From Candidatus Borrarchaeum weybense (GTDB taxonomy: Archaea; Asgardarchaeota; Sifarchaeia; Borrarchaeales; Borrarchaeaceae), in NCBI GenBank assembly GCA_019057385.1, contig JAHQJS010000005.1:62001-126000 (forward strand): a DNA stretch of 64,000 nucleotides, read 5' to 3'. The position numbers were made by a program, and so were the translations under genes. The notes under the pieces were generated by a model, which saw nothing but the letters and a program-made list of their open reading frames with translations, ran no database searches and had not been told where the DNA came from. Position 1 is the stretch's first letter, and the number at the start of each line of letters is the position of its first letter. Positions 1 through 64,000 of this stretch are shown piece after piece.

Positions 1-507
1 AAAGTCTTTAAAATTACAGATAACATAGGTGCAGCGTGTGCAGGATTTATGGCAGATATGGACTCTTTGATAAGAACAATTGAAGCACATTCGCGGCTCT
101 ATAATTTAGAATCTAGAAAGCCAATGTCAGTTCGTGCGGCCGCAAAACTTATGTCTAATATATTATTTGGTAGACGGTTTGCACCGTTATTGACAGAAAC
201 ATTAGTAGCTGGTATGGATTCTGACGGAATTCCAAGTTTATTTGTTCTTGATCCCGCTGGTTCCGTACTTGATGATAAGTTCGCTTGTGCGGGAACTGGT
301 GCTTCGATTGCGATTGGTGTCCTTGAAAGTGGTTATCGAGATGATCTTTCAGCAGAGGAAGGAAAGAAACTGGTTCTTAGTGCTATGAAATCCGCAATCG
401 CGAGAGATGCTGCTAGTGGCGATGGTTGTGATCTGCTAGTAATAACAAAAGATGGTACAGAAGAAACTTTCATGCAAGTCTCACAAATTGAACAAATGTC
501 TCAGTAA
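1..507 (+). CDS. psmB: Proteasome beta subunit (5' partial)
   Basis: C-terminal 168 residues of an archaeal 20S proteasome beta subunit, the N-terminal-nucleophile protease subunit of the core particle. The reading frame is open from base 1, so the propeptide and catalytic threonine lie outside the window. The visible part has the usual beta-subunit core: a KIT-like strand followed by IGAACAGFMADM, the helix with SLIRTIEAHSRLY, then SLFVLDPAGSVLDDKFACAGTG and a late GDGCDLLVITKDG strand. The match to the family is clear. The next gene starts about 160 bases downstream with no overlap. Confidence 0.9.
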   Translation, partial: KVFKITDNIGAACAGFMADMDSLIRTIEAHSRLYNLESRKPMSVRAAAKLMSNILFGRRFAPLLTETLVAGMDSDGIPSLFVLDPAGSVLDDKFACAGTGASIAIGVLESGYRDDLSAEEGKKLVLSAMKSAIARDAASGDGCDLLVITKDGTEETFMQVSQIEQMSQ

Positions 508-663
508 AACAAATTTAATTATTTTCCTATCAGTTTATACTGTGCCAACACTTTTACTATTGGTTTTATCAACCAGAAGACGGAATTCTTGAGCTAAATT
601 TGAATATTAGAAACCAATTATTCTTTTATTTATCAAAAACAAGAAGTATCTTAGGAATTGCAA

Positions 664-1170
664 ATGTCAGAAGAAACCTTATGGAGAGACTACTGGAAGA
701 ATGTAGCATCCTGTTTCAATAATGAAATAGCGAACCAATTAAATATTGAGCCTTTAACTTTAAAAGAATTTAAGCTTATATCACTAAAGAAACTTGCACG
801 AAAACTTTATGAGGCGTGTAAAAATCACCAAGACAAACTAGATGCCATTATTTCTCTCTGTACAAAAGCCAAATTCTCTCAAAATGTATTGAGAAACGTA
901 AGTAGGGTTCCATGGGGCTATGTAGTCACATATAGTCAGATTGCAAAATCAACTGAAAACCCAAAGGCTGCACGAGCTGTTGGTAATATTATGAGAAGAA
1001 ACCCATTCCCATTTATTGTACCATGTCATCGTGTGGTTCGTAATGATGGATCTATTGGTGGATTCATGGGTGGATTCCAAAATAGCACAAAAGTAAAGGA
1101 AAAACTACTTGAGATGGAAGGTATTACATTTGAGAATAAACGCATAAATTTAAAGAAATATGGCTTTTAA
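664..1170 (+). CDS. ogt: Methylated-DNA--protein-cysteine methyltransferase
   Basis: Suicide alkyltransferase that takes the alkyl group off O6-alkylguanine in DNA onto a cysteine. The 168-residue protein contains the active-site motif PCHRVV (Cys121), preceded by the DNA-recognition helix region RVPWGYVVTYSQIAK and AARAVGNIMRRNPFPFIVP, and followed by GGFMGGF. The short N-terminal domain is poorly conserved, as is usual for the family. ATG at 664 was chosen over the in-frame TTG at 658. It stands alone between the proteasome gene and a two-gene unit. Confidence 0.9.
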   Translation: MSEETLWRDYWKNVASCFNNEIANQLNIEPLTLKEFKLISLKKLARKLYEACKNHQDKLDAIISLCTKAKFSQNVLRNVSRVPWGYVVTYSQIAKSTENPKAARAVGNIMRRNPFPFIVPCHRVVRNDGSIGGFMGGFQNSTKVKEKLLEMEGITFENKRINLKKYGF

Positions 1171-1200
1171 TCGAATGATTTGAGAATTAGGAGGGACAAA

Positions 1201-1557
1201 TTGCAGCCGTACAGAATCTTTACTGATCGTTTAGAGAAAGGTGAACTTAAGATAGATTGTATCGTATTAGAATTAGAGAACGCTTTGTTTTTAATAATCT
1301 CCGAAAAAGGTTATCGTGTTTCTACAATGGCTGGAGGTGTGCCTTCACCATCAGGAGTCTCTGATATGCGAGCAACATCTTTTAGAATTCTTGGGCATAA
1401 AAACCTACTTCTTGCAAGCGCTCTTGCTGAAAGAATCGCCCATTCGTTAAAAAAACTTGCTTTTGTAAGTGTAGCCACTAGAGAGGATGACCCTATTCAA
1501 AAATTAGTGCTTGAACTCGCCAATAAAGCTTTAGAAAAAGTGGGTGACTCCTCATGA
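1201..1557 (+). CDS. Small alpha/beta protein, faintly PAC4-like
   Basis: A 118-residue protein of unknown function. The start is taken as TTG at 1201 because a GGAGG lies six bases upstream; a longer frame from TTG at 1180 would run through that site. The pattern of strand-rich N-terminus (FTDRLEKGELKIDCIVLELENALFLII), a central SFRILGHKNLLLASALAERIAHSL and a final VSVATREDDPIQKLVLELANKALE resembles the layout of eukaryotic proteasome assembly chaperone 4, and a proteasome gene lies just upstream. This similarity is weak and remembered, not computed. It overlaps the ubiX start by four bases and is probably cotranscribed with it. Confidence 0.6.
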   Translation: MQPYRIFTDRLEKGELKIDCIVLELENALFLIISEKGYRVSTMAGGVPSPSGVSDMRATSFRILGHKNLLLASALAERIAHSLKKLAFVSVATREDDPIQKLVLELANKALEKVGDSS

Positions 1558-2135
1558 AATTAGTTGTCGGAGTAACCGGCGCTAGCGGCGTAATTTATGC
1601 GTTAAAACTATTGAAATTCTTACAGGAACAAACTAGTTCCGAAGTTCATCTTGTTATCTCGAATCCCGCTGAAATTGTTATTGAACATGAACTAGAAATG
1701 GATAAAAAGGAATTTCAAAAATTTGCAGCTTATTCTTATGAAATTGACGATTTTCTATCACCCATTGCAAGTGGATCTCAGCAATTTGATGCTATGATAA
1801 TCATACCGTGTTCTATGTCTTCCCTTGCCGCGATTGCACAGGGATACACAACAAATCTTTTGTTACGGGCAGCAGATATTAGCATAAAAGAAAAAAGAAC
1901 TCTCATTATAATGCCGAGAGAACTCCCTTTCAGTCCAATTCATTTAGAAAACATGCTTAAATTAGCTAATTTAGGTGTGCATATAGTACCCGCAGCACCT
2001 GGTTTCTATCATAAACCAAAACATATTGAAGATCTTGTGAATTTTGTTGTTGGTCGGATATTAGATCTATTACATATTCCACATAACTTGTTTTCGCGGT
2101 GGCCATCTAAAAAGACTAAACGAAATGATTCTTAA
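1554..2135 (+). CDS. ubiX: UbiX-family flavin prenyltransferase
   Basis: Makes prenylated FMN, the cofactor of UbiD-type decarboxylases, by joining a dimethylallyl group to FMN. The 193-residue protein shows the family signature in order: VGVTGASGVIYAL at the N-terminus for flavin binding, PCSMSSLAAIAQGYTTNLLLRAADI in the middle, and RELPFSPIHLENMLKLANLG followed by PAAPGFYHKP near the end. The ATG overlaps the stop of the preceding gene (ATGA), indicating translational coupling. No ubiD decarboxylase gene is present in this window. Confidence 0.9.
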   Translation: MKLVVGVTGASGVIYALKLLKFLQEQTSSEVHLVISNPAEIVIEHELEMDKKEFQKFAAYSYEIDDFLSPIASGSQQFDAMIIIPCSMSSLAAIAQGYTTNLLLRAADISIKEKRTLIIMPRELPFSPIHLENMLKLANLGVHIVPAAPGFYHKPKHIEDLVNFVVGRILDLLHIPHNLFSRWPSKKTKRNDS

Positions 2136-2235
2136 CAAGCATTTAGTTGACTTCTGGGAATAATTACACCAAATAAACTCTCTATGCGTTTTAGGGATGT
2201 AGTTCACAAAAACTAGTTGATTTTATCAAAACTTG

Positions 2236-2250
2236 TGGTCTTTATATACT
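2236..2250 (+). promoter_or_regulatory. TATA box for the gene at 2359
   Basis: TCTTTATATACTA is a good archaeal TATA element about 110 bases upstream of the coiled-coil gene, implying a fairly long leader. Assigned by sequence only. Confidence 0.4.
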
Positions 2251-2358
2251 ATTTTTCATTTTTGTCTACGCTCTAATAGAGCCCCACATTTCTAGAAGAG
2301 ATGTACAGTTAATCACTAATACATCATTTCTAAACCAGATTTCCTTAGGTGAGAGACC

Positions 2359-2640
2359 ATGACTGAGGCAATTACAACCACGAGTACTGAAGTAACGCAA
2401 GAAGATCTACAAAAACTCTATAAGAAACAGACTGATTTAATTGCGGAAAAAATCAAATATGAACTAGTAATTGGAGATATCCTTCATGCTTTTGATACTA
2501 GAGATGCCCTGAAATGGAACAAAGCAAAAAAAATAGCAAAGATGGAACTTTTGAACAAATATATTCTTCAGTACAACCAGGTAAGAAAACAACTCATTGA
2601 AATAAATAAGACAATTAGGGCATTAGAAGAGCAAACATAG
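2359..2640 (+). CDS. Small coiled-coil protein, unknown
   Basis: A 93-residue charged protein that I do not recognise. A Ser/Thr/Glu-rich N-terminal stretch of about 15 residues is followed by two long predicted helices (EDLQKLYKKQTDLIAEKIKY and KAKKIAKMELLNKYILQYNQ) with heptad-like spacing, and a final helix ending in IRALEEQT. ATG is preceded by GGTGAGAG, a plausible ribosome site. It stands alone. No catalytic or metal-binding residues are evident, so a structural or scaffold role is only a guess. Confidence 0.55.
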   Translation: MTEAITTTSTEVTQEDLQKLYKKQTDLIAEKIKYELVIGDILHAFDTRDALKWNKAKKIAKMELLNKYILQYNQVRKQLIEINKTIRALEEQT

Positions 2641-2712
2641 ACTTAATTCTATTCTACTATTAATTCTGCACTGCACTAGCTTATTTTCATGGTTTAATCA
2701 CAGTAAGAGATA

Positions 2713-2967
2713 TTATATCATGCTATGAAGTCTTAGGCGTTTTTTTTCCCATGAGATGGTACCTTTATCGACCATATGATCGATAAGTTCACTTATTCGG
2801 TGTTTAAGATCCTCAACCGATGATGAAGTTGTATACTGTATTAATTCAATCAATTCATCAAATTTTGGAAATTTACCAGTTTGGTTATGAAATTGGTCAA
2901 TGAAGAATTTCAAATCCTCTTCACTGATGCTACTAAAATCGCCACTCATAACTAAAATCGCCGCCAC
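2713..2967 (-). CDS. Small acidic helical protein, unknown
   Basis: An 84-residue frame starting at GTG (2967) or ATG (2949); neither has a clear ribosome site. Residues about 10-75 are helical and acidic (ISEEDLKFFIDQFHNQTGKF, then VEDLKHRISELIDHMVDKGT) and end with a small basic hairpin WEKKRLRLHS. The alternation of helices with a short beta turn would fit a winged-helix-like fold, but no recognisable family emerges. Read as probably real because the composition is protein-like and there is no competing frame. Confidence 0.45.
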   Translation of the reverse strand: MAAILVMSGDFSSISEEDLKFFIDQFHNQTGKFPKFDELIELIQYTTSSSVEDLKHRISELIDHMVDKGTISWEKKRLRLHSMI

Positions 2968-3356
2968 AAATTCAATTAGAAGAGTTGGTGAAATTATTTC
3001 TCATATCATGAGAATTTCTTATCTATAAAATAATTAATTTTTCTCGTTTAACTAAGGAAAAAATCTATGATTGAAATCAGTAGTATAGCATCAAAGTCTT
3101 TTGTCAAACTGGATTTGCAGTTTTTTCCAATATGTTTCTTTTCTTCCACTTTTTCCACTTCCTTCTTAATTTAAAGATTACACATCGGATAGTGGTTCCA
3201 AATAAAAAATCATAATTTAAGAACTATAGTTAAAAAGTCGGCTTCACGTATAAAAAGAAATTGTCTTTGAAGTAATCTTGCAATATAGGTGACCTATGGT
3301 CTGGGGTAAATCCATTTTTTCAATATGTTTCTTTTCTTCCACCTTTCTACTCCCTT
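2968..3356. other. Intergenic stretch with duplicated gene-start fragments
   Basis: No convincing gene. Two stretches, about 3121-3180 and 3316-3357, are near-copies of each other (both contain AATATGTTTCTTTTCTTCCAC) and, on the minus strand, also resemble the 5' end of the gene at 3809. They look like repeated translation-start regions, purine-rich leader plus a few Glu/Lys codons, left by duplication. Confidence 0.4.
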
Positions 3357-3809
3357 TTAGCTATAAAATAACAGTTTCTGTTGCAATTCAGTCTGCGCTA
3401 TTTGTTGTTTTATTGCAGAAATGCCGACTTTAGCTTCCGTCATATCTCCGCCTATTTTGTAACGTTCGGTCAAATCATATTGCCCTTTCTTGACTTCCTT
3501 CAGTTCATAACTAACATAATAGACGGTTTTTATGTAATTACTTTTGCAGTGCAGACATTTTGCTTCTCCAGAAACCGCTTTAGTTTCAACTGCTTCATAG
3601 ACGAATTGCATTTTACCAAAGTCTAGCTTAATGATATTGTAACGTTCCATTTTTTCTTTATCATCGAAGACTATTGTCATTGTTCCATCTCGATTTATGG
3701 CGGCAACTTCTCTAGGAAACTTTTGGTGAACGAGCCTCGCAATGAGATAGCCTAGGGACTGGGGTAGATCATATTTTGCTTCAGAGGTCTTTTCCTCCAT
3801 TTTTTCCAC
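3357..3809 (-). CDS. Hypothetical protein with one CxxC
   Basis: A 150-residue protein of unknown function. The first 60 residues contain a strand-rich segment with FPREVAAINRDGTMTIVFDDKE, which looks like a small beta domain. A single CLHCKSNYIKTVYYVSYE motif near the middle could bind metal only as half of a site. The rest is charged and helical up to the end (IAQTELQQKLLFYS). The ATG follows a GAGGTGGAAAAA leader that recurs twice downstream in the intergenic DNA. Confidence 0.5.
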   Translation of the reverse strand: MEKMEEKTSEAKYDLPQSLGYLIARLVHQKFPREVAAINRDGTMTIVFDDKEKMERYNIIKLDFGKMQFVYEAVETKAVSGEAKCLHCKSNYIKTVYYVSYELKEVKKGQYDLTERYKIGGDMTEAKVGISAIKQQIAQTELQQKLLFYS

Positions 3810-4269
3810 CTCTTTTTTAATTTATGATGCAAATAAATTTGATTTACTAATAGATAAAGATACAAATGGTTTGGAAATCGAGGGGATTGTTAACGATATC
3901 TTCAATTAACTTTTCGGATCCATCTCTTAAATTACTTGTGGGAAATCTCTACGCTGTTCTCAACTCTTATGCTCCAAGAACCGCTAAAGTGAGGTATAAT
4001 GTAATTTACTTGTATCAATAAATTAATCGAAATATCGCCATATATAGATACACAACAATAAGTTAAAAATACATCGATAGCGGAAATTTAAGATTAACAC
4101 GAACTGTCATGTTTCTTGTAAAGTTCGCAGGATCATGTTTCATTATCATTTACATCAACAGATCCTTTGATGTTTCTTTCAGTAACCACAATACTAAGAA
4201 ATATATAATGTCCACGAACGAAAGAATGATACATACTATTAATTGAATAAATTGAAAGGAAAGAAAAAA
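3810..4269. other. Intergenic stretch, promoter plus possible gene remnants
   Basis: AT-rich DNA between divergent genes. A TATA-like AAATATATAATG at about 4199-4210 probably drives the winged-helix gene at 4270. Short open stretches around 3835-4020 read like fragments of coding sequence but have no start, no ribosome site and frequent stops, so I do not call them genes. Confidence 0.35.
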
Positions 4270-4455
4270 ATGGCTAATAAGGAACAGATGATAATAGATG
4301 CGATGAAGAAAGCAAACAAACCCGTAAGACCTGGAGACATCGCAAAAATGACAGACTTAGAATCGAAGGAAATTTCTAAAATTATAAAGGAGTTAAAGAA
4401 GAGCGGAAAGGTTGTCGTTCCTAAAAGGTGCTATTACATACTAGTTGATGAATAA
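4270..4455 (+). CDS. Small winged-helix DNA-binding protein
   Basis: A 61-residue protein that is little more than one helix-turn-helix: QMIIDAMKKANKPVRPGDIA, then MTDLESKEISKIIKELKKSG as the recognition helix region, and a beta wing VVVPKRCYYILVDE. ATG at 4270 was preferred over the upstream ATG at 4243 because it gives the compact domain and follows an AAAGGAAAG stretch. Probably a local transcription regulator; its target is unknown. It lies tail to tail with the recombinase gene. Confidence 0.65.
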   Translation: MANKEQMIIDAMKKANKPVRPGDIAKMTDLESKEISKIIKELKKSGKVVVPKRCYYILVDE

Positions 4456-4489
4456 AAAAACAAGTTTCATTTCTAAAAAGCTAGCGAGT

Positions 4490-5923
4490 CTATAATTTCT
4501 TTGAAATGTCGAGAATTCGTTCCATCTTAGTAATACGTTCTTCGAGATTTTTAATTGCTTTATCCTTTTCTCTAATTTCTTTTTCTATCTGATTGAGTCT
4601 TCCGACACCCTCTCTGCTAAAAGGTGCTTTCATGTATTCAGAAGCGATCCAACCAAGATCATGTCTATCAAAATAGTTCTCTTTTGATCCTTCGAGTTTA
4701 TGACCCATTAATGCTTCTGCAAGGTCGTTATCAATGGGTGCTTTGTAGAACATTTTTCTAAAACTCTTTCGAAGTAGGTGCGCCCATATTCGGTCAGGGT
4801 CTAAACCGATTTTCTTAGCACTACGTTTCACAATACGATTTACTGAATCGTGATAGAGAGGTCTACCATTTTCACGATAACTTTCAGAAGCAAATACAAT
4901 GTCGTCATCTTTTGGTTTCCATCCTTCTGTTTCTTTTCTCCACTCGATATAAGTTTTCAATGCTTCAGCAGCTTCGTCTTGTAGGAAGGTATAATAGTAG
5001 GTGAGTTGATAATTAATGAGTTTGGTGTCTATGTCTGATGTAATTTTGAGATGAATAGGAACGGTTAATTTTGGTTCGACAAATGCTTTAATCATTCCAT
5101 ATGTCCAGCGGCGAATACAATTACTTCTAACTCCGCTTTGAAACAAACACAGAATCAATGCTCTATTCCTTAACGATCCTGCACTATCAGCCATACGGTA
5201 GATTTCTTCCTTTTGTGGTATTTGTTGAATACGAGTTCTTTTAGCAGTTCTTTTTACCTTATCCCTTTTGGTAAACGGTATTCTTCGTCGATGATAATCA
5301 AAAAACGATCTTAATACTATATAGATTTTTCGAGCGGTCTCGTTCTTTCCTTCTTTAATATATTTTTGTTTAACTAGCGTATATTTCTTAATTATCTCTT
5401 CTGGTGATAGAGATAAAAGGTCTGGTGGTTTTAGTTTTGAGTGGTCAAGAAAATAATTCATACAACTCAGATAACCGTCGCGAGTACCAGTAGATTTATA
5501 GTCATTTATCCAAAGATTGATTTCGTCGTAATCCAATAGCCAACCATAGACTTTTTCTGTCATGGGAATTTTTACAAAACGACCATACTCGTCTTGACGT
5601 TCTCCTAAAGGTTTTTCTATTTTTTTATTGTGATAACGCAAAAAATTATTTACTGCTGCTCTCATTTTCCAAAAACTACGATCTCTTAATGTTTCTTTTA
5701 GTTCTTTGAAAGTACGGTCAAAAAGAACGCTGATTTCTTCAGGTGTTTGATCTAAAAGTGTTTGTGGTGTGGTGTTTGTCTTTTTGCAGAAATGAGATAA
5801 ATTAGTTATACGCTCTCGCTGAGTGCTTTCTTTATTTGTATCAACAATCCATTCAGTTACAGACTTGAAATTTAAAAGCCAATCATAAGATTTCCGTTTG
5901 CTTCGAGTCAAGATTTTTGACAA
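4490..5923 (-). CDS. Tyrosine recombinase (integrase family)
   Basis: A 477-residue site-specific recombinase. The catalytic domain has the expected residues: Arg266 in SGVRSNCIR, His382 and Arg385 in AHLLRKSF, His408 in MGHKL, and the nucleophile Tyr417 in ENYFDRH. Two similar helical core-binding segments lie upstream, about residues 20-100 and 135-215, each with a W(I/L)-xx-(D/Y) start and a PEEI helix, suggesting an internally duplicated DNA-binding arm. The last 40 residues form a coiled coil. No tRNA or clear att site is seen next to it, so it could be a resident XerA-like enzyme or the remnant of an integrated element. Confidence 0.85.
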   Translation of the reverse strand: MSKILTRSKRKSYDWLLNFKSVTEWIVDTNKESTQRERITNLSHFCKKTNTTPQTLLDQTPEEISVLFDRTFKELKETLRDRSFWKMRAAVNNFLRYHNKKIEKPLGERQDEYGRFVKIPMTEKVYGWLLDYDEINLWINDYKSTGTRDGYLSCMNYFLDHSKLKPPDLLSLSPEEIIKKYTLVKQKYIKEGKNETARKIYIVLRSFFDYHRRRIPFTKRDKVKRTAKRTRIQQIPQKEEIYRMADSAGSLRNRALILCLFQSGVRSNCIRRWTYGMIKAFVEPKLTVPIHLKITSDIDTKLINYQLTYYYTFLQDEAAEALKTYIEWRKETEGWKPKDDDIVFASESYRENGRPLYHDSVNRIVKRSAKKIGLDPDRIWAHLLRKSFRKMFYKAPIDNDLAEALMGHKLEGSKENYFDRHDLGWIASEYMKAPFSREGVGRLNQIEKEIREKDKAIKNLEERITKMERILDISKKL

Positions 5924-6070
5924 TATATCATCCTCCTCTTTGTTGAAGAAAGATCGCTGACTTCATATTAAAAAGAGATATATAAGGGTACCGCAGTAAG
6001 TCACCAAAACGATGTTATTACGCTCTGGCTGAGCAGTAAACTAATAGTCTAAACTCTGACAAGTTTTCAT

Positions 6071-6706
6071 TTATTCATCTTTTTTTGCGCTTTTTAAAAA
6101 AATTGTAAGCTGTGCAAGTCTCTTAACCATCTTATGGATTGATTTGAGACCCACTTCGTCCTCTTTGGTTCCCTCGGCTTTTTGGTCCTTTGACCAAATA
6201 GTTCCCCCTAGGTTCGCGCCAAAACTTCCTCCCCCGACCGGAAGCATGAAATTTATTATGTAGAAATCGATGATCGTCTTAATTGTTGGTTCTTGACCTC
6301 CTATTCTATCGCCCCCAGAAGCGATCGCTCCACCTACTTTGTTCTTAAAAATATGAATATCTTTTGCAACTAAGGCACGGCATCGATCAAGTATTGCTTT
6401 TGTCTGAGCGGATACATTTCCCTGATAAACAGGTGAACCGATAATCCACGCATCTGCCCATACTAATTTCTGAAAAAGTTCCTGTGACACGTCATCGTCC
6501 TTATGTACACATTTGCCCTCTTTTTTTCGTACGCATAAATCACAATGAATACAGAACTTGATATTCTTTTTATGTGCGGAAAAGTAATCAGTCTTAACGT
6601 TATATTTCTCACGAGCGTATCTTAATGCTTCGTTCACTGCGAAATCAGTTGATCCTAGCCTAGGACTGCCAGAGATCCCAAGTATTTTAATTTGATCATT
6701 GGTCAT
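6071..6706 (-). CDS. NADPH-dependent FMN reductase / iron-sulfur flavoprotein family
   Basis: A 211-residue flavodoxin-like protein that reduces or uses FMN. ILGISGSPRLGSTDFAV at the N-terminus is the FMN-phosphate loop. CIHCDLCVRKKEGKC in residues about 52-67 is the compact Cys motif of the iron-sulfur flavoprotein subfamily. DAWIIGSPVYQGNVSAQTKA is the isoalloxazine loop. The C-terminal third carries a Gly-rich GGGSFGANLGGTIWSK. It lies in a minus-strand group with a membrane protein and AfpA, which is known in Archaeoglobus to exchange electrons with such flavoproteins. Confidence 0.85.
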   Translation of the reverse strand: MTNDQIKILGISGSPRLGSTDFAVNEALRYAREKYNVKTDYFSAHKKNIKFCIHCDLCVRKKEGKCVHKDDDVSQELFQKLVWADAWIIGSPVYQGNVSAQTKAILDRCRALVAKDIHIFKNKVGGAIASGGDRIGGQEPTIKTIIDFYIINFMLPVGGGSFGANLGGTIWSKDQKAEGTKEDEVGLKSIHKMVKRLAQLTIFLKSAKKDE

Positions 6707-6786
6707 TAATATCCCTCACTTGATGTAATTAAAGCGATTTATTGTCTAAAAAAAGGTTGTAAAAAAGTCTTTTGGAGAATTAAAAC

Positions 6787-7221
6787 TCAATACAGTGTGA
6801 GATAGACGAAGATTCCGCTAATCACCAGAAAATACCACAATAATAGTAGTATTATTCCTAATGTCTGATGTATACGTCGCTGCCTAGGTGGTAGAACCAT
6901 GACCGGGCTGTCTTTTGCCCTCCAAATAAACCCAAGAATGATATTAATTGCAGCTAATATCACAACCAAAGACGCAATTGTAGCATGTGCGATTGTTGAC
7001 GCCGCTTCAGCTATGGAAAGCAAAATAGAGAAACTAATGACCATTAACGCAACACCAAATACAATGTGAGCCACAAAAGAACTTAGCATTATCCAGTGGT
7101 GCCGAGTACCTCTATGCTTTCGTGCAAAATAGAAACCAAGCGTCAAGAGAATCGCTAAAATTATTTCTACAATCAAGATTGCATCGGAAATTAATGGTGC
7201 TTGTGCTCTAAAAATTACCAT
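6787..7221 (-). CDS. DUF420-like membrane protein
   Basis: A 144-residue protein with four hydrophobic segments (about residues 13-32, 44-67, 75-100 and 117-142). Conserved-looking histidines sit at the membrane edges: RGTRHHWIMLSSFVAHI and RQRRIHQTLGIILLL. The final YFLVISGIFVYLTLY closely recalls the end of DUF420 (YozB) proteins, which are associated with heme or quinone-linked membrane chemistry. Its position between two flavoproteins suggests a redox context, but this is inference. Confidence 0.65.
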   Translation of the reverse strand: MVIFRAQAPLISDAILIVEIILAILLTLGFYFARKHRGTRHHWIMLSSFVAHIVFGVALMVISFSILLSIAEAASTIAHATIASLVVILAAINIILGFIWRAKDSPVMVLPPRQRRIHQTLGIILLLLWYFLVISGIFVYLTLY

Positions 7222-7266
7222 CTTTTCCCTCCATTAATTATTAAAGTCCGTTTTATGAAAGTTCGG

Positions 7267-7836
7267 TTATAAAAAGCGATCTAATGTGGCACTTTTGCTA
7301 ACGATACTACGTATGTCTTCTGGTTTCTTCAGTACGGTGATACTTTGCATTTGACGAAGTTTCGCTACGTTTTCAACATCAATAGGTCGCATTGTTAATG
7401 TCAATTCCTTTCCACTAGGCAATATCGTTGTAACACTACCAAACTCTTGATCTACTGGTAAAATAAAAACAGGACATCCTCCCTTAATTCCCTGACTCAA
7501 AGAATTCGTGATTAAAGTATCTGCAATCCCGTGAACTATTTTGGCAGTTGTATTTGCTGATGACGGCGCAATGAGGAAGAAATCATATTTTCGTAGTTGT
7601 AATGAAGCAGCTAAGAATGGAGTATTTGCGTCCTTCTCAACCATTACTTTTCCAATCGTTTCTAAAGTATCCCAAAATTTATACATATCAGCAACAGTCT
7701 TGCCTGCTTTGCTCAAAAAAATTTTAACTTGAACTTTTTCTTCTTCTATAAGTTCTTTCATTATTTCTACTAACTCAGGAAGCATATCTCCTGCGCCCGT
7801 TATTCCCCATGCGATTCTTAAGTTCTTTTGCGACAT
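7267..7836 (-). CDS. afpA: Archaeoflavoprotein AfpA
   Basis: A 189-residue FMN protein of the UbiX/PPC-decarboxylase fold. RIAWGITGAGDMLPELVEIM is the N-terminal flavin loop, FFLIAPSSANTTAKIVHGIADTLITN is the typical second flavin motif, and GGCPVFILPVDQE follows. This pattern fits AfpA/DmrB-type archaeoflavoproteins, which take electrons from ferredoxin and pass them to iron-sulfur flavoproteins. The nearby iron-sulfur flavoprotein gene on the same strand supports that pairing. Confidence 0.8.
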   Translation of the reverse strand: MSQKNLRIAWGITGAGDMLPELVEIMKELIEEEKVQVKIFLSKAGKTVADMYKFWDTLETIGKVMVEKDANTPFLAASLQLRKYDFFLIAPSSANTTAKIVHGIADTLITNSLSQGIKGGCPVFILPVDQEFGSVTTILPSGKELTLTMRPIDVENVAKLRQMQSITVLKKPEDIRSIVSKSATLDRFL

Positions 7837-7985
7837 AGGTCTACCTCACTTAGCTCAAACTTAAAGTAACATTATGGCACTATCTCTATAAGAATCTATT
7901 TGTTGACAAATACCTCTTGTAAAAATTTAGATCGCGCAAAATTATCTTCACAGGTCATCTATTTTCTCTTATTTCGAACACTATA

Positions 7986-7997
7986 AGTTTAAATTTA
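7986..7997 (+). promoter_or_regulatory. TATA box of the sulfur-relay operon
   Basis: AGTTTAAATTTA about 65-75 bases before the first gene of the tusA-dsrE operon is the only good TATA-like element in the divergent region. Confidence 0.4.
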
Positions 7998-8061
7998 ATT
8001 TACCTATGCCTATATCGATTAAATTATAATGATACATAATGAAAGAACAAATACGGAGACT

Positions 8062-8313
8062 ATGACAATGTCAAATGATAAAAAAGCAGACAAAGTTTTG
8101 GATTGCCGTGGAATGCTATGCCCAGAACCAGTTTTAGAAACGAAAAAAAATATTAAAAATTTAGAAATTGGGCAAGTCCTAGAAGTTTTAGCCGATGACA
8201 GGGGCTCTGTAGAAGATATTCCACGATGGGCCAAAAGAACTAAACAAGAGTTTCTAGGTTATGAAGAAACAGATGAGGGCCACTATAGTTTCCTTATAAA
8301 ACGAATTAAGTAG
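8062..8313 (+). CDS. tusA: TusA/SirA-family sulfur carrier
   Basis: An 83-residue persulfide carrier. The signature DCRGMLCPEPVLETKK contains the CPxP motif whose cysteine carries the sulfane sulfur. A beta-alpha-beta-alpha-beta-beta pattern follows, ending in HYSFLIKRIK. ATG at 8062 or 8068 is favoured because CGGAGA lies just upstream of 8062; the longest frame begins at 8029. First gene of a five-gene unit with DsrE2 and the DsrEFH/TusDCB proteins, so it is the likely sulfur donor or acceptor for them. Confidence 0.9.
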   Translation: MTMSNDKKADKVLDCRGMLCPEPVLETKKNIKNLEIGQVLEVLADDRGSVEDIPRWAKRTKQEFLGYEETDEGHYSFLIKRIK

Positions 8314-8324
8314 GAGGAATTAAT

Positions 8325-8681
8325 ATGGCTAAGAAAATCGCAATCATTGTATCAGGAGATACACCAGATAAGGCGTATCCCCCGTTCATTTTAGCAACGA
8401 CGGCAGCGGCGAGTGACATGGAGGTGCACTTGTACTTCACCATGAATGGCTTGCGTTTGCTGACGAAAGGATTTGCTGACAATATATCTATGCCTGGTGC
8501 TCCACCGCTGATTGGTCTGATCAATCGTGCAAGAGAAATGGGCGTGTATATGTACGGGTGCACAGTAAGTATGCCAATGCTACAAATCACAGAAGATGAC
8601 TTCATAGAAGGCGTTACCTGTGTAGGCGCAGCTACTTATCTTGATATAGCTGCTGATTGTGACGTCAGCCTCTATGTTTAA
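8325..8681 (+). CDS. DsrE2-like sulfurtransferase
   Basis: A 118-residue DsrE-superfamily protein. The N-terminus KKIAIIVSGDTPDKAYPPFILATTAAASDM and the central YFTMNGLRLLTKGF match the DsrE2/peroxiredoxin-like branch. GCTVSMPMLQITEDDFIEGV carries the probable active cysteine. Some family members have an N-terminal membrane segment; this one is soluble. An AGGAGG ribosome site precedes it. With TusA upstream it likely moves sulfane sulfur within the relay. Confidence 0.8.
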   Translation: MAKKIAIIVSGDTPDKAYPPFILATTAAASDMEVHLYFTMNGLRLLTKGFADNISMPGAPPLIGLINRAREMGVYMYGCTVSMPMLQITEDDFIEGVTCVGAATYLDIAADCDVSLYV

Positions 8682-8726
8682 AAATAAAACTCTCCTTTCT
8701 TTTTTTTGAATTTGAAGGTGATTATT

Positions 8727-9095
8727 ATGGGTACCTTATCTATTTTGCTCACAACAGGTCCTTACACTTCGCAGAACACAGATACAGTAATAGAGGTAAC
8801 TAAGGCTGCAGTAAAAAGGGGACACGAAGTCATGGGAATATATTTATTTATGGACGGTGTTTTAAATACCAATAAGGATATAGATAGTCTATCAGATGAG
8901 GAAAGAAATATTGCAAGGCTTCTGGAGGAGTTAACTGCAACGGGCGTAAAGATCTTTTCATGCCCAGTATGTTGTAGTTACCGGGGGATCAAGGATGAAA
9001 AATTACTGATCGAGGGTGCGACGTTCGATGGACTGGGCGGACTTAGTGAATTAGTGCTAGACTCTGACAGATTTTTGGTTTTTAGCGGTTATTAA
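8727..9095 (+). CDS. tusD: DsrE/TusD-like sulfur relay subunit
   Basis: A 122-residue protein starting at ATG 8727, six bases after GAAGGTG; a longer frame from 8706 has no ribosome site. LSILLTTGPYTSQNTDTVIEV opens the DsrE fold. VKIFSCPVCCSYRGI holds the cysteine and RGI turn of the catalytic subunit of the TusBCD/DsrEFH heterohexamer. Its stop overlaps the start of the next gene (TAATG), so the two subunits are translated together. Confidence 0.85.
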   Translation: MGTLSILLTTGPYTSQNTDTVIEVTKAAVKRGHEVMGIYLFMDGVLNTNKDIDSLSDEERNIARLLEELTATGVKIFSCPVCCSYRGIKDEKLLIEGATFDGLGGLSELVLDSDRFLVFSGY

Positions 9096-9478
9096 TGTTT
9101 GATGAGGAGAATGAATTGCCAGAAAGTGTCGTAATATTATTCCGAAATGCCCCTTATGGCACTGTTTTCAATGCCGAAGGTTTAAGAGTTTGTACTGGAC
9201 TGACGGCTTTAGATGTGGAGACGCATGCAGTATTTATGGACGATGCTGTTTTCACGTTGTTACAAGGACAAACGCCTAAAGGCATTCATATGGGGGATTT
9301 AAGCAAAGGAATCATTCCAATGATTGAGTTCGAAGTGAGTGTCTATGTAATGAAGGAGTCACTTGATTCACGTGGCTTAGCTGAAGATGACATCATAAAA
9401 AACGATGAAATTCAAATCATCTCTAAAAAAGAATTAAGCAAACTCATCGTAGAAGCAGATGTCACATTTTCGATATAG
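9095..9478 (+). CDS. tusC: DsrF/TusC-like sulfur relay subunit
   Basis: A 127-residue DsrE-fold protein that probably forms the heterohexamer with the genes on either side. The segments VVILFRNAPYGTVFNAEGLR, VFMDDAVFTLLQGQTPKGI and SVYVMKESLDSRGLAEDDII follow the TusC/DsrF pattern. The last of these is a typical run, without the reactive cysteine of TusD. It starts inside the stop codon of the preceding gene. Confidence 0.85.
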   Translation: MFDEENELPESVVILFRNAPYGTVFNAEGLRVCTGLTALDVETHAVFMDDAVFTLLQGQTPKGIHMGDLSKGIIPMIEFEVSVYVMKESLDSRGLAEDDIIKNDEIQIISKKELSKLIVEADVTFSI

Positions 9479-9502
9479 GATAAAAGGATAGGTGGAAGTA
9501 AG

Positions 9503-9829
9503 ATGCCAAGTTTGTTATATATCGTAAGAAGATCTCCTTTCATGTATTCAGATCTTGAACGCGCTTCTGAATTAGCGTCTATGCAAAAAGAGGAAGGGAA
9601 TGATGTAGGGATGGTCTTGATGCAAGATGCTGTTCTTATCACTAAAAAATCCGAGAAGTCGAAAATGTTGGAAGAGATAATGGTAAATGGAATAAACATT
9701 TACGTTATAGAGGCAGACTGCAACGCAAGAGGCATCAATGAGATGATTATTGAAGGGGTCAAAAAAGTAGGCTACGAAGAGTTCATAGATTTAGTCATGG
9801 AAAACTATGAAAAAACTGTTTCTTTCTAA
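9503..9829 (+). CDS. tusB: DsrH/TusB-like sulfur relay subunit
   Basis: A 108-residue protein at the end of the relay unit. It has the small DsrH layout: a strand SLLYIVRRSPFMYSDLERA, the nucleotide-like VGMVLMQDAVLIT strand and the segment INIYVIEADCNARGI, whose cysteine sits where DsrH carries its conserved Cys. The order TusA, DsrE2, DsrE, DsrF, DsrH is complete. In bacteria such sets serve tRNA 2-thiolation or sulfur oxidation. Which role applies here cannot be told from the sequence. Confidence 0.8.
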   Translation: MPSLLYIVRRSPFMYSDLERASELASMQKEEGNDVGMVLMQDAVLITKKSEKSKMLEEIMVNGINIYVIEADCNARGINEMIIEGVKKVGYEEFIDLVMENYEKTVSF

Positions 9830-9876
9830 ACACTTATTTTTGTGACAGAAGAAGTTTCAATTGGATCGGAGTTTCA

Positions 9877-10539
9877 ATGAGTAAAGAAAATTTATTGCTA
9901 ACACTTGATAATAGGTTCGTGGACAATTTTCAACTTAAAATAAAGGACCTATCTGAAGGACGTTTCGTTGAAGAAACTAATTTCAAAATCTATTTGAAGA
10001 ACGAGAAAGAGAATTTATCTCGAAACCCGGCGATGTTTGGGAAGCACTTCAGTGGAAGAGGCAAATTCTATTTGCCCTGGGTCGAGGTGTATTTTGTAGA
10101 TACTGTAAAATTTGAATCTCGTGAAGAGACACTCTCCTATAAAACCCTTGGACTGCTCTTTAAAGAGATTTCCAGTATTATTCCTGCAGGCGGAAAGTTG
10201 ATGATACCTTATATCGGTCATGAAACTACTGATGCGGCTCTTCGTCATGGAGCACCACCAGTGACCACCGAAATAGGTTATCTCATGTGGCGAGCTGGCG
10301 CGACTTGGTTTAAAGACTGGTATTTCTCGGAGGGGGCGTGGGAAGGAGATGTGAAGATGCAAGGTAACAAGCCTTTTGATGAGAAACATCGGAAAAAAAA
10401 TTTATTATCGATTTACGAGGAAGTAAGCGACTTTTTGAAGAAGGATAACTCTAATTCTAAACTCTTTAATGGTTGCAGACAACGTGCCAAATTGATTTTG
10501 GACGAGATAATAACGCGATTTCCAGATATTTCTCTATAA
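9877..10539 (+). CDS. DUF1122-like protein
   Basis: A 220-residue soluble protein. The stretch IIPAGGKLMIPYIGHETTDAALRHGAPP followed by EIGYLMWRAGATWFKDWYFSEGAWEGDVKMQGNKP agrees with my memory of archaeal DUF1122 proteins, which have a KDWY-PEG-EG-K-Q core and a possible acetyltransferase-like fold. Function is not established. It follows the sulfur-relay genes by about 50 bases on the same strand and might be read through from them. Confidence 0.6.
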   Translation: MSKENLLLTLDNRFVDNFQLKIKDLSEGRFVEETNFKIYLKNEKENLSRNPAMFGKHFSGRGKFYLPWVEVYFVDTVKFESREETLSYKTLGLLFKEISSIIPAGGKLMIPYIGHETTDAALRHGAPPVTTEIGYLMWRAGATWFKDWYFSEGAWEGDVKMQGNKPFDEKHRKKNLLSIYEEVSDFLKKDNSNSKLFNGCRQRAKLILDEIITRFPDISL

Positions 10540-10613
10540 GCACGCCTTTTGTTTATTTTTCTCTTGTATTTATTTTTTTATTTATTTCAAAACAATTGTT
10601 CTAAAATCCGCAA

Positions 10614-10660
10614 GGTTTATATGTAGAGTTAACAATATAAACATTGATGACTCTACATAT
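10614..10660 (+). promoter_or_regulatory. TATA box with an 11-bp inverted repeat
   Basis: GGTTTATATG is a TATA-like element. It overlaps the left arm of a perfect 11-base inverted repeat, ATATGTAGAGT at 10619-10629 and ACTCTACATAT at 10650-10660, separated by 20 bases. The arms bracket the likely transcription start, so this could be an operator or a leader hairpin for the small genes downstream. A GGAGG follows at 10666-10670. Confidence 0.55.
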
Positions 10661-10679
10661 TTTATGGAGGTAAAATAAT

Positions 10680-10883
10680 ATGAGTATGAAAGACTGGGAA
10701 AAGGACATTAAAGAGTTAACCGTTCTTGGTAAAGAATTTTTTGGAAAGACTCAAGTGCTTCTCACAAAAATTACCAAAGAATTAGAAAAAGAGGCAGCAA
10801 ACAGGGTAAATGAACTGAAGGTTAACTTCGATAAATTTATGAAGGTTCTACTTAAGGCTGAGGTCACAAAAACTGCTGCCTAA
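10680..10883 (+). CDS. Small helical protein, unknown
   Basis: A 67-residue protein rich in Lys and Glu. It looks like one long amphipathic helix (KELTVLGKEFFGKTQVLLTK, then ITKELEKEAANRVNELKVNF) with a short basic-hydrophobic tail. A GGAGG site lies ten bases upstream, and an 11-bp inverted repeat lies at its promoter. A second tiny gene follows 32 bases later, so the two probably form an operon. Phasin-like or regulator-like roles are possible, but I do not recognise the family. Confidence 0.6.
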   Translation: MSMKDWEKDIKELTVLGKEFFGKTQVLLTKITKELEKEAANRVNELKVNFDKFMKVLLKAEVTKTAA

Positions 10884-10915
10884 ACCTTATTTTTTATATT
10901 CTAAGAGGATTGAAA

Positions 10916-11083
10916 ATGTCGGACGAATATCTAAGAAATAAAGTCAAAGAACTTTCAAATGAATGGAAAAAAACGAAAGAGCCTTATTACATTCAAGAAG
11001 CATTAAGTACAGCCAAAAAAATTAAAGACGGGCAGGCTCAATCATTCTTAGAAATTTTACTTGCACTTGCCAGTGCTAAATGA
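10916..11083 (+). CDS. Very small protein, unknown
   Basis: A 55-residue frame with ATG preceded by AAGAGGATTG. Reading MSDEYLRNKVKELSNEWKKT and ending FLEILLALASAK, it is helical and charged with a hydrophobic last helix. It sits directly behind the 67-residue gene and shares its composition. Both could be partners in a small complex. No known family recognised. Confidence 0.5.
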   Translation: MSDEYLRNKVKELSNEWKKTKEPYYIQEALSTAKKIKDGQAQSFLEILLALASAK

Positions 11084-11175
11084 AACAATTGAAGAAATCA
11101 TTTTTTAAAATACTTTCACTCTTTTTTCGAAGCATGGGGCATTCATCTACGATTTGGTAGTTTTCTTGCAAGATA

Positions 11176-11217
11176 GTCAACTACCTACCCCACAAGTTGG
11201 GATCTTCTTGGGAGAAA
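11176..11217. mobile_element. Solo IS605-type end (mini-element)
   Basis: About 42 bases that join a left-end sequence to a right-end sequence of the nearby TnpB element without any interior. On the minus strand it reads CAAGAAGATCCCAACTTG and then TGGGGTAGGTAGTTGAC. It is a diverged relative of the copy at 51907-51950. Probably a deletion derivative made by recombination between the two end hairpins. Confidence 0.6.
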
Positions 11218-11290
11218 TAATAAAAAAATAAGTAAGTTCACGAAAAACATGTAAAGTTAAGATTGTGGGAGAGTACACTAATACAGCTAA

Positions 11291-11575
11291 TTACTCAATG
11301 AGTTTGAGGATTTCTCCTTTTTTTTCTTCATTAATTGTGTATTTGACAGGAGAACCGTGTCGAATGGCGTTACGTGTAGGATCTATATGATGCTCGACCA
11401 CTAGACCATTTTCCATGAGCCATACTAATCGATGACTTATGATATCACTAGTTATTTTATCGCTTTGCGACTTTGTCTTCATTACTAAATGACTTGCTGT
11501 AAGTTCACCTTCAGATAGCAACGTTTTTAGTACTATTGAATCTAATTCTTTGTCAAAACCAGGCATTTCGCTCAT
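11291..11575 (-). CDS. Winged-helix transcription regulator
   Basis: A 94-residue protein, started at ATG 11575 behind GGTGAT. The sequence LKTLLSEGELTASHLVMKTK with SQSDKITSDIISHRLVWLMENGLVV is a winged helix-turn-helix, followed by a wing region HGSPVKYTINEEKKGEIL of the ArsR/PadR-like kind. No sensor domain or cysteine cluster is present. It may regulate itself or the neighbouring small genes; the target is unknown. Confidence 0.65.
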   Translation of the reverse strand: MSEMPGFDKELDSIVLKTLLSEGELTASHLVMKTKSQSDKITSDIISHRLVWLMENGLVVEHHIDPTRNAIRHGSPVKYTINEEKKGEILKLIE

Positions 11576-11769
11576 TAATATCACCACGTTATCTTCAATG
11601 TTTCAAATTTGGCACTTATATTATTATTTTCAGCGGCAACTAGGAGTGTTTCACGTATGGGCTTCTGGTGAACAATAGAGTTGTAGAAATTGTATGATGG
11701 GGAACTAAACTAAAGAAAAAACGAAAAAAATTGCTAAATTACTAACCTTGTTTTTAAGCAGTTTATATC

Positions 11770-13150
11770 ATTTCTTCGCAAGAAGACCCCCCCAACTTGT
11801 TGGGGGGATGAATTGCGTGTGTTACTTGTTTCACTTTCACCGTAGCGTCCCTCACTTTAAATAGCTTTTTGCGGATAGTAACTCTACTAGTGACATGAAT
11901 CTTCAGGGGAACATAGGGAGGGGTGTGATGAAACGCACGTACAAATTTCGCCTGTATCCAACCACACCACAACAGGCTACGTTCACGCAATGGCTGACTA
12001 CCTGTCGTTGTGTGTATAATAACGCTTTGGCCGAGCGAAAAGACGCCTGGCACACCCATCAACAAGCAGTCAGCTATTATGAGCAAGCCAACCACTTGAA
12101 AGACGCAAAAAAAACTAATCTGTTTTTGCAGGCGGTGCATTCGCAGGTACTGCAAGATACCCTAAGACGACTGGATAAGACCTTTAAGAACTTTTTTCGG
12201 CGTCTTAAGAAGGGTGAAAAGCCAGGTTACCCACGCTTTAAAGGAAAATACCGGTATGATTCCTTCACGTACCCGCAAAGTGGGTTCGCCCTCGATTACC
12301 ACAACAAGAAACTTCGGCTCTCGAAAATTGGAAGTATCACGATTACACTCCACCGCCCGATACCAACTGAGTGTGTGATCAAGACTTGCACCATTAAGCG
12401 TGATGTCGACCACTGGTATGCCTGTGTTGCAGTAGCACTGCCTGATCCTGCTCCTGACACTCAGCAAAGAGCCATAAAGAGCGCGATAGGTTTGGATGTG
12501 GGGCTGAAGAGTTTGCTGACCTTACATACTGGGGAAACCATAGATAATCCCCGCTGGTTGAGACACTCGGAGAAGAAAGTAGCCAAAGAACAACGAAGAA
12601 AAGATAGGAAGGTTAAGGGCTCAAATAACCGTCATAAGCAGAACAGGAAGGTGGCACAGGTACACCGGAAGATACGCCATCAGCGAAAGGACTTTCATCA
12701 CAAACTCAGCCGGAAATTGGTCGATAGTTATGACCTCATCGTGTATGAGAACCTTAGGATCACCAACATGGTGAAGAACCATCATCTCGCCAAGTCGATT
12801 AGTGATGCAGGCTGGAGGCAACTCATGCGTTTTACCGAGTACAAAGCGGAGGAAGCTGGTACTCTCGTAGAATATGTGAATGCCTATAACACCACACAAT
12901 TGTGTAGTCGGTGTGGGCAGCTGGTGCCGAAAACACTAGCAACCCGTATCCACCGCTGTCCGTACTGTGGATTGGTGTTAGCGAGAGATCATAATTCAGC
13001 CATCACTGTTTTACACCGATCAATTCACTATGTAGAAGCACGATCATCATCATCATCAGGGCAGGGACTGTCCGTTGAGCCTGTTTGACATATCCCGTTG
13101 GGGAATGGATGATTCAGGAAGCCAGCCTACTTGTAGGGTGGTAGTTCACC
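11770..13150 (+). mobile_element. IS200/IS605-family element carrying only tnpB
   Basis: The element is bounded by subterminal hairpins. On the left CCCCCCAAC-TT-GTTGGGGGG lies at 11788-11807, preceded by CGCAAGAAGA. On the right CCTAC-TT-GTAGG lies at 13126-13137, followed by GGTAGTTCAC. There are no terminal inverted repeats and no TnpA transposase gene, so it cannot move alone. The interior is clearly richer in G+C than the neighbourhood, a sign of transfer. In this family an omega RNA is normally encoded over the tnpB 3' end and the right end. Exact borders are estimates. Confidence 0.8.
11928..13088 (+). CDS. tnpB: TnpB RNA-guided nuclease
   Basis: A 386-residue TnpB, the IS605-family nuclease from which Cas12 evolved. 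The N-terminus MKRTYKFRLYPTTPQQ is typical. The RuvC residues are all visible: Asp in IGLDVGLKSLL, Glu in IVYENLRITN and Asp in LARDHNSAIT. The zinc finger CSRCGQLVPKTL with HRCPYCG lies between the last two. It is thus apparently intact. ATG at 11928 is behind GGGAGGGG. The protein promotes retention of its element by cutting empty sites, guided by RNA from the right end. Confidence 0.92.
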   Translation: MKRTYKFRLYPTTPQQATFTQWLTTCRCVYNNALAERKDAWHTHQQAVSYYEQANHLKDAKKTNLFLQAVHSQVLQDTLRRLDKTFKNFFRRLKKGEKPGYPRFKGKYRYDSFTYPQSGFALDYHNKKLRLSKIGSITITLHRPIPTECVIKTCTIKRDVDHWYACVAVALPDPAPDTQQRAIKSAIGLDVGLKSLLTLHTGETIDNPRWLRHSEKKVAKEQRRKDRKVKGSNNRHKQNRKVAQVHRKIRHQRKDFHHKLSRKLVDSYDLIVYENLRITNMVKNHHLAKSISDAGWRQLMRFTEYKAEEAGTLVEYVNAYNTTQLCSRCGQLVPKTLATRIHRCPYCGLVLARDHNSAITVLHRSIHYVEARSSSSSGQGLSVEPV

Positions 13151-13224
13151 GATATGTAGAGAACACATTTCTTAAAAAAGTAAAGAAGTATGCCATATTG
13201 AAACACTGCACAGGTTGGAAACAG

Positions 13225-14022
13225 ATGAATAACGAAAAGAACACGTCAAAAGATATCGGAGACAGGTTTCAACAAAAAACGAAATACCAAAGAAACAAAT
13301 TACCAAGACACTTTATGGACTGGGATAACAAACCTACGCTCTATAAAGCTTATGAGGATCCTATTGAGGAGCTCTCACTACCTGAACCTGAATTTAGGAA
13401 TGAAGCTAAACTCATGGAGGTTTTAGCTAGTAGAAGGTCGAGAAGAAACTATGATCCGCAAGAATCAATTGATCTTAAAACACTCTCAACCCTTCTATGG
13501 GCGACACAAGGAGCAACTTCAAAGCATGACACCCCGTTTGGACCTCTTTTTTTAAGAACAGCACCATCAGCAGGCGCATTATATCCTATTGAGACTTATT
13601 TGAATGTTCGACTCGTAACTGGCCTTGAACCTGGCATTTATCATTTTAGACCGCATTACTTTGATCTTGAGTTATTAAAGAAAGGTGATCATTCAGAAGA
13701 GTGTGCAGCAGCTGCACTCAACCAGAAGATGGTTAAATCCGCACAAGTTACGTTTGTATGGACAGCTGTTGTTGAGAGGTCAAAATGGAAATACCTCCAA
13801 AGAGCGTATAGATACATATATCTTGATGCAGGTCATATTGGACAAAATCTTTATCTAGCAGCGGAAGCGCTTCAGTTAGGTTGCTGTACAATTGGTGCTA
13901 TTTTTGACGAAGAAGCGAATAAATTACTAGATGTGGATGGTGTCAACGAAACCGTTGTCTATATGGCAACTGTTGGTGTACTTCGAAAGTCAATACAAGA
14001 CTTTCCTTCTATGCCGCCATAA
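13225..14022 (+). CDS. SagB-type nitroreductase-family dehydrogenase
   Basis: A 265-residue FMN-dependent oxidoreductase. LMEVLASRRSRRNYDPQESI holds the FMN-phosphate Arg/Ser pocket, TLLWATQGAT and TAPSAGALYPIETYLNV are typical of the SagB branch, and GHIGQNLYLAAEALQLGCCTIGAIFDE ends the flavin site. SagB proteins oxidise thiazolines or act on unknown substrates; no cyclase partner is near. ATG 13225 is used because the longer frame runs back into the insertion element. The element ends about 75 bases upstream, where the promoter should be. Confidence 0.8.
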   Translation: MNNEKNTSKDIGDRFQQKTKYQRNKLPRHFMDWDNKPTLYKAYEDPIEELSLPEPEFRNEAKLMEVLASRRSRRNYDPQESIDLKTLSTLLWATQGATSKHDTPFGPLFLRTAPSAGALYPIETYLNVRLVTGLEPGIYHFRPHYFDLELLKKGDHSEECAAAALNQKMVKSAQVTFVWTAVVERSKWKYLQRAYRYIYLDAGHIGQNLYLAAEALQLGCCTIGAIFDEEANKLLDVDGVNETVVYMATVGVLRKSIQDFPSMPP

Positions 14023-14131
14023 ACATCATTATATTTTGAAATCTCAAAAAGTTAGTCTCAATGTTCTAGATCACAAAAGGAAAAAGATTTACGAAAGAAA
14101 CCACCAATAGATAGGATGGGGGTTTTGAATT

Positions 14132-15343
14132 ATGCCAAAATATGTAATTAAACCAAATGTATATTGCATCTCTATCAATGACAGGACAACTGACCTATTC
14201 GAAGGACTTTGGCCAGTAACGGAAGAAGGCGTCTCATACAACTCGTATATGATCGTTGACGAGAAAAAGGTGTTGATCGATTTATCTAAAGCATTTAAAG
14301 GGGACGAATTCTTTGACGCGGTAGAAGAAATTATTCCAATTTCAGAACTTGACTATGTAATTATGAACCATTTGGAACCTGACCATGGCGGACTCGTAAC
14401 CACTATGCGAAGAATCAACCCTAATTTAACCATCTTGTGTACCGACAAGGCAAAAGAAATGCTTGCAACATTTTATAATATAACTGACAACGTGCAAGCT
14501 GTAAGTGACGGAGAAACCCTTGATCTTGGCACTAAAACTTTACAGTTCTTCCATGCACCCTTTGTACACTGGCCAGAAACAATGGTAACCTATGATACTG
14601 CTGATAATATTCTCTTCGCGTGCGACGCATTTGGCGGGTACGGAGCTATTCGTGGTGCCATCTTTGACGATGAAATCAAAGAAGAAGAGTGGGAGTTCTA
14701 CATAAGAGAATCACTTCGCTACTATGTGAACATCGTTGCGAAATTTAGCGGGCAAGTAAATAAAGCAATAAAAAAATTAGTTGACGCAGGCCTCAAAATT
14801 GATGTAATCGCTCCTTCTCATGGAATTATCTGGCGTAAAAACCCAGGGCAGATTATCGAGTTATATCAGAAATGGGCAGGATATATGCTTGGGGAAACTG
14901 AGCCAGGTATAACTGTACTTTATGCAAGCATGTATGGCAATACAGAAGCAATGATGAATGCCGTAGTTCAGGGAATTTCTGAAGTTGGTGTACCAGTTGA
15001 AGTCTTTGACGTCGCAAGAATTAACGTGAGTTATATTCTTCCGGCGCTATGGTCCAATAAAGGCATTATGATCGGTGCTCCTACCTACGAAGCAGGTCTC
15101 TTTCCTCTAATGGTTTATGTCTTAGATATGGCGAAACGTAAACGCATCCTTAATAAAAAAGTTGCCCGATTTGGCAGTAAGGGATGGAGTGGTGGTGCAC
15201 AGAAAGAAGTTGAGGAACTGGTAGAGCGCAATAGATGGGAACTCACTGATTATTTTGAGTTCACCGGTCATGCTACAAAAGAGGAATTAACAAAAGGTGA
15301 AGAATTCGGTAAGAAGTTTGCGCAACTCATAAAGAGTTCATAA
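14132..15343 (+). CDS. fprA: A-type flavodiiron protein
   Basis: A 403-residue enzyme that reduces oxygen to water, or nitric oxide to nitrous oxide, and protects anaerobes. The N-terminal beta-lactamase-like domain holds the diiron site: NHLEPDHGG (H-x-E-x-D-H), a further His in FHAPFVHWPETM, Asp in FACDAFGG, and His in APSHGIIWR. The C-terminal flavodoxin domain starts at VLYASMYGNTEAM. Length and order fit the family exactly. GGATGGGGG precedes the start. Confidence 0.95.
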   Translation: MPKYVIKPNVYCISINDRTTDLFEGLWPVTEEGVSYNSYMIVDEKKVLIDLSKAFKGDEFFDAVEEIIPISELDYVIMNHLEPDHGGLVTTMRRINPNLTILCTDKAKEMLATFYNITDNVQAVSDGETLDLGTKTLQFFHAPFVHWPETMVTYDTADNILFACDAFGGYGAIRGAIFDDEIKEEEWEFYIRESLRYYVNIVAKFSGQVNKAIKKLVDAGLKIDVIAPSHGIIWRKNPGQIIELYQKWAGYMLGETEPGITVLYASMYGNTEAMMNAVVQGISEVGVPVEVFDVARINVSYILPALWSNKGIMIGAPTYEAGLFPLMVYVLDMAKRKRILNKKVARFGSKGWSGGAQKEVEELVERNRWELTDYFEFTGHATKEELTKGEEFGKKFAQLIKSS

Positions 15344-15400
15344 CGAGCCGATAAAGGTACTGCCTTCATTCTTTTTTTTCATATTTAATCGCAGATGCAT

Positions 15401-16357
15401 TCATTTTTTTTGCTTTCGGACATACTTAATTGCATTCATGCCCGCTACAGCACCTTCCCCGGCTGCAGTGACTATTTGCATCCCACCACAAGTGACATCC
15501 CCAGCAGCGAACACGCCGGATAAATTGGTTTGTTGCATTCTATCAACTTGTATGCAATTACGCCCTCCTATTTTCACTCCTGCCTTTTTGAATAACGGCG
15601 TCATTGGGATCGCTTTAAAAACAAACACGGCATCAATTTTTAGTTCCTTTTCTCCCTCATCATTTTCAATTACAATACTTTCTACTTTCTCTTGTCCCTT
15701 AATTTCTTTTACAACAGCAGTTTCAATTATTGGAATATTCAATTCTTTGATTTCTTCAACTAGTTCTGGTGAAACCTTGAGCCCATCGGGGTCATCGAGG
15801 ATCCAGGTAACTTTGCAGCCCATCTGATGAAGAGTTAAAAGGTCTTCTGCGGCCTCATTGCTATTTCCGATTGCCACTACCTCACGTCCTCTGTAAAGAG
15901 GTCCATCACATGTGGCACAATAACTCACACCCATTCCTACAAAGGATGCTTCTCCAGGGATCAGTTTTTTCCTTGCTGTGCCTTTACCAGTAGCAATAAC
16001 CACGGCAACAGCGGATATCGCATTTTTTTTGGTGGTGATAAGTTTAGGATCACCCAAGACGAAATCGGTTACTTCCGTTTCTATAATTCTTGCTCCAAAT
16101 TTTTGAGTATGTTCTATGAACTTTTCGAGAAGATCTGCGCCTTTTATAGAAGGGATTCCTGGATAATTTTCGATTAAATGCCCCTTACCTAAATAAGATT
16201 CTGACTTTTTCCCAACGATAATCGTATCTAATCCCGCGCGTGCAGTATAAATTGCTGCTGCTAGACCAGCAGGTCCAGTACCGATGCAGAGGACGTCAGT
16301 GGATATACTTTCTAATGTAGGACCAATATCTACACTAATTCCAAAATCCAGCTCCAT
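15401..16357 (-). CDS. trxB: Thioredoxin reductase-like flavoprotein
   Basis: A 318-residue FAD/NAD(P)H disulfide reductase. CIGTGPAGLAAAIYTARAG binds FAD, SYCATCDGPLYRGREVVAIGNSNEA joins the redox-active CxxC to the NAD(P)H loop, and LSGVFAAGDVTCGGMQIVTAAGEGA is the second FAD motif. The start is ATG 16357 behind GGAGG; the longer frame adds one TTG codon. A small thioredoxin-like protein is encoded 1.4 kb upstream on the same strand and could be its partner. Confidence 0.9.
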   Translation of the reverse strand: MELDFGISVDIGPTLESISTDVLCIGTGPAGLAAAIYTARAGLDTIIVGKKSESYLGKGHLIENYPGIPSIKGADLLEKFIEHTQKFGARIIETEVTDFVLGDPKLITTKKNAISAVAVVIATGKGTARKKLIPGEASFVGMGVSYCATCDGPLYRGREVVAIGNSNEAAEDLLTLHQMGCKVTWILDDPDGLKVSPELVEEIKELNIPIIETAVVKEIKGQEKVESIVIENDEGEKELKIDAVFVFKAIPMTPLFKKAGVKIGGRNCIQVDRMQQTNLSGVFAAGDVTCGGMQIVTAAGEGAVAGMNAIKYVRKQKK

Positions 16358-16478
16358 CAAAAAACCTCCACTGAAGGAATGTTTCTAGAAAAATATATTC
16401 TTTTTAGTATTTTAAAAATTGAAAACCTAAAAATGAATTCACTATAAAAAAGGGATAAGTGTGGTTTTTCGGGTTAAT

Positions 16479-17705
16479 CTATGTGCCTAGCACTGCAGAA
16501 GATAATGCTAGGTTGCAATGCATTATTTCCTTTTGTTGAGTCGTTGCTTGTTCGCCGAAAACATTGTATCCGATGAACGGTGTGTCACCAAGAGCCATTT
16601 TTGCCTGTTCGACTACTTCACCGACTCTATCCCCAATTGCCAGTCTACATCCAGCACAGTGGACGAGAAAACCGAAACTTGGTTGTGATATCTTGCCCAT
16701 GTCAATCGCTCTCTTAAAGACTGCATTAGTCTCCGCAACTAATTCATCTTGTGTAGCAGACAAAACAGCAATATCAGCCCCTTGAGGAAATACCACATAA
16801 CCATCTATTGATAGATCCTCATTGACATTGCCAGGATGCACCGTCTGCCAATAGCCCTCGTGTGCAATTCCGATCGGATTAAAGAAGGATTCGCTTAATA
16901 TCGCTCCACCTTTAATTGAGTCTAAAGTTTTGCCCGCCCATTCCGCATAGACTTCTGCTGCGGGGCGCCCATCTATTTCGTAGAGTGTCCTTCCTTTGGC
17001 CTTCGTTGCTTTACCACGTTTCAAAGGTTCATATTCCTGACTATAACTATAGCCAACCTTAAGATCCTTTGAATACAAGCAAGCTACCGATAAATAGTCG
17101 CTGTATACGTCCAAATCAGCAAACTGCTTCCATTTACCCTCAAGTGTATTATCCGCTGAGGTGCCTCCAACTATTGGAAACATTGTAGGGACGGCACTTC
17201 TAATCCCACGGATGTGCCCCTCTTCAACTCCCGGTGCAGCGCACATCAACACCAAATCCGGTGGATGGCGTTCAGTTTGCCCTACCGCAGTAGTCGTACG
17301 TGAGTCCACAGCGGTCTGAACGTGTTCACCAACATCGGCTAAGGCTCGTTTCATTGCGAGTTCGCCTTCACCGAAACCATCACTTCTGATTTTTGTCGCC
17401 CCTACGCCAACAGTCAAAGTCGGTGAAGATAAAATTGCTACCCCTACAGAGCCATTTTCACTTTCAATAAAACCGTCAGGGGTCCACACACCACCTAATG
17501 ATGTCCCGCCCCATAGTGGCGCTCTTTTTGTGGCTTTATTGATTCCATTTATTATTTTTTGTTCATTATATTGAACTGTGCAAAATGCTATTGTAAAGGT
17601 TGGTTCGGCACCGCCAAGTTGTGCTAGAGCTTTATTAGCGGCTTCTGTTCCTGCCTCTTTCGGATCTTCCAAAGTAGAATATCCTATTCCTACCTTCAAG
17701 GACAT
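16479..17705 (-). CDS. FIST-domain sensor protein
   Basis: A 408-residue protein with FIST N- and C-terminal domains, a module thought to sense small ligands such as amino acids. It opens SLKVGIGYSTLEDPKEAG, has APLWGGTSLGGVWTPDGF and a second GG-T loop IVGGTSADNTLEGKW, and ends with FLVHCAGCRLAIGDRV and PFIGYNVFGEQA, all FIST hallmarks. No output domain is fused, so any signalling partner is elsewhere. It lies between redox genes on the same strand. Confidence 0.8.
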   Translation of the reverse strand: MSLKVGIGYSTLEDPKEAGTEAANKALAQLGGAEPTFTIAFCTVQYNEQKIINGINKATKRAPLWGGTSLGGVWTPDGFIESENGSVGVAILSSPTLTVGVGATKIRSDGFGEGELAMKRALADVGEHVQTAVDSRTTTAVGQTERHPPDLVLMCAAPGVEEGHIRGIRSAVPTMFPIVGGTSADNTLEGKWKQFADLDVYSDYLSVACLYSKDLKVGYSYSQEYEPLKRGKATKAKGRTLYEIDGRPAAEVYAEWAGKTLDSIKGGAILSESFFNPIGIAHEGYWQTVHPGNVNEDLSIDGYVVFPQGADIAVLSATQDELVAETNAVFKRAIDMGKISQPSFGFLVHCAGCRLAIGDRVGEVVEQAKMALGDTPFIGYNVFGEQATTQQKEIMHCNLALSSAVLGT

Positions 17706-17807
17706 TTTTCATTACCTAACAAAGCGTTACTATTAGAATTTAAAATATAATATTGATGTCTAACGCTTTTAGGGTTTCGATTGAGGCGAATATTTCAATT
17801 AAAATTA

Positions 17808-18113
17808 TTAATGTGCGGGAATACTACGTACTGATCCTTGATGAAATGAATAAGAATTCACATAATAATTCAATATTAATTCTTCTAGTAGTACTTGGTC
17901 ACACACACCACCTATTTTCATGAAGTCAGGGAAAACAAGTGTAGGACATACAACTACATCATACTTTTTAGAAGTCTCTGGAATTTTGGTTATATCTACT
18001 TTTTTGATTTTGATTGGTAGTTTATTTTTTTCAATAACTCCTAAAAGACGTTGTTCTACCAGAGGACAAAGACCACATGTGGGCGATATAAAAAGATAGA
18101 CTTCTAATTTCAT
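17808..18113 (-). CDS. Thioredoxin/glutaredoxin-like small protein
   Basis: A 101-residue protein with the redox motif TCGLCPLVEQRLLGV after an N-terminal strand KLEVYLFISP, then IKIKKVDITKIPETSKKYDV and CPTLVFPDFMKIGG, where the cis-proline of the thioredoxin fold is visible. The start is ATG 18113, with AGGGG upstream. Likely a protein disulfide oxidoreductase. A dedicated link to the thioredoxin reductase at 15401 is possible but unproven. Confidence 0.75.
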   Translation of the reverse strand: MKLEVYLFISPTCGLCPLVEQRLLGVIEKNKLPIKIKKVDITKIPETSKKYDVVVCPTLVFPDFMKIGGVCDQVLLEELILNYYVNSYSFHQGSVRSIPAH

Positions 18114-18261
18114 TCGTTTCCCCTGCCTACTTCCTTTAACTTTATATAAAGACCACATTTTTTGTGAGAGTCCAAAAATTAGCTGAGTTTATCGAATGTA
18201 TTTAAGTTACAAATTTAAACCACATAATCCATTTTAGAGTGCATAACAAAAGGTGGAGTCT

Positions 18262-18411
18262 TTAACCTCTATTCTTCTCCTTAAGCCATAACTTGATCGC
18301 TTCTTCTATCGCTTTACTTTGATCGCCTTTTTTCCCACCTAGTCTCTTTGCTACTTCCACTCTGAATTCCTTTTCTAGCTCATCATCTATTACGAAGGAG
18401 ACTTTGCCCAT
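18262..18411 (-). CDS. Ribbon-helix-helix regulator
   Basis: A 49-residue protein: MGKVSFVIDDELEKEFRVEV, then AKRLGGKKGDQSKAIEEAIK and a basic end. This is a ribbon-helix-helix (MetJ/Arc) DNA-binding fold, with a beta strand, helix, GxxGDxSKAI turn and second helix. It is divergent from the Cas7-like gene. The 220 bases between them contain three copies of TATAGGAATAT, which probably are its operators. Likely a repressor of itself and of the CRISPR-derived module. Confidence 0.8.
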   Translation of the reverse strand: MGKVSFVIDDELEKEFRVEVAKRLGGKKGDQSKAIEEAIKLWLKEKNRG

Positions 18412-18431
18412 CTAATATCACCCGCACAATT

Positions 18432-18506
18432 TATAGGAATATCTACTTATATGATTAACGGTTATTATTGATATTCCTATATTCAGAAAAGTTTATATAG
18501 GAATAT
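18432..18506. promoter_or_regulatory. Three TATAGGAATAT operator-like sites
   Basis: Exact copies of TATAGGAATAT lie at 18432-18442 and 18496-18506, and in inverse orientation at 18471-18481. The last copy overlaps the TATA box GTTTATATAG of the Cas7-like gene, and the first lies 21 bases upstream of the RHH gene start. Multiple sites in both orientations in a divergent promoter fit binding of RHH dimers. Confidence 0.7.
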
Positions 18507-18629
18507 GACCTTATAAATAATGCCGACGAAAAAACTTGTCGCATAGAAAACGAATGCGGGTACAAAAATAGCGATTTTTTCCAAATATGATACATAAAAA
18601 ATCATCTCAAGTTAGGGGAGTCGTGTGGC

Positions 18630-19472
18630 ATGTCCAAAAAAATGTCTGACCGAGTTAAGAGGATACAAAATCCTCAGAGAATTCTAAAAGTGGTTGCTTA
18701 TACCGCAATCGCCAAACCGTTAAACGGTTCTCTTCCTAGAAGTAATAATTCGCATTTTTTGAGATTATATCCTATAAAGTATTCTTACAGGAATGGTAAA
18801 GAGGAAAAGGAAGCTTTCTCTATATCGTATTTACTTAAAGGGATTAGAGGAGCTATTAGGCATCAAGTGATGAAGACTTGTTATGATGCTGGTGTGGAGG
18901 TGTGCCACACTAGCGATAAAGCGACCGATAAAGCGGGCAACAGTCTTCTTCCTAAAGGTTTTCATCTTTCGGGTTCTTGTAAGGGCAATGGTGAATGCAT
19001 AGTTCATCAAGTTTTTGGATCTATGGGTACTGAAGGTTTAATTTCTGTCTACGCAGAGCCAATTACAGCAATTTCTCATAAATCGGCTAAAACTGAAGTT
19101 AAAGTTCAAAAAGTCCATATTGCCACTGAAAATCGTGTTTGCATGACTTTTGATAACAAACCTGTCCAAGACTTTGGCGAGCGGTATTTTTCCGGTGAAT
19201 TTACCTTTGAAATTGATGTTACGCGTTGTACAAGTGAACAAATTGGTTTATTGATTGAATCAGTTATTAACATGCAAAGACTAGGCAGAGGATACAATGC
19301 GGGATATGGTAGGGTTCAAATTAAGCGATTTCAATTATTAGAGCGCATAATAAAGAGGATTCCGGAGTGGCAAGAAGATAACTTCATTGTCAAAGAAGAA
19401 CTTAACGAAATTTCGTTAAAAAACGAGGTTGTAGAGGCGATGGAGGCTTGGAATGCTTACGTTAATACTTGA
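18630..19472 (+). CDS. Cas7-like RAMP protein (module 1)
   Basis: A 280-residue protein of the Cas7 group, most like the Csf2/Csm3 branch in outline. Features in order: the LLKGIRGAIRHQ segment at 68-79, which is like the conserved Cas7 basic helix; a Cys pair C117 and C123 leading into QVFGSMG, like the Zn/thumb and LFG region of Csm3; and a C-terminal Gly-rich loop GRGYNAGYGRV at 219-229. A paralogue sharing CHTS, VQKVHIA-ENR, YFSG and the Gly loop is at 57869. It overlaps the next gene by 20 bases. Probably coats a guide RNA; no CRISPR array is near. The leader from the TATA box is about 100 bases. Confidence 0.75.
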   Translation: MSKKMSDRVKRIQNPQRILKVVAYTAIAKPLNGSLPRSNNSHFLRLYPIKYSYRNGKEEKEAFSISYLLKGIRGAIRHQVMKTCYDAGVEVCHTSDKATDKAGNSLLPKGFHLSGSCKGNGECIVHQVFGSMGTEGLISVYAEPITAISHKSAKTEVKVQKVHIATENRVCMTFDNKPVQDFGERYFSGEFTFEIDVTRCTSEQIGLLIESVINMQRLGRGYNAGYGRVQIKRFQLLERIIKRIPEWQEDNFIVKEELNEISLKNEVVEAMEAWNAYVNT

Positions 19473-20274
19473 AGGTCAAATTGTAACTCCAATTGTCACT
19501 AGGAAAACTGAATTTTATATGGAAGGATGTAAAGCTATAATTAAGCATCCAAGAAGACGTTATTACAATAAAATTAATGCATCTAAGCCGATGTATCCCT
19601 ATTCATTTCAGTGCTATTTAGGAGCTATTGAATTACACTTTAGATGTTCAAATACTGCAAAACTAAAACAGAAATTAAAAGATTTGTTGCAGATTAAAGC
19701 GATAGGGCGCTTTCATAGTGAAGGGATGGGATTGGTCCAATGGATCAAGGGCACCATACATTCGAATTATGAGCCAACTCACACAAAAAATACACGAACA
19801 CTCCGAATTCGCAAAGGTCTTCCTCATAATTTAACAAAAGATACCAAGAAACTGTTATTGTATGCTTTGCTTCATGATTTTGTTAATACGCCTAAACATA
19901 AATCTAAAATTTACATAGAACCGAATCTAGACGGCATAGCGTATTTATGCAACCATCATGATAAAACAGAAGACAGTTTCATTCAGTTATTTCAGAAATA
20001 TGACCATCTAGCGGCCATGATTACAAGAAAGATAAGGTCACCCAGAACTAATAGGTATAACTGGTCTTCCAATAGCAATATTAATTTTGAAAAATTAGCA
20101 ACAGAGATAAAGGAGGTGGCATCCAACATTTGGAAGTTGTATGATTACATCTATCAGAGTAAAGAACTAGAGCAATTAAACGAAAGTTTACAACATGGCC
20201 ACACGTCATTAAGAAATCATTTACTGGTGATAGTCAATTTAATAGTGCATGATTTTCAAAGAAATGAACTTTGA
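19453..20274 (+). CDS. RAMP domain fused to an HD-like domain (module 1)
   Basis: A 273-residue protein with two parts. Residues 1-105 look like a Cas5/Cas6-type RAMP ending in the Gly-rich loop IGRFHSEGMGLVQW. Residues 130-260 are helical with HD-superfamily residues: LLHDF (H141, D142), NHH at 167-169 and YDHLAAMI (D184), arranged like the HD domain of Cas10 or Cas3''. The motif T-x-x-H-x-SKIY between them is shared with the paralogue at 56531. It likely contributes a nuclease or phosphodiesterase to the Cas7-like complex. The start overlaps the Cas7-like gene, so the two are translated together. Confidence 0.7.
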   Translation: MLTLILEGQIVTPIVTRKTEFYMEGCKAIIKHPRRRYYNKINASKPMYPYSFQCYLGAIELHFRCSNTAKLKQKLKDLLQIKAIGRFHSEGMGLVQWIKGTIHSNYEPTHTKNTRTLRIRKGLPHNLTKDTKKLLLYALLHDFVNTPKHKSKIYIEPNLDGIAYLCNHHDKTEDSFIQLFQKYDHLAAMITRKIRSPRTNRYNWSSNSNINFEKLATEIKEVASNIWKLYDYIYQSKELEQLNESLQHGHTSLRNHLLVIVNLIVHDFQRNEL

Positions 20275-20413
20275 AGGGTTTTGCACACCAAGGGACAGAT
20301 TGCCGTTGCCCTGCTAAATGTGAGCAGAAGGGCTTGATAGTAGGGCGTTAAAGGTTTCTGCTCTTTACCCCGCACCCAAAATATTATATTGGATTGGGGA
20401 TCCTTAAGGCACT
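20275..20413 (+). other. Possible structured RNA behind module 1
   Basis: About 110 unusually G+C-rich bases follow the module stop. CTGCT at 20311-20315 pairs with AGCAG at 20323-20327, extended by GCC/GGC after a bulge, and further GGC/ACCCCGC segments follow. No tRNA T-loop motif and no reading frame were found. The end contains the AT-rich promoter of the next gene. It could be a transcript end or a small RNA; evidence is only base pairing. Confidence 0.35.
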
Positions 20414-20902
20414 ATGACTGAAACAACTGAAAAGCCCTATTTAGACTATATTGATTTTGGACATGCAAGCCTCAAAAATTTCTTCGTTTTCCGAATTAGC
20501 AAAGGTGGTGACTTGTTCCGCTGTCTTGAAGCGAAATTAAAAGACGAAGGAATTAGATCAGGTTTAGTACTGTTCATGCTCGGGACGTTGAGAAACGCAC
20601 GTCTTGCTTATTTCAACACAAATATTGGCGAGTTTCACGTGAATGAATTCAATCCTCCTGGAGGTATTGAATGTGTTGCAGGGAGCGGTACTGTAAGCAT
20701 TCAAGAAGACGAAATGCTAGCACATATCCATGTGGTTGTTGCTGGTCCAACAGGAAATGCCTATGGCGGTCATATTTACCCCGGGAGTATTGTAAAAGAG
20801 TATATAGAAGGCGGCATAGTGATTTTAGAAGATATACGTATGGAACGAATTTATGATGAAAATGTTAAAGCTTTTCCTCTGAAGTTTTTCGATCCTGAAT
20901 GA
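20414..20902 (+). CDS. PPC/DUF296-domain protein
   Basis: A 162-residue protein of the PPC (DUF296) family. In plants and some prokaryotes this domain trimerises and is found with AT-hook DNA-binding segments; stand-alone copies are common in archaea. GGDLFRCLEAKLKDEGIRSG, the GTLRNARLAYFN strand and EDEMLAHIHVVVAG with GGHIYPGSI give the typical fold. The His cluster (HIH plus GGH) is the probable metal site. It has its own promoter and ends 36 bases from the convergent L10e gene. Confidence 0.8.
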   Translation: MTETTEKPYLDYIDFGHASLKNFFVFRISKGGDLFRCLEAKLKDEGIRSGLVLFMLGTLRNARLAYFNTNIGEFHVNEFNPPGGIECVAGSGTVSIQEDEMLAHIHVVVAGPTGNAYGGHIYPGSIVKEYIEGGIVILEDIRMERIYDENVKAFPLKFFDPE

Positions 20903-20938
20903 AAGGGAAAAATTAGCGAGAAATATATCGTAAAAAGG

Positions 20939-21469
20939 TTACATTCTGACGAGTTTTTCGCCTTTTTCTATCACAACTTTACAAGACGTCGGAAATTTCA
21001 TAGCGGCACGTCGTAATGCATCCTTTGAAAACTTGAAGTTTTCAGCAGTCGTTCTGACGGTAACTAATGGTTGGCCACGACGTACTCGGGCAGCTGTACC
21101 GATTGGTTTTCCAAATGCCCGTCGCATACCGTCTTGAAGCCTGTCTGCACCTGCAAAAGCCATCATCTTGTTTTCTCTAAGAACGTGAAACGGGTGCGGG
21201 CGAATTCTTAAATGATATCCTTGTCTTCCGATTGTCTTTGTGAGATATCTATTTACAGTTTGTCTTGCTGCTTCTAAAGCGCTGTGGCGAATTTGACATG
21301 ATTCTTCTGCAATCAATGAAACTTTTAAAGGAAACTGTTCAATGCCACCTGTCCTCAATCCCATGTCATAAATTGTAATTTTTGGACCAGGGATGCCGCG
21401 CATGTACTTTTTTCTTGTGTACGCTTTTTTCTTGAGGTTACGATAACATTTCGCTGGTCTTTCTGGAAT
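20939..21469 (-). CDS. rpl10e: Ribosomal protein L10e (uL16), ATT start proposed
   Basis: Large-subunit ribosomal protein of 176 residues at the peptidyl-transferase region. The first canonical start (ATG 21403) would give MRGIPGPKI and cut off the conserved beginning. The open frame upstream reads [20 protein letters not shown], exactly the expected family N-terminus. The codon in the initiator position is ATT at 21469, with GAAGGTG seven bases upstream. No ATG, GTG or TTG occurs in frame further up. I therefore propose ATT initiation; a sequencing error at this codon is the alternative. Confidence 0.9.
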
Positions 21470-21677
21470 AGTAATACACCTTCTTTGAATTCTAGTAGCG
21501 TGAAGTACAGTAAAATGGTTGTTTTTTAACTTTATCGGAAGAGTGGTGAGAGGTATAACACGTCATCGAATTGCACTAAACGGTTGTTTTAAAGATTGAA
21601 TTCACAATATATTAGTACAATTATTTCTAGAATTGATATTTTTTGTATTTAAACTAAAATTTGTTGTGGTGAAAGAA

Positions 21678-22187
21678 ATGACACTTAGTGACACCATGAG
21701 AGACTCCCTAAATGATCAAGTAAAATGGGAATTATGGAGCGGGTATTATTACCTCTCAATGGCAACATACTTCTACGAGAAAAACCTACCTGGATTTGCG
21801 AAATACTGGACCGTACATGCAGCGGAAGAACAAGAACATGCAATGAAGATCTTCAAGCATATCGTCGAACGAGGAGGAAGAGTTACTCTCCAAACAATAG
21901 AGCAGCCTCAAACTGATTGGAATTCACCTTTACACGTTGCGGAAGAAGTTGTAGAACATGAACGAAAAGTAACTGGTATGATAAACAACTTAGTTACTAT
22001 GGCAAAATCAGAGAATGATTATGCTACAGAAGTTTTTCTACAATGGTTTATTGATGAACAGGTAGAAGAAGAAGAGGGTGCTGAGAAGGTTTATAATCAA
22101 GTGAAACTTGCGGGTGATTCTGGCACTGCTTTACTGATGTTAGACATTGAATTCGCTAAAAAAGCGGCAGCAAAGGAAGAGGATTAA
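21678..22187 (+). CDS. ftn: Ferritin
   Basis: A 169-residue iron-storage protein that oxidises ferrous iron and stores it in a 24-subunit shell. The ferroxidase residues are in place: WELWSGYYYLSMATYF (Glu), HAAEEQEHAMK (E-x-x-H) and FLQWFIDEQVEEEEGA (Glu/Gln). It starts at ATG 21678 behind GTGGTGAAAG; an upstream TTG frame adds an unlikely hydrophobic extension. With rubrerythrin and the flavodiiron protein it belongs to the oxygen-defence set. Confidence 0.92.
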   Translation: MTLSDTMRDSLNDQVKWELWSGYYYLSMATYFYEKNLPGFAKYWTVHAAEEQEHAMKIFKHIVERGGRVTLQTIEQPQTDWNSPLHVAEEVVEHERKVTGMINNLVTMAKSENDYATEVFLQWFIDEQVEEEEGAEKVYNQVKLAGDSGTALLMLDIEFAKKAAAKEED

Positions 22188-22376
22188 ATTAATTCCTTTG
22201 GTCTAATCATACTTAAGGAAACCTATCGCAAGTCTCCTAATAATTTTTTTCTTTTTTTTATGATTTACAGTTCACTCAGATTTTTTTGTTCATCATATTA
22301 GAAAATTAGAAAAGAAAAAAGCAGAATATAAGGCTAAAAAAATTATAGGCCGGTGGATGCGTATTCATCAGCGGTA

Positions 22377-23237
22377 TCAATAGAGTGAGTAATCTAACAC
22401 GGTGTTACAAGAGCATTCTTTATCCGTAGGGATTCTTGGAATAACCTCAAATAGGAGTTTATTTACATTTTTGACGTTTTCTTTCATAGATTGAGCGACT
22501 CGTTCTGCAGTGACCGGAAGCACACCATAGACATCTGTATCTGTTATCAGGGCAATACTTGCAAAACATATTTCTGCTTCTCGACACAAGCAAGCCTCAG
22601 AAAATGCAGTCATGCCGACACAAGACCATCCTTGTGACTTGTAAAACAACGATTCTGCACGAGTGGAGAAACGTGGCCCTTCCATACAGACATATGTGAA
22701 CATTTTTTTCTCTTTTTCCTCTTCTGGAGTAGGATGGACAACAACTTCATTATTTGGCCAAAGTTCACGTGCAGTATCGAGAATTACACGTCTCAATTCA
22801 TCACAAGTTGGATCTGAAAATGGTACATGTCCTGTTAGTCCTCCTTCATAGAATGACAAAGGTCGACGTATTGTAGTTCGATCAAAAAACTGGTCACTAA
22901 CTACGAATTCATAAGGTTTGATAAAATCGGGCTGTAATGATCCCACCGCTGCAGGAGAAATAATCCTTTTCACGCCCAGTTCTTTCATTGCCCAAACGTT
23001 TGCACGATAGTTTACACGGAATGGGGGGATTGTATGATGTCTTCCATGGCGCGGTATAAACGCAACTTTTTTGCCTTTAATCCAACCTACAAGAACAAGG
23101 TCACTGGGAGCACCGTAAGGGGTGTAAATCTTTATCTCTTTCGCGTCTTCAAAGATATCAGGATCATAATTGCCTGTTCCGGCAAAATAACCAATTTCCA
23201 CATCTTTTTCTTCTGGTTCAATTCGTGTGCTTGCCAA
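22377..23237 (-). CDS. mtnP: S-methyl-5'-thioadenosine phosphorylase family
   Basis: A 286-residue purine nucleoside phosphorylase-like enzyme that splits methylthioadenosine for methionine and adenine salvage. FAGTGNYDPDIF gives the phosphate loop, PRHGRHHTIPPFRVNYRANVWAM is the diagnostic MTAP motif, MEGPRFSTRAES binds the sugar and ALITDTDVYG the base. The protein is rich in cysteine near the end (EACLCREAEICFAS, CSCNTVL). Related enzymes in archaea may prefer methylthioinosine. Stands alone. Confidence 0.88.
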   Translation of the reverse strand: MASTRIEPEEKDVEIGYFAGTGNYDPDIFEDAKEIKIYTPYGAPSDLVLVGWIKGKKVAFIPRHGRHHTIPPFRVNYRANVWAMKELGVKRIISPAAVGSLQPDFIKPYEFVVSDQFFDRTTIRRPLSFYEGGLTGHVPFSDPTCDELRRVILDTARELWPNNEVVVHPTPEEEKEKKMFTYVCMEGPRFSTRAESLFYKSQGWSCVGMTAFSEACLCREAEICFASIALITDTDVYGVLPVTAERVAQSMKENVKNVNKLLFEVIPRIPTDKECSCNTVLDYSLY

Positions 23238-23489
23238 ATTCGAAACCTCCGAAGATTGTTTCTAAAGACTGTAAGAATATAGAAAAGAAGTGAAACATTC
23301 GCAGTTATAAATGTTAATTTTGGATCACGAAATCAAATAAAAACAGATTTTTTAATTTGTTACCCTAATTCACAATTAAAAAACGTAATACATCTAACGT
23401 TACAACAAAAAAGAGTTTCTTCATTAACTATAAAAAAGGAAAGTGGGAGGGTTATATACTGACCGCAGCACCTATTAATTGCTTCAGAC

Positions 23490-24074
23490 TTAGAACTTTT
23501 CGCATAAGACTGCGTAATAATTTCTCTCATGACCGCAAGATGGACATTCTTCTGGTGGCTCAGTTCCATTATGGACGTAACCACATTCTAAACAGACCCA
23601 ATCTACTGGAGTAGCTTTTTTAAAGACTGTACCTGCCTCGACGTTTTTTAGAAGCGCTGTATATCTGTCACGATGATGCTTTTCTGCGAGTCCAATTGAT
23701 CTTAACTGTTCAGCGAGATCTGGATATCCCTCGCTCTCTGCGATTTTTGCAAATTCAGGATACATCTCTGTGTATTCATAATTTTCTCCAGCGATTGCAC
23801 CTTTTAGGTTGTCAGCGGTTGTGCCAAAAGCAGTTGGTGCTGCTGCTGGAACATTGATTTCTCCCCAATCCTCAGAGCTCATTCCTTTTAATTTTTGGAT
23901 CCATTCCCACAATTGTTCTGCGTGTTCTTTTTCGTTCTCCGCAGTAACTATGAAAAGCTGAGATATCTGGATAAAACCTTCTTTTCTTGCAACCTTACTG
24001 TACATGGTGTATCGGTTTCTTGCTTGGCTCTCTCCAATAAATGCTTTTGTTAGACTCTCAATAGTATTTTTCAT
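23490..24074 (-). CDS. rbr: Rubrerythrin
   Basis: A 194-residue peroxide-scavenging diiron protein. The four-helix domain shows [12 protein letters not shown] (Glu), [14 protein letters not shown] (E-x-x-H), [16 protein letters not shown], and [14 protein letters not shown] (H-x-x-R-Y). The C-terminal rubredoxin domain has [22 protein letters not shown] with its four cysteines. Upstream lie two tandem copies of a 18-base promoter element that recurs at the zinc-finger gene. Confidence 0.95.
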
Positions 24075-24146
24075 GGTTTTTCCTCCACGTAAAAGAAGAA
24101 AGTTGCTTCTATTATGTAGTGAATTGGTATTAGGAGTAATTACTAT

Positions 24147-24184
24147 TATAAACGCAACTTTAGCGGTATAAACGCAACTTTAGC
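24147..24184 (-). promoter_or_regulatory. Tandem promoter repeats of rubrerythrin
   Basis: Two copies of an 18-base block at 24147-24164 and 24167-24184, in register 20 bases apart. Read on the minus strand each is GCTAAAGTTGCGTTTATA, which looks like a factor-recognition element fused to a TATA box. A third copy, TAAAGTTGCGTATATA, lies at 24665-24680 before the zinc-finger gene. This suggests two tandem starts and a common regulator. Confidence 0.6.
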
Positions 24185-24211
24185 TGTGTATTTTTACTAT
24201 TTGAAAAAAAA

Positions 24212-24619
24212 TCAGGCAGATACAAGCACACGTTCTTTTAACACGGATCTCAGTTCATCCATTAAATCACTGTGGTTGTATCCATAATTCATGCCGGGTG
24301 GTGATCCGACAGTTGGACTATCCATCGAGGAACTCAATTCCATAGGGATGGACTCAGAAAGTGGTTCCCATTTCACATGATTATCATATTTCATTTGTCG
24401 AAGTAATTGGCCTAAATCGATAATCAACTGACGTAGTGAATGAAGTTCTGCTACAATATCTTCTTGAGTAACTAAATTGATGTCTATTAAATTTTGAGGA
24501 GACTCTTTTTTAAGCAGACCATTGTTTTCTCTTTTATGCATATGACCTTTATGAATGCTAAGACCCCTTTCATTTTTGCAGGTCTTTCCACAGATGTCGC
24601 AAATAACTGATGTTTCCAT
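24212..24619 (-). CDS. C2H2 zinc-finger protein
   Basis: A 135-residue protein that begins METSVICDICGKTCKNERGL and continues SIHKGHMHKRE, a classical C2H2 finger of the type used by viral and archaeal DNA-binding proteins. The middle is a coiled-coil segment (EDIVAELHSLRQLIIDLGQL) and the end is Ser/Pro/Met-rich. ATG 24619 was preferred to the longer frame from 24649. The promoter copy at 24665 matches those of rubrerythrin, so it may belong to the same regulon or even encode its regulator. Confidence 0.7.
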   Translation of the reverse strand: METSVICDICGKTCKNERGLSIHKGHMHKRENNGLLKKESPQNLIDINLVTQEDIVAELHSLRQLIIDLGQLLRQMKYDNHVKWEPLSESIPMELSSSMDSPTVGSPPGMNYGYNHSDLMDELRSVLKERVLVSA

Positions 24620-24910
24620 TGTTAACACATCATAGCTTCGTATTACCAATTTTTCATTTTTGCTTATATACGCAACTTTATTTAAGAATACATGCGCGCA
24701 TTTTTATCGTTTTTATAATAAAATGCCGATCGACCATATAAATATTATGGTAAATAAAACATCATTGTAATTACGATGGAGTTTAATACACTACTAATGT
24801 ACTTCAAATGTAGATTATATACCATTTTAAGGCAATAAGTTTTATCATATTACTGAAATTCATTTTTTCGTTTTCGCATAAATACGCCGCTAAATGCTCC
24901 TAATCTCTTG

Positions 24911-25480
24911 TTATTTTTCCTTCCTAAGTGCTTTTTCAATGCCTTCCTTCATAGCATTAATATAAACGAACATAAGCCTTGAAGAATAATAATAGAGGTG
25001 AAAGGCAAGCTCTTTATCAACTTGTGATGTTATTTTTTCTTTAAGATCAACTAAAATATCGAAAAAATGACGTGTGTATATGAATAATTCTTCATGTTCT
25101 ACTAAGTCTTCGAAAAGAGGCAATAGTTCCGAAAAATGAACCGCATCAATTTTTTCCTTATTTTCTAAAAGATAATTCTGGAAATGAAACATATGATCTA
25201 AATCAGTTCTGTTTAATTCTTCTAACCTTTGGCTGATTAAACTTCGCCCCCAACACTCCTCTCCAGATTCTGTATATGTGTAAAAGGCACCGACCTTCTC
25301 TACTCTCTGTTCCTTAATTAATTCTTTTAAATATTTGCTCAATGTTTTTTTAGTCACTTTAAAACGTCCTTTGCTAAAGGAACGATTTAATTCAGAGAAT
25401 AACTGTTTTTTGTGATCCATCAAGCGCGAAACAATTTCTTGTTTATATTTTTCTTTTGAATCGGCGTCACGTCTCACCAT
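24911..25480 (-). CDS. Winged-helix regulator, effector domain unknown
   Basis: A 189-residue protein. Residues 10-75 read as a winged helix (EIVSRLMDHKKQLFSELNRS, then TKKTLSKYLKELIKEQRVEK and VGAFYTYTESG). The remaining 110 residues are helical and aromatic-rich (HLYYYSSRLMFVYINAM), perhaps for dimerisation or ligand binding. It starts at ATG 25480; a TTG lies one codon upstream. A perfect palindrome, GGTATAC-TTTC-GTATACC, sits 15 bases before the start, probably its operator. Divergent from the DapA-Fae gene, which it may control. Confidence 0.65.
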   Translation of the reverse strand: MVRRDADSKEKYKQEIVSRLMDHKKQLFSELNRSFSKGRFKVTKKTLSKYLKELIKEQRVEKVGAFYTYTESGEECWGRSLISQRLEELNRTDLDHMFHFQNYLLENKEKIDAVHFSELLPLFEDLVEHEELFIYTRHFFDILVDLKEKITSQVDKELAFHLYYYSSRLMFVYINAMKEGIEKALRKEK

Positions 25481-25494
25481 CAAAGTGCACCTAT

Positions 25495-25512
25495 GGTATA
25501 CTTTCGTATACC
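25495..25512. promoter_or_regulatory. Palindromic operator GGTATAC-N4-GTATACC
   Basis: A perfect 7-base inverted repeat with a four-base spacer, in the 117-base divergent region between the winged-helix regulator and the DapA-Fae gene. It lies at the promoter of the regulator and about 90 bases before the other start, a usual place for an autoregulatory site. Confidence 0.55.
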
Positions 25513-25597
25513 TTTATAAAAACCTATGTTTACTTCGCGCGCGACATAGAAATAGTATAAAGGCACAAAAATGCAATGATTTGGTTGGTGAAATATA

Positions 25598-27109
25598 ATG
25601 GCCAAAAGTAGCTATAGACCCGATGGCGTATACCCTGCCATAGTGACACCCTTTACTAAAGAAGGAGAAATTGATGAAGAAGCATTTAGAAATGTAATCC
25701 GGTATGTGTTTGATGATCTAGGTGTAACTGGTATTGTACCAGCAGGATCCACAGGTGAATTCAGCTCACTGACGTGGGAACAACACCTTCAAGTTTTAAG
25801 AATTGCTGTTGAAGAAGCCAGTGGACCTGTGCTAGCGGGAACTGGTACTTCTGGAACAAGTAGAACAATAAAATTGTCAAAAGCTGCTGCAGATATAGGC
25901 GCCGACGGAGTTATTGTAGTTTCCCCGTTTTATATGAAACCAACGAACCGTGGAATGTATATGCATTTCGCAGCATTAGCAGAAGCCGTTGACATTCCAA
26001 TTGTCATGTACCAAATTCCAGTACTAACAGGAAGTTGGATACCACGAACGGTTGTCGAAGATCTTATAGTAGAATACAAGAATATTGTAGGGCTTAAAGA
26101 TTCAAGCGGTGATATAAAATACCAGCAGGAGTTACTTGAACGAGTGAAGGGACCTGTAGATCCCGATTTTAGGATCATGAACGGGTGGGATGAAATTGCG
26201 TTTCCAGCATTCTGTTGTGGAATCGATGGAACGATTTTAGCATCTGCCAACTTTTTGGGAGATTATTGGGTTCAGATAAGAGATCTAGTGCTAGAGGGTA
26301 AAATTGAAGATGCCCGTAAGAAAGAGATGGAAATCCATAAGATCACTAGGATTATCACGGCTACAGGTGCCGCAGGAACAAAAGCCGCCCTTAACATGAT
26401 TGGAGTGAAAGTAGGAAAACCAGCATTGCCTTTAGAGATCGGAGGCTCAATCAGTTACGAATTACGGGAAGAATTGAGATTTGAACTTGAAAAAATCGGA
26501 AAGGCAACACGCCCAACCTATGAAAAACTCGAACCAACACCAGAAAAACCGCTTGAGGAACGCTTCGAGATAATTGGAATCGCTGGGAAACAAATTACCG
26601 ACTTCAAGATGCTCGTCGGCGAGGCATTATTTGGAGGCGGGGCAGAGGTAGCACATATAGATCTATTGATAGGATTAAAGGATGGTCCTGTCGGAGAAGC
26701 CTTTGCAAAGGTATTTAGTGGTCTTGAAAAGAAAGAAGGTATCGAAGGTTTGCTAGCTGTAACTCAACCCAATGAAAAAGTTCGACCAGAGACCCTAATC
26801 ATACCCACGGTAACGGTCACCGATTTAAGAAAAGCACAAATGATTTATGGTCCTGCACAATCGGCAGTAGCGAGAGCTGTAACTGAATCAGTCAAAGAGG
26901 GTCTTATTCCGGAGGAGTTAGTTGATAAACTCTGCATTATAACGAATATATTCGTTCACCCGACAGCTGTGGCAAGACATCGCGTGTATATCAACAATTA
27001 CAAAGCTGCAAAACAGGCAATAAGGCGGGCCCTTGAAAAATATCCTACTCTTGATGAACTAATGGAAAGCGCAGAAATGTCGCGGCATCCATTTAGGCAT
27101 GAGCCCTAA
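25598..27109 (+). CDS. DapA/NAL-family aldolase fused to formaldehyde-activating enzyme
   Basis: A 503-residue two-domain enzyme. Residues 1-300 form a dihydrodipicolinate synthase/N-acetylneuraminate-lyase type barrel: GSTGEFSSL at 50-58, Tyr138 in VMYQIP, Schiff-base Lys167 in GLKDSSGD. Residues 325-490 match formaldehyde-activating enzyme (Fae): GEALFGGGAEVAHIDLLIGLKDGP with catalytic-type His353, then YGPAQSAVARAVTESV and IFVHPTAVARHRVYI. Fae joins formaldehyde to a pterin cofactor; Fae-Hps fusions are known in archaea, but I know of no DapA-Fae fusion. The aldolase half might release formaldehyde or another aldehyde for the Fae half. That coupling is inferred. Confidence 0.85.
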   Translation: MAKSSYRPDGVYPAIVTPFTKEGEIDEEAFRNVIRYVFDDLGVTGIVPAGSTGEFSSLTWEQHLQVLRIAVEEASGPVLAGTGTSGTSRTIKLSKAAADIGADGVIVVSPFYMKPTNRGMYMHFAALAEAVDIPIVMYQIPVLTGSWIPRTVVEDLIVEYKNIVGLKDSSGDIKYQQELLERVKGPVDPDFRIMNGWDEIAFPAFCCGIDGTILASANFLGDYWVQIRDLVLEGKIEDARKKEMEIHKITRIITATGAAGTKAALNMIGVKVGKPALPLEIGGSISYELREELRFELEKIGKATRPTYEKLEPTPEKPLEERFEIIGIAGKQITDFKMLVGEALFGGGAEVAHIDLLIGLKDGPVGEAFAKVFSGLEKKEGIEGLLAVTQPNEKVRPETLIIPTVTVTDLRKAQMIYGPAQSAVARAVTESVKEGLIPEELVDKLCIITNIFVHPTAVARHRVYINNYKAAKQAIRRALEKYPTLDELMESAEMSRHPFRHEP

Positions 27110-27182
27110 AGAATGAAAAATCAAGAAACACTTCATAGCAGTCTTGGTTCAATCACTCTTCTTTTATTTTTGTCCACTAGTT

Positions 27183-27689
27183 TTAGGACATGATGCCTTT
27201 CAGGAATTTCAGTATATCCACAATATCAGTTATTTTTGAGCCTAAGAATTTAGTAGCTTCTTTCATCAGATAATCTGCACTTTCAGCCTTATTGATCATC
27301 CCTATAAAATTTTGCACATCTGGAATCTCCAAATTTTTTTCTTTATCCTCATAGCGGATTGTAAATAAAACAGCATTATCTTTAGGGTCCTCAGTATCAT
27401 ATGCTAATCTTGTATCCTTCGGTGTGAAGCCTGGGGCCATCGGGAGGTATTTCGTGAATTCGCTTATGACCGATCCCAGAGCATTACTAAATTTAAACCA
27501 GCGAATTGATTTTTCAAAAATTTGATCAACTTCTTTTTTGGTTATTTCTGAAGAACCTCTCTTCTTGAAAACTCCAGAGACAGAGTTATCTTTTCCTTTA
27601 TTAAGATTAATCTCATAATCTACATCTTTGTAAGAAACAGTTATCTTTTCAGAAGCCAATGCCTTTTTTAGATATTGTGCCAAGATCAC
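27183..27689 (-). CDS. Hypothetical protein
   Basis: A 168-residue soluble protein that I do not recognise. The first 55 residues alternate strands and turns (KITVSYKDVDYEINLNKGKD, VSGVFKKRGSSEIT). The middle carries FTKYLPMAPGFTPKDTRLAY and then VLFTIRYEDKEKNLEIPDV. The last 40 residues are a helical pair ending DIVDILKFLKGIMS. No catalytic motif, metal site or signal peptide is visible. It lies alone between convergent and divergent neighbours. Confidence 0.6.
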   Translation of the reverse strand: MILAQYLKKALASEKITVSYKDVDYEINLNKGKDNSVSGVFKKRGSSEITKKEVDQIFEKSIRWFKFSNALGSVISEFTKYLPMAPGFTPKDTRLAYDTEDPKDNAVLFTIRYEDKEKNLEIPDVQNFIGMINKAESADYLMKEATKFLGSKITDIVDILKFLKGIMS

Positions 27690-27967
27690 TACACCTCATA
27701 ATACCGGATTTGTTGACAGCTTTTTTTGATATTGTCGAAGTAGTTTAAAAGCATTTATTTTTGCGTTTATCAGCAAATTTATCGATTGCTTCAATTTGTG
27801 TGGTATTTCTTTGCTTTTGTCTTCTCAAGACAGCAAAATTCAAAATCAACTATAATTTTAGGGTCTAAAGATTTAACCAAACACTGCGGTGCCTTAATAA
27901 AAATTCTTTTTAAAAACAAATTCTATTTCAGTTATGCGAATGCAATTGTGGAAAGGAGCTACTAATC

Positions 27968-29017
27968 ATGCCAATTAAAAGCGTACGCGTCGATTTAAAG
28001 AAGGTCATTCTTGAGAAAATAAAAAATAAGGAAGATTCTCTCAAAAAAATCATAGGACAAGATGAGGCCAAGGAAGGAATTCTTGCATCACTTATTGCAG
28101 GTCATCATGTGTTGATTGAAGGTCCTCCAGGAATTGGAAAAACAACCTTAGCAAAAGAAATTGCAAAACTATTACCTCCGTTAGAAGTTATAGAAGATTG
28201 CCCATATCACTGTGATCCTGCGGAACCTGTATGCCCTTCATGTAAGGAAAAAGCGATCACAGGAGAGGAACTCGAAACTGTTATGACGGAAGGGAGCGAA
28301 CGGTTTATAAGAATTCAGGGAAGTCCAGATCTAACAGCTGCCGATTTATTGGGAGATATTGATATCTCAAAAGCATTTAAGTTCTCGCCCTCGGACTATC
28401 GAGCATTTACTCCAGGAAAACTCCTCAAAGGAAATCACGGCGTCGTCTTTTTTGATGAACTTAACAGGATTCCAGAAAAACTTCAAAACGCTTTATTACA
28501 AGTATTAGAGGAAGGTATCGCCACTATCGGCCCCTATGATTTAGCTTATCCTAGTAATTTTATTATGATTGCAACGATGAACCCGGCAGAACATGCTGGT
28601 GTGGAAGAACTTTCAGATGTTTTACTTGATAGATTTGACATGGTTAAAATGGATTATCCTGCCAGTACTGAGGAAGAAAGAGAAATTATACTAAAAAACG
28701 CAAAGAAATTTGATGAAGTACAAGTACCATCAAAGATGCTGGATACACTGATTGAAATAGTTCGAAGTACTAGAGATCACAAAGATTTAATTCAAGGGGG
28801 AAGTGTAAGAGCCAGTATTGGATTATATGAAAAGGCTCAGGCGTCGGCTTTGCTCAAAGGAAGAAAAGTCGTCTCACTTGAAGATATTGAAAGAATGGCT
28901 GCTTCAGTGATGGCAAAGAGAATCAGACCATCTCCGGAATCTGCATATTATGATGATCCAACCCTTCTTATTACGACCATAGTCAGAGAAATTACTAAAA
29001 GAGATGTTAATCAATAG
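27968..29017 (+). CDS. AAA+ ATPase of the MoxR/ChlI group
   Basis: A 349-residue ATPase like the I subunit of magnesium or cobalt chelatases. GPPGIGKTTLAKEIAKLLPP is Walker A, GVVFFDELNRIPEKLQNALL holds Walker B, and LLDRFDMVKMDYPA is the sensor-2 region. An insert after Walker A carries four cysteines and one histidine (CPYHCDPAEPVCPSCKEKA), a probable zinc loop. The next gene follows after nine bases, so the pair is an operon and probably one machine, used to load a metal or to remodel a partner. Confidence 0.85.
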   Translation: MPIKSVRVDLKKVILEKIKNKEDSLKKIIGQDEAKEGILASLIAGHHVLIEGPPGIGKTTLAKEIAKLLPPLEVIEDCPYHCDPAEPVCPSCKEKAITGEELETVMTEGSERFIRIQGSPDLTAADLLGDIDISKAFKFSPSDYRAFTPGKLLKGNHGVVFFDELNRIPEKLQNALLQVLEEGIATIGPYDLAYPSNFIMIATMNPAEHAGVEELSDVLLDRFDMVKMDYPASTEEEREIILKNAKKFDEVQVPSKMLDTLIEIVRSTRDHKDLIQGGSVRASIGLYEKAQASALLKGRKVVSLEDIERMAASVMAKRIRPSPESAYYDDPTLLITTIVREITKRDVNQ

Positions 29018-29026
29018 GCGATAATT

Positions 29027-31447
29027 TTGGCAGTTTCATCAGTTCAGTCAGAATTGAAAGATATCATAATGAATGATCCTGAGGCTATCGATAGACTATT
29101 TGAGGGAGTCGTCCTTGAAGAACCAATCAAACACAGTTTCTTGAGCAGTTTGATCTCAGGACACCATATTCTTATTTTAGGACCCCCAGGCAGTGGTAAG
29201 ACGAAACTAGCCCTAAGTGTCGCAAAGATTCTGCCTCCTCTTAGAATTCTAAAAGAATGTATAATACGCAACACACCAGAGTCACAATGCCCTTGGTGTG
29301 AAAAAGAATGCCAAGAAACGATAGAGATTTCTGGCGAAGAAAGGATAACACGAATACAGGGCAGCCCTGAATTAGTTCCCGAAGATATTATAGGCGATAT
29401 TGACCCAGAAATGGCGTTGAAGTGGGGCACACACGACATCAGATCCTTCAGTCCAGGAAAGGTACTAAGGGCGAATAATGGGGTCCTCATACTTGACTTC
29501 ATTGATAGAATGCAAGAGCGTGTGATCAATACATTATTGGTAGCTATGGAAGGTGGAGATCAAATCGAAATTGGCCATTTTGACGAGAAAATCCCTGCAC
29601 TGGATCTAATAATAATTGCAACAGGAGCTTATCATGCAGTAGATGTACTACCCCAAGATCTTCTTGATCGATTTGATGTTATTCGGTTGGAATATATCAA
29701 AGATGATGATAAGGAAAAAGAAATCGTTGCAAAAGAAGTGAACATTCCACGAGAAAAGATGTTTTCCAAAGAATATCTGCTGGCTATGGCGCTTCTAAGA
29801 AACACCCGAGCACATGAAGACATCTTAAGGGGCGTAAGCACGAGAGGAGGAATCAGATTTTTTGAGTTATTAGAGGCCTTTTCCTTGATGAATGAAGAGA
29901 ATTCTGTTACACCTCAAGACATTTTAAAATCGGCTATGATCACATTACCGCATAGAATAAGGTTAAAGCCAACAGTCGAGAGATCACTGACGCCAAATGA
30001 TGTTATTTTGGATATTTTTGAAAGAACAGCAACAGCAACATTGGAAGAACAACTCATCAAAGAAGATGAGATTCGAAAGATCATAAGAGAACTGATGACT
30101 GAAAAAGAGATACAGAAACTCTTACGCTATGGTCATTACGACATAATCTTAGCGCGAATAGAAAACAGGCCAGATCTAACTCTTTCAAAAACTCATGAAA
30201 AGTTATTAGAGCAGATATTTAAGACTGAAAGAACAGAGTTTGGATTCAAAGTAATGCCAGATGAATTGAGACGAGATATAGAGAGAGAAACCGGAAAACA
30301 ACTCATTAAGAAACTCAAACTTAAAGCGCTCGAACAATTATTTGAAAAACTTGGAGAAATGAAAGTTCTAGAAACTACATTTCCAGGCTGGGTTTTAAGC
30401 ACAAAAGCAGCACAAGTATTTTTGGAAGAATTATTTCCAAGGGTATGGGGCTACGCACCATCTTTGAGTGAAGGGGCTCACCCTGTTGGCAAGAAGGCAT
30501 TTTCAGGATCCGGAAAAATTGTAGGTACTAGAAAATTTCGAACCGGCGACAGATACAGAGATGTTTCTATCAAAGAAACTATTAAGAATACCATTAGAGC
30601 AGGGCGCTCGACAGTCGAACGAGAAGATATAATGGCCTTTCAGAGAGAACCTCGCACGCGCGTTGAAATAATTTTACTTTTGGATATAAGTGGTACAATG
30701 CTTGAAGGAAATAAACTCTTACATGCTAAAAAAGCAGCGTCAGCCTTAGCATTAATGAGTTCAAAATACGGGGATCGCATGGGAATTGTTTCATTCAGTA
30801 ATAAAGGTAAGAAAGAACTTCGTTTAACAGACGATCCGAACATTCTCACAAAAAAGATCCTAGATCTGTTCGTCTTGAACAGGGGGGATGAAACGAATAT
30901 TGGTGAGGCATTGAGGATTGCACGTTTTATGATGATGAGAGAAGGGTCTACGTCTGCAACGAAGCATTTGATTTTGATATCAGATGGGGTACCTACGGCA
31001 CCTCAACCAAATCCGGAAGAATTCGCACTAAAAGAAGCTGTAGAGATCATTAGAAAAAAGATAACAATCTCAGCAATTTGTATTTGCACTGAAGAGGCTT
31101 CAGCAGAACCTGAATTCCTACGAAAAATCACAAAGATAGGACATGGTCGTCTCTTTCGTGTTGGAGAAGAGGAATTGCCACAAACACTATTGACTGAACA
31201 TGAATTTGTAAGAAAGATCTCGAAAAAATTGCCAAAGGGGATTGGTACTGCTGCTGAGAAACCGCTTAGAGCGATGATCTTATCTATTTTGGCGAAAGAA
31301 GGAGTAGCCGCAGTAAGTAGTCTTAGTAAGATCTTTGGAGTCAAAACGGAATGCATTGCAAAAGAACTGAGAGAGTTAGAAAACGAAAAAATCGTAGAAA
31401 AGGTTACAGTCGAGAGTGTGTACTTTTACTATATCGTCCCAACATAA
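29027..31447 (+). CDS. AAA+ ATPase fused to a vWA domain (ChlD/CobT-like)
   Basis: An 806-residue protein, paralogous to its upstream neighbour in the first 330 residues: GPPGSGKTKLALSVAKILPP is Walker A and a shorter Cys insert reads SQCPWCEKECQE. Walker B is weak (GVLILDFIDRMQ, with Phe for the usual Glu), so this half may not hydrolyse ATP. A helical linker follows, then a von Willebrand A domain near residue 550 with MIDAS motif ILLLDISGTMLEGNK and a second metal residue in LILISDGVP. The end is a winged helix. The arrangement matches the I and D subunits of metal chelatases. Start is TTG 29027; no better one exists upstream. Confidence 0.85.
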   Translation: MAVSSVQSELKDIIMNDPEAIDRLFEGVVLEEPIKHSFLSSLISGHHILILGPPGSGKTKLALSVAKILPPLRILKECIIRNTPESQCPWCEKECQETIEISGEERITRIQGSPELVPEDIIGDIDPEMALKWGTHDIRSFSPGKVLRANNGVLILDFIDRMQERVINTLLVAMEGGDQIEIGHFDEKIPALDLIIIATGAYHAVDVLPQDLLDRFDVIRLEYIKDDDKEKEIVAKEVNIPREKMFSKEYLLAMALLRNTRAHEDILRGVSTRGGIRFFELLEAFSLMNEENSVTPQDILKSAMITLPHRIRLKPTVERSLTPNDVILDIFERTATATLEEQLIKEDEIRKIIRELMTEKEIQKLLRYGHYDIILARIENRPDLTLSKTHEKLLEQIFKTERTEFGFKVMPDELRRDIERETGKQLIKKLKLKALEQLFEKLGEMKVLETTFPGWVLSTKAAQVFLEELFPRVWGYAPSLSEGAHPVGKKAFSGSGKIVGTRKFRTGDRYRDVSIKETIKNTIRAGRSTVEREDIMAFQREPRTRVEIILLLDISGTMLEGNKLLHAKKAASALALMSSKYGDRMGIVSFSNKGKKELRLTDDPNILTKKILDLFVLNRGDETNIGEALRIARFMMMREGSTSATKHLILISDGVPTAPQPNPEEFALKEAVEIIRKKITISAICICTEEASAEPEFLRKITKIGHGRLFRVGEEELPQTLLTEHEFVRKISKKLPKGIGTAAEKPLRAMILSILAKEGVAAVSSLSKIFGVKTECIAKELRELENEKIVEKVTVESVYFYYIVPT

Positions 31448-31604
31448 GTTATAGATGGTCTTTCATAACAAGAGAAGTTAACAAAGGTTTAGAGAACCAA
31501 GTATATCTTTAAATTTCGATTGAAAAAGTATAGAAATTCTTGACATTATTCTAAAAAATAATTAAATTAAAAAAAAGGATTAGGCAGTGTAAGAGACTGA
31601 TTCT

Positions 31605-31817
31605 CTAACAAGAACTGTGTTCGATAGCTTCGTTTGGACATGCTGTGACGCAAGCACAACACTCTGTACATTCATCGATTTTTTCTACCACTGCTTTTCC
31701 ATCCACTACTTTGAACATTTCCACAGGACACATATCGACACAGTCTCCAACGCCTGTGCATTTATCATAGTCTACAGTGATGTCAATATCTAATTCGTCT
31801 GAGTGCCAAGTTGGCAT
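31605..31817 (-). CDS. Two-cluster ferredoxin
   Basis: A 70-residue ferredoxin with two [4Fe-4S] motifs: CTGVGDCVDMCP and [12 protein letters not shown]. It ends in EHSSC, an extra C-terminal cysteine. The start is ATG 31817, behind AGGTGAT; a longer frame from 31826 ignores that site. It is a near-twin of the ferredoxin encoded 100 bases upstream, but each has its own ribosome site and probably its own promoter. Confidence 0.93.
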   Translation of the reverse strand: MPTWHSDELDIDITVDYDKCTGVGDCVDMCPVEMFKVVDGKAVVEKIDECTECCACVTACPNEAIEHSSC

Positions 31818-31920
31818 TAATATCACCTAAATCATTTTTTATGGATTTAATTGGGCAAGTGATATCATTTGCTTTAAATAATTTTCGAATTTGGACTCAT
31901 ATACTTTATTTTGATTAGCA

Positions 31921-32139
31921 TCAGCAGCTACTGTGTGTGATTGCGTCCTCAGGACAAACTAAAACACATGCACAACATTCTGTACAGTCATCAAGGCGTA
32001 TTGGTACTGCTTTTTCTATTTCTTCGTCTATCTCTAAAACGTTTGTAGGGCAATTTTCAACACATGGTAAACACGCGTGGCATTTCTCGTAATCGATTGT
32101 AATCGTAAAATCAAGTTCATAATTTTTCCATTCAGGCAT
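31921..32139 (-). CDS. Two-cluster ferredoxin
   Basis: A 72-residue ferredoxin with [12 protein letters not shown] and [12 protein letters not shown]. It shares the PxW---ELD-TI--DY-KC beginning and the HSSC end with the neighbouring ferredoxin, so the two arose by duplication. The first cluster motif differs (CHAC instead of CTGVGDC), suggesting different redox potentials or partners. The start is ATG 32139 behind GGGTGAC. The partner enzymes are not evident here. Confidence 0.93.
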
Positions 32140-32154
32140 AATTGTCACCCACAT

Positions 32155-32518
32155 TTTTAAACTGCGATCAAATATAAAATCTCATAATTTAAATAAATAT
32201 CTAAATATGCACACTTGCTAATCAAACTAATTTGTTCTTGTTTGCAATATGATTTACGTCACGTAGGTAGTTTTTTAGGGTTGGATATTACGGAAAATCT
32301 CAAATCGGTTAATAAAGTTCGTAAAAAGGAATTATGAAAAATCTAATTGCGATGAAAACTGAGAAATCTTACTTAGCTGCAACTAAATATAAACCTGATA
32401 GCAGATTTTTTATTAGCGCGCGTTGTTTTAGTTGATTATAATCAATTATTTCATAAAAAGAAAATATTATAAATAAGAATAATAATGGTTGTTTGAGCAA
32501 TTTTTCGGAGGAAATACA
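32155..32518. other. AT-rich intergenic region with a promoter
   Basis: The left part contains the promoter of the ferredoxin at 31921. At 32464-32476 TATTATAAATAAG is a TATA-like element facing the 33-residue frame at 32519. Nothing else is recognised in this stretch. Confidence 0.4.
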
Positions 32519-32620
32519 TTGCGAATCACCACATTATTCATTGATATACTAATGAGATTATTTGAGAGATTAGATGTATTTTTACTGAAACATAGAACAG
32601 TCTTACGTGTTCTGAAATAA
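32519..32620 (+). CDS. Candidate small protein (33 residues)
   Basis: A short frame that has all expression signals: a TATA-like element about 50 bases upstream, a full GGAGG at 32507-32511 and TTG start seven bases later. The peptide MRITTLFIDILMRLFERLDV and FLLKHRTVLRVLK is an amphipathic, strongly basic and hydrophobic helix, typical of small membrane-associated proteins. It is divergent from sufB by tail-to-tail arrangement. Real coding status is unproven. Confidence 0.45.
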   Translation: MRITTLFIDILMRLFERLDVFLLKHRTVLRVLK

Positions 32621-32685
32621 TTTCCTCATTTATTTTTTGAACTAATTCATGTTTAAATTATAATTGTTAAAGATAACATCTTTTA

Positions 32686-33912
32686 TTATAACATAGACTC
32701 TCTACTAGCAGCTATAACCTTGTCTAACTCTGATTGTAACTCTGACGGAAGTCCTTCGATTTTTACGTCCAAAAAACCGCTGACAATTGAAGTTGTGGCC
32801 TCTTCTTCGGTAAGACCTCGCGCTTGTAAGTACATAATCGATTCTTTTGCAATTTTTCCAACTGCAGCTTCATGAGATAACTCTACATCTGGGTTGACTC
32901 CCTCTAGCTCAGGTACCGCGCGAATGAATCCCCCTTCTTTTAATATGAGCCCTTCACATTCCAAATGACCTTTAACTCCAGGTGCATTACCTATTATGTG
33001 CCCACGAGCCCATATGTTTCCACCGGTAGTAATAGCGCGTGATATTATTTCAGCTCGGGATCCTTGGCCTAACAGATAGACACGAGCACCTGTATCGAGT
33101 TCGGAATGTGGTGGAGCCAGTAATATACTATGAAAACGCGCTGTTGCATTACGACCACATAGTTTAGTTGTAGGATATGCCTGAAGTGATCGAACAGGTT
33201 GCATAGACACATAATTGTTAAGAAAAATGCCACCATCTTCAACATTAATCCCAGTTCTAGGTCGGACTGCGATTTCAGGTGCCCAATTATGAATCATAGT
33301 AAAACTCAGTTTTGCATTTCGTTTTACATAGAATTCACTTACACCGATATGCGCTCCTCGTTGAACACGATGACTGACCGAGCAACCTGTAATTATGTCT
33401 AACTGTGCTCCCTCTTCAACGATGATAATGTTATGAACATTCTGAGCAATGTTATCCTGTGACATATACAGGCATGATTGAAGTGGTTGAATCGTTTTTA
33501 CTCCAGGCAACACACGTATGAAATAGCCTAGATGTTTTCCTTCTAATTCTGTATATGCAGTATATTTATCAGTATCTACGGCTACCGCCTTCCACCAGTA
33601 ATCTTTTAACCAAGAATGTTTTTTTAATGCGTTACCCGTGTTTAGAATCTCGATTCCATCCTGGGAAACCGAACTATGAACGACTGAGTTATCCATCATA
33701 ACAAAAGTGCCTGCACGATTATGTGCATCAGGTTCGACACCTGACATGCGCAAAGTCTTTTGTTCTTCCTTAGAAAACACAGTGAGATCGTCATAATAGG
33801 AATGCGGTGAGGGGTTCATAGAATATTTATCTAAATCAAGATCTTTACCTAATGAAGCTTTTTTACTCTTTGAAGAAATAGCTTTCTTCTTTATTTCATC
33901 AAAATCTGTCAT
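32686..33912 (-). CDS. sufB: SufB/SufD iron-sulfur cluster scaffold
   Basis: A 408-residue SufBD-family protein, the scaffold on which SufC ATPase helps build iron-sulfur clusters. The beta-helix core is clear: NNYVSMQPVRSLQAYPTTKL, ATARFHSILLAPPHSELDTG, RAEIISRAITTGGNIWARG and GFIRAVPELEGVNPDVELSHEAAVGKI, the last being the most conserved SufB/D motif. It follows sufC by 12 bases on the minus strand. Many archaea have only SufB and SufC, as here. Confidence 0.92.
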   Translation of the reverse strand: MTDFDEIKKKAISSKSKKASLGKDLDLDKYSMNPSPHSYYDDLTVFSKEEQKTLRMSGVEPDAHNRAGTFVMMDNSVVHSSVSQDGIEILNTGNALKKHSWLKDYWWKAVAVDTDKYTAYTELEGKHLGYFIRVLPGVKTIQPLQSCLYMSQDNIAQNVHNIIIVEEGAQLDIITGCSVSHRVQRGAHIGVSEFYVKRNAKLSFTMIHNWAPEIAVRPRTGINVEDGGIFLNNYVSMQPVRSLQAYPTTKLCGRNATARFHSILLAPPHSELDTGARVYLLGQGSRAEIISRAITTGGNIWARGHIIGNAPGVKGHLECEGLILKEGGFIRAVPELEGVNPDVELSHEAAVGKIAKESIMYLQARGLTEEEATTSIVSGFLDVKIEGLPSELQSELDKVIAASRESML

Positions 33913-33924
33913 GCGTTATCACTT

Positions 33925-34677
33925 TTAAGAACTTTTCATTAAGCAAGCAACGCACTCTTCGTAACCCATCTTCCTAACATTCGCAAGAATGACTGATGGA
34001 GTACCACTGCATCCTAAATTCCCATTACACATAACATGTCCAATATCCGCTTTAACATAATCTAAAATATACCCCGTATGTGTGATGATTAAGCCAGCTT
34101 TTGGAGATGGTTGGGTTCTTCTGTTTTCACAATTTAAATCTGCGCAGAATAAATCATTTATAATACTGCCAATAAGTGCAATATTTTCAAGATCGACTCC
34201 AGAAGTAGGCTCATCTAGAAGCAAAAGATTTGGATTTTGTGCTAATAACTGTAAAAGTTCAGCACGTTTAATTTCTCCTCCTGAAAATCCTTGATTTATA
34301 TCTCGCTCTAAAAAAGTTTCTAGATTTAGTTTTTCTGCACACCCTTTCACATTAAAAGGTTTATTCTTTGCACATAATTCCACAAGTTGTTTCATTTTCA
34401 GTCCTTTAATAGTTGGAGGGCGCTGAAACATATATCCAATCCCTCGTTTTGCTCTTTCGTCTATAGTTAGATGAGTGATATTTTCCCCTCGAAATACAAT
34501 CCGGCCAGTAGTCACATTATAATCGGGAAAGCCCATTATTGTCATAAGTAATGAGGTCTTTCCAGAGCCATTTGGACCAAATAGTGCATGAATTTCGCCC
34601 TCTTTTATCTCCAAGTTGATTGAGTGTAAGACTTCTTTGTCATCTATTGAAACAGTTAAGTTCTCAATTTGAAGCAT
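33925..34677 (-). CDS. sufC: SufC ATPase
   Basis: A 250-residue ABC-type ATPase that drives the Suf iron-sulfur assembly complex. LFGPNGSGKTSLLMTIMGFP is Walker A, GFSGGEIKRAELLQLLAQNP the signature, LLLLDEPTSGVDLEN Walker B, and LIITHTGYILDYV the switch histidine, all as in SufC. The last 30 residues, rich in cysteine (CNGNLGCSGTPS, YEECVACL), replace the usual SufC ending and may bind metal. First gene of the sufCB operon. Confidence 0.92.
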   Translation of the reverse strand: MLQIENLTVSIDDKEVLHSINLEIKEGEIHALFGPNGSGKTSLLMTIMGFPDYNVTTGRIVFRGENITHLTIDERAKRGIGYMFQRPPTIKGLKMKQLVELCAKNKPFNVKGCAEKLNLETFLERDINQGFSGGEIKRAELLQLLAQNPNLLLLDEPTSGVDLENIALIGSIINDLFCADLNCENRRTQPSPKAGLIITHTGYILDYVKADIGHVMCNGNLGCSGTPSVILANVRKMGYEECVACLMKSS

Positions 34678-34905
34678 ATCTCAAAGTCACCTTTGAAAAC
34701 TTATGGACTTTGAAAATGACAATCAATGGATAGATATTTGAATGTTTTCACATGCTAGGTAATCGGTAGTTTGTGGCGTTGAAAAAATAGAGACTTTCAC
34801 TAAGAAGAAAATTTATATTCTTAGATTTTAATAATTAGAAAGCTTCAAGATATAATCGCAAATCAATTGAACAAAAGAATTTAACTTGTAAAAGGTTGTG
34901 AACTA

Positions 34906-35208
34906 ATGAGATCTTCAAAGGGCTATAGAGCAAGGACGAGAAAGTGCCTAAAGAAACACCCGAGAAATCGAGGAATGCCTCCTTTATCAAAGATGACAAC
35001 AAACTATGAAATCGGAGACTATGTAGACGTAGATCCAGAACCAGCCATACATAAAGGTTTACCTCATCGAAGGTTTATTGGGAAGACAGGAGTTGTAATT
35101 GGTAAAAGAGGACGCGCATACTTGATCCGGATTAAAGACAAAAAGAGGGAGAAGACGCTTATCACTCTTCCAGAGCATATATCTCCTAGTAAATCAATTA
35201 TGAGATAA
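34906..35208 (+). CDS. rpl21e: Ribosomal protein L21e
   Basis: A 100-residue ribosomal protein of archaea and eukaryotes. MRSSKGYRARTRKCLKKHPR is the basic N-terminal tail, VDVDPEPAIHKGLPHRRFIG and KTGVVIGKRGRAYLI are the SH3-like fold, as in eukaryotic L21. First gene of the conserved archaeal row L21e, Rpb4, DUF655, KsgA, HemK. The promoter is in the 200-base divergent region after sufC. Confidence 0.95.
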   Translation: MRSSKGYRARTRKCLKKHPRNRGMPPLSKMTTNYEIGDYVDVDPEPAIHKGLPHRRFIGKTGVVIGKRGRAYLIRIKDKKREKTLITLPEHISPSKSIMR

Positions 35209-35227
35209 TAATCGAGAGGTAAATTAG

Positions 35228-35563
35228 ATGCCGAAAAAAATTATGGAAGAAAAACTTCTTACACTTCCAGAAGTTAAAGAAATTCTCACAAAACGTGGAG
35301 AGGATGACGAACTTGGCTATATACAAAGAGTTACTCTCGATTATACTATGAAATTTGCTGCGGCTGATAAAGACAATGCACGTAAGCTTGTGAGTGATTT
35401 AGTATCCAAATTTGATTTTGTAGATGAAAATATGGCCGTTCAGATAGTCAATGCTATGCCTACATCAATTCCTGAATTAAAAGTGTTTGTAACTGAAAAA
35501 CACAAAGTTGTTTTATCGAGTGATATGGAAAAAATGCTTGGAATTATTGATAAATACAGATAA
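35228..35563 (+). CDS. rpoF: RNA polymerase subunit F (Rpb4)
   Basis: A 111-residue subunit that pairs with Rpb7 to form the stalk of RNA polymerase. The helical HRDC-like end with DENMAVQIVNAMPTSIPELK is diagnostic of archaeal RpoF; LLTLPEVKEILTKRGED forms the first helices. Starts 19 bases after the L21e stop, as in most archaea, so the two genes share a transcript. Confidence 0.93.
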   Translation: MPKKIMEEKLLTLPEVKEILTKRGEDDELGYIQRVTLDYTMKFAAADKDNARKLVSDLVSKFDFVDENMAVQIVNAMPTSIPELKVFVTEKHKVVLSSDMEKMLGIIDKYR

Positions 35564-35632
35564 ATGGAACATTTATGTTTTCTAATTAGCTTTTTTCTAT
35601 TTTGAACTTTTAATTTTTCCAGGGGTAAGTAT

Positions 35633-36235
35633 ATGCGAGATCAAATCACAAGTCGCAATAAAAAGGAATATGAAGAATATGTGGTGGTACTCGATTTTTT
35701 GCCTCTTGGTCGACTGGGTAAGAAACCTGCATATTTACAAGAACCCCTGGTTCAAGTGGTTGGTGAGAAGCGTTTCACTTTATTAGAACTCACAACCACA
35801 AAAGATGCCCTTATCAACTTACATGATCGTTTAAACATCAATCCACGTGTAAAACGGAAAGGCGACAAAATTTTACATGTCAAGCGGCGTATAAATGACG
35901 AAGAATTAACCACAACTGCAAAAAGAGAACTACCGTTTGCAATTGAAAAAATTGTGACAATGCAAGAAACTCGTTTCGTTAAGTTTTTCAACAATGCACG
36001 CCCTATAACTACTCGAAGGCACCAACTCGAACTTTTACCTGGCGTAGGGAAAAAACTTGTTATTGATACCTTAAATGAGCGAAAAAAAGGGCCGTTTAAA
36101 TCATTTACAGATATTGAGGAACGGACACGCATCCATCCAAAAAAAGTAATCGAGAAACGCATCTTGTTAGAACTTGAGAGAAATGAAAAACACTATCTTT
36201 TCGCACGACCTCCCATCAGGGAGGATAATAGATGA
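35633..36235 (+). CDS. DUF655 RNA-binding protein
   Basis: A 200-residue protein of the DUF655 family, which occurs in archaea between rpoF and ksgA. The N-terminal half (EEYVVVLDFLPLGRLGKKPA) is an S1/OB-like fold; the C-terminal half has a helix-hairpin-helix (LELLPGVGKKLVIDTLNERKKG and SFTDIEERTR) for nucleic acid. The exact role is unknown; ribosome maturation is suggested by position. Its stop overlaps the ksgA start (ATGA). Confidence 0.88.
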   Translation: MRDQITSRNKKEYEEYVVVLDFLPLGRLGKKPAYLQEPLVQVVGEKRFTLLELTTTKDALINLHDRLNINPRVKRKGDKILHVKRRINDEELTTTAKRELPFAIEKIVTMQETRFVKFFNNARPITTRRHQLELLPGVGKKLVIDTLNERKKGPFKSFTDIEERTRIHPKKVIEKRILLELERNEKHYLFARPPIREDNR

Positions 36236-37077
36236 CAAATCTCTTGACTGAGACTCAGAAAACTTTGAATAAATATAATATCAAGCTAAGAAAACGAATG
36301 GGCCAAAATTTTCTTGTAAATTCAAATGTGCTTGATAAACAAATTGCTTACGCCAGTTTAAAAAGATCGGACACCGTCTTAGAGATCGGTGCAGGCATTG
36401 GGACATTAACAAGACGCTTAGCAGACTATGCAAAAGAAATAATAGCCGTTGAAAAAGATTCACGCCTTTTAGAAATTTTAACGGAACAATGTGCGAAATA
36501 TGATAACATTACGATTATTCACGCTGACATCCTACAGATAGATATACCTCCCTTCACAAAAGTTGTTTCAAATATCCCTTACTCAATTTCTTCACCTTTG
36601 ACATTCAAATTACTTACTTATGATTTTGAATATGGGATAATAACCTACCAAATTGACTTTGCTGAAAGACTAGTCGCAAAACCTGGTTCTCGTGAATACA
36701 GTCGGCTTTCCGTAACAGCCTATTATCGAGCACATACCAAAATCCTTGAAAACATTTCGCGAACTGCGTTTTATCCGTCACCTAAAGTAGATTCTGCACT
36801 TGTAAAAATCACACCACATCCCCCCCATTTTCGTGTAGACAATGAAAATCTTTTTTATGACGTTGTTCGTGCCCTTTTCGGTCGAAAAAACAGAAAAATA
36901 AAAACAATGCTTGCGATATATTTGGATAAACAAGAGACATCTACATCAAGAAAGCAAATTCTTCAAGAATTGACCCAAGAACTTCCATTTCTTGAAAAGA
37001 GGGTCAGGCAGATGTCACCAGAAGAAATCGGTCTTTTAACCAACCACCTCCAGGGAACGATAAAAACAGCAGCGTAA
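36232..37077 (+). CDS. rsmA: 16S rRNA dimethyladenosine transferase KsgA/Dim1
   Basis: A 281-residue methyltransferase that dimethylates two adjacent adenines near the 3' end of 16S rRNA. MGQNFLVNSNVLDKQI opens the family, VLEIGAGIGTLTRRLAD is the SAM loop, IHADILQIDIP and SNIPYSISSPL the catalytic motif, and YPSPKVDSALVKI the basic lobe. Translation is coupled to DUF655 through a four-base overlap. Confidence 0.95.
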   Translation: MTNLLTETQKTLNKYNIKLRKRMGQNFLVNSNVLDKQIAYASLKRSDTVLEIGAGIGTLTRRLADYAKEIIAVEKDSRLLEILTEQCAKYDNITIIHADILQIDIPPFTKVVSNIPYSISSPLTFKLLTYDFEYGIITYQIDFAERLVAKPGSREYSRLSVTAYYRAHTKILENISRTAFYPSPKVDSALVKITPHPPHFRVDNENLFYDVVRALFGRKNRKIKTMLAIYLDKQETSTSRKQILQELTQELPFLEKRVRQMSPEEIGLLTNHLQGTIKTAA

Positions 37078-37093
37078 AGGAGGAACATCCAAG

Positions 37094-37705
37094 ATAAAGA
37101 CATTTAAATTCAATAACCTTGTCTTTCAAATTTTTAATGAAGTATATGAGCCTGCAGATGATTCATTGTTATTGGCAGACTATTTAAAGCACGAAATTCG
37201 CTCAAAAGATATAATCCTTGACTTAGGAACTGGCTGTGGAATCCAAGCTATCACAGCAACTACTTTAAAGGACGATGTGCGGGTTATTGCGACAGATATT
37301 AACCCTATTGCAGTAAAAAACGCAGTGAAAAACGCAAAACTAAACAACGTAAATGAAAGAATAGAATTTATTCATGGTGATTTATTTCAGCCATTTCTTA
37401 AAAAAGAGTATTTCAATCTAATAATTTTTAATCCACCTTACCTTCCTCTCCCACTACCCGATCAAAAAAAACAAGATTGGATTTCACTTGCTTGGGCTCA
37501 AGGAATAGGTTCTGATATAATTCAGAGATTTCTTCTAGAATCGAATTCATATCTTAAGGAAAATGGGCGCATCCTACTGATTATTTCTACATTATCAAAT
37601 ATTGATTTTAAAAGATGGGAGGGTACATATTCCTTTGAAAGACTATCAGAGCGTGCCTTTTTCTTTGAAAAGTTAATTCTATTAAAGATAACGAAAGTTC
37701 GTTAA
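37094..37705 (+). CDS. HemK-like N5-glutamine methyltransferase, ATA start proposed
   Basis: A 203-residue SAM methyltransferase of the HemK/PrmC/Mtq2 class that methylates release factor glutamine or other targets. LDLGTGCGIQAI is the SAM site and IIFNPPYLPLPL the NPPY catalytic motif. The first canonical codon (TTG 37166) would remove the family's N-terminal EVYEPADDSLLL motif, which is present in frame upstream. That frame opens after GGAGG (37079-37083) with ATA at 37094, giving IKTFKFNNLVFQIFN. I propose ATA as the initiator; the spacing is ten bases. Confidence 0.8.
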   Translation: MKTFKFNNLVFQIFNEVYEPADDSLLLADYLKHEIRSKDIILDLGTGCGIQAITATTLKDDVRVIATDINPIAVKNAVKNAKLNNVNERIEFIHGDLFQPFLKKEYFNLIIFNPPYLPLPLPDQKKQDWISLAWAQGIGSDIIQRFLLESNSYLKENGRILLIISTLSNIDFKRWEGTYSFERLSERAFFFEKLILLKITKVR

Positions 37706-37837
37706 TAACATCAATTAAAATGTGGTCTTTAAATTATTTTGTGTAGATAGGTAAAATGGACGTGCATCGCAAAAGAGAGTCATGTCTGAAATCTTTTATA
37801 TCTGAAAGACAAGTAAATACAACATTAGGTGGAGCAG

Positions 37838-38107
37838 ATGGCAAAACTCTATAAAGTGGTAGATGAAGATTTGGAAATCGCACCTTATCAAAATACAACT
37901 TTAATGAACGCTTCTAATGAGGTTTTCGTGCTAGACGATAGTGAAAACAAGAAAATTTGGATTTGGATTGGTAGGAAAGCCAGTACTCGCCAAAGATTCA
38001 ATGCTGCACGGTTATCTGAGAAATTAGATAAAGAGGCTGGAGGCTTACCTGTCATTAAGACGATAGATGAAGCGGAAGAACCTCAGGAATTCCTTGATAT
38101 GTTCTAA
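37838..38107 (+). CDS. Stand-alone gelsolin-like domain
   Basis: An 89-residue single gelsolin/villin domain. NEVFVLDDSENKKIWIWIGR followed by KASTRQRFNAARLSEKLDKE and LPVIKTIDEAEEPQEFLDMF matches the eukaryotic domain core, where the D-G--I-xW-G strand and the long helix are typical. Asgard archaea encode short gelsolins that bind and remodel actin. A TATA box (TTTTATATCTG) lies about 45 bases upstream and ATG 37838 follows GGTGGAG. No actin or profilin gene is in the window. Confidence 0.85.
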   Translation: MAKLYKVVDEDLEIAPYQNTTLMNASNEVFVLDDSENKKIWIWIGRKASTRQRFNAARLSEKLDKEAGGLPVIKTIDEAEEPQEFLDMF

Positions 38108-38563
38108 AAGTTATCTACTTCAAAATTAAACCAAGAAAACAGTTCTTAATCCCATAATGTTTCTTTTAATAAAGGGTAATTAAGAAACTAAGTTTATACT
38201 TTTTCTAATTTTTGCTAATTTAGTTAAGAGGAATCTATTCTTCTTTTTTAGTATTAAATGATCAGTGAGATATAGAACTCTATATGTGAAGAGATTAATT
38301 TTAATTGGAAAAACGGTGATAAAATCGTTATTTTTGAAAATTACAACGATAATATTGACAATGAGTTTTAAGAGATAAGTCTTATACATATCATTAGTTA
38401 GTCATGAGCACGAATTAGTTCTATATCTCCGAGTAATGAAACTGATTTGAGCATTAAAGGAGAGAAGGATTTATATAGACGTAATGACGTTAAATGTTTA
38501 GTACAGAGATTATATAATATCTTGATTTTACAGAATTGGGGGTACCTATAGGAGGTCAAATAT
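38108..38563. other. Intergenic region with histone promoter
   Basis: AT-rich with no supported gene. GGATTTATATAG at about 38467-38478 is a good TATA box for the histone gene, giving a leader of some 65 bases. The rest shows only stretches of A and T and short shadow frames. Confidence 0.5.
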
Positions 38564-38809
38564 TTGGCAAAAAAGAAAAAAGCTGCACCGAAAAGAGCAG
38601 CTAGCAAGACACGATTAGCCCTTGCCCCAGTAAGAGAACTTATGAAAGATGCTGGAGCGGACCTTGTAGCTAAAGATGCTATTATGGCAGTTGTGGAGCA
38701 TTTGGAGACCACAATTAAAAAGGTCAGCAAAAATGCCCTTGAGCTTGTAAAACTTTCTAAACGGAAGAAGGTCACTGGCGCTGATGTTGCCAAGGCTTTC
38801 ACGATGTAA
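38564..38809 (+). CDS. Archaeal histone
   Basis: An 81-residue HMf-like histone that wraps DNA. A basic tail (KKKKAAPKRAASKTR) of about 17 residues precedes the fold; tails are a feature of several Asgard histones. The histone fold runs ALAPVRELMKDAGADLVAKD, then a long central helix IMAVVEHLETTIKKVSKNALELVKL, and ends KRKKVTGADVAKAF. TTG at 38564 is the start, seven bases behind AGGAGGT, with no ATG available. Confidence 0.92.
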   Translation: MAKKKKAAPKRAASKTRLALAPVRELMKDAGADLVAKDAIMAVVEHLETTIKKVSKNALELVKLSKRKKVTGADVAKAFTM

Positions 38810-38921
38810 TAACTTTGTTACTTCAATCCAGACCTTATTCCTTTTTTTTTATTATTTTTAAAAAATTTACTTTAAAGTTATGTCCTTGTTTTATATTGAT
38901 TTTCTCCTAAGAGGATAAAAC

Positions 38922-39737
38922 ATGAAAAAATTAAGTATAAATCGCTGGTGGCTTTTTGAAGGTAAAGAAATATCTGATACAATTGAAGAAATTTCCACTT
39001 TTGGATTTAATGGAATAGAATTGGATTTAGCAGACCCCACTAACTACAACATAAATGAACTCAAAAAGATATTAAACAAATACAAAATGAAGCCTTCTGG
39101 CATCGCAGCGGTAAATACTCTGTACTCTGAATATGATCTCTGTAGTTTAGAGGAAGATATCAGAAAAAGAGCGATAAATGACGTAAAAAGTTGTTTATCT
39201 TTTGCTAAGAAAGTAGGTGCACCAGTTGTCGTTATTCTTCCTGGGCTTAAACAGGAAGGAAAAGATGACGAATTGCTATTCAATAATTTCATAGGAAACC
39301 TAAAGGAACTTGGAGAGGTGTGTGAGGAACTAAATCTTAGAATTTGCATAGAGAACGCACATGGACGTATTTGTGAGAATTCAGATGATCTATTGAAAGT
39401 ATTTGAGACCATTGGAAGCCTATCACGATATATAGGCGCTGTATTTGATACAGGACATTTTTTACTCAGCAAAGAGAATTTAAACGATGTTGCAACAAAA
39501 TTAAGGCGCTACATATACCATCTTCATATAGATAACAATGGAGGCAAATTAGACGATCATGCACTGCCCACAGTGGGACTTTTAACGGAACATGATTTCG
39601 TCAAGTTTTTTGAGACACTAAAAGCAAATAACTATCAAGGTTGGTACAGTTTCGAAATACGACCTAAAAATGAAACGGTTTCTTTTATTCTTAAGTCTTG
39701 TAAAAAGTTTTTTGATAACGTTGTGGCGCAAGATTAA
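38922..39737 (+). CDS. Sugar phosphate isomerase/epimerase (AP2 endonuclease fold)
   Basis: A 271-residue TIM-barrel protein. GFNGIELDLADPTN, APVVVILPGLKQEGKD, LRICIENAHGRICENSDD, YIGAVFDTGHFLL and YIYHLHIDNNGGKLDDHALP are the five typical barrel ends, with metal ligands Glu, Asp, His and His in place (ENAH, DTGH, HLHIDN). Members isomerise sugars or act on AP sites; the substrate is unknown. It follows the histone gene but probably has its own promoter. Confidence 0.8.
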   Translation: MKKLSINRWWLFEGKEISDTIEEISTFGFNGIELDLADPTNYNINELKKILNKYKMKPSGIAAVNTLYSEYDLCSLEEDIRKRAINDVKSCLSFAKKVGAPVVVILPGLKQEGKDDELLFNNFIGNLKELGEVCEELNLRICIENAHGRICENSDDLLKVFETIGSLSRYIGAVFDTGHFLLSKENLNDVATKLRRYIYHLHIDNNGGKLDDHALPTVGLLTEHDFVKFFETLKANNYQGWYSFEIRPKNETVSFILKSCKKFFDNVVAQD

Positions 39738-39856
39738 ACATTTTTTGAAAATATGTGACATGCCACGAACAGAATTAAATTATATCCCTAAATCCCATTT
39801 TTACTAGGATTGAAGACCACAAGCGTGAATCTTTTCCAGCTGAATAAGGTGATAAA

Positions 39857-40684
39857 GTGTCACTTCACAAAGAAAATATCTCCTTTTTTAATAAGAAAAG
39901 CATTCGAGAGGATAGGATCAATGAAGCTATACGGATAATTGATGTTGCTAGAAAAAAGGATGCTATCTTAAGGCTTATAGGCGGTCTGGCAGTACGAAAT
40001 CATTGTGAAATAATTGATTTTTGTGAGAGAGACTACGGAGATATAGACCTCGTAGGCTTAAAGAAGCATTTTAAGAAAATTAACGAGACTTTTAAGGAAC
40101 TTGGATACACAGAAAACAGAAACGTGGCTATTGCAACTTCAGGCCAACAGATGCAGTTCTATAAAAAAGATTTAGAAGACCACGTGGATGTCTTCTTAGA
40201 TACTTTTCGTATGGAGCATGATGTCGTTTTAAAAGACAGGCTTACTCTTGAAGATTACACCATATCTATAAGCGATATCCTGATCACCAAACTGCAAATA
40301 TACACGATGAACGAGAAAGATCTTCGGGACATTCTCACTATTGTTAAAGATGTATCTCTAGATGAAGAAGACAAATCTGGTGTCATCAATGTGAAATACA
40401 TTGCTCAACTGTGTGCGAAGGACTGGGGACTTTATACTGATATTATTTCTAATATTAACAAATGTCTTAATCTAATGCATCATTACAACCTTTCGCCTGA
40501 GGAAGTTAAGCAAATCCAAATTAAACTAAAAACTATCAAAGAGATGATAGAAAATGAACCGAAGACACGTAGATGGAAATTGAGGGCAAAAATTGGAAAG
40601 AAAAAGTCATGGTATAGGGTAGTAGAAGAAGAAGGAGCAATACCAATTTCCTTAGAAGAGGAACTTGAAAAAAGAAAGAATTAA
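39857..40684 (+). CDS. Nucleotidyltransferase-like protein
   Basis: A 275-residue protein that starts at GTG 39857 behind AGGTGAT. RLIGGLAVRNHCEII is a nucleotidyltransferase-type GG motif, and ERDYGDIDLVGLKKHFKKIN gives the D-x-D metal pair. A third acid may be the Asp in HVDVFLDTFRM. The rest is helical and basic and ends KSWYRVVEEE. The layout resembles minimal nucleotidyltransferases and AbiEii-like toxins, but no antitoxin gene is adjacent. Function is uncertain. Confidence 0.6.
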   Translation: MSLHKENISFFNKKSIREDRINEAIRIIDVARKKDAILRLIGGLAVRNHCEIIDFCERDYGDIDLVGLKKHFKKINETFKELGYTENRNVAIATSGQQMQFYKKDLEDHVDVFLDTFRMEHDVVLKDRLTLEDYTISISDILITKLQIYTMNEKDLRDILTIVKDVSLDEEDKSGVINVKYIAQLCAKDWGLYTDIISNINKCLNLMHHYNLSPEEVKQIQIKLKTIKEMIENEPKTRRWKLRAKIGKKKSWYRVVEEEGAIPISLEEELEKRKN

Positions 40685-40751
40685 ATAATAGCAACGTTTT
40701 GCAGATAAAAAAGAAAGGAGAATAACTTCTCCAACAAGAGGAACTCGGGTT

Positions 40752-41375
40752 TTAGGCTAAGTCTTTGTTTAGAGTATAGGTTCCTGTGATTTTTACTTCA
40801 GCTAGAATATGCCCTTTTATAGCTTCTAAAACCTCAGGTCTGCCGAATTTTTCTGGGACATGAATATGGTCGATATCTAAAGCGTAGAGTGTGAAATGAT
40901 AGTGGTGGATGATGGAATCATTCCAAGGAGGGCAGGGACCATCGTAACCATAATAATCGCCTTCCATGTTTTCGTCGCCCTTGAACCAATCCGTATAATT
41001 ATTGAGACCTTGTCTTGTTCCCTGTGAAACTCTTCCACTTGGCTTACCGCGAGCCGTAATGCCACTAGAAAATTCTCCCTCCTTGATGCCTGCTGAATCA
41101 GCCGGAATCTCGATAAGAACCCAATGCGCAAAATCAACACGAGGTAGATCTTTTGGCACCGTCATGCCTTCTTTATTGACTTGATCTGGTTTTGAAGGTA
41201 CATCTGAGTCGTGACAGATGAATACAAAGGACTGTGTTCTTGCGGGAACATCCGACCACGAAAAGTCTGGGTTAATGTTTTCTCCCATCTGCACGCCTTC
41301 AGGAGTGAGCACACAGAAGCCATATTTTCCTGGAATTCGCTCGCCATCTTTAAATGCAGTTGTTGTCAATTTCAT
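40752..41375 (-). CDS. PEBP/YbhB-family protein
   Basis: A 207-residue phosphatidylethanolamine-binding-protein-like protein. NINPDFSWSDVPARTQSFVF opens the fold, VDFAHWVLIEIPADSAGI and YGYDGPCPPWNDSIIHHYHFTLYALD hold the D-x-H and PPxx..H.Y residues of the anion-binding pocket. A longer frame exists, but ATG 41375 behind GGAGAGATT gives the family N-terminus. A bacterial-type kinase-inhibitor role is not supported by context. Confidence 0.88.
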   Translation of the reverse strand: MKLTTTAFKDGERIPGKYGFCVLTPEGVQMGENINPDFSWSDVPARTQSFVFICHDSDVPSKPDQVNKEGMTVPKDLPRVDFAHWVLIEIPADSAGIKEGEFSSGITARGKPSGRVSQGTRQGLNNYTDWFKGDENMEGDYYGYDGPCPPWNDSIIHHYHFTLYALDIDHIHVPEKFGRPEVLEAIKGHILAEVKITGTYTLNKDLA

Positions 41376-41673
41376 GGGAATCTCTCCTGCTAAGCCTATA
41401 TGTATGCAAGAATTATATAATAGTTGTAGATTGTTACAAAAAAGATACAAAAATGTCTACTGCTTTAGCGATGGGAAAATGTCAAAAATTTTCAAATAAT
41501 GAGTACCTAGAATTTTCCAAAAATTTAATTGATGCACCAGCGATAATATGTTGTCAGAACTACACAGTCCTGTTCTATGCTTCGTATCTTTTTCTTTACA
41601 AAGTCTAATTATAAAACTTAATATATTCATGTTTACATATAGTTTGAGTACTATTTTTCTTGGAGGTGGAGTT
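41376..41673. other. Intergenic region between divergent genes
   Basis: About 300 AT-rich bases with only overlapping shadow frames. GGAGGTGG at 41662-41669 is the ribosome site of the ElbB-like gene; no other element is clear. Confidence 0.4.
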
Positions 41674-42327
41674 GTGTGTAAAGTAGGTGTAGTTTTGTCT
41701 GGGTGCGGTGTATACGACGGCGCAGAAATCCATGAAGCAGTAATTACCCTTTTAGCACTTGATCGTGCTGGCTGCAAAATCGTTATGATGGCACCAAATA
41801 TTCCTCAAATGCATGTTGTCAATCATTTGACAGGGGAAGAAGCTAAGGGCGAAACAAGAAACGTGTTAGTAGAGTCTGCACGCATTGCACGTGGAAACAT
41901 TAAAGATATGAAAGACGTAAAGAGCGCAGATTTGGATGCACTTGTTTTCCCAGGTGGATTTGGAGCAGCTAAAAATCTATCAAACTTTGCGACCAAAGGA
42001 ACTGGAATGGAAGTTAATCCTGAAGTTGATCGGTTATTTAAGGAAATGTTTGGTAAAAAACCAATCGGGTTAATTTGCATTGCTCCAGCAATTGGCGCGA
42101 AGTCTGGAGAAGGCGTGACACTGACGATTGGCACTGATAAAGATACAGCAGCCGCATTAGAGACGATAGGTGCTAAACATGTAGACAAACCTGTGAACGA
42201 TATTGTCGTGGATGAAAAAAATAAGGTTGTCTCAACACCTGCCTATATGTTAGGACCACGCATATCCGATGTTGCTACCGGCATTGAAAAATTGGTTGAC
42301 CAAGTTCTGAAAATGGCACAAGCGTAA
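41674..42327 (+). CDS. elbB: ElbB-like DJ-1/PfpI-superfamily protein
   Basis: A 217-residue protein like ElbB (SCRP-27A), a glyoxalase III-type member of the DJ-1 superfamily. KVGVVLSGCGVYDGAEIHEA is the diagnostic start, DLDALVFPGGFGAAKNLS and PIGLICIAPAIGAKSG show the nucleophile cysteine elbow, and TPAYMLGPRISDVATGIEKL the end. GTG at 41674 with GGAGGTGG four bases upstream was chosen over a much longer frame. Function in archaea is unclear. Confidence 0.85.
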   Translation: MCKVGVVLSGCGVYDGAEIHEAVITLLALDRAGCKIVMMAPNIPQMHVVNHLTGEEAKGETRNVLVESARIARGNIKDMKDVKSADLDALVFPGGFGAAKNLSNFATKGTGMEVNPEVDRLFKEMFGKKPIGLICIAPAIGAKSGEGVTLTIGTDKDTAAALETIGAKHVDKPVNDIVVDEKNKVVSTPAYMLGPRISDVATGIEKLVDQVLKMAQA

Positions 42328-42479
42328 ATTAAAGGACTGCTTAATTTAACAGCAGTTCTCTCTTTTTTTAAGGTTCATCGGCGTTCCTTTCAGCTTTAGA
42401 GACGTGTGATGAGTGATCGATGAAAAAATAATCCACATTAGATTTGTTTAACGATAAAGCCAAAAAAAAGGAAAGGATA

Positions 42480-42761
42480 TCAGACATACATTTCAGGCAT
42501 GTTTTTGTTATAATAATGAACGGATTCGCGTTTTTCTTTCAGGAAAACTAATTTTTCTGTCAATTCAGCTAATTCTGCAAAATGATCTTGAATGTCATTT
42601 ATGACATCTGCAACACGTTTTATAGACTCAAACAAGGCTTTTTGATTCTCAATAAGTATTTTTTGACCTTTATAGAGTTTTTCAAGTTTTTTATCGGTAT
42701 ATTTATTTGATTCATTCATTTTAAATACACGTTGATTCATGTTTTTTGGTATACTAATCAT
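42480..42761 (-). CDS. Small coiled-coil protein, unknown
   Basis: A 93-residue protein, possibly shorter if translation begins at the internal ATG 42719. After a variable first 20 residues it is one long helix with heptads (KKLEKLYKGQKILIENQKAL, FESIKRVADVINDIQDHFAE and LAELTEKLVFLKEKRESVHY). No family recognised. A TATA-like stretch (ATATGATAAT on the plus strand) lies just upstream. Confidence 0.5.
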   Translation of the reverse strand: MISIPKNMNQRVFKMNESNKYTDKKLEKLYKGQKILIENQKALFESIKRVADVINDIQDHFAELAELTEKLVFLKEKRESVHYYNKNMPEMYV

Positions 42762-43035
42762 GATATGATAATACTTTAAGAACCTTTTGATTAAACAAGC
42801 ATTTGGTTAAAAGGATTTATGTTCTTTTGGGGAAAGGGTGGATTATAGTGAATGCTTTCTTTTCAGTAATTGTCTTTGAAACTATGAGGCAGTGAGAAAA
42901 AATGTAAGGCGATCTCTTAGTAACTAAAATATAATAGCCTCAAAAAGGCATAGATTCTCTCAATTATTTTATTTATTGATTAAAACCACAATAAAAGGAA
43001 AATATTAACGGGTGTGACCTTATGTGAATAATTCG

Positions 43036-43746
43036 TTAAGTTTCTGTTTTAATTGCCACAAGACCCTTTTCTCTAAGAAATTCAATTGCATCAATAGTTG
43101 CTGTCATAGATAAGGCTGTCCTTTTTGAGATTTCTCGAATAGTCAATTCCCCCTCAGTAAGAAGTGGAAGAATTTTTTGAACAATATTTGAAGGAAGATA
43201 CGGTATATAACTAGTAAGAAGGTCAAGGCGCGTGCTGATAATAATAGGTTTTAAAGAGGCCAGTTCGTATATAAGCATCTTTTCTTTTTGATCCAATGGT
43301 GGACTGGTTTGCTGGGCATCAAGTTCTGATACAAGGAAGTTGTATAAACCATCAATAAGTCCTTGAAATGGCTGCCCCTTCCTTATGGCTTTCACGATAG
43401 GTACAATTCGATGCGTAAACATCCATGCTTTTTCATACAGAAGTGATAAATAGTTTCTTTCAACAAGAATTGAAACAGTAGCAGGAACTACACCGCCTCT
43501 TTTCTCAGGATTTTCAATATAGAAATAATAAGCGAATGAAATAAACTGTTCCATAGGGAATGGAATAATAGACTTACCCTCCACACTAGATGTTTTTCCT
43601 TTTTCTTCTACACCTATAAAACAAATCGTCATGATTTTAATGACCTTATCGTTAATAAAGTCTTCATCTAAAGCATCAGGATGCCAATAAATAGGTTGAG
43701 GTCCAATGTTTTCGTCAATAACTGAATAAATGACACCACGAACCAC
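43036..43746 (-). CDS. Longin-like domain plus winged helix, unknown
   Basis: A 236-residue protein. Its first 130 residues resemble longin or roadblock-type domains in outline: MVRGVIYSVIDENIGPQPIY, a strand KVIKIMTICFIGVEE, and strands FAYYFYIENPEKRGGVVPAT and VSILVERNYLSLLYEKAWMF. Asgard genomes are rich in such folds, which elsewhere serve small GTPases. The last 55 residues are a winged helix (LTEGELTIREISKRTALSMT and EFLREKGLVAIKTE). It follows the GH57 gene by 26 bases in the same operon. Function unknown; the assignment is structural guesswork. Confidence 0.6.
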   Translation of the reverse strand: MVRGVIYSVIDENIGPQPIYWHPDALDEDFINDKVIKIMTICFIGVEEKGKTSSVEGKSIIPFPMEQFISFAYYFYIENPEKRGGVVPATVSILVERNYLSLLYEKAWMFTHRIVPIVKAIRKGQPFQGLIDGLYNFLVSELDAQQTSPPLDQKEKMLIYELASLKPIIISTRLDLLTSYIPYLPSNIVQKILPLLTEGELTIREISKRTALSMTATIDAIEFLREKGLVAIKTET

Positions 43747-43772
43747 TTTAAGTGCCTCAAAGAGATCGATTT

Positions 43773-44969
43773 TTATTTTTTATGTCCATGTGAAACATCT
43801 AATTGTACTGACTTCCACAGATCATCCAGTTGTCTTTCTACCCATCCTAACTCATAGAGAATCTTTTCACAATCTTGGTAAAATACATCTCGTGTGTGAG
43901 CATTTGAGTATTTTTTGTGAAAAAGCCCAATATCTAACAAACGACGATAAATCAGCCATCTGTATTTATCTATTTGATTAAGTTTTATAGCGATGAGTTG
44001 CTGAAACAAGGAATCAGCATTATAAATTGGTTTTTTGTGCTTAATGAAGTTTTCTAACTTAAAATAGAGCAGTTCAACACATTGATATCTCATCAATACT
44101 GCATTTCTGCGAATCCACATTTTGTGAAAAAAGCTGTCATCAAAGAAAATACTCAGGTCTTCAGCCCATGTTGTGATACCATCAAAGGAATATGATCCTA
44201 CAACTGGAGATTTATTCAGAAGTTCATTTGCATGCCAAATAGAGATATCTGTTCTTTGTGATTCTTTCTCAAATATATACCATAATAATGAAAAATAGAC
44301 ATCCGAACGATAATATCCAAAGGTTTCTGCATCAAGTGCAATAAGTAAAGGAGAAAGATGATTCTTGTGTGTTACCTTATCAAGGATTTGTTCGGCACGA
44401 GGCCATCCATGACTTAAAGCATAACTAAGGTCACGATTTCTTGGGAAAAGCTTCATTTCTGTTCCATAGAACTCACAATTATAAATACCCCCAAGATCTT
44501 GCTTGTCAAAAGCGATGGGATCTCCATCCACAATAATATAGCTAAGTCCTAACTCTGACAATGTGGGCACAATATCTTTTGCAAAAATCAATTCTGGGGG
44601 AAAAAATCCTGTTGGCGTAATCCCAAAAGAGTCACGTATCATTTTTAGATGATGAAAAGTCTGTTCTTTTAACAGACCATCTGGTGTAAAGATAGAGGGG
44701 GCCTGGTGAAAGGGGGAAGTCATCAGTTCAAGAACCTGGGAATCAACTAATTCCCCTATTAGACTGAAAAGATCATCTCTTTTCCTCTCAAACCATTTTA
44801 ATAACGCACCAGTAATATTTGCGGTGATTCTGACAGGGCTAAAGTTGTGTTCTAAATCTCGAATTAAATATAGTAGTCTTTCATAGCACTTTTTACAAAT
44901 TTCGAAAAAGATTTCGTCAGGACCGTAATAAGGATAATGAAAATGAAGTAATAGTGCGATATCTGTCAT
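43773..44969 (-). CDS. GH57-like glycosidase domain protein
   Basis: A 398-residue protein of the glycoside hydrolase 57/38 superfamily. ALLLHFHYPYYGPDEIFF is the N-terminal strand, LMTSPFHQAPSIF the next, and TGFFPPELIFAKDIVPTLSE contains the usual position of the nucleophile Glu. PLLIALDAETFGYY is the D-x-E-x-FG region. The usual H-x-H-QP start is altered to HFHYPYY, so substrate preference may differ. Upstream of the longin/winged-helix gene. Confidence 0.7.
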   Translation of the reverse strand: MTDIALLLHFHYPYYGPDEIFFEICKKCYERLLYLIRDLEHNFSPVRITANITGALLKWFERKRDDLFSLIGELVDSQVLELMTSPFHQAPSIFTPDGLLKEQTFHHLKMIRDSFGITPTGFFPPELIFAKDIVPTLSELGLSYIIVDGDPIAFDKQDLGGIYNCEFYGTEMKLFPRNRDLSYALSHGWPRAEQILDKVTHKNHLSPLLIALDAETFGYYRSDVYFSLLWYIFEKESQRTDISIWHANELLNKSPVVGSYSFDGITTWAEDLSIFFDDSFFHKMWIRRNAVLMRYQCVELLYFKLENFIKHKKPIYNADSLFQQLIAIKLNQIDKYRWLIYRRLLDIGLFHKKYSNAHTRDVFYQDCEKILYELGWVERQLDDLWKSVQLDVSHGHKK

Positions 44970-45166
44970 TTAAACTCCACAATGTTTTTTTTAATACTTA
45001 ATATTTTATTTTGGTCAAATAGATTCTAGGTGAAATAATTGCAATCATTTCTTTTCTAGATTGTGGATGATCTTCTAAATATAGAGTTAGATTTTTGTAA
45101 AGAAGCATTTTTAACCTGACCTACTTAAATTGCATAAACATTAGCCTCAGTCAGGAGGAGGCCATC

Positions 45167-45412
45167 ATAAAAGAAATCCTTTATAAGCTTTCAAAAATCG
45201 ATAATGCAAGAATAATTGGTGTAAATACCACCGAAAAAGAAGTACATATAGAATTGTTTGTTCCAAAGGTTATGGAAGAAACTCAAGAAAATGGACAAAT
45301 AAACAAGATAGTTAAAGAGATATCTAAGATCATAGATGAAGGATCATCCCAAAGACATTCAATAAAGGTCAAAGGTGCGGTTATTTCTATAAAAATTCCA
45401 GTTTTTAAATAG
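45167..45412 (+). CDS. 81-residue protein with ATA start
   Basis: A short open frame with no ATG, GTG or TTG at its beginning. GGAGGAGG at 45154-45161 is followed by ATC and then ATA at 45167, which opens KEILYKLSKIDNARIIGVNT. The rest, EVHIELFVPKVMEETQENGQ and IVKEISKIIDEGSSQRHSIK ending VISIKIPVFK, has the strand-helix-strand look of a real domain. No family recognised. ATA initiation is proposed, as also for the HemK-like gene. Confidence 0.6.
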   Translation: MKEILYKLSKIDNARIIGVNTTEKEVHIELFVPKVMEETQENGQINKIVKEISKIIDEGSSQRHSIKVKGAVISIKIPVFK

Positions 45413-45468
45413 AAAGAAGAAAAAGTTTGTGTAAGATTATCTTGTGCTTTTTTGTTTTGTTTTAAACA

Positions 45469-46404
45469 TCAGGGGTCTCCAATGCCATCTTCCTTGATCA
45501 CAAATACGGCTTCAGATTCAGGAAGGCAGGGGCTATCTACTACTCTTGCAACGCGTCGATCACCCTTGGATTTGCGCAGGTACACACGCGTGGTACAGGC
45601 ATGAGCAACAATATGTCCACCGACTGGGGCTGTAGGATCGCCAAAGAACATATCTGGTCGAGCCATCACCTGGTTGGCCACCACTACCGCTAAATGATGA
45701 ACTTCTGCAAGACGAAGCAGTTGATGCAAGTGCTTATTAAGTTTCTGCTGTCTTTCTGCTAGTGTACCGCGCCCAATGTATTCGCTTCTGAAGTAACTGG
45801 TCAGAGCATCCACTATAACCAGTTTAATGTTTTTTTCCTGAATGATATTAGGGGCTTCTTCTATAAGTAAAATCTGATGATCACTATTATACGCTCTTGC
45901 ATAGACAACATTTTGTAATGCAGAATCAATCTCAAGATCTTCTTTTTCCATCATTTGAACAAGGCGCTCTGGACGGAATGTACCCTCTGTATCGACATAT
46001 AAGGCTCCGCCGCCTAATCCTCCTTTTTCAGGAGGAAGTTGGGTCTTTATACATAGTTCGTGGCAAATCTGTGTCTTGCCCGATCGAAAAGGTCCGTAAA
46101 ATTCAGTAATACCATTAGTTTCTATGCCGCCGCCTAGAACTGCGTCTAATTGTTCACTACCTGTGGTTATACGCCCTACAACTTTTCGAATTTCATAAAA
46201 TTCCAAGGCGGTGGAATAACCAATCTCTAATTGTTCTCGCGCCGATTGTATTATCTTCTGGGCGGTGCTTTCGCCAATATCGACAGTTGTAGACAGTTCT
46301 TTGGGTGCAGCGACAGCTAATGTTTCGAGAGAAGTGTATCCTGCTTCTTTCAATTTTGCTGCTGTAGCGGGGCCTACACCGGGCAGTTCCTCTAATTCAA
46401 CCAT
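45469..46404 (-). CDS. radA: DNA repair recombinase RadA
   Basis: A 311-residue archaeal homologue of Rad51/RecA. The N-terminal helix-hairpin-helix ELPGVGPATAAKLKEAGYTS is followed by the ATPase core: FYGPFRSGKTQICHELCI is Walker A, ALYVDTEGTFRPERL, IKLVIVDALTSYFRSEYIGRG is Walker B with loop 1, and VANQVMARPDMFFGD and HACTTRVYLRKSKGDRR complete loop 2 and the oligomer contact. Catalyses strand exchange in homologous repair. Confidence 0.95.
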   Translation of the reverse strand: MVELEELPGVGPATAAKLKEAGYTSLETLAVAAPKELSTTVDIGESTAQKIIQSAREQLEIGYSTALEFYEIRKVVGRITTGSEQLDAVLGGGIETNGITEFYGPFRSGKTQICHELCIKTQLPPEKGGLGGGALYVDTEGTFRPERLVQMMEKEDLEIDSALQNVVYARAYNSDHQILLIEEAPNIIQEKNIKLVIVDALTSYFRSEYIGRGTLAERQQKLNKHLHQLLRLAEVHHLAVVVANQVMARPDMFFGDPTAPVGGHIVAHACTTRVYLRKSKGDRRVARVVDSPCLPESEAVFVIKEDGIGDP

Positions 46405-46793
46405 ACTATCACCTTATCACACTTTATGTTGGCTTCATGGTCTTTAAACAAAACTGAGGGGTAAGTGAAAGTAAAACTATTTTACATATGAATAGGCATC
46501 CCTGAAACAAGAAATTCGCCTTATACTACAAATCCTATGTTTTTAAAATAACCCTCATCATATATTTTCTCTTTATGGTTAATTTTAATCTCATGAAAAT
46601 GTTGTTAAACTGCCTCCTTAAATTTTCAATTCTCAAATAACTATCCAATGCTTGTTCCGCACTCCAAAAGTATTTAACTAAAATAGAAAAACCTTAATTA
46701 GTTTTGTGTTCTATAAGGAAGGCAAAATCTCACTAAGCAACGCTGCAAAAATTTTACCATCTTTACGCATTGGAAAAGGAGTTTAATAGTGAA
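46405..46793. other. Intergenic region between radA and the radical-SAM gene
   Basis: About 390 AT-rich bases. The likely TATA element for the radical-SAM gene is AAAGTATTTAACTA near 46665-46678, giving a leader of about 100 bases. No frame, repeat or clear structured RNA was seen. Confidence 0.4.
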
Positions 46794-47765
46794 ATGCAAC
46801 TGCTAATGCCAACAAGTTGTGCATTCGCAATCACCTATAAATGTAACTCTAGGTGCACAATGTGCAACATTTGGCAGAAATATGAAAAAGATCCTCAGGC
46901 ATATCAAAAGGAAATTCGAAGTGACCAATTCTTCGCGTTTGTAAAGAAATGGCAAACCATTACATCATATAATATTGTTGGAGGAGAACCTTTTTTAAGC
47001 CCATATATCGAAGATGCAGCTTTGTTTTTACTTTCAAACGGAAAAAACTTTACCGTTACAACTAATGGTGTCCTATCATCCAAAATCACTGATTTTGTTA
47101 CAAAATTGTCTACATTTCCTCAACAGTATGGTATCTCGATCTCTCTTGATGCAATTGGCGAAATTCATGATAAAATGCGAGGCAGAAGAAAATCATATGA
47201 AAGGGCAATGCAGACGCTAAAAAACTTAATACAAACAAAAGAAAACGGTTCGAATATTCGACTTTCAATACATTTTACTTTATCGCCCCTCAACTACAGC
47301 CAATTGTGGCAAGTATATGAATTGACCAAAGAATTAAAGCTTGGTTTTCGTTTCAATTTTATGGCATACAGCGATTTTTACTTTGAAAACAAAGATACAC
47401 GCATGAAATTTACTGAAACTCAATTTAATATTATAGAAAACCAGATAAACAAGATTATTTCTGATGAAAGAAATGGAAAGAATACAAACGATAAATTAGA
47501 AAAACGTCATGCTCATTTTCGAGCAATGCTAGCCTATGAAAAAAACCAGGTGAAAAATATGTTATGCACGGCGTATACAACACACATGTATCTTGATCCC
47601 TATGGGGCGATTTACCCGTGCTGTTTTTTAAATAAAAAAGTTGGAACTATAGATGATCCTCCAGAAGTCGTATGGGCAAATGAAGAACTTAAAGAGTTTA
47701 TTAAATGTGATTGCAAATGTAATATCTGCCCACATTGGTTTGAAAGTGTTTGTCTTATGAGTTGA
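46794..47765 (+). CDS. Radical-SAM protein with SPASM-type end
   Basis: A 323-residue radical-SAM enzyme. TYKCNSRCTMCNIWQKYEKD holds CxxxCxxC for the SAM cluster; YNIVGGEPFLSPY and ISISLDAIGEIHDKMRG are later barrel strands. The end has MLCTAYTTHMYLDPYGAIYPCCFLNKK and CDCKCNICPHWF, a SPASM-like site for extra clusters, typical of peptide-modifying or Elp3-unrelated enzymes. ATG 46794 is used, though TTG 46770 is in frame. Next to a GH57 gene, four bases away, in the same operon. Confidence 0.85.
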   Translation: MQLLMPTSCAFAITYKCNSRCTMCNIWQKYEKDPQAYQKEIRSDQFFAFVKKWQTITSYNIVGGEPFLSPYIEDAALFLLSNGKNFTVTTNGVLSSKITDFVTKLSTFPQQYGISISLDAIGEIHDKMRGRRKSYERAMQTLKNLIQTKENGSNIRLSIHFTLSPLNYSQLWQVYELTKELKLGFRFNFMAYSDFYFENKDTRMKFTETQFNIIENQINKIISDERNGKNTNDKLEKRHAHFRAMLAYEKNQVKNMLCTAYTTHMYLDPYGAIYPCCFLNKKVGTIDDPPEVVWANEELKEFIKCDCKCNICPHWFESVCLMS

Positions 47766-47769
47766 TACC

Positions 47770-49059
47770 ATGAAAAAGGATAATCTGACCTCTGTTTGTT
47801 TCTATTTTGAAGTACATCAGCCTTTTCGATTGCGAAAAGATTTTCATGTCAAAAGATTTTCACTGCTTGGTCGTTCTTTATTTGATCAATATTTTGACGA
47901 TGATGTTAATAAGGCCTTATTCAATAGAATTGCAGAAAAATGCTATTTACCCACAAATGAAATTCTGTTGAAAAAAATTGACCAGTTCAAAAAGGAACGC
48001 CGCCAATTCAAGGTATCATTTGGATTAACAGGGCTTTTTATTGAACAATGCGAGCGCTACAATACAGACCTACTAGACTCATTTAAGCAACTTGTTGATA
48101 CGGGATGTGTTGAGCTACTAAACGAAACGTATTATCACTCAATATGTAGTCTATATGATGTAGAGCGAGAAGAATTCATAGACCAAGTGGCTTTACATCA
48201 ACAATTGATTCAAGATGTTTTCAGTTACAAACCTACAGCCTTCATCAATACTGAATGCTTATATAATAACAGTATTGCGCGGGTAGTAGAAGAAATGGGC
48301 TATAAAGTCATCCTGACTGAAGGAGTCGATTGGGTTTTAAGTAACTGGAAATCACCAAATTTTGTATATAAACCACCTTCTAATTTCTGTAAGCGCTTAC
48401 GAGTTTTGTTGAGGAATTATCGATTAACGGATGATATTGGTTTTAGATTTTCTTCGCGGGACTGGGCAGAGTGGCCTCTTACTGCAGGTAAATACGCCTC
48501 ATGGTTATCCGCAACTTCAGGACAATGTATTAATCTATTCATGGACTATGAGACCTTTGGAGAACATCATTGGACAGATTCAGGGATCCATTGGTTTTTA
48601 CAGGCGCTCCCTGATGAAATTTTCAAACATAAATCCCTTGATTTCGCCACACCAAGCGAAATTGTTGAAGAAAATGCTTCAATTGGTGGTGAAATTAGTA
48701 TAGGAGACTATGAAACAATTTCATGGGCCGATGAGGAACGAAGTACCGAGAGTTGGATTGGGAATTGGATGCAACAAGAAATTTATCGAGAGTTATTGGC
48801 TTTGGAAAAACCAGTGAAAGCAATTGCTGATAAATCTTTAATTCAAATATGGCGAAATTTACAGGCGAGTGATCATCTTTATTACCTAGCAACCTTTGGT
48901 GGAGGACCTGGAGAAGTTCATAGTTATTTTAGTCCCTATCATACTCCTTTTGAAGCGTATTCAGTTTATGTCAGAATACTTGCAGATTTCGCACGAGTTG
49001 TGAACGAACGAAAAAAAAAGCAAACTGACGAACAAAATGAGTTAGAAAAGATTTCTTAG
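47770..49059 (+). CDS. GH57-family alpha-glucan hydrolase
   Basis: A 429-residue glycoside hydrolase family 57 protein (alpha-amylase or 4-alpha-glucanotransferase type). CFYFEVHQPFRLRKDFHV has the H-Q-P start, KVSFGLTGLFIEQCERY and VELLNETYYHSI follow, AFINTECLYNN carries the nucleophile Glu, and NLFMDYETFGEHHW the catalytic Asp. TFGGGPGEVHSYFSPY ends it. It begins four bases after the radical-SAM stop. Together with the GH57-like gene at 43773 it suggests glycogen-like storage. Confidence 0.87.
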   Translation: MKKDNLTSVCFYFEVHQPFRLRKDFHVKRFSLLGRSLFDQYFDDDVNKALFNRIAEKCYLPTNEILLKKIDQFKKERRQFKVSFGLTGLFIEQCERYNTDLLDSFKQLVDTGCVELLNETYYHSICSLYDVEREEFIDQVALHQQLIQDVFSYKPTAFINTECLYNNSIARVVEEMGYKVILTEGVDWVLSNWKSPNFVYKPPSNFCKRLRVLLRNYRLTDDIGFRFSSRDWAEWPLTAGKYASWLSATSGQCINLFMDYETFGEHHWTDSGIHWFLQALPDEIFKHKSLDFATPSEIVEENASIGGEISIGDYETISWADEERSTESWIGNWMQQEIYRELLALEKPVKAIADKSLIQIWRNLQASDHLYYLATFGGGPGEVHSYFSPYHTPFEAYSVYVRILADFARVVNERKKKQTDEQNELEKIS

Positions 49060-49080
49060 AAGAGCTTTTTCAATTTTTTT

Positions 49081-49221
49081 TTAAATAGTCTTCCAGAAGC
49101 CACAAGAACAGCGTAAAAGACGGTTTAATTTATAAAGTAAAGCTCCACATCTAGGACAGTGACCATATAAAGAAATATTCAACTCTGAATGAGTCTTAGT
49201 AGAATGAAAATTGCTGCTCAC
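49081..49221 (-). CDS. Small zinc-ribbon protein
   Basis: A 46-residue frame, too short for the usual length limits. Its second half reads YGHCPRCGALLYKLNRLL and RCSCGFWKTI, a CxxC--CxC zinc ribbon as in many small archaeal proteins. GTG at 49221 is the only convincing start; TTG at 49182 is an alternative. A TATA-like element lies some 30 bases upstream. It is tail to tail with the GH57 gene. Function is unknown. Confidence 0.5.
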   Translation of the reverse strand: MSSNFHSTKTHSELNISLYGHCPRCGALLYKLNRLLRCSCGFWKTI

Positions 49222-49359
49222 GGTTTATCAAGCATAATAATATATTTCTACCTTATAAGGATAAGAGAGGCTTTCATGTAAGTGAAAAAAGCAAAAGAAG
49301 AACTCTTAGAAACGTAAACGTGTTACAAATTTGTTTAAGGGTAATCCTAATTGGTGAGA

Positions 49360-50253
49360 ATGATGGATAGAAAGACACTTTCTTTGATCTTAATTCTAAC
49401 AGCGATATGGGGTACCGGCCCAGTTACTGCACGATTTCTTGTGGGAGTTTCAGGGGAGATCACCCCAACTGACCTTACTCTCTTGAGGTGGGTGATTGCG
49501 TTCATTTTCCTATTTGTACTACTTTGTAGAACTCAAAGTTTTAACGAATCAAAACTTTCATTTAGGGCAGATTGGTTGAATTTTCTGGCTATTGGCGCCG
49601 CAAATGCAGCATTTGGTTTATTGTTTTTGTTTGGAGTCAGTTTGAGTTTTGCTGTAAATGCTGCACTTTTAACAAATCTTCATCCTATTTTTATAGCTAT
49701 TTTAGCACATGTTTTATTAAACGAAAAAACTGGAATCAAGCAATCTCTTGGAATTTTTTCAGCAATAATTGGAATGCTGGTAGTTGTAACGCAAGGTGAT
49801 TTTTCATCATTAGTTCTTTCAGGACAGTTTATTGGAGATTTTCTATTAATACTTTCAGCTTTGGCGTGGTCTATTCAATCTCTTCTCGCCAGGAAACATG
49901 TTAAGACGTACGGAGGATTACAAACTCTTGCTTTAAGTGCTCCATTCACCATTATAATCTTGATTCCATTTGCAGTTATTTTAGGAAATATGCAGACGAT
50001 ATTCACCGTATCTCTGATTGGATGGCTTTTGATATTGCACTTCAGTTTGGGTATTTCTGGAATAGGTTATGTTTTATGGTTCTTAATTCTTCGTAGAATC
50101 GAAACCGCAAAGGCCAGCGTATCAATATTAATAGTCCCTTTATATACGATAATCTTCGCAAATATATTCTTAAACGAACCAATTACATTGATGGTAGTTA
50201 TTGGAACGGTGTTTGTATTGACAGGTATTTATTTGGTTCAAAAAGCTAAGTAG
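49360..50253 (+). CDS. EamA/DMT-family transporter
   Basis: A 297-residue membrane protein with ten predicted helices in two similar halves, the drug/metabolite transporter fold. AIWGTGPVTARFLVGVSGEI is the first-helix motif, LLRWVIAFIFLFVLL the second, LHPIFIAILAHVLLNEK and PLYTIIFANIFLNEPITLMV the two repeated EamA motifs. It starts at ATG 49360 or 49363 behind GGTGAG. Substrate cannot be inferred; no neighbours help. Confidence 0.87.
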   Translation: MMDRKTLSLILILTAIWGTGPVTARFLVGVSGEITPTDLTLLRWVIAFIFLFVLLCRTQSFNESKLSFRADWLNFLAIGAANAAFGLLFLFGVSLSFAVNAALLTNLHPIFIAILAHVLLNEKTGIKQSLGIFSAIIGMLVVVTQGDFSSLVLSGQFIGDFLLILSALAWSIQSLLARKHVKTYGGLQTLALSAPFTIIILIPFAVILGNMQTIFTVSLIGWLLILHFSLGISGIGYVLWFLILRRIETAKASVSILIVPLYTIIFANIFLNEPITLMVVIGTVFVLTGIYLVQKAK

Positions 50254-50333
50254 TTGATGCGTCGAACCATTTTATACGAATTGGATCAGGTTCATATGGT
50301 CCAAATGGGGATTTGATGCAGAAAAATTTGCAA

Positions 50334-50813
50334 TTACGTCCCATTCTTAAGAGCTATTATTTCTTTAACATCTATAAGTTTCCATACGTAATTTCTTTCT
50401 TCTTTGACTATAGATTCAAGAGGTTCTTCAGGCGAATGACCAAGGGCTTTCAGGATATTCTTTGAAAGATTCTTATCTTTAATTAGTTGTACAAATCTTT
50501 CCCGTATGGTCTTCTTCTTGTTATCACCCTTCACTTCTACCAAGCGTCCTAAGAGGGTTACAAAGGAATAATCAGAGAGGTCTCGACTATATCTGTCCAC
50601 TTCAACGGAAACATTAGGATTTTGCTGGAAAAATTCGATTTTTTTACCATATTTGGTTGACAGAAAAAACATGTGCTTTCCATCAAAAATGTAAAGAAAC
50701 GGCGCAATATAGGGATGTTCTTTGCCTTTAAAAGCAATCCGACACACATATTCATCAATAATTAATTGATCATATTCCTTTCTGTCCATTTGTGGGATTT
50801 TTTGAATATCCAT
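50334..50813 (-). CDS. Pyridoxamine-phosphate-oxidase-fold flavin protein
   Basis: A 159-residue split-barrel FMN protein of the NimC/PNPOx group. It has the family start MDIQKIPQMDRKEYDQLIID, CRIAFKGKEHPYIAPFLYIF and FFLSTKYGKKIEFFQQNPNV for FMN binding, and a further strand DYSFVTLLGRLVEVKGD. The final 40 residues are helical (NILKALGHSPEEPLES). Usually reduces nitro or quinone compounds, or binds F420 in some relatives. Confidence 0.82.
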   Translation of the reverse strand: MDIQKIPQMDRKEYDQLIIDEYVCRIAFKGKEHPYIAPFLYIFDGKHMFFLSTKYGKKIEFFQQNPNVSVEVDRYSRDLSDYSFVTLLGRLVEVKGDNKKKTIRERFVQLIKDKNLSKNILKALGHSPEEPLESIVKEERNYVWKLIDVKEIIALKNGT

Positions 50814-51007
50814 AGATATCCCTGCATTCCATTAAATTTTCAACAGTTACCTCAATAAATCTTAGACTATAAAACTTATCAGGATTCATTCTCTTTTTCA
50901 ACCAATGTTTTGACAGATTCGATGAAGCAAAACACAAAAATGATGATTTCAATAGATATTACAATCAAGATTTTTAGTAAATATTGGTAAAAAAGAGTTG
51001 AGATTTT

Positions 51008-51910
51008 ATGACGTTCTCAATTATTGGTTATGATCCTAACACAGGTGATTTAGGAGTTGCCGTACAGAGCAAGTTCATGTGTATTGGAATTGTAACTCCA
51101 TTTGCGAAAGCAAATGTTGGAGCTCTTGCAACCCAATCTTGGATAAACACAACTTACGGCCCACGAGGGATTGAGATGCTAGAAACAGGTATGGGCGCGA
51201 AACAAGTCTTAAAAAAACTCATATCAACTGATGAAATGCGAGAATATCGTCAAGCAGCGATTATAGATTCCACAGGTGCAGTTGACGCATTTACAGGAAA
51301 GGATTGCTTCTATTGGGCGGGACACATCATTGGAGACAACTTCAGTTGTCAAGGTAATATTTGTTACGAAGGAACAGTTGAAAGTATGGCTAAGGCATTT
51401 GAAACTCAAAAAGGAGATTTAATTGACAAATTGCTTGCAGCAATGAAAGCGGGGGATGAAGAAAGAAGAGGGGACGTTAGAGGGAAACAAGCTGCTGCGC
51501 TTTTGGTTGTGCGTGAAAAAGGTGGTTATGAAGGCCTAAATGATCGTTACGTTGATATTCGAGTTGATGAGCATACAGAACCTATTAAAGAACTCTGTAG
51601 AATATTTGAACTCTATGATCTGACTTTCCTTGCCAGAGAAGCTACATCAAATTTGTTGACGATTGAAGGAGAAATTTCAATAAAAATAAAGCAAATTCTT
51701 ATAGAACTTGGTTATCTCAATGAGGCTGAAGCAGCGAAAGGGGATGGCTGGGAAAAAGTAGAGAGGGATGCCTTAGAGGCATGGATTGGAATTAACAATT
51801 TCGAAAGCAAATGGCGTGATGACGGTACGATATGGAAGTCAATCTACGGCTATATGATGAAAGAAAAAGGAACGTCTTTCGTTTCGCTCAGAAAAATGTC
51901 AGAATGGTGA
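51008..51910 (+). CDS. DUF1028 Ntn-hydrolase-fold protein
   Basis: A 300-residue protein. MTFSIIGYDPNTGDLGVAVQ and KFMCIGIVTPFAKANVGALATQSW are the DUF1028 beginning, thought to be an Ntn-type hydrolase fold. QGNICYEGTVESMAKAFE and GDVRGKQAAALLVVREKGGYEG follow. The last 90 residues (from EHTEPIKELCRIFELYDLTF) are an extra helical domain. The stop codon lies inside the end of the IS605 mini-element at 51907, so the natural C-terminus may have been cut or replaced. Confidence 0.75.
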   Translation: MTFSIIGYDPNTGDLGVAVQSKFMCIGIVTPFAKANVGALATQSWINTTYGPRGIEMLETGMGAKQVLKKLISTDEMREYRQAAIIDSTGAVDAFTGKDCFYWAGHIIGDNFSCQGNICYEGTVESMAKAFETQKGDLIDKLLAAMKAGDEERRGDVRGKQAAALLVVREKGGYEGLNDRYVDIRVDEHTEPIKELCRIFELYDLTFLAREATSNLLTIEGEISIKIKQILIELGYLNEAEAAKGDGWEKVERDALEAWIGINNFESKWRDDGTIWKSIYGYMMKEKGTSFVSLRKMSEW

Positions 51911-51950
51911 ACTACCACCCTACAAGTTGGGGGGGTCTTCTTGCGGAGAA
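51907..51950. mobile_element. Solo IS605-type end (mini-element)
   Basis: A 44-base sequence that on the minus strand joins the left-end motif CGCAAGAAGACCCCCCCAAC of the TnpB element to its right-end motif TAGGGTGGTAGTTCAC at the shared CTTGT. It touches the end of the DUF1028 gene; the TGA stop is part of it. Most likely an internal-deletion product of a longer insertion. Confidence 0.75.
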
Positions 51951-52023
51951 GGGATAAAGGGGAGACAAAATAACAATACTTTGAAAAACTAATGGTGTTT
52001 TGTCACAACAAATTATTATTTTG

Positions 52024-52045
52024 ATGGTTAGACTTCTTTAACCAT
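52024..52045. promoter_or_regulatory. Inverted repeat before the small gene at 52090
   Basis: ATGGTTA and TAACCAT frame a seven-base perfect inverted repeat just upstream of CATATAAATGG, a TATA-like element. GGTTAG is repeated once more before the start. Could be an operator for the small gene. Confidence 0.45.
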
Positions 52046-52089
52046 ATAAATGGTTGGTTAGATATATATTACCTATAGGTGAACCTACT

Positions 52090-52323
52090 ATGAGCATTAT
52101 CATCAACACCAAATACACAAACAACAAACCCTATTATTACGTGTATGTAGTCTATGGTGAAGGCAATAAAGAAACCCATTACATTGGTAGTGCAAAAAAC
52201 CCAATATCATATGAAAAAGCATTGTATAAAGTCAAAGAGATCCTTAAACAAGAAATGCAGAAGAAACTTCACCATGCGGAAACACGAGCCGAGAACTTAA
52301 AGAATGAATACCTTTCTAAATAG
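52090..52323 (+). CDS. Small protein of viral or plasmid look, unknown
   Basis: A 77-residue protein starting at ATG 52090; a longer frame from 52054 is less likely because of the promoter there. SIIINTKYTNNKPYYYVYVV forms strands, the middle reads YGEGNKETHYIGSAKNPISY, and the rest is helical and basic (KALYKVKEILKQEMQKKLHH). Small, Tyr-rich, lysine-rich proteins of this kind occur in archaeal mobile elements. Inverted repeats lie on both sides. Function unknown. Confidence 0.5.
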   Translation: MSIIINTKYTNNKPYYYVYVVYGEGNKETHYIGSAKNPISYEKALYKVKEILKQEMQKKLHHAETRAENLKNEYLSK

Positions 52324-52342
52324 GTTAAATATATCTAACCTA
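52321..52342. terminator. Inverted repeat after the small gene
   Basis: TAGGTTA and TAACCTA separated by eight bases overlap the stop codon of the small gene and resemble the inverted repeat before it. It may be a terminator or the second site of the same regulator. Confidence 0.4.
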
Positions 52343-52384
52343 TATATGCTGCGTTTTTCTATTGTTATGTTTTCTATAATAGAT

Positions 52385-52969
52385 TCATACTATTTTGACT
52401 GTTCTAAATGCTTTTCTCATTGACTTAATGCTTTTCCGCGCGATTGATTCAGGATAGAATCCTAGAACCGCCTGATTTAGTGCTTCTAGGGATACTTCTC
52501 CGCTTATTCTGCAGAAAGCACCTAAAATTCCTATGTAATTATTACCGCCATAATTTTGATTTGTTAGGCTTTCATCTATTTCATTCATTGAAACTTTGTC
52601 AACATCTACTGTTGCTGTGGAGAATCCTATGCCGAAGAGTTCTATTAACTCGTATGGGGAATATGATGAATTGACAAGGAGAATGCCTGACCTTTTTAAT
52701 CCCTCTGTAACGTCCAATATTTTCAAAAACGAATCATCCAGTACTATGGTGTAATTTGGGCAGCAGATCTGTGGATAAGTAGATAAAAGTTTCTTGCTAA
52801 TTCGAATGGCAACTTTTAGAATCACTTCTGGTGTTGTGGTTTTAGGTTGAAACACTTGGGAACACTTATTCCTATAAGCTATTGCCTCAGCAAGGATCTC
52901 TGCTAATGTAACTACATTCATGTCTCCTCGACCGATTAAGAGAATTTCTTTGATTTTATAAAATGACAT
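52385..52969 (-). CDS. Divergent PorG-like (2-oxoacid oxidoreductase gamma) protein
   Basis: A 194-residue protein that keeps the shape of the gamma subunit of pyruvate/2-ketoacid ferredoxin oxidoreductases. LLIGRGDMNVVTLAEILAEA replaces the usual G-RGGQGVVT---ILA-A, and YTIVLDDSFLKILDVTEGLK, RSGILLVNSS, ATVDVDKVSM and NYIGILGAFCRISGEVSLEAL follow in order. The glycine-rich cofactor-contact loop has lost its QG. No alpha, beta or delta partner genes are near, so this is an orphan, perhaps with a new role. Confidence 0.65.
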   Translation of the reverse strand: MSFYKIKEILLIGRGDMNVVTLAEILAEAIAYRNKCSQVFQPKTTTPEVILKVAIRISKKLLSTYPQICCPNYTIVLDDSFLKILDVTEGLKRSGILLVNSSYSPYELIELFGIGFSTATVDVDKVSMNEIDESLTNQNYGGNNYIGILGAFCRISGEVSLEALNQAVLGFYPESIARKSIKSMRKAFRTVKIV

Positions 52970-53203
52970 GAGGGTACAACCTTTCTTAGAATAAATTGAA
53001 TCCTGTGTTTTGCTCCTTTTTATCGCATACTTATACTTTGAAATTAAAATTTAGACACTTTTTAATGGATATTTTTGTCTTAAGAACGCAGATTCTAGTA
53101 AAAACATTTGAATAGCGATTTAAAATTAGATCAAATCTTAAAACTTTTTAAGTAATAATAATTGACTTTGTAAATAGCAAATTTTTTCATGGAGGAAAAA
53201 TTT

Positions 53204-53608
53204 ATGCAATTCTCTCAGTTCTCTATAGCATTCCTGATTGACTTTATTGTGTTTGTAGCTATTGTGGCAGTTTCTGTAGCCATAACGTGCTGGCTTTGGG
53301 GCTATTCGAGATACAAATTTGCTTGGGGGTCAAGTATCGTTACTGGAATTGTAGCCGCTGTCGTATGGATTATATTTAGAATGTTACCGCTCGGTCGTTA
53401 TACCTTGGCTATTGCATTTGTTGCAGTCTTTGTAGTGATTCTTCTTGCACTTCGTCACTTTTGGCCTAAATTTTCTGAATGGCCAACAGCGTTTCTCGGT
53501 ACGCTGGTTTGTATCGTTATAGTCATTGTCATTTGGCTGGTAATTTCATTTATCATTGCGGGGCTGGGTTTGATAGCAGGATATCTGCCCCCACTGAGTA
53601 TATTCTAA
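53204..53608 (+). CDS. Membrane protein, four helices
   Basis: A 134-residue protein with four hydrophobic segments (about 10-32, 42-63, 66-85, 93-120 of the ATG 53204 frame). GGAGG lies eight bases upstream of that ATG, whereas the first ATG at 53189 would have the site inside the gene. Short charged loops (RYKFAWGSS, RHFWPKFSEWPT). No family recognised. It belongs to a run of small membrane proteins. Confidence 0.65.
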   Translation: MQFSQFSIAFLIDFIVFVAIVAVSVAITCWLWGYSRYKFAWGSSIVTGIVAAVVWIIFRMLPLGRYTLAIAFVAVFVVILLALRHFWPKFSEWPTAFLGTLVCIVIVIVIWLVISFIIAGLGLIAGYLPPLSIF

Positions 53609-53774
53609 CACCAGAATCTAAAAAATTCTTTTCTTTTTTTTTAAGACGGTCATATGAGTTTTTTGAGAAGCTAAAATGAACTAAGAGATAATAAAATTCA
53701 AGACAACGAATGAAGAGCTGAAATAGATTATTATAAAAAAAAGGCGAAAAAGAGAAAAAATGGATCGGGATAGA

Positions 53775-54098
53775 CTATGTAACTTGTGCAATTATTGCAA
53801 GAATAGCGCCTATTATAACGAGTAATCCCCCGAGACCAAGCACAATTATACCAAAGATTAGGGCAAGTATTATGTATACCCACTCATCTAACTGATCTGC
53901 AACGCGGAGAACAATAATTATTATTCCGATAATTATTGATATAGCCGCTGCAATTAAGCCACCAAGAGCACCTAGCGAACTTGGAACACCAAGTCCGATT
54001 CCCACGAAACTCAACGCTCCTTGGACAATCATAAGGATTGCACCGACAATCACTAGTATCCATGCCGCTAATAAAATACCACCAGACGGTCTAGCCAT
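53775..54098 (-). CDS. Small membrane protein, four helices
   Basis: A 107-residue very hydrophobic protein: AAWILVIVGAILMIVQGALS, AAISIIIGIIIIVLRV, VYIILALIFGIIVLGLGG and LLVIIGAILAIIAQVT, with a single short charged loop (ADQLDEW). This resembles small archaeal membrane proteins of unknown function. ATG 54098 follows AATGGTGATTG, where GGTGAT is the ribosome site. Confidence 0.65.
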   Translation of the reverse strand: MARPSGGILLAAWILVIVGAILMIVQGALSFVGIGLGVPSSLGALGGLIAAAISIIIGIIIIVLRVADQLDEWVYIILALIFGIIVLGLGGLLVIIGAILAIIAQVT

Positions 54099-54340
54099 AC
54101 AATCACCATTTCAATATCTTATTTCAGGTTAGGATGAACCCGATTTCCTAGTATATAACTTGTTCGCATTCAAGCTTGTAGAGAACCATGGACTTAAACA
54201 AATATCATAGAAGAAATCAACTTCAAGAGAATCAAATAATAACTATTTGAACACTATCGTTTTCTAGATCGAATAAGTGCCAATAACAAAGAATAAGGAT
54301 TCTCTAAAATTATATAGAAAAAAAGGAAAAAATAATAGGA

Positions 54341-55705
54341 TTATACTTTTGGCAAGATTTCGAGCGATTTATCGATTTGTTCCTGTGGCATTTCATAGTC
54401 AACAAGGTTTCCAGCGAGATATTCTTCATATCCTTTTAAATCAAAATGACCGTGTCCGCTGTAATTAAAAGCAATCACTTTTTCTTCACCAGTTTTTTTA
54501 CATTTTTGTGCTTCTTTGATCACTGCAACGATAGCATGATTGGTTTCTGGCGCTGGAACGATCCCTTCTGTCTTTGCAAAGATCACTCCTGCTTCAAAGG
54601 TTTCTATTTGATGGTATGCAACGGACTCCAAGATACCTTCTTTTTGCAGTAGACATAAACTGGGGGCGTCTCCGTGGTATCTTAATCCTCCAGAATGAAT
54701 TGGTGGTGGGACAAACTCGTGCCCAAGAGTGTACATTTTCACTATAGGAGCTAACTTACCAGTATCTCCGTAATCGTAGGCATAAGGTGCTCTTGTCAAT
54801 GTAGGAACCGCCTTCGGCTCAACAGCAATAAATCGGATATCTTTTCCTTTCAATTTGTCTGGAACAAACGGATAAAAGAACCCTGCAAAATTACTGCCGC
54901 CTCCAACGCAGCCAAGCATCATATCAGGATATTCCCCAATCTCTTCAAACTGTTTTTTAACCTCCTGACCTACAATTGTTTGATGTAGCAGGACGTGATT
55001 GAGCACGCTTCCTAGACTGTACTTAATTTTATCGTCGTTTAGAGCATCCTCCACAGCTTCAGATATTGCTAAACCAAGGCTTCCAGGATGGTCAGGATTT
55101 TCCTTTAAAACACTTCGTCCGACCTCTGTATTATTAGACGGACTTCGGAAAACTTCGCTGCCATAAGTCTGCATTAATACGCGTCTATACGGTTTCTGGT
55201 CGTAACTGACACCAACCATATATACACGGCATTTTATGTCAAAAAGGGCACATGCGAGGGAGAGCGCACTTCCCCATTGACCTGCACCTGTTTCAGTTGT
55301 AATTTGTTCTACACCTTCTTTCATTGCAAAATACGCTTGGGCGATAGCTGTGTTGGGCTTATGACTTCCCGTAGGGCTGAGATCCTCTCGCTTATAGTAG
55401 ATCTTAGCTGGCGTATCCAAATACTCCTCAAGCCGTTTTGCCCGATATAGTGGGCTTGGTCTACCTAATCGCCTGTAAGCCTCTTGTAACTCTTCAGGAA
55501 TAGGAATGTATCTTTCTGGGGACATCTCCTGTTGTAGAAGTGCAACAGGGAACAAAGGCATTAAATCAGGAGGACCACAAGGTTCTTTCGTTACAGGGTG
55601 TAACGGAGGAGGGAGAGGGGCTGGTAGGTCGGCTAATACATTATACCATTGAGTTGGTAACTCATCAAGGTTTAAGACAACTTTTACACCATCATACATT
55701 TTCAA
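54341..55705 (-). CDS. trpB2: Tryptophan synthase beta-like enzyme (TrpB2)
   Basis: A 454-residue PLP enzyme of the TrpB2 branch, which makes tryptophan from indole and serine without needing TrpA. The N-terminal stretch [20 protein letters not shown] is specific for TrpB2. Lys in [14 protein letters not shown] binds [21 protein letters not shown] and [18 protein letters not shown] hold the phosphate, and [20 protein letters not shown] residues end the site. No other trp genes are near, as is common for this paralogue. Confidence 0.92.
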
Positions 55706-55952
55706 TCACCTCAAATTTTTTAGATTTCTATTTTTATTTTTCAAAAAAGTTGGAAACGAGGGGGTATCAATAGCTGTTGAAATAGTGGGCTACTGCCACC
55801 GCCAAGAATGCCAGGGATGCCAAGAAAAGTTTGAAAAGCTCAAAGCTAAGTCAATTAAAAATTCAGGAGTAAAATCTGTTGGAGTTTTATAAAAACCTTT
55901 TTCCGGGCAGGGTGGTTTAGCTTCAAGACTGAGAGAAAAGAAAAGACATTTT

Positions 55953-55988
55953 GTTAAAGCAAATCCCATTGGCGCAATCAAACCACCT
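55953..55988 (-). repeat. Short repeat d, copy 1
   Basis: GTTAAAGCAAATCCCATTGG followed by CGCAATCAAACCACC, similar to 57673-57709. In both cases it lies on the TrpB2-side flank of a large repeat copy (A and C), so it is probably part of the same duplicated unit. Confidence 0.65.
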
Positions 55989-56039
55989 AATCTGCCTATT
56001 TCTTTAGGCTTGTTATTTAAATCTTTCTCTGTTTTATTA

Positions 56040-56182
56040 CATTTTTCGTCCCCTGCGAGTCATCCATTCCCAACAATTGAGGCGTCGGACCTCTGAATTG
56101 GTTCAGTCTCATGCACAAGAACGTGTCCCACGTGATATACGAGGAACATACCGCCTTGTAACTCATGTATTCTCTTTCAAAG
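56040..56182 (-). repeat. Repeat copy C (~143 bp) of the system
   Basis: Longest repeat together with copy B, differing at only about ten positions. It holds, in minus orientation, ACGTG-GGA-CACGT, GTGCATGAGACTGAACC and the hairpin-forming GAGGTCCGACGCCTC. A TATA box GTTTATATAG lies about 10 bases upstream of its 5' edge, so it could be transcribed by itself. No gene is recognised in it, but a short open frame runs through. Confidence 0.8.
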
Positions 56183-56195
56183 ATTCTATATAAAC
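56183..56195 (-). promoter_or_regulatory. TATA box of repeat copy C
   Basis: On the minus strand GTTTATATAG stands just upstream of repeat C. The expected transcription start falls inside the first bases of the repeat. Confidence 0.5.
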
Positions 56196-56530
56196 ACCGC
56201 GATTCTGCTAAACCAACTTTTTCTTACCACTTTTCGATCCTGAAAGCAAAGCAGAGCTGAGTTTTCTACAGCTTATTTTTATCCCTCATTAAGTTGCTTC
56301 CTGAAAAAACGAATTTTTACTGCCACTCCTCTCGAAAACAATTTAACGTTGTCACTTCTGTCGATTTTGCATCGCTCCCCACCTTGAAGATTTCTTCCTG
56401 TTCGTCAAATTTAACTCATGATGTTCCGCTAGGAGCCGATACAAGTTGTAACGTGGCAATAAAAAGTTGCATTCGAGGCAACAAAATGTTGTTTTAACAG
56501 ATTCAATACAATGATCCATTCTTGTCATGT

Positions 56531-57343
56531 TCACAAACCACTATTCAAGTCGTCAAGATAGAGATTTACCATTAATAAGAGATGATTTTTCAAAGACGAA
56601 AACCCAAATTTTAACGCTTCGTTGATCTTATCAAGTGCTTGACATTTTCGAATAAAAGTATAAAGGGCATACGGGGAATATTGGCACTTTTCTATCTCTC
56701 TTTTTAATGCATCGAAATTTATCTTTTCTAGTTCAGTCACACGATAACGCGTGAACGCAGACCATCTAAATTTTCGAGAAATCATTGCAGAAAGTCTATC
56801 ATAATACTGAAGAAGAGGGAGAAGAGGCAATTCAGCCTCATCTGTATCATAGTTGTGGTGATTTTCCACAAACTTACGGACTTCTTCATCAAGTATATTA
56901 ACTTCAGAGTAGATTTTGCTCTGATGTCGATTAGTGTGTACGAAATCATGTAGTAACATAGCTATAACTAATGTTTCTTGCACGTTGGAGAGTTTAGGGA
57001 GTTTTTTACGGATCTTAATTGTTCTTGAAATATAGAGCGGATTTTTTTTGAGTTTACTAACAGAAGTCCATAAGATTTGCCCCATCCCTTCACATGTATA
57101 ACTCCCAACACTGTCAATGGCGAGCGCTTCTTCAAGTTTATATTCTGGAACGATGAACTCAACATTTCCATACCATGCCCTAAAGGTCATAGGCGCACGT
57201 CTTTGCCCTACAGTCAATTTTCCGAATACCCTAGGACGACCATTTATGGTCATCGCTCCAATATCGGCAATTCCAAAATGCCTGCGCCTTGAAACGATAG
57301 GAGTTTTTGTATAACCCATTAATTTAAAGTATTTTTGTGACAT
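56531..57343 (-). CDS. RAMP domain fused to an HD-like domain (module 2)
   Basis: A 270-residue paralogue of the protein at 19453. Residues 1-105 are RAMP-like with the Gly loop VGSYTCEGMGQILW at 79-92. The helical rest has LLHDF (H132, D133), T-x-x-H-QSKIY, NHH at 161-163 and YYDRLSAMISRK (D182), the set of residues seen in the HD nuclease part of Cas10 and Cas3. The ATG follows AGAGGGGATT, also found before the helicase-Cas1 gene. It lies between repeat copies B and C, not overlapping the Cas7-like gene as in module 1. Confidence 0.75.
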   Translation of the reverse strand: MSQKYFKLMGYTKTPIVSRRRHFGIADIGAMTINGRPRVFGKLTVGQRRAPMTFRAWYGNVEFIVPEYKLEEALAIDSVGSYTCEGMGQILWTSVSKLKKNPLYISRTIKIRKKLPKLSNVQETLVIAMLLHDFVHTNRHQSKIYSEVNILDEEVRKFVENHHNYDTDEAELPLLPLLQYYDRLSAMISRKFRWSAFTRYRVTELEKINFDALKREIEKCQYSPYALYTFIRKCQALDKINEALKFGFSSLKNHLLLMVNLYLDDLNSGL

Positions 57344-57365
57344 TTAATCCCCTCTTTTTAGGTCT

Positions 57366-57396
57366 TATCTCCTCTTGAAACAAAAGAGAGGAGATA
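57366..57396 (-). promoter_or_regulatory. Leader hairpin of the RAMP-HD gene
   Basis: TATCTCCTCT and AGAGGAGATA form a perfect ten-base inverted repeat with an 11-base loop, 23 bases before the RAMP-HD start and after its promoter, so it should be in the mRNA leader. It may control translation. Confidence 0.5.
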
Positions 57397-57399
57397 CAA

Positions 57400-57445
57400 A
57401 CCTTGCCAAAGTAAACGCTTTTGCAACTTTTATTAGTAAAGTGGG
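57400..57445 (-). promoter_or_regulatory. Shared upstream element of RAMP-HD gene
   Basis: About 46 bases nearly identical to 58729-58775 in front of the Cas7-like gene. The minus strand reads ACTAATAAAAGTTG, then AAAAGCGTTTAC, then AAGGTTTGTAT as the TATA region. It gives the gene its own promoter, coregulated with the Cas7-like one. Confidence 0.6.
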
Positions 57446-57450
57446 TATGA

Positions 57451-57594
57451 CATTTATCGTTCCTTGCGAGTCATCCTTCCCCAACAATTGAGGCGTCGGA
57501 CCTCTAAATTGGTTCAGTCTCATGCACAAGAACGTGTCCCACGTGATATACGAGGAACATACCGCCTTGTAACTCATGCATTCTCTTCCAAAGA
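57451..57594 (-). repeat. Repeat copy B (~144 bp) of the system
   Basis: Near-identical to copy C across its full length. A TATA-like ACTATATTAATAAT lies upstream on the minus strand. The 75 bases around GTATATCACGTGGGACACG are the same in both; differences gather near the 3' end. Confidence 0.8.
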
Positions 57595-57638
57595 GATACT
57601 ATTATTAATATAGTACACGTACAGGCGTCAAGAAGGAA

Positions 57639-57657
57639 GGAGAGGATTAACCTCTCC
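57639..57657. other. Perfect hairpin between repeat copies
   Basis: GGAGAGG and CCTCTCC flank a five-base loop. It lies after repeat A and repeat d on the minus strand and might end that transcript. Confidence 0.4.
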
Positions 57658-57672
57658 CTAAAGTAGGACGGT

Positions 57673-57709
57673 GTTAAAGCAACATCCGTTGGCGCAATCA
57701 AAACCGCCT
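57673..57709 (-). repeat. Short repeat d, copy 2
   Basis: GTTAAAGCAACATCCGTTGG followed by CGCAATCAAAACCGCC. It is the partner of 55953-55988. The spacing to the large repeat differs (13 bases here, 50 there). Confidence 0.65.
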
Positions 57710-57721
57710 GTATTTTGATGA

Positions 57722-57806
57722 CATTTTTCGTCCCCTGCGAGTCATCCTTCCCCAACAATTGAGGCGTCGGACCTCTAAATTGGTTCAGTCTCATGCACAT
57801 GAACGT
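57722..57806 (-). repeat. Repeat copy A (~85 bp, conserved core only)
   Basis: Shares the core of copies B and C from GGGACGAAAAATG to ACGTTCATGTGCATGAG but its 5' third is different. In place of the ACGTG-GGA-CACGT hairpin it has a longer one, TATCACT and AGTGATA at 57806-57829. This exchange of one hairpin for another at the same place suggests RNA structure is under selection. Confidence 0.75.
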
Positions 57807-57868
57807 ATCACTCACAAAAGTAAGTGATAGTCCGTTATGAGATGAGAAAAAAGAATGAGATGGAGTTA

Positions 57869-58687
57869 TCATGCAGTCACCGTTTCTTCGTTTTGTTCGT
57901 TTTGTTCGCTAAAATTCAAAGAATCCCTCCAATCCTCGATATTACTGAGAGAGATAGGTTTTTCAGTTGCTTTTTCGACAATTTTATAATTTCCTTTGTT
58001 ATCTTCCGCGACATTGCGAGTAGTTTCGATCTTCTGGAGGTCGAAATTGAAAATCGTGACGCGACCATAACCACTCGCTCGTCCTGCGCCCAGAATCTCA
58101 ACATATAATAGCGATTCCATGAGAAACTTGATTTCTGTATTCGTTAATTTGGTCACATCAATGTAAAAACTGAAATAGCCGCTGAAATAACTCTCCCTAA
58201 AATCTTGGATAGCTATACCATCATAGGTGAGCGCAATTCTGTTTTCACTAGCGATATGGACTTTTTGGACTGGAACTTCAGTTAAGTATTCTTTATGTTT
58301 GATTGAGGCAATAGGATCTGCTAACACATTAATAGAAGATTTCTCGCCAAATGCACCAAAGATTTTTCGCAGAATGCAGGGAGGATCACATGTACCAAGT
58401 GCATGAAAACCAGAAGGGATGAGTCCAGTGCCATCTTTGAATGTCTCCTTTTCACTGGTATGACATACCTCGATACCGCACTCCTGAGCGAGCGCCATAC
58501 AGGCATGTCTTAGCATCCCTCGAATACCTTTGATATAATAGAATTTAGTGTTGAAGGTTTTGTCTCCATTCACATACGGAAGTTCTCCTAACAAAAGCAT
58601 GGTCGAATTTTTTTGAATCGAGGCATTAAGAGGCTTAGCAATAGGGGTAAAAGCATGAACCACTAACTGTTTTTTGATTTTTCTCAT
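57869..58687 (-). CDS. Cas7-like RAMP protein (module 2)
   Basis: A 272-residue paralogue of the protein at 18630 (Cas7/Csf2/Csm3-like). YIKGIRGMLRHACM at 51-64 is the basic helix, C100 and C104 lead into IFGAFGEK, and the C-terminal Gly loop ILGAGRASGYGRVTIF is at 198-213. Shared words with module 1 include GIEVCHTSEK, PVQKVHIASENR and ESYFSGYFSF. The last 45 residues are polar and Asn/Glu-rich. Own promoter TATATAGG near 58720. The likely role is binding a guide RNA along its length. Confidence 0.78.
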   Translation of the reverse strand: MRKIKKQLVVHAFTPIAKPLNASIQKNSTMLLLGELPYVNGDKTFNTKFYYIKGIRGMLRHACMALAQECGIEVCHTSEKETFKDGTGLIPSGFHALGTCDPPCILRKIFGAFGEKSSINVLADPIASIKHKEYLTEVPVQKVHIASENRIALTYDGIAIQDFRESYFSGYFSFYIDVTKLTNTEIKFLMESLLYVEILGAGRASGYGRVTIFNFDLQKIETTRNVAEDNKGNYKIVEKATEKPISLSNIEDWRDSLNFSEQNEQNEETVTA

Positions 58688-59033
58688 GTTTCTAACCTCA
58701 ATTATAGTTAGTACAAGTACCTATATAAACCTTGCTCAAAATAAACACTTTTCCAACTTTTATTAGTAAATTGGGGAATTAATTGACTTCCTTCTGAGAA
58801 AATAAGTATTTTAAACGGCTTTTAGCAAAAAAATCATTAAAAAAGTAGAACCCCCTTTATAAATAACAACGTATTGAGACGATTTGTATTATTGTCTTTT
58901 TAAAAGAATAGTTGAACAATTTAACAAAATGAAACATTCTTGAAGATTCAAAAGGAATAAATTTATGGTCTCAACTGAACTAACACACGTTTTTAAAAGA
59001 ATATGTATACTATAACTGATTCTTAATTAAGTA
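58688..59033. other. Intergenic region with promoter of the Cas7-like gene
   Basis: Nearest the gene lies TATA box TTTATATAGG (58718-58728, minus strand), then the element 58729-58775 shared with the RAMP-HD gene. The rest is AT-rich and silent. Confidence 0.5.
58729..58775 (-). promoter_or_regulatory. Shared upstream element of the Cas7-like gene
   Basis: Nearly the same 46 bases as at 57400-57445: minus strand ACTAATAAAAGTTG, then AAAAGTGTTTATTTT, next to the TATA box. The same regulator should act at both genes. Confidence 0.6.
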
Positions 59034-62000
59034 TTAGGGTAAAAGATCCTTTACAGCAACTGGAGGACCTTTTTTCGGTGGTTTATAGATGCCTTCCAGA
59101 TGTTGAAACCGCTCATACATCAAGTGGAGAGTTTCCTTATCTGGAGCGTAGATAAAGGGGACAAAGCGCTTTTTTTCCAACAAAAAACCCTTGAGTTGTA
59201 GTGCGCACCGCCTTATAGCTTCCTTTACTGTCATATATTCTTCTAGATAGTATACCTTTTGAGCGAGTATGTTGTTAACCAATCTCTCAACTTTGTAGTG
59301 TCCATTCCAGTTAAGATGATAGAATCGTTCACGCTCTAGTGTTTTACGTCGAATGAAATCAGTTTTCGCAAATTTATCATGTATACATGCAAAGATGAAG
59401 GCGAACCTGAACAGGGGAAGAAACACCTCTCGGAAGTCAACAACAGTGCCAAGAAAAGATCTTTGTTTTTTCTTATAATGCAATATCAGTTCGTTGGGTA
59501 CCCAGGAGAACCCTGCCTCAGCGAGTGCTTTTCGACAGTAAAAGTTAAGGTGTCGATAGACAGCATTGAGTGCAGCACTAAAGGGAGTTCGCGCCTTTGC
59601 TTCCCCCAGAAGCACCACTGTGGCAATATAGCGGTCGAGGGTACGACTGATGATTTCAAAATAACTGCCCTGAAGCAAATGCTTGGGAACCTCCCAGGCA
59701 ATGCTTTCCACTACGCCTTCAAGACCGCGAAGGTTGTCAATATTGCCCCGCCAATAGAGAAACGTATACGCCACGCGATCCAGTAGTTGGGATAAGAATT
59801 CCTGTGCCTCTGCAGGAGATAATAATCCCTCTTTTTCAAAATGGAGAATTGCATTGGCGAGTCCCATATTTTTACTCATCACCAGCAACCTCGCTAATAA
59901 CTTGCCTCGTTCCGTCTCTCTGAGTTGCTGGGCGGCGTGTTTCAGTTCATCGGCTAATTGTTGTTTCTCGGGTGTCAGTGTATGCTCTACAAAGAATCTG
60001 CCTTCGGGCGAATTAATATCAATGAGTTTTTTACCATAGTTCTTACGAACCTGTTGCGTAACTTCTCCACCCTCGATGATGATGTGACGGATAGCACCGA
60101 TTAAATATCGCTGTGTTGTTTTCCCGTCCTTTAAGGAATGAGTAAATCGTTTTTTCTTAATATCAAGCTGTTCACCGCACTTGACACGGATGATTCGTTT
60201 TGGTCGTCGAATGTAAACCCTTGTTTTTTTAACCCGCGGGACATAATTTCCAGCCTTGCCTAAAAGCAATTCCAACCCTTTTAACATCAAACCTCGGCGG
60301 CCTGGTTTCACCACTAGGTCACCTTTCATGGTTAAATAATAGCGGGAATTGCATTCAGGACAGACGGTGTATTCGTTATAGCGTGACGGCAGTTCCACTG
60401 TACCGTCGGAGTTGCAGAAGTAGCATGGAGTATCATCAAGTGTTTCTTGTAAGACACGAATTGTGCGCTTTTTTAACTTCCGCGCTTTCGTATGATATTC
60501 GCAGGCACCCATCTTTGGTGCGACATAAGACTTTCTTGCTCGCCTTCCAACTTTTGTGTTATACTTACGATTCAACACGCAAATATGTGCACGTTTCGAT
60601 CTGCGACGGTCCTTCATGGAGTTTATCCGAAAGAAGCCACATGAGCCACAGGTGAGGCGCAGATGTTCAGGAAGACTCACATTCACATCTGCCACATAGA
60701 TTTTGGGGCGACCTCGTAACTGCCCTTGAGAGATAAACTGGATTTTTCCCTGGATTCCTAACCGCTTGACATGTTTAACTACCGTGGTGTAGTGAACTGG
60801 TCTTTTATATTGCTTACGAACTTTTGTCGTAATTTGTTTATAAGAAATAAGTTTATACTGTTTAATAAAGGTGTAGATTGCTTCCTGAAGTCCTGGATAT
60901 GGTTTCGGTCTATGTTTTGGATACCAGCGTCTCCTTCTGCCTTTGTTCCCTCTTTCAACTTCAGGCTCTTTGTATTCAGGATTTAGTTTTGAGGTAAGTT
61001 CTTTAGCAACCCTTGCCGCCCTCGGGTCGCTGCGCCCCAGATAGTCATAACTTGCTTCTGCGATCCATGACGCCGTCTTTCTATGTGCTTCTGCATCACC
61101 CGGTCTTATGTTTACCCGAGTTGCCGCTTCTGTGACTGAAGAACCCTGACTGAGTAACCATACGAAAGAGGTATATTGTTGGGTGGTGTATCGTGTGGTG
61201 CTGCTCACTTCATGCATGCTTCGCCCGATTAGTGTAATCACGTGCCGGGAGAATTCCCGTTCTGAGGAGCAGTGATGTGTGGCAAAAAAATTCTTGATCC
61301 TGATGGCGGTTTTAGTCGGCAGTAAAAATTGGCTGGCCCAGCGTCCTTTGGCTGTTGCACTAAACTTTCCACCATTTCTTTTGATAAAACCTTCCTTGAT
61401 AAGTGTGTGAAGGATTCCCTCTCTTTTTTTCTTCGGTTCATCCTGCTTAGGTCGAGCTAACAGTTTCTCTCTTAGTTGTTGTGTAAAGTCTTTCAACTGG
61501 TCGTGGGTGAATGGTGTCAACAGTAAGCGAAGCTCTCCATTTTTGATTCCGCGTGTAGTGGTGTTCTTCTTGACCCACATGAAGAATTTTCTCGTTACGC
61601 GTTTCAAGTCGAATGGGAGAGAGCCTTCGTGCGTTTCGCGCAATAAGGAGAGTAAATGAAGTTCGTTATTGAGCCAGCAAAGCTCCTCCTCATGAGTCAA
61701 GAGTGCGGTATTCATTAGTTCGGACCAATTCTGTAGCAACGCTTTGTGTTGATGCCAGAAGTAATGTCTTTCAAGTTTGAGGAGCAATTGTTTCGTGGAT
61801 ACCGAGCCTCTAGCTATCAGGGTGAGTACAATATCTGCCAAAGAAGAACGAGCTTGGCTTACTATACGATGTTCTTTGACTATCAATTGTCCTTCAACGA
61901 TTTGAATATCCTTTTGCTTCAAAATCTCTTGGTCGTCCCCCACGAAGATCAGATCGGCATAGCCCACCCGATGATGGCGCGGTCGTGCCGCCCTGCCGCT

Positions 62001-63125
62001 CAATTGTATCAACAGTTGAGAGCTGAACATTCCTGCATCGGCAATTATCACCCTTTTGATCGGAAAGTCCACCCCCTCTCCGTATTGAGTCGTTGATAAA
62101 AAGACCTGAAATTCACCCTTCTTAAGTTTTCTCATAGCTTTTTGTTGTTTCTCTTTACTGAGCCCAGCATGGCTGTAGCCAACGGTTAGATTGAGCCCAA
62201 AACTCTTTAGAAAGGTCTGCAATTCTTCAGCGCGTTGTTCAACCTGATTTCGTGTGTAGCAAAAGATATGCACGATTTTAGTCCGCTGATCATCGCCATA
62301 TGAGTGTAGTTCAAAGGTCTTTTTGATCAAGCGAGCGAACAGAAAGCGCTTTTTTCGTTCGATCTGCTCTATTGTGCTGCCTGAAACTCCAAAAGACGAT
62401 ACAATAAGTTTCGACCGCCGTTCTTTGGTATGGATAAGTTGAGCATCGAGCCAGCTTGCCAGTTCCTCAGCATTCCCCAAAGTAGCCGAGAGATAGATGA
62501 TGTGAGGACGAGGTCGCAACCACGCTTTCGCATTGACAATCGCGGTTTCTAGACACGTACCCCGCCCTTTGTTACCCAGATTATGCAGTTCATCGACTAC
62601 AATTAATCCTATCCTGTCTAAAAACGGATACTCGAAATGTTTGGCTAGCAGCCCATTGAAGGATTCGTAGGTGATGATGAGGATATCCGCAGTTTCAAGC
62701 TCTTCAGGAGACGGTCGGTTATCTCCGCTGACCCGGAGGATGGTGCAGATGTCGTGATACCACTCTTTGAACCTGTCATACATCTGATCGATCAGCCGTT
62801 TGGTCGGCTCAAGGATCACACAGCGCATCCCTTTTCCAAGGATGCGGGTGGACACTATTTGGGCGATCAAGGTTTTTCCAGAAGCGGTGGGAGTGTATAA
62901 CACTTTGTCATGTCTTTGCTTACCAGAAAAGCATGCCTCCCATTGAAAGTCATAGAGAAGTTTAATGTCAGCCTGTTCCAATTGTTGACGTATAAATTCG
63001 TAGTTTAACCCTCTTTTCGTCATTGTAAGGAACTGTCCCCTCAATCCCTGTGTCTCACTTATGATGGTTGAAAAGTTCTTTATAAAGAGGGCAAACCTTT
63101 GGATCACTGGCTTGATAACTGTCAC
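59034..63125 (-). CDS. Helicase-Cas1 fusion protein
   Basis: A 1363-residue protein of new architecture. Residues 55-400 are a Ski2/Hel308-type SF2 helicase: Walker A TPTASGKT (78-85), DELH (178-181), SAT (213-215), TTQYGEGVDFP (345-355), QLSGRAARPRHH (374-385). Residues 740-815 include a winged helix; C826, C829, C849 and C875 form one metal site and C901, C904, C922, C925 a zinc ribbon. Residues about 970-1330 are Cas1: beta domain with GEQLDIKKKRF and IRHIIIEGGEV, then LRGLEGVVES (E1136), PFSAALNAVYRHLNFYCRKA, LHYKKKQRSF (H1216) and TVVDFREVFLPL (D1230, E1233), and the family end KKRFVPFIY. All catalytic acids and the His are kept. GTG start 63125 behind GAGGGG; ATG 63023 is an alternative. 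The gene is visibly richer in G+C than its surroundings. Confidence 0.92.
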   Translation of the reverse strand: MTVIKPVIQRFALFIKNFSTIISETQGLRGQFLTMTKRGLNYEFIRQQLEQADIKLLYDFQWEACFSGKQRHDKVLYTPTASGKTLIAQIVSTRILGKGMRCVILEPTKRLIDQMYDRFKEWYHDICTILRVSGDNRPSPEELETADILIITYESFNGLLAKHFEYPFLDRIGLIVVDELHNLGNKGRGTCLETAIVNAKAWLRPRPHIIYLSATLGNAEELASWLDAQLIHTKERRSKLIVSSFGVSGSTIEQIERKKRFLFARLIKKTFELHSYGDDQRTKIVHIFCYTRNQVEQRAEELQTFLKSFGLNLTVGYSHAGLSKEKQQKAMRKLKKGEFQVFLSTTQYGEGVDFPIKRVIIADAGMFSSQLLIQLSGRAARPRHHRVGYADLIFVGDDQEILKQKDIQIVEGQLIVKEHRIVSQARSSLADIVLTLIARGSVSTKQLLLKLERHYFWHQHKALLQNWSELMNTALLTHEEELCWLNNELHLLSLLRETHEGSLPFDLKRVTRKFFMWVKKNTTTRGIKNGELRLLLTPFTHDQLKDFTQQLREKLLARPKQDEPKKKREGILHTLIKEGFIKRNGGKFSATAKGRWASQFLLPTKTAIRIKNFFATHHCSSEREFSRHVITLIGRSMHEVSSTTRYTTQQYTSFVWLLSQGSSVTEAATRVNIRPGDAEAHRKTASWIAEASYDYLGRSDPRAARVAKELTSKLNPEYKEPEVERGNKGRRRRWYPKHRPKPYPGLQEAIYTFIKQYKLISYKQITTKVRKQYKRPVHYTTVVKHVKRLGIQGKIQFISQGQLRGRPKIYVADVNVSLPEHLRLTCGSCGFFRINSMKDRRRSKRAHICVLNRKYNTKVGRRARKSYVAPKMGACEYHTKARKLKKRTIRVLQETLDDTPCYFCNSDGTVELPSRYNEYTVCPECNSRYYLTMKGDLVVKPGRRGLMLKGLELLLGKAGNYVPRVKKTRVYIRRPKRIIRVKCGEQLDIKKKRFTHSLKDGKTTQRYLIGAIRHIIIEGGEVTQQVRKNYGKKLIDINSPEGRFFVEHTLTPEKQQLADELKHAAQQLRETERGKLLARLLVMSKNMGLANAILHFEKEGLLSPAEAQEFLSQLLDRVAYTFLYWRGNIDNLRGLEGVVESIAWEVPKHLLQGSYFEIISRTLDRYIATVVLLGEAKARTPFSAALNAVYRHLNFYCRKALAEAGFSWVPNELILHYKKKQRSFLGTVVDFREVFLPLFRFAFIFACIHDKFAKTDFIRRKTLERERFYHLNWNGHYKVERLVNNILAQKVYYLEEYMTVKEAIRRCALQLKGFLLEKKRFVPFIYAPDKETLHLMYERFQHLEGIYKPPKKGPPVAVKDLLP

Positions 63126-63176
63126 AAAATCCCCTCTTTATAAATTAATTATAACCTATTGACAGTAGTGGCAACA

Positions 63177-64000
63177 ATGTCTTTCGAAGAACACCTTAAG
63201 CAAGGAAATGAGTTTTATGAACAGAAACAATACCGAAGGGCGTTAAAACATCTCACAAAGGCTGCAAAATTAAAACCAAAAGACTATCAACCTTGGCAGA
63301 AATGTGGAGATATTTATTTTACTTTGCACATCTATCAGAAGGCAATCAAATGTTGGAAAAAGGCGTTTGCGAAAAAACCTGACGAAATGTCACCCTTGGT
63401 CGGCATAGCTAATTCATACGGATTCTTGGGCGAATACGAAAAAGCCATCAAATACTGTCAAAAGATATTGAATACACAACCAAACTTTCCTTTAATTAAA
63501 CTCTTGATGAGCAATATAAAAGATGTACAAGAACATTCACCTCTTACCGATGAAGAGGTAGCAAAAATAAAAGAAGCAGATTCAAAAAAGGTCATCACAA
63601 GTGTCGTAATCCGTGGTATAGACTATTATGTTATTAATAACACATTAAAACTTCGCGATCTAAATATCAAAGATATTAAACACATCAAAGGATTGGAAAA
63701 TCTTACCAATCTCCAAGAACTTGATCTAAGCGGGAATAAAATATCAGTAATTGAGGGATTAGACACACTTTGCAATCTTCAAGAACTTAATTTAAGTGCG
63801 AATAAAATTACTATGATACAAGGTTTAGATACCCTTACCAAGTTACAAGTTTTAGAACTTTACGACAACCAGATCAATAGGATAACTGGACTGGATAACC
63901 TTACGCAATTGAAAAAGTTATATCTTAATGGGAACTCGATAGAAACAATTGACGGAGTGGAACAACTCACGAATTTGGAAGTTTTAAGCCTTGCAGATAA
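63177..64000 (+). CDS. TPR-LRR protein (3' partial)
   Basis: At least 274 residues, open to the end of the window. The first 125 residues are three tetratricopeptide repeats (LKQGNEFYEQKQYRRALKHL, then WQKCGDIYFTLHIYQKAIKC and GIANSYGFLGEYEKAIKYCQ). From about residue 165 leucine-rich repeats of the 22-residue SDS22-like kind follow (LENLTNLQELDLSGNKISVI, LDTLCNLQELNLSANKITMI). Such repeat proteins mediate protein contacts and are common in Asgard genomes. It diverges from the helicase-Cas1 gene with only 51 bases between starts, so they could share regulation. Confidence 0.88.
   Translation, partial: MSFEEHLKQGNEFYEQKQYRRALKHLTKAAKLKPKDYQPWQKCGDIYFTLHIYQKAIKCWKKAFAKKPDEMSPLVGIANSYGFLGEYEKAIKYCQKILNTQPNFPLIKLLMSNIKDVQEHSPLTDEEVAKIKEADSKKVITSVVIRGIDYYVINNTLKLRDLNIKDIKHIKGLENLTNLQELDLSGNKISVIEGLDTLCNLQELNLSANKITMIQGLDTLTKLQVLELYDNQINRITGLDNLTQLKKLYLNGNSIETIDGVEQLTNLEVLSLAD

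Follow-up and report, generated by a model that had tools for sequence, protein, structure and literature searches.

A cassette encoding a Csm3-like RAMP protein, a fusion of a RAMP to a predicted Cas10-type HD domain (HDR) and, in part of its copies, a helicase-Cas1 fusion is an inserted mobile element of Candidatus Borrarchaeum weybense, present in the 64,000-nt stretch of DNA analysed here (the window). We consider it reasonably probable that the cassette is an array-less, RNA-guided homing element that rescues the genes it enters, a reading in which we infer guide loading, cutting and homing. The cassette inserts at different host genes (those invaded include ftsY, pyrD, a PRC-barrel gene, an N6-methylase gene and an aminotransferase gene), and several copies of its structured RNA continue 3′ into part of the invaded gene, which suggests that the RNA and this 3′ piece likely serve as a guide to uninvaded copies. 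The Csm3-like RAMP and HDR may assemble on the RNA into a small complex of type III character, the HD domain would cut the DNA of the uninvaded allele, and repair from the invaded copy would spread the element, that is, home it. The altered gene end would keep the host alive and hide the site from the guide, and helicase-Cas1 may act in the first insertion or in the capture of new spacers. That the whole amounts to an archaeal RNA-programmed 'cleave or home, and rescue' drive, with a type III-derived RAMP/HD effector, a single-unit guide RNA, guide-resistant gene ends and possibly spacer capture by helicase-Cas1, has in our judgement slightly better than an even chance.

The cassette and its proteins

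The two window elements comprise the following features:
18254..20413, plus strand: second, minimal element (RAMP, RAMP-HD and RNA-like stretch, without Cas1)
18630..19472, plus strand: RAMP of the second element (42% identical)
19453..20274, plus strand: RAMP-HD of the second element
20290..20407, plus strand: divergent RNA-like stretch of the second element, missed by RNA model R1 and recognized by sequence likeness
55952..55988, minus strand: target-like site at the right junction of the main element, matched by the a1 spacer
55988..64000, continuing beyond the window to about 66548 (G000:C5:128548), minus strand: main mobile element, ~10.56 kb in total
56034..56159, minus strand: RNA copy b, near the right end of the element (R1, 141.9 bits)
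56531..57343, minus strand: HDR, RAMP fused to a predicted Cas10-type HD domain
57445..57570, minus strand: RNA copy a2, upstream of the promoter-like stretch of HDR (R1, 141.2 bits)
57633..57658, minus strand: hairpin with T-rich tail, read by eye as a terminator 3′ of the spacer
57670..57715, minus strand: spacer (presumed guide) directly 3′ of RNA a1, with a 32/38 match to 55952-55988
57716..57840, minus strand: RNA copy a1 (R1, 124 bits)
57869..58687, minus strand: RAMP of Csm3/Cas7 fold
59034..63125, minus strand: helicase-Cas1 fusion, with Cys pairs between both parts
63159..64000, running to 64124, plus strand: TPR-LRR cargo gene within the main element (Pfam TPR and LRR; extent from the ORF)

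An earlier note on this DNA, made from the sequence, had proposed an adaptation-type enzyme, a Cas7-like RAMP and a RAMP joined to an HD-like nuclease. The window RAMP gave a fold match to the Csm3-type Cas7 backbone, in line with the Cas7-like assignment of the note. The 270-aa HDR consists only of a RAMP (residues 3-108) and an HD domain (118-270), the latter predicted to be of Cas10 type; Foldseek alone returned no HDR match with E < 0.001. No Cas10 polymerase/cyclase part was found in HDR, and the 2.16 kb of the second element can accommodate RAMP and HDR only. The adaptation-type enzyme is the helicase-Cas1 fusion, found in part of the element copies only, in which E1136, H1216 and D1230, which we take to be the Cas1 active-site residues, are retained in 8/8 sequences. 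Alignment A5 used 22 of 28 HDR matches (six fragments left out) and A6 used 12 of 13 helicase-Cas1 matches (N-terminal half of L023 left out), two of the 12, from L098, being other helicases. The three core proteins lack the RuvC nuclease domain of TnpB/IscB, and no Tn7-like transposase domain was detected among the core proteins scanned.

The genes are conserved together, a point that the note had singled out for checking: 23 of 24 RAMP genes have a whole or partial RAMP-HD gene in their vicinity. The note had also reported the lack of an ordinary repeat-spacer array, and our search of 12 kb likewise revealed no array of short repeats; the three RNA copies are unequally spaced.

Structured RNA and insertion edges

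The repeats, already assigned to the system in the earlier note, do belong to it; beyond that claim, they appear to be copies of one covarying RNA of ~125 nt, situated at element ends. The suggestion in the note that RNA made from the repeats could be bound by the Cas7-like protein fits this picture. Two-sided changes numbered 35 against 11.0 expected, a value matched in 0/500 shuffles (with the fold taken from the same alignment); the number of pairs with a two-sided change (8, seven of them in helix 1, against 5.8; reached in 27/500 shuffles) and that of further pair types (reached in 33/500) were only mildly above shuffles. Alignments A1 and A2 used 22 of 23 and 21 of 22 copies, leaving out L023 9257 and L021a, respectively. 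G-U pairs occupy 107 of 546 pairing cells, and therefore the opposite strand would pair in 77.7% only. Rfam gave no family at the gathering cut-off over the window, the only match being to SgrS (E 0.93, below its cut-off), and a known RNA family was thus rejected. RNA copies between RAMP and HDR are followed, in nine listed cases, by a promoter-like stretch common to the cassette and by no spacer.

Comparison of 22 loci with sister genomes demonstrated insertion. Clean empty sites, defined as both flanks found and either ≤39 nt apart or overlapping by ≤127 nt, were obtained for 10 of them: ftsY, the PRC-barrel gene, the N6-methylase gene, both window elements, L074, L084, L082, L081 and L059. 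Both window elements are absent from sister genome G003, where their flanks lie 11 nt apart (L158 8978 / 8966 for the main one). Host sequence of 130-312 nt was lost at two loci (pyrD and L085), five were complex or had gaps of hundreds of nt (L023, L075, L087, L025 and L031), and two could be placed on one side only (L061 and L060). L062 had no sister match, and L080 and L024 showed no clean insertion relative to the sisters; the 25-bit RNA match of L080 may therefore be false, and at L024 G003 contains the RNA and a GIY-YIG gene without the 6.1-kb protein genes.

The 3′ end of the RNA is the right edge of simple insertions. RNA end and element edge coincide in 8/22 loci (L082, L075, L084, L061, L081, L087, L074 and L025), with host homology restarting at +4 to +8 from the end of the RNA. 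For ftsY and the PRC gene the left junction falls exactly on the protospacer edge, and insertion was precise to 3 nt at L074 and to 2 nt at L084. Reading the printed element ends by eye, we found neither a common left-end sequence nor a fixed target duplication, and a strict casposon was rejected on that reading; of the casposon-like mobile unit that the earlier note had offered as an alternative, the mobility stands.

The invaded ftsY, PRC-barrel, pyrD, methylase and aminotransferase genes remain whole, and the altered end of each lies at the protospacer or reaches up to it. At L023 the left junction lies ~300 nt past the target, the gene is present in two copies and the element spans ~28 kb. 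Nucleotide BLAST of flank against flank for direct repeats was mostly too weak, because the restored ends have diverged, and gave matches at ftsY, L023, the methylase and the window spacer; a protein search re-found the gene copies of ftsY, the methylase (codons 169-303) and L023.

The second window element ends immediately ahead of the start codon (ATG) of a PCC-domain gene (20414-20902, PF03479). Its positions 20191-20407 match a copy in G002 (L176) at 89% over 218 nt, after which that copy continues with different sequence and a nearby ATG. A stretch similar to the RNA-like one occurs 3′ of HDR in G078.

Spacers and uninvaded alleles

In several copies the RNA runs on into ~30-80 nt that match the uninvaded allele, at the insertion point or close to it; the spacers stop after about that length, in many copies at a hairpin (by eye). 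Matches to the uninvaded sister allele and to the element's own restored allele were, respectively, 31/32 and 25/30 for the PRC spacer, 36/38 and 33/40 for pyrD, 43/52 and 29/42 for the methylase, 27/28 and 19/20 for L059, 68/78 and 66/78 for L060, and 29/35 and 28/34 for ftsY. Some spacers have no target or fit it poorly. The window a1 spacer fits its restored site better (32/38) than the sister allele (25/31), the L085 spacer likewise matches its own restored site better, at 21/24 and the native one at 23/32, below the best shuffle, and that of L023 fails to beat shuffles in one of two sister alleles and in a further comparison. Excess divergence of the protospacer over the rest of the gene was weak overall, with Fisher p values of 0.035 for PRC, 0.05 for pyrD against G003, 0.85 for pyrD against G001, 0.16 for ftsY and 0.96 for the methylase.

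In simple insertions the 'guide' is the flank, so that a match there is geometric. Four whole genomes were searched blindly with ten spacers for which no clear target lay nearby. The L059 spacer matched G000:C5:164112-164139 (E 1.3e-5), 11-44 nt from the orthologous empty site, and, being antisense to its target, it cannot be left-over flank. L062_1297 gave a weak match only (E 0.005), the L025b and L031 spacers resemble ordinary flank, and no other site with E < 0.2 was found for L030, L062_2887, L072s1, L074s1 and L085. When ten joined spacers were compared by BLAST with their own genome, the best three non-self matches were element-adjacent sites (E 6e-4 for pyrD, 0.004 for the window spacer and 0.05 for ftsY), and seven of the ten had no match beside their own element.

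Competing explanations, known systems and distribution

The RNA-like repeat could be no more than the structured terminus of an ordinary transposon, with the 3′ pieces as left-over target that has no guide role, an account to which the geometric flank of simple insertions lends support, as does the direct orientation of most targeted spacers, those of ftsY and PRC starting at the left junction. We nevertheless find it quite improbable: the L059 spacer and, more weakly matched, that of L085 are antisense to their targets; spacers end after ~30-80 nt, whereas restoration of the gene extends further; one L062 spacer matches 16S rRNA, yet the 20 kb around the matched gene has no match to the L062 contig; the partner proteins have Cas7 and Cas10-HD folds; and the G-U-rich pairing fits an RNA. 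Integration guided by RNA, in which the RNA and RAMP complex would pick the site and helicase-Cas1 would join the element in casposase fashion, with no cut-and-repair homing, agrees with the exact ftsY and PRC left junctions, the precision at L074 and L084 and the Cas1 residues kept in all eight fusions. The second window element, L025, L026, L027 and L028 nevertheless lack helicase-Cas1 in the stretch read, and the printed ends share no left end or fixed target duplication, making this course unlikely.

Least credible of all is a non-programmable ARAMP defence or regulatory unit with the RNA as a cis leader for the cassette and neighbouring genes. Some RNA copies do end in a GGTGATA-like ribosome-binding site with a gene start right after, and ARAMP is ranked among CRISPR derivatives of enigmatic mechanism in the parts of PMC8730458 consulted; but gene starts follow the RNA in 16/92 copies (92 of 94 used) against 12% at random positions, hardly an enrichment, and the elements are present or absent between sister genomes. 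An ordinary riboswitch or leader was rejected on the same count.

Homing introns and inteins with co-conversion also spread into an uninvaded allele with alteration of the flanking coding sequence; in the homing reading that we favour, the target would instead be set by RNA, and the element is unspliced, with the gene restored beside it. OMEGA systems (TnpB/IscB with omega RNA, in IS200/IS605-type elements) resemble the cassette in the structured RNA at the element end and, on the homing reading, in the flank as guide and in retention by targeting of the empty site, and differ in that the cassette has a Csm3-like RAMP and a Cas10-type HD rather than a RuvC nuclease, separate spacers and altered gene ends. 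In CRISPR-associated transposons (CAST) with homing guides an RNA chooses a conserved gene as insertion site, as is proposed for the cassette, whereas here insertion occurs at or near the protospacer at no fixed distance, genes are invaded and restored, and the core proteins scanned are without Tn7 domains. Casposons share mobility with a Cas1-family enzyme (active-site E, H and D kept), but the Cas1 here is fused to a Hel308/Ski2-like helicase and missing in some copies, reading by eye shows no ends in common, and targets vary by copy. With type III (Csm) systems the cassette shares a Csm3-fold subunit, the Cas10-type HD and a 5′ scaffold followed by a presumed 3′ guide; it differs in having no Cas10 polymerase part, no array and, in place of a short repeat, a structured RNA of ~125 nt.

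Judged from published summaries of ARAMP, the cassette proteins probably fall within this group. These Asgard RAMP systems (Makarova et al. 2020, CRISPR J, as cited in PMC8730458 and PMC12669027) are summarized in the two citing papers as array-less, type III-derived RAMPs, most with a distinct Cas1. The cassette agrees in that its Cas5/Cas7-like RAMP proteins occur, array-less, in Asgard archaea, and in its helicase-Cas1, the distinct Cas1 of part of the copies; it differs in its RNA, spacers, empty sites and gene rescue, none of which appears in the ARAMP descriptions consulted in those papers, and the titles and abstract openings covered by our literature searches likewise show no RNA or spacers for ARAMP; a description of its mobility was not found either.

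Known RNA-guided mobile elements use single-protein nucleases (TnpB, IscB) or Tn7 machinery. If the homing reading is correct, a multi-protein RAMP/Cas10-HD effector that works with a single-unit guide RNA would add a third route to these two. Such an effector could be placed close to where class 1 CRISPR effectors arose, or be descended from them, and the ARAMP proteins of Asgard archaea, so far enigmatic, would gain a function. With the altered gene ends, nature would offer a parallel to engineered rescue drives, in archaea of the group nearest eukaryotes. The model lends itself to direct tests, since presumed guide, target and uninvaded alleles have all been named.

RAMP matches occurred in 4 of the 99 genomes searched, including the own genome (11 copies; assembly contamination, 7.08%), and the RNA in 5 of the 99, with 26 copies in the own genome; G004 (80% complete) contains 33 RNAs and no RAMP match. 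When genome contigs were scanned with a single protein, the RAMP, none of the 61 pattern matches was a relative. Among the HDR matches listed, 18 of the 20 relatives with an organism name were in Asgard groups (Candidatus Borrarchaeum, at 69%, Heimdallarchaeota and Promethearchaeota) and two were others.

Empty sites and the extent of the element

The cassette is a mobile element, and its uninvaded state is visible in sister genomes. The earlier note had raised a mobile unit as an alternative, which was borne out by sister genomes with empty sites lacking the insert. We set 22 loci against sister genomes, obtaining clean empty sites for 10, host loss of 130–312 nt for two and large gaps or complex arrangements for five; two were readable on one side only, and three had no sister match or clean insertion. 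Inserts of the sister genomes G001 and G003 were likewise absent from the genome that holds the window (G000) at four loci (L074, L084, L082 and L081).

Flanks at insertion sites
PRC-barrel gene, empty site: flanks overlap by 8 nt
N6-methylase gene, empty site: 1 nt between flanks
pyrD: ~130 nt of host sequence missing at the insertion
Main window element, empty site: 11 nt between flanks
Second window element, 18254-20413: absent from G003, 11 nt between flanks
L074: 3 nt between flanks in G000
L084: 2 nt between flanks in G000
L082: 25 nt between flanks in G000
L081: 39 nt between flanks in G000

At ftsY, G000 carries a 10.35-kb insert where G003 and G001 are contiguous. The left flank is the native gene start, cut exactly at the protospacer (the site matching the spacer, the presumed guide 3' of the cassette RNA), while the right side has a diverged copy of this start (64–74% identity) that passes back into native ftsY. 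In the methylase gene, native codons 169-303 remain left of the element, ending just before the protospacer. The second window element, whose end abuts the ATG of a gene with a PCC domain, lacks Cas1; therefore RAMP, RAMP-HD and the RNA look like the core.

Cassette genes and their relatives

G000 (4.18 Mb, 8 contigs, contamination 7.08%) contains 11 RAMP copies, every one an open frame. RAMP matches occurred in four of 99 genomes, G000 included, the others being G003 (4), G078 (2) and G081 (7). Of the gene association that the earlier note proposed to look for elsewhere, the pairing of RAMP with RAMP-HD was upheld across these four: 23 of 24 RAMP genes have a whole or partial RAMP-HD gene nearby, and L027 has none. 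The wider database held 168 RAMP-HD relatives at E 1e-10. Among the 120 listed, one had a functional name (P0014, sulfurtransferase-type), the remaining names being 'hypothetical', and Asgard groups accounted for 18 of the 20 organism-named relatives.

The element proteins are likely ARAMP, as they agree with the short published descriptions through which we compared them (PMC8730458, PMC12669027). Among the titles and abstract openings listed by literature searches, none describes an RNA or spacers for ARAMP, nor empty sites or rescue of invaded genes, and on that basis we rate the system, not the proteins, as a new kind.

Four RAMP/RAMP-HD pairs lie on a single 170-kb contig of G081 (C9, near 64, 98, 123 and 157 kb; L066-L069). 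On another G081 contig, L065 lies immediately before the start of a gene that resembles EF2. Separately encoded Cas1-like proteins near G081 pairs keep E-H-D in L071 (13313-15328, 672 aa) and have D-H-D in L070 (2226-4319, 698 aa). An ordinary separate Cas1 in G000 (L034, C4:153602-154474; open frame of 355 aa, 269.6 bits) suggests that a normal CRISPR-Cas locus may be present as well. Mutually similar LRR-type repeat stretches near several elements (L024 14556-15756, L030 2095-3049, window 63684-63791) are perhaps recurrent cargo. A 538-bp stretch recurs at ~90% identity on two contigs (L024 10583-11120 and L033 2-539, assigned in BLAST listing order).

The cassette RNA

The cassette repeats are copies of a predicted structured RNA. 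Over ~125 nt, 21 alignable copies gave a consensus fold of five helices, with pairing in 97.3% of cells, dropping to 40–55% in slid controls. Two-sided changes, nearly all in helix 1, occurred in 35 cells vs 11.0 expected; two of five structure measures were only mildly above shuffles (reached by 27 and 33 of 500). G-U pairs made up one fifth of cells (107/546), so that a good fold is obtained from the cassette strand only. Rfam held no fitting family. A covariance model found 26 copies in G000, 8, 4 and 22 in three congeners and 33 in a same-class genome, and none in the other 94 genomes (E 0.01, strict filters). The 80%-complete G004 has 33 RNA copies and no RAMP match; either these are non-autonomous copies or the helpers were missed.

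A divergent RNA-related stretch overlaps the RAMP-HD end in G081, with a GGTGATA-type end common to at least L066, L067 and L069, and another related RNA-like stretch lies 3' of RAMP-HD in G078 and the second window element. RNAs occur in tandem in L072 and L074 (spaced 35–42 nt), and additional RNA-spacer units in L062 and the main window element. The RAMP-HD and RAMP genes are each preceded by a copy of a 39-nt repeat (90%; window 57407-57445 and 58737-58775, respectively), and the same promoter-like stretch recurs ~1.05 kb apart within several cassettes.

Spacers and altered gene ends

Host sequence resumes 4–8 nt beyond the RNA end in 8 of 22 loci (L082, L075, L084, L061, L081, L087, L074 and L025). 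Elsewhere a ~30–80-nt piece follows and then, in many copies, a hairpin recognized by eye. We locally aligned the 3' flanks of 94 RNA copies to their own loci; nine of the best 30 matches were to cassette promoters and the remainder to adjacent genes, many mismatches in the latter falling on third codon positions. Shuffles were not exceeded by L023b and barely by L028b, and the L082 match resulted from a tandem gene pair. When ten spacers were joined and compared with their own genome by BLAST, the top three non-self matches were the sites beside the elements (pyrD, window and ftsY); the other seven gave no such site.

Spacer identity to the uninvaded sister allele
PRC: 31/32
pyrD: 36/38
Methylase: 43/52
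ftsY: 29/35
L060: 68/78
L059: 27/28
Window: 25/31
L085: 23/32
L023: 24/34 or 26/34

Four of these nine spacers (PRC, pyrD, methylase and L059) fitted the uninvaded allele clearly better than the restored allele, the gene end carried by the element, and L060 slightly so. Both alleles fitted evenly for ftsY and weakly for L023; the window and L085 spacers fitted the restored allele better. At pyrD, 118 nt separate the protospacer from the left junction. The excess of changes at protospacers was weak (p 0.035 at best) and the methylase differences are spread over the whole gene; the changed gene ends may have arisen by recoding or by import from a donor species.

As a blind test, we searched four genomes with ten spacers that lacked a clear local target. 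The L059 spacer, from G003, matched in G000 the end of a gene, by sight taken to be an aminotransferase, 11–44 nt away from the orthologous empty site. Because this spacer is antisense to its target, and the invaded allele has an altered gene end on the left (native CTTGGCGA to TTGAATGA) and the native gene remainder on the right, it cannot be a left-over flank. The spacer of L085, at a gene start, is another antisense example, with weaker matches. Five of the ten had no other site below E 0.2 in these genomes.

Taken together, the components and patterns are consistent with an element that is guided by RNA and carries a rescue for its host, for which we infer binding, cutting and homing. Guided by its RNA, the element would cut the uninvaded allele and be copied into it by repair, while the changed gene end that it carries would rescue the host and escape the guide. 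Cas1 may insert the element, as in RNA-guided integration by helicase-Cas1, or may acquire spacers.

In L062 (G003), the spacer 3' of the RNA at 2627-2751 has a 42/46 match to the archaeal 16S rRNA gene of G000, though L062 itself is located elsewhere.
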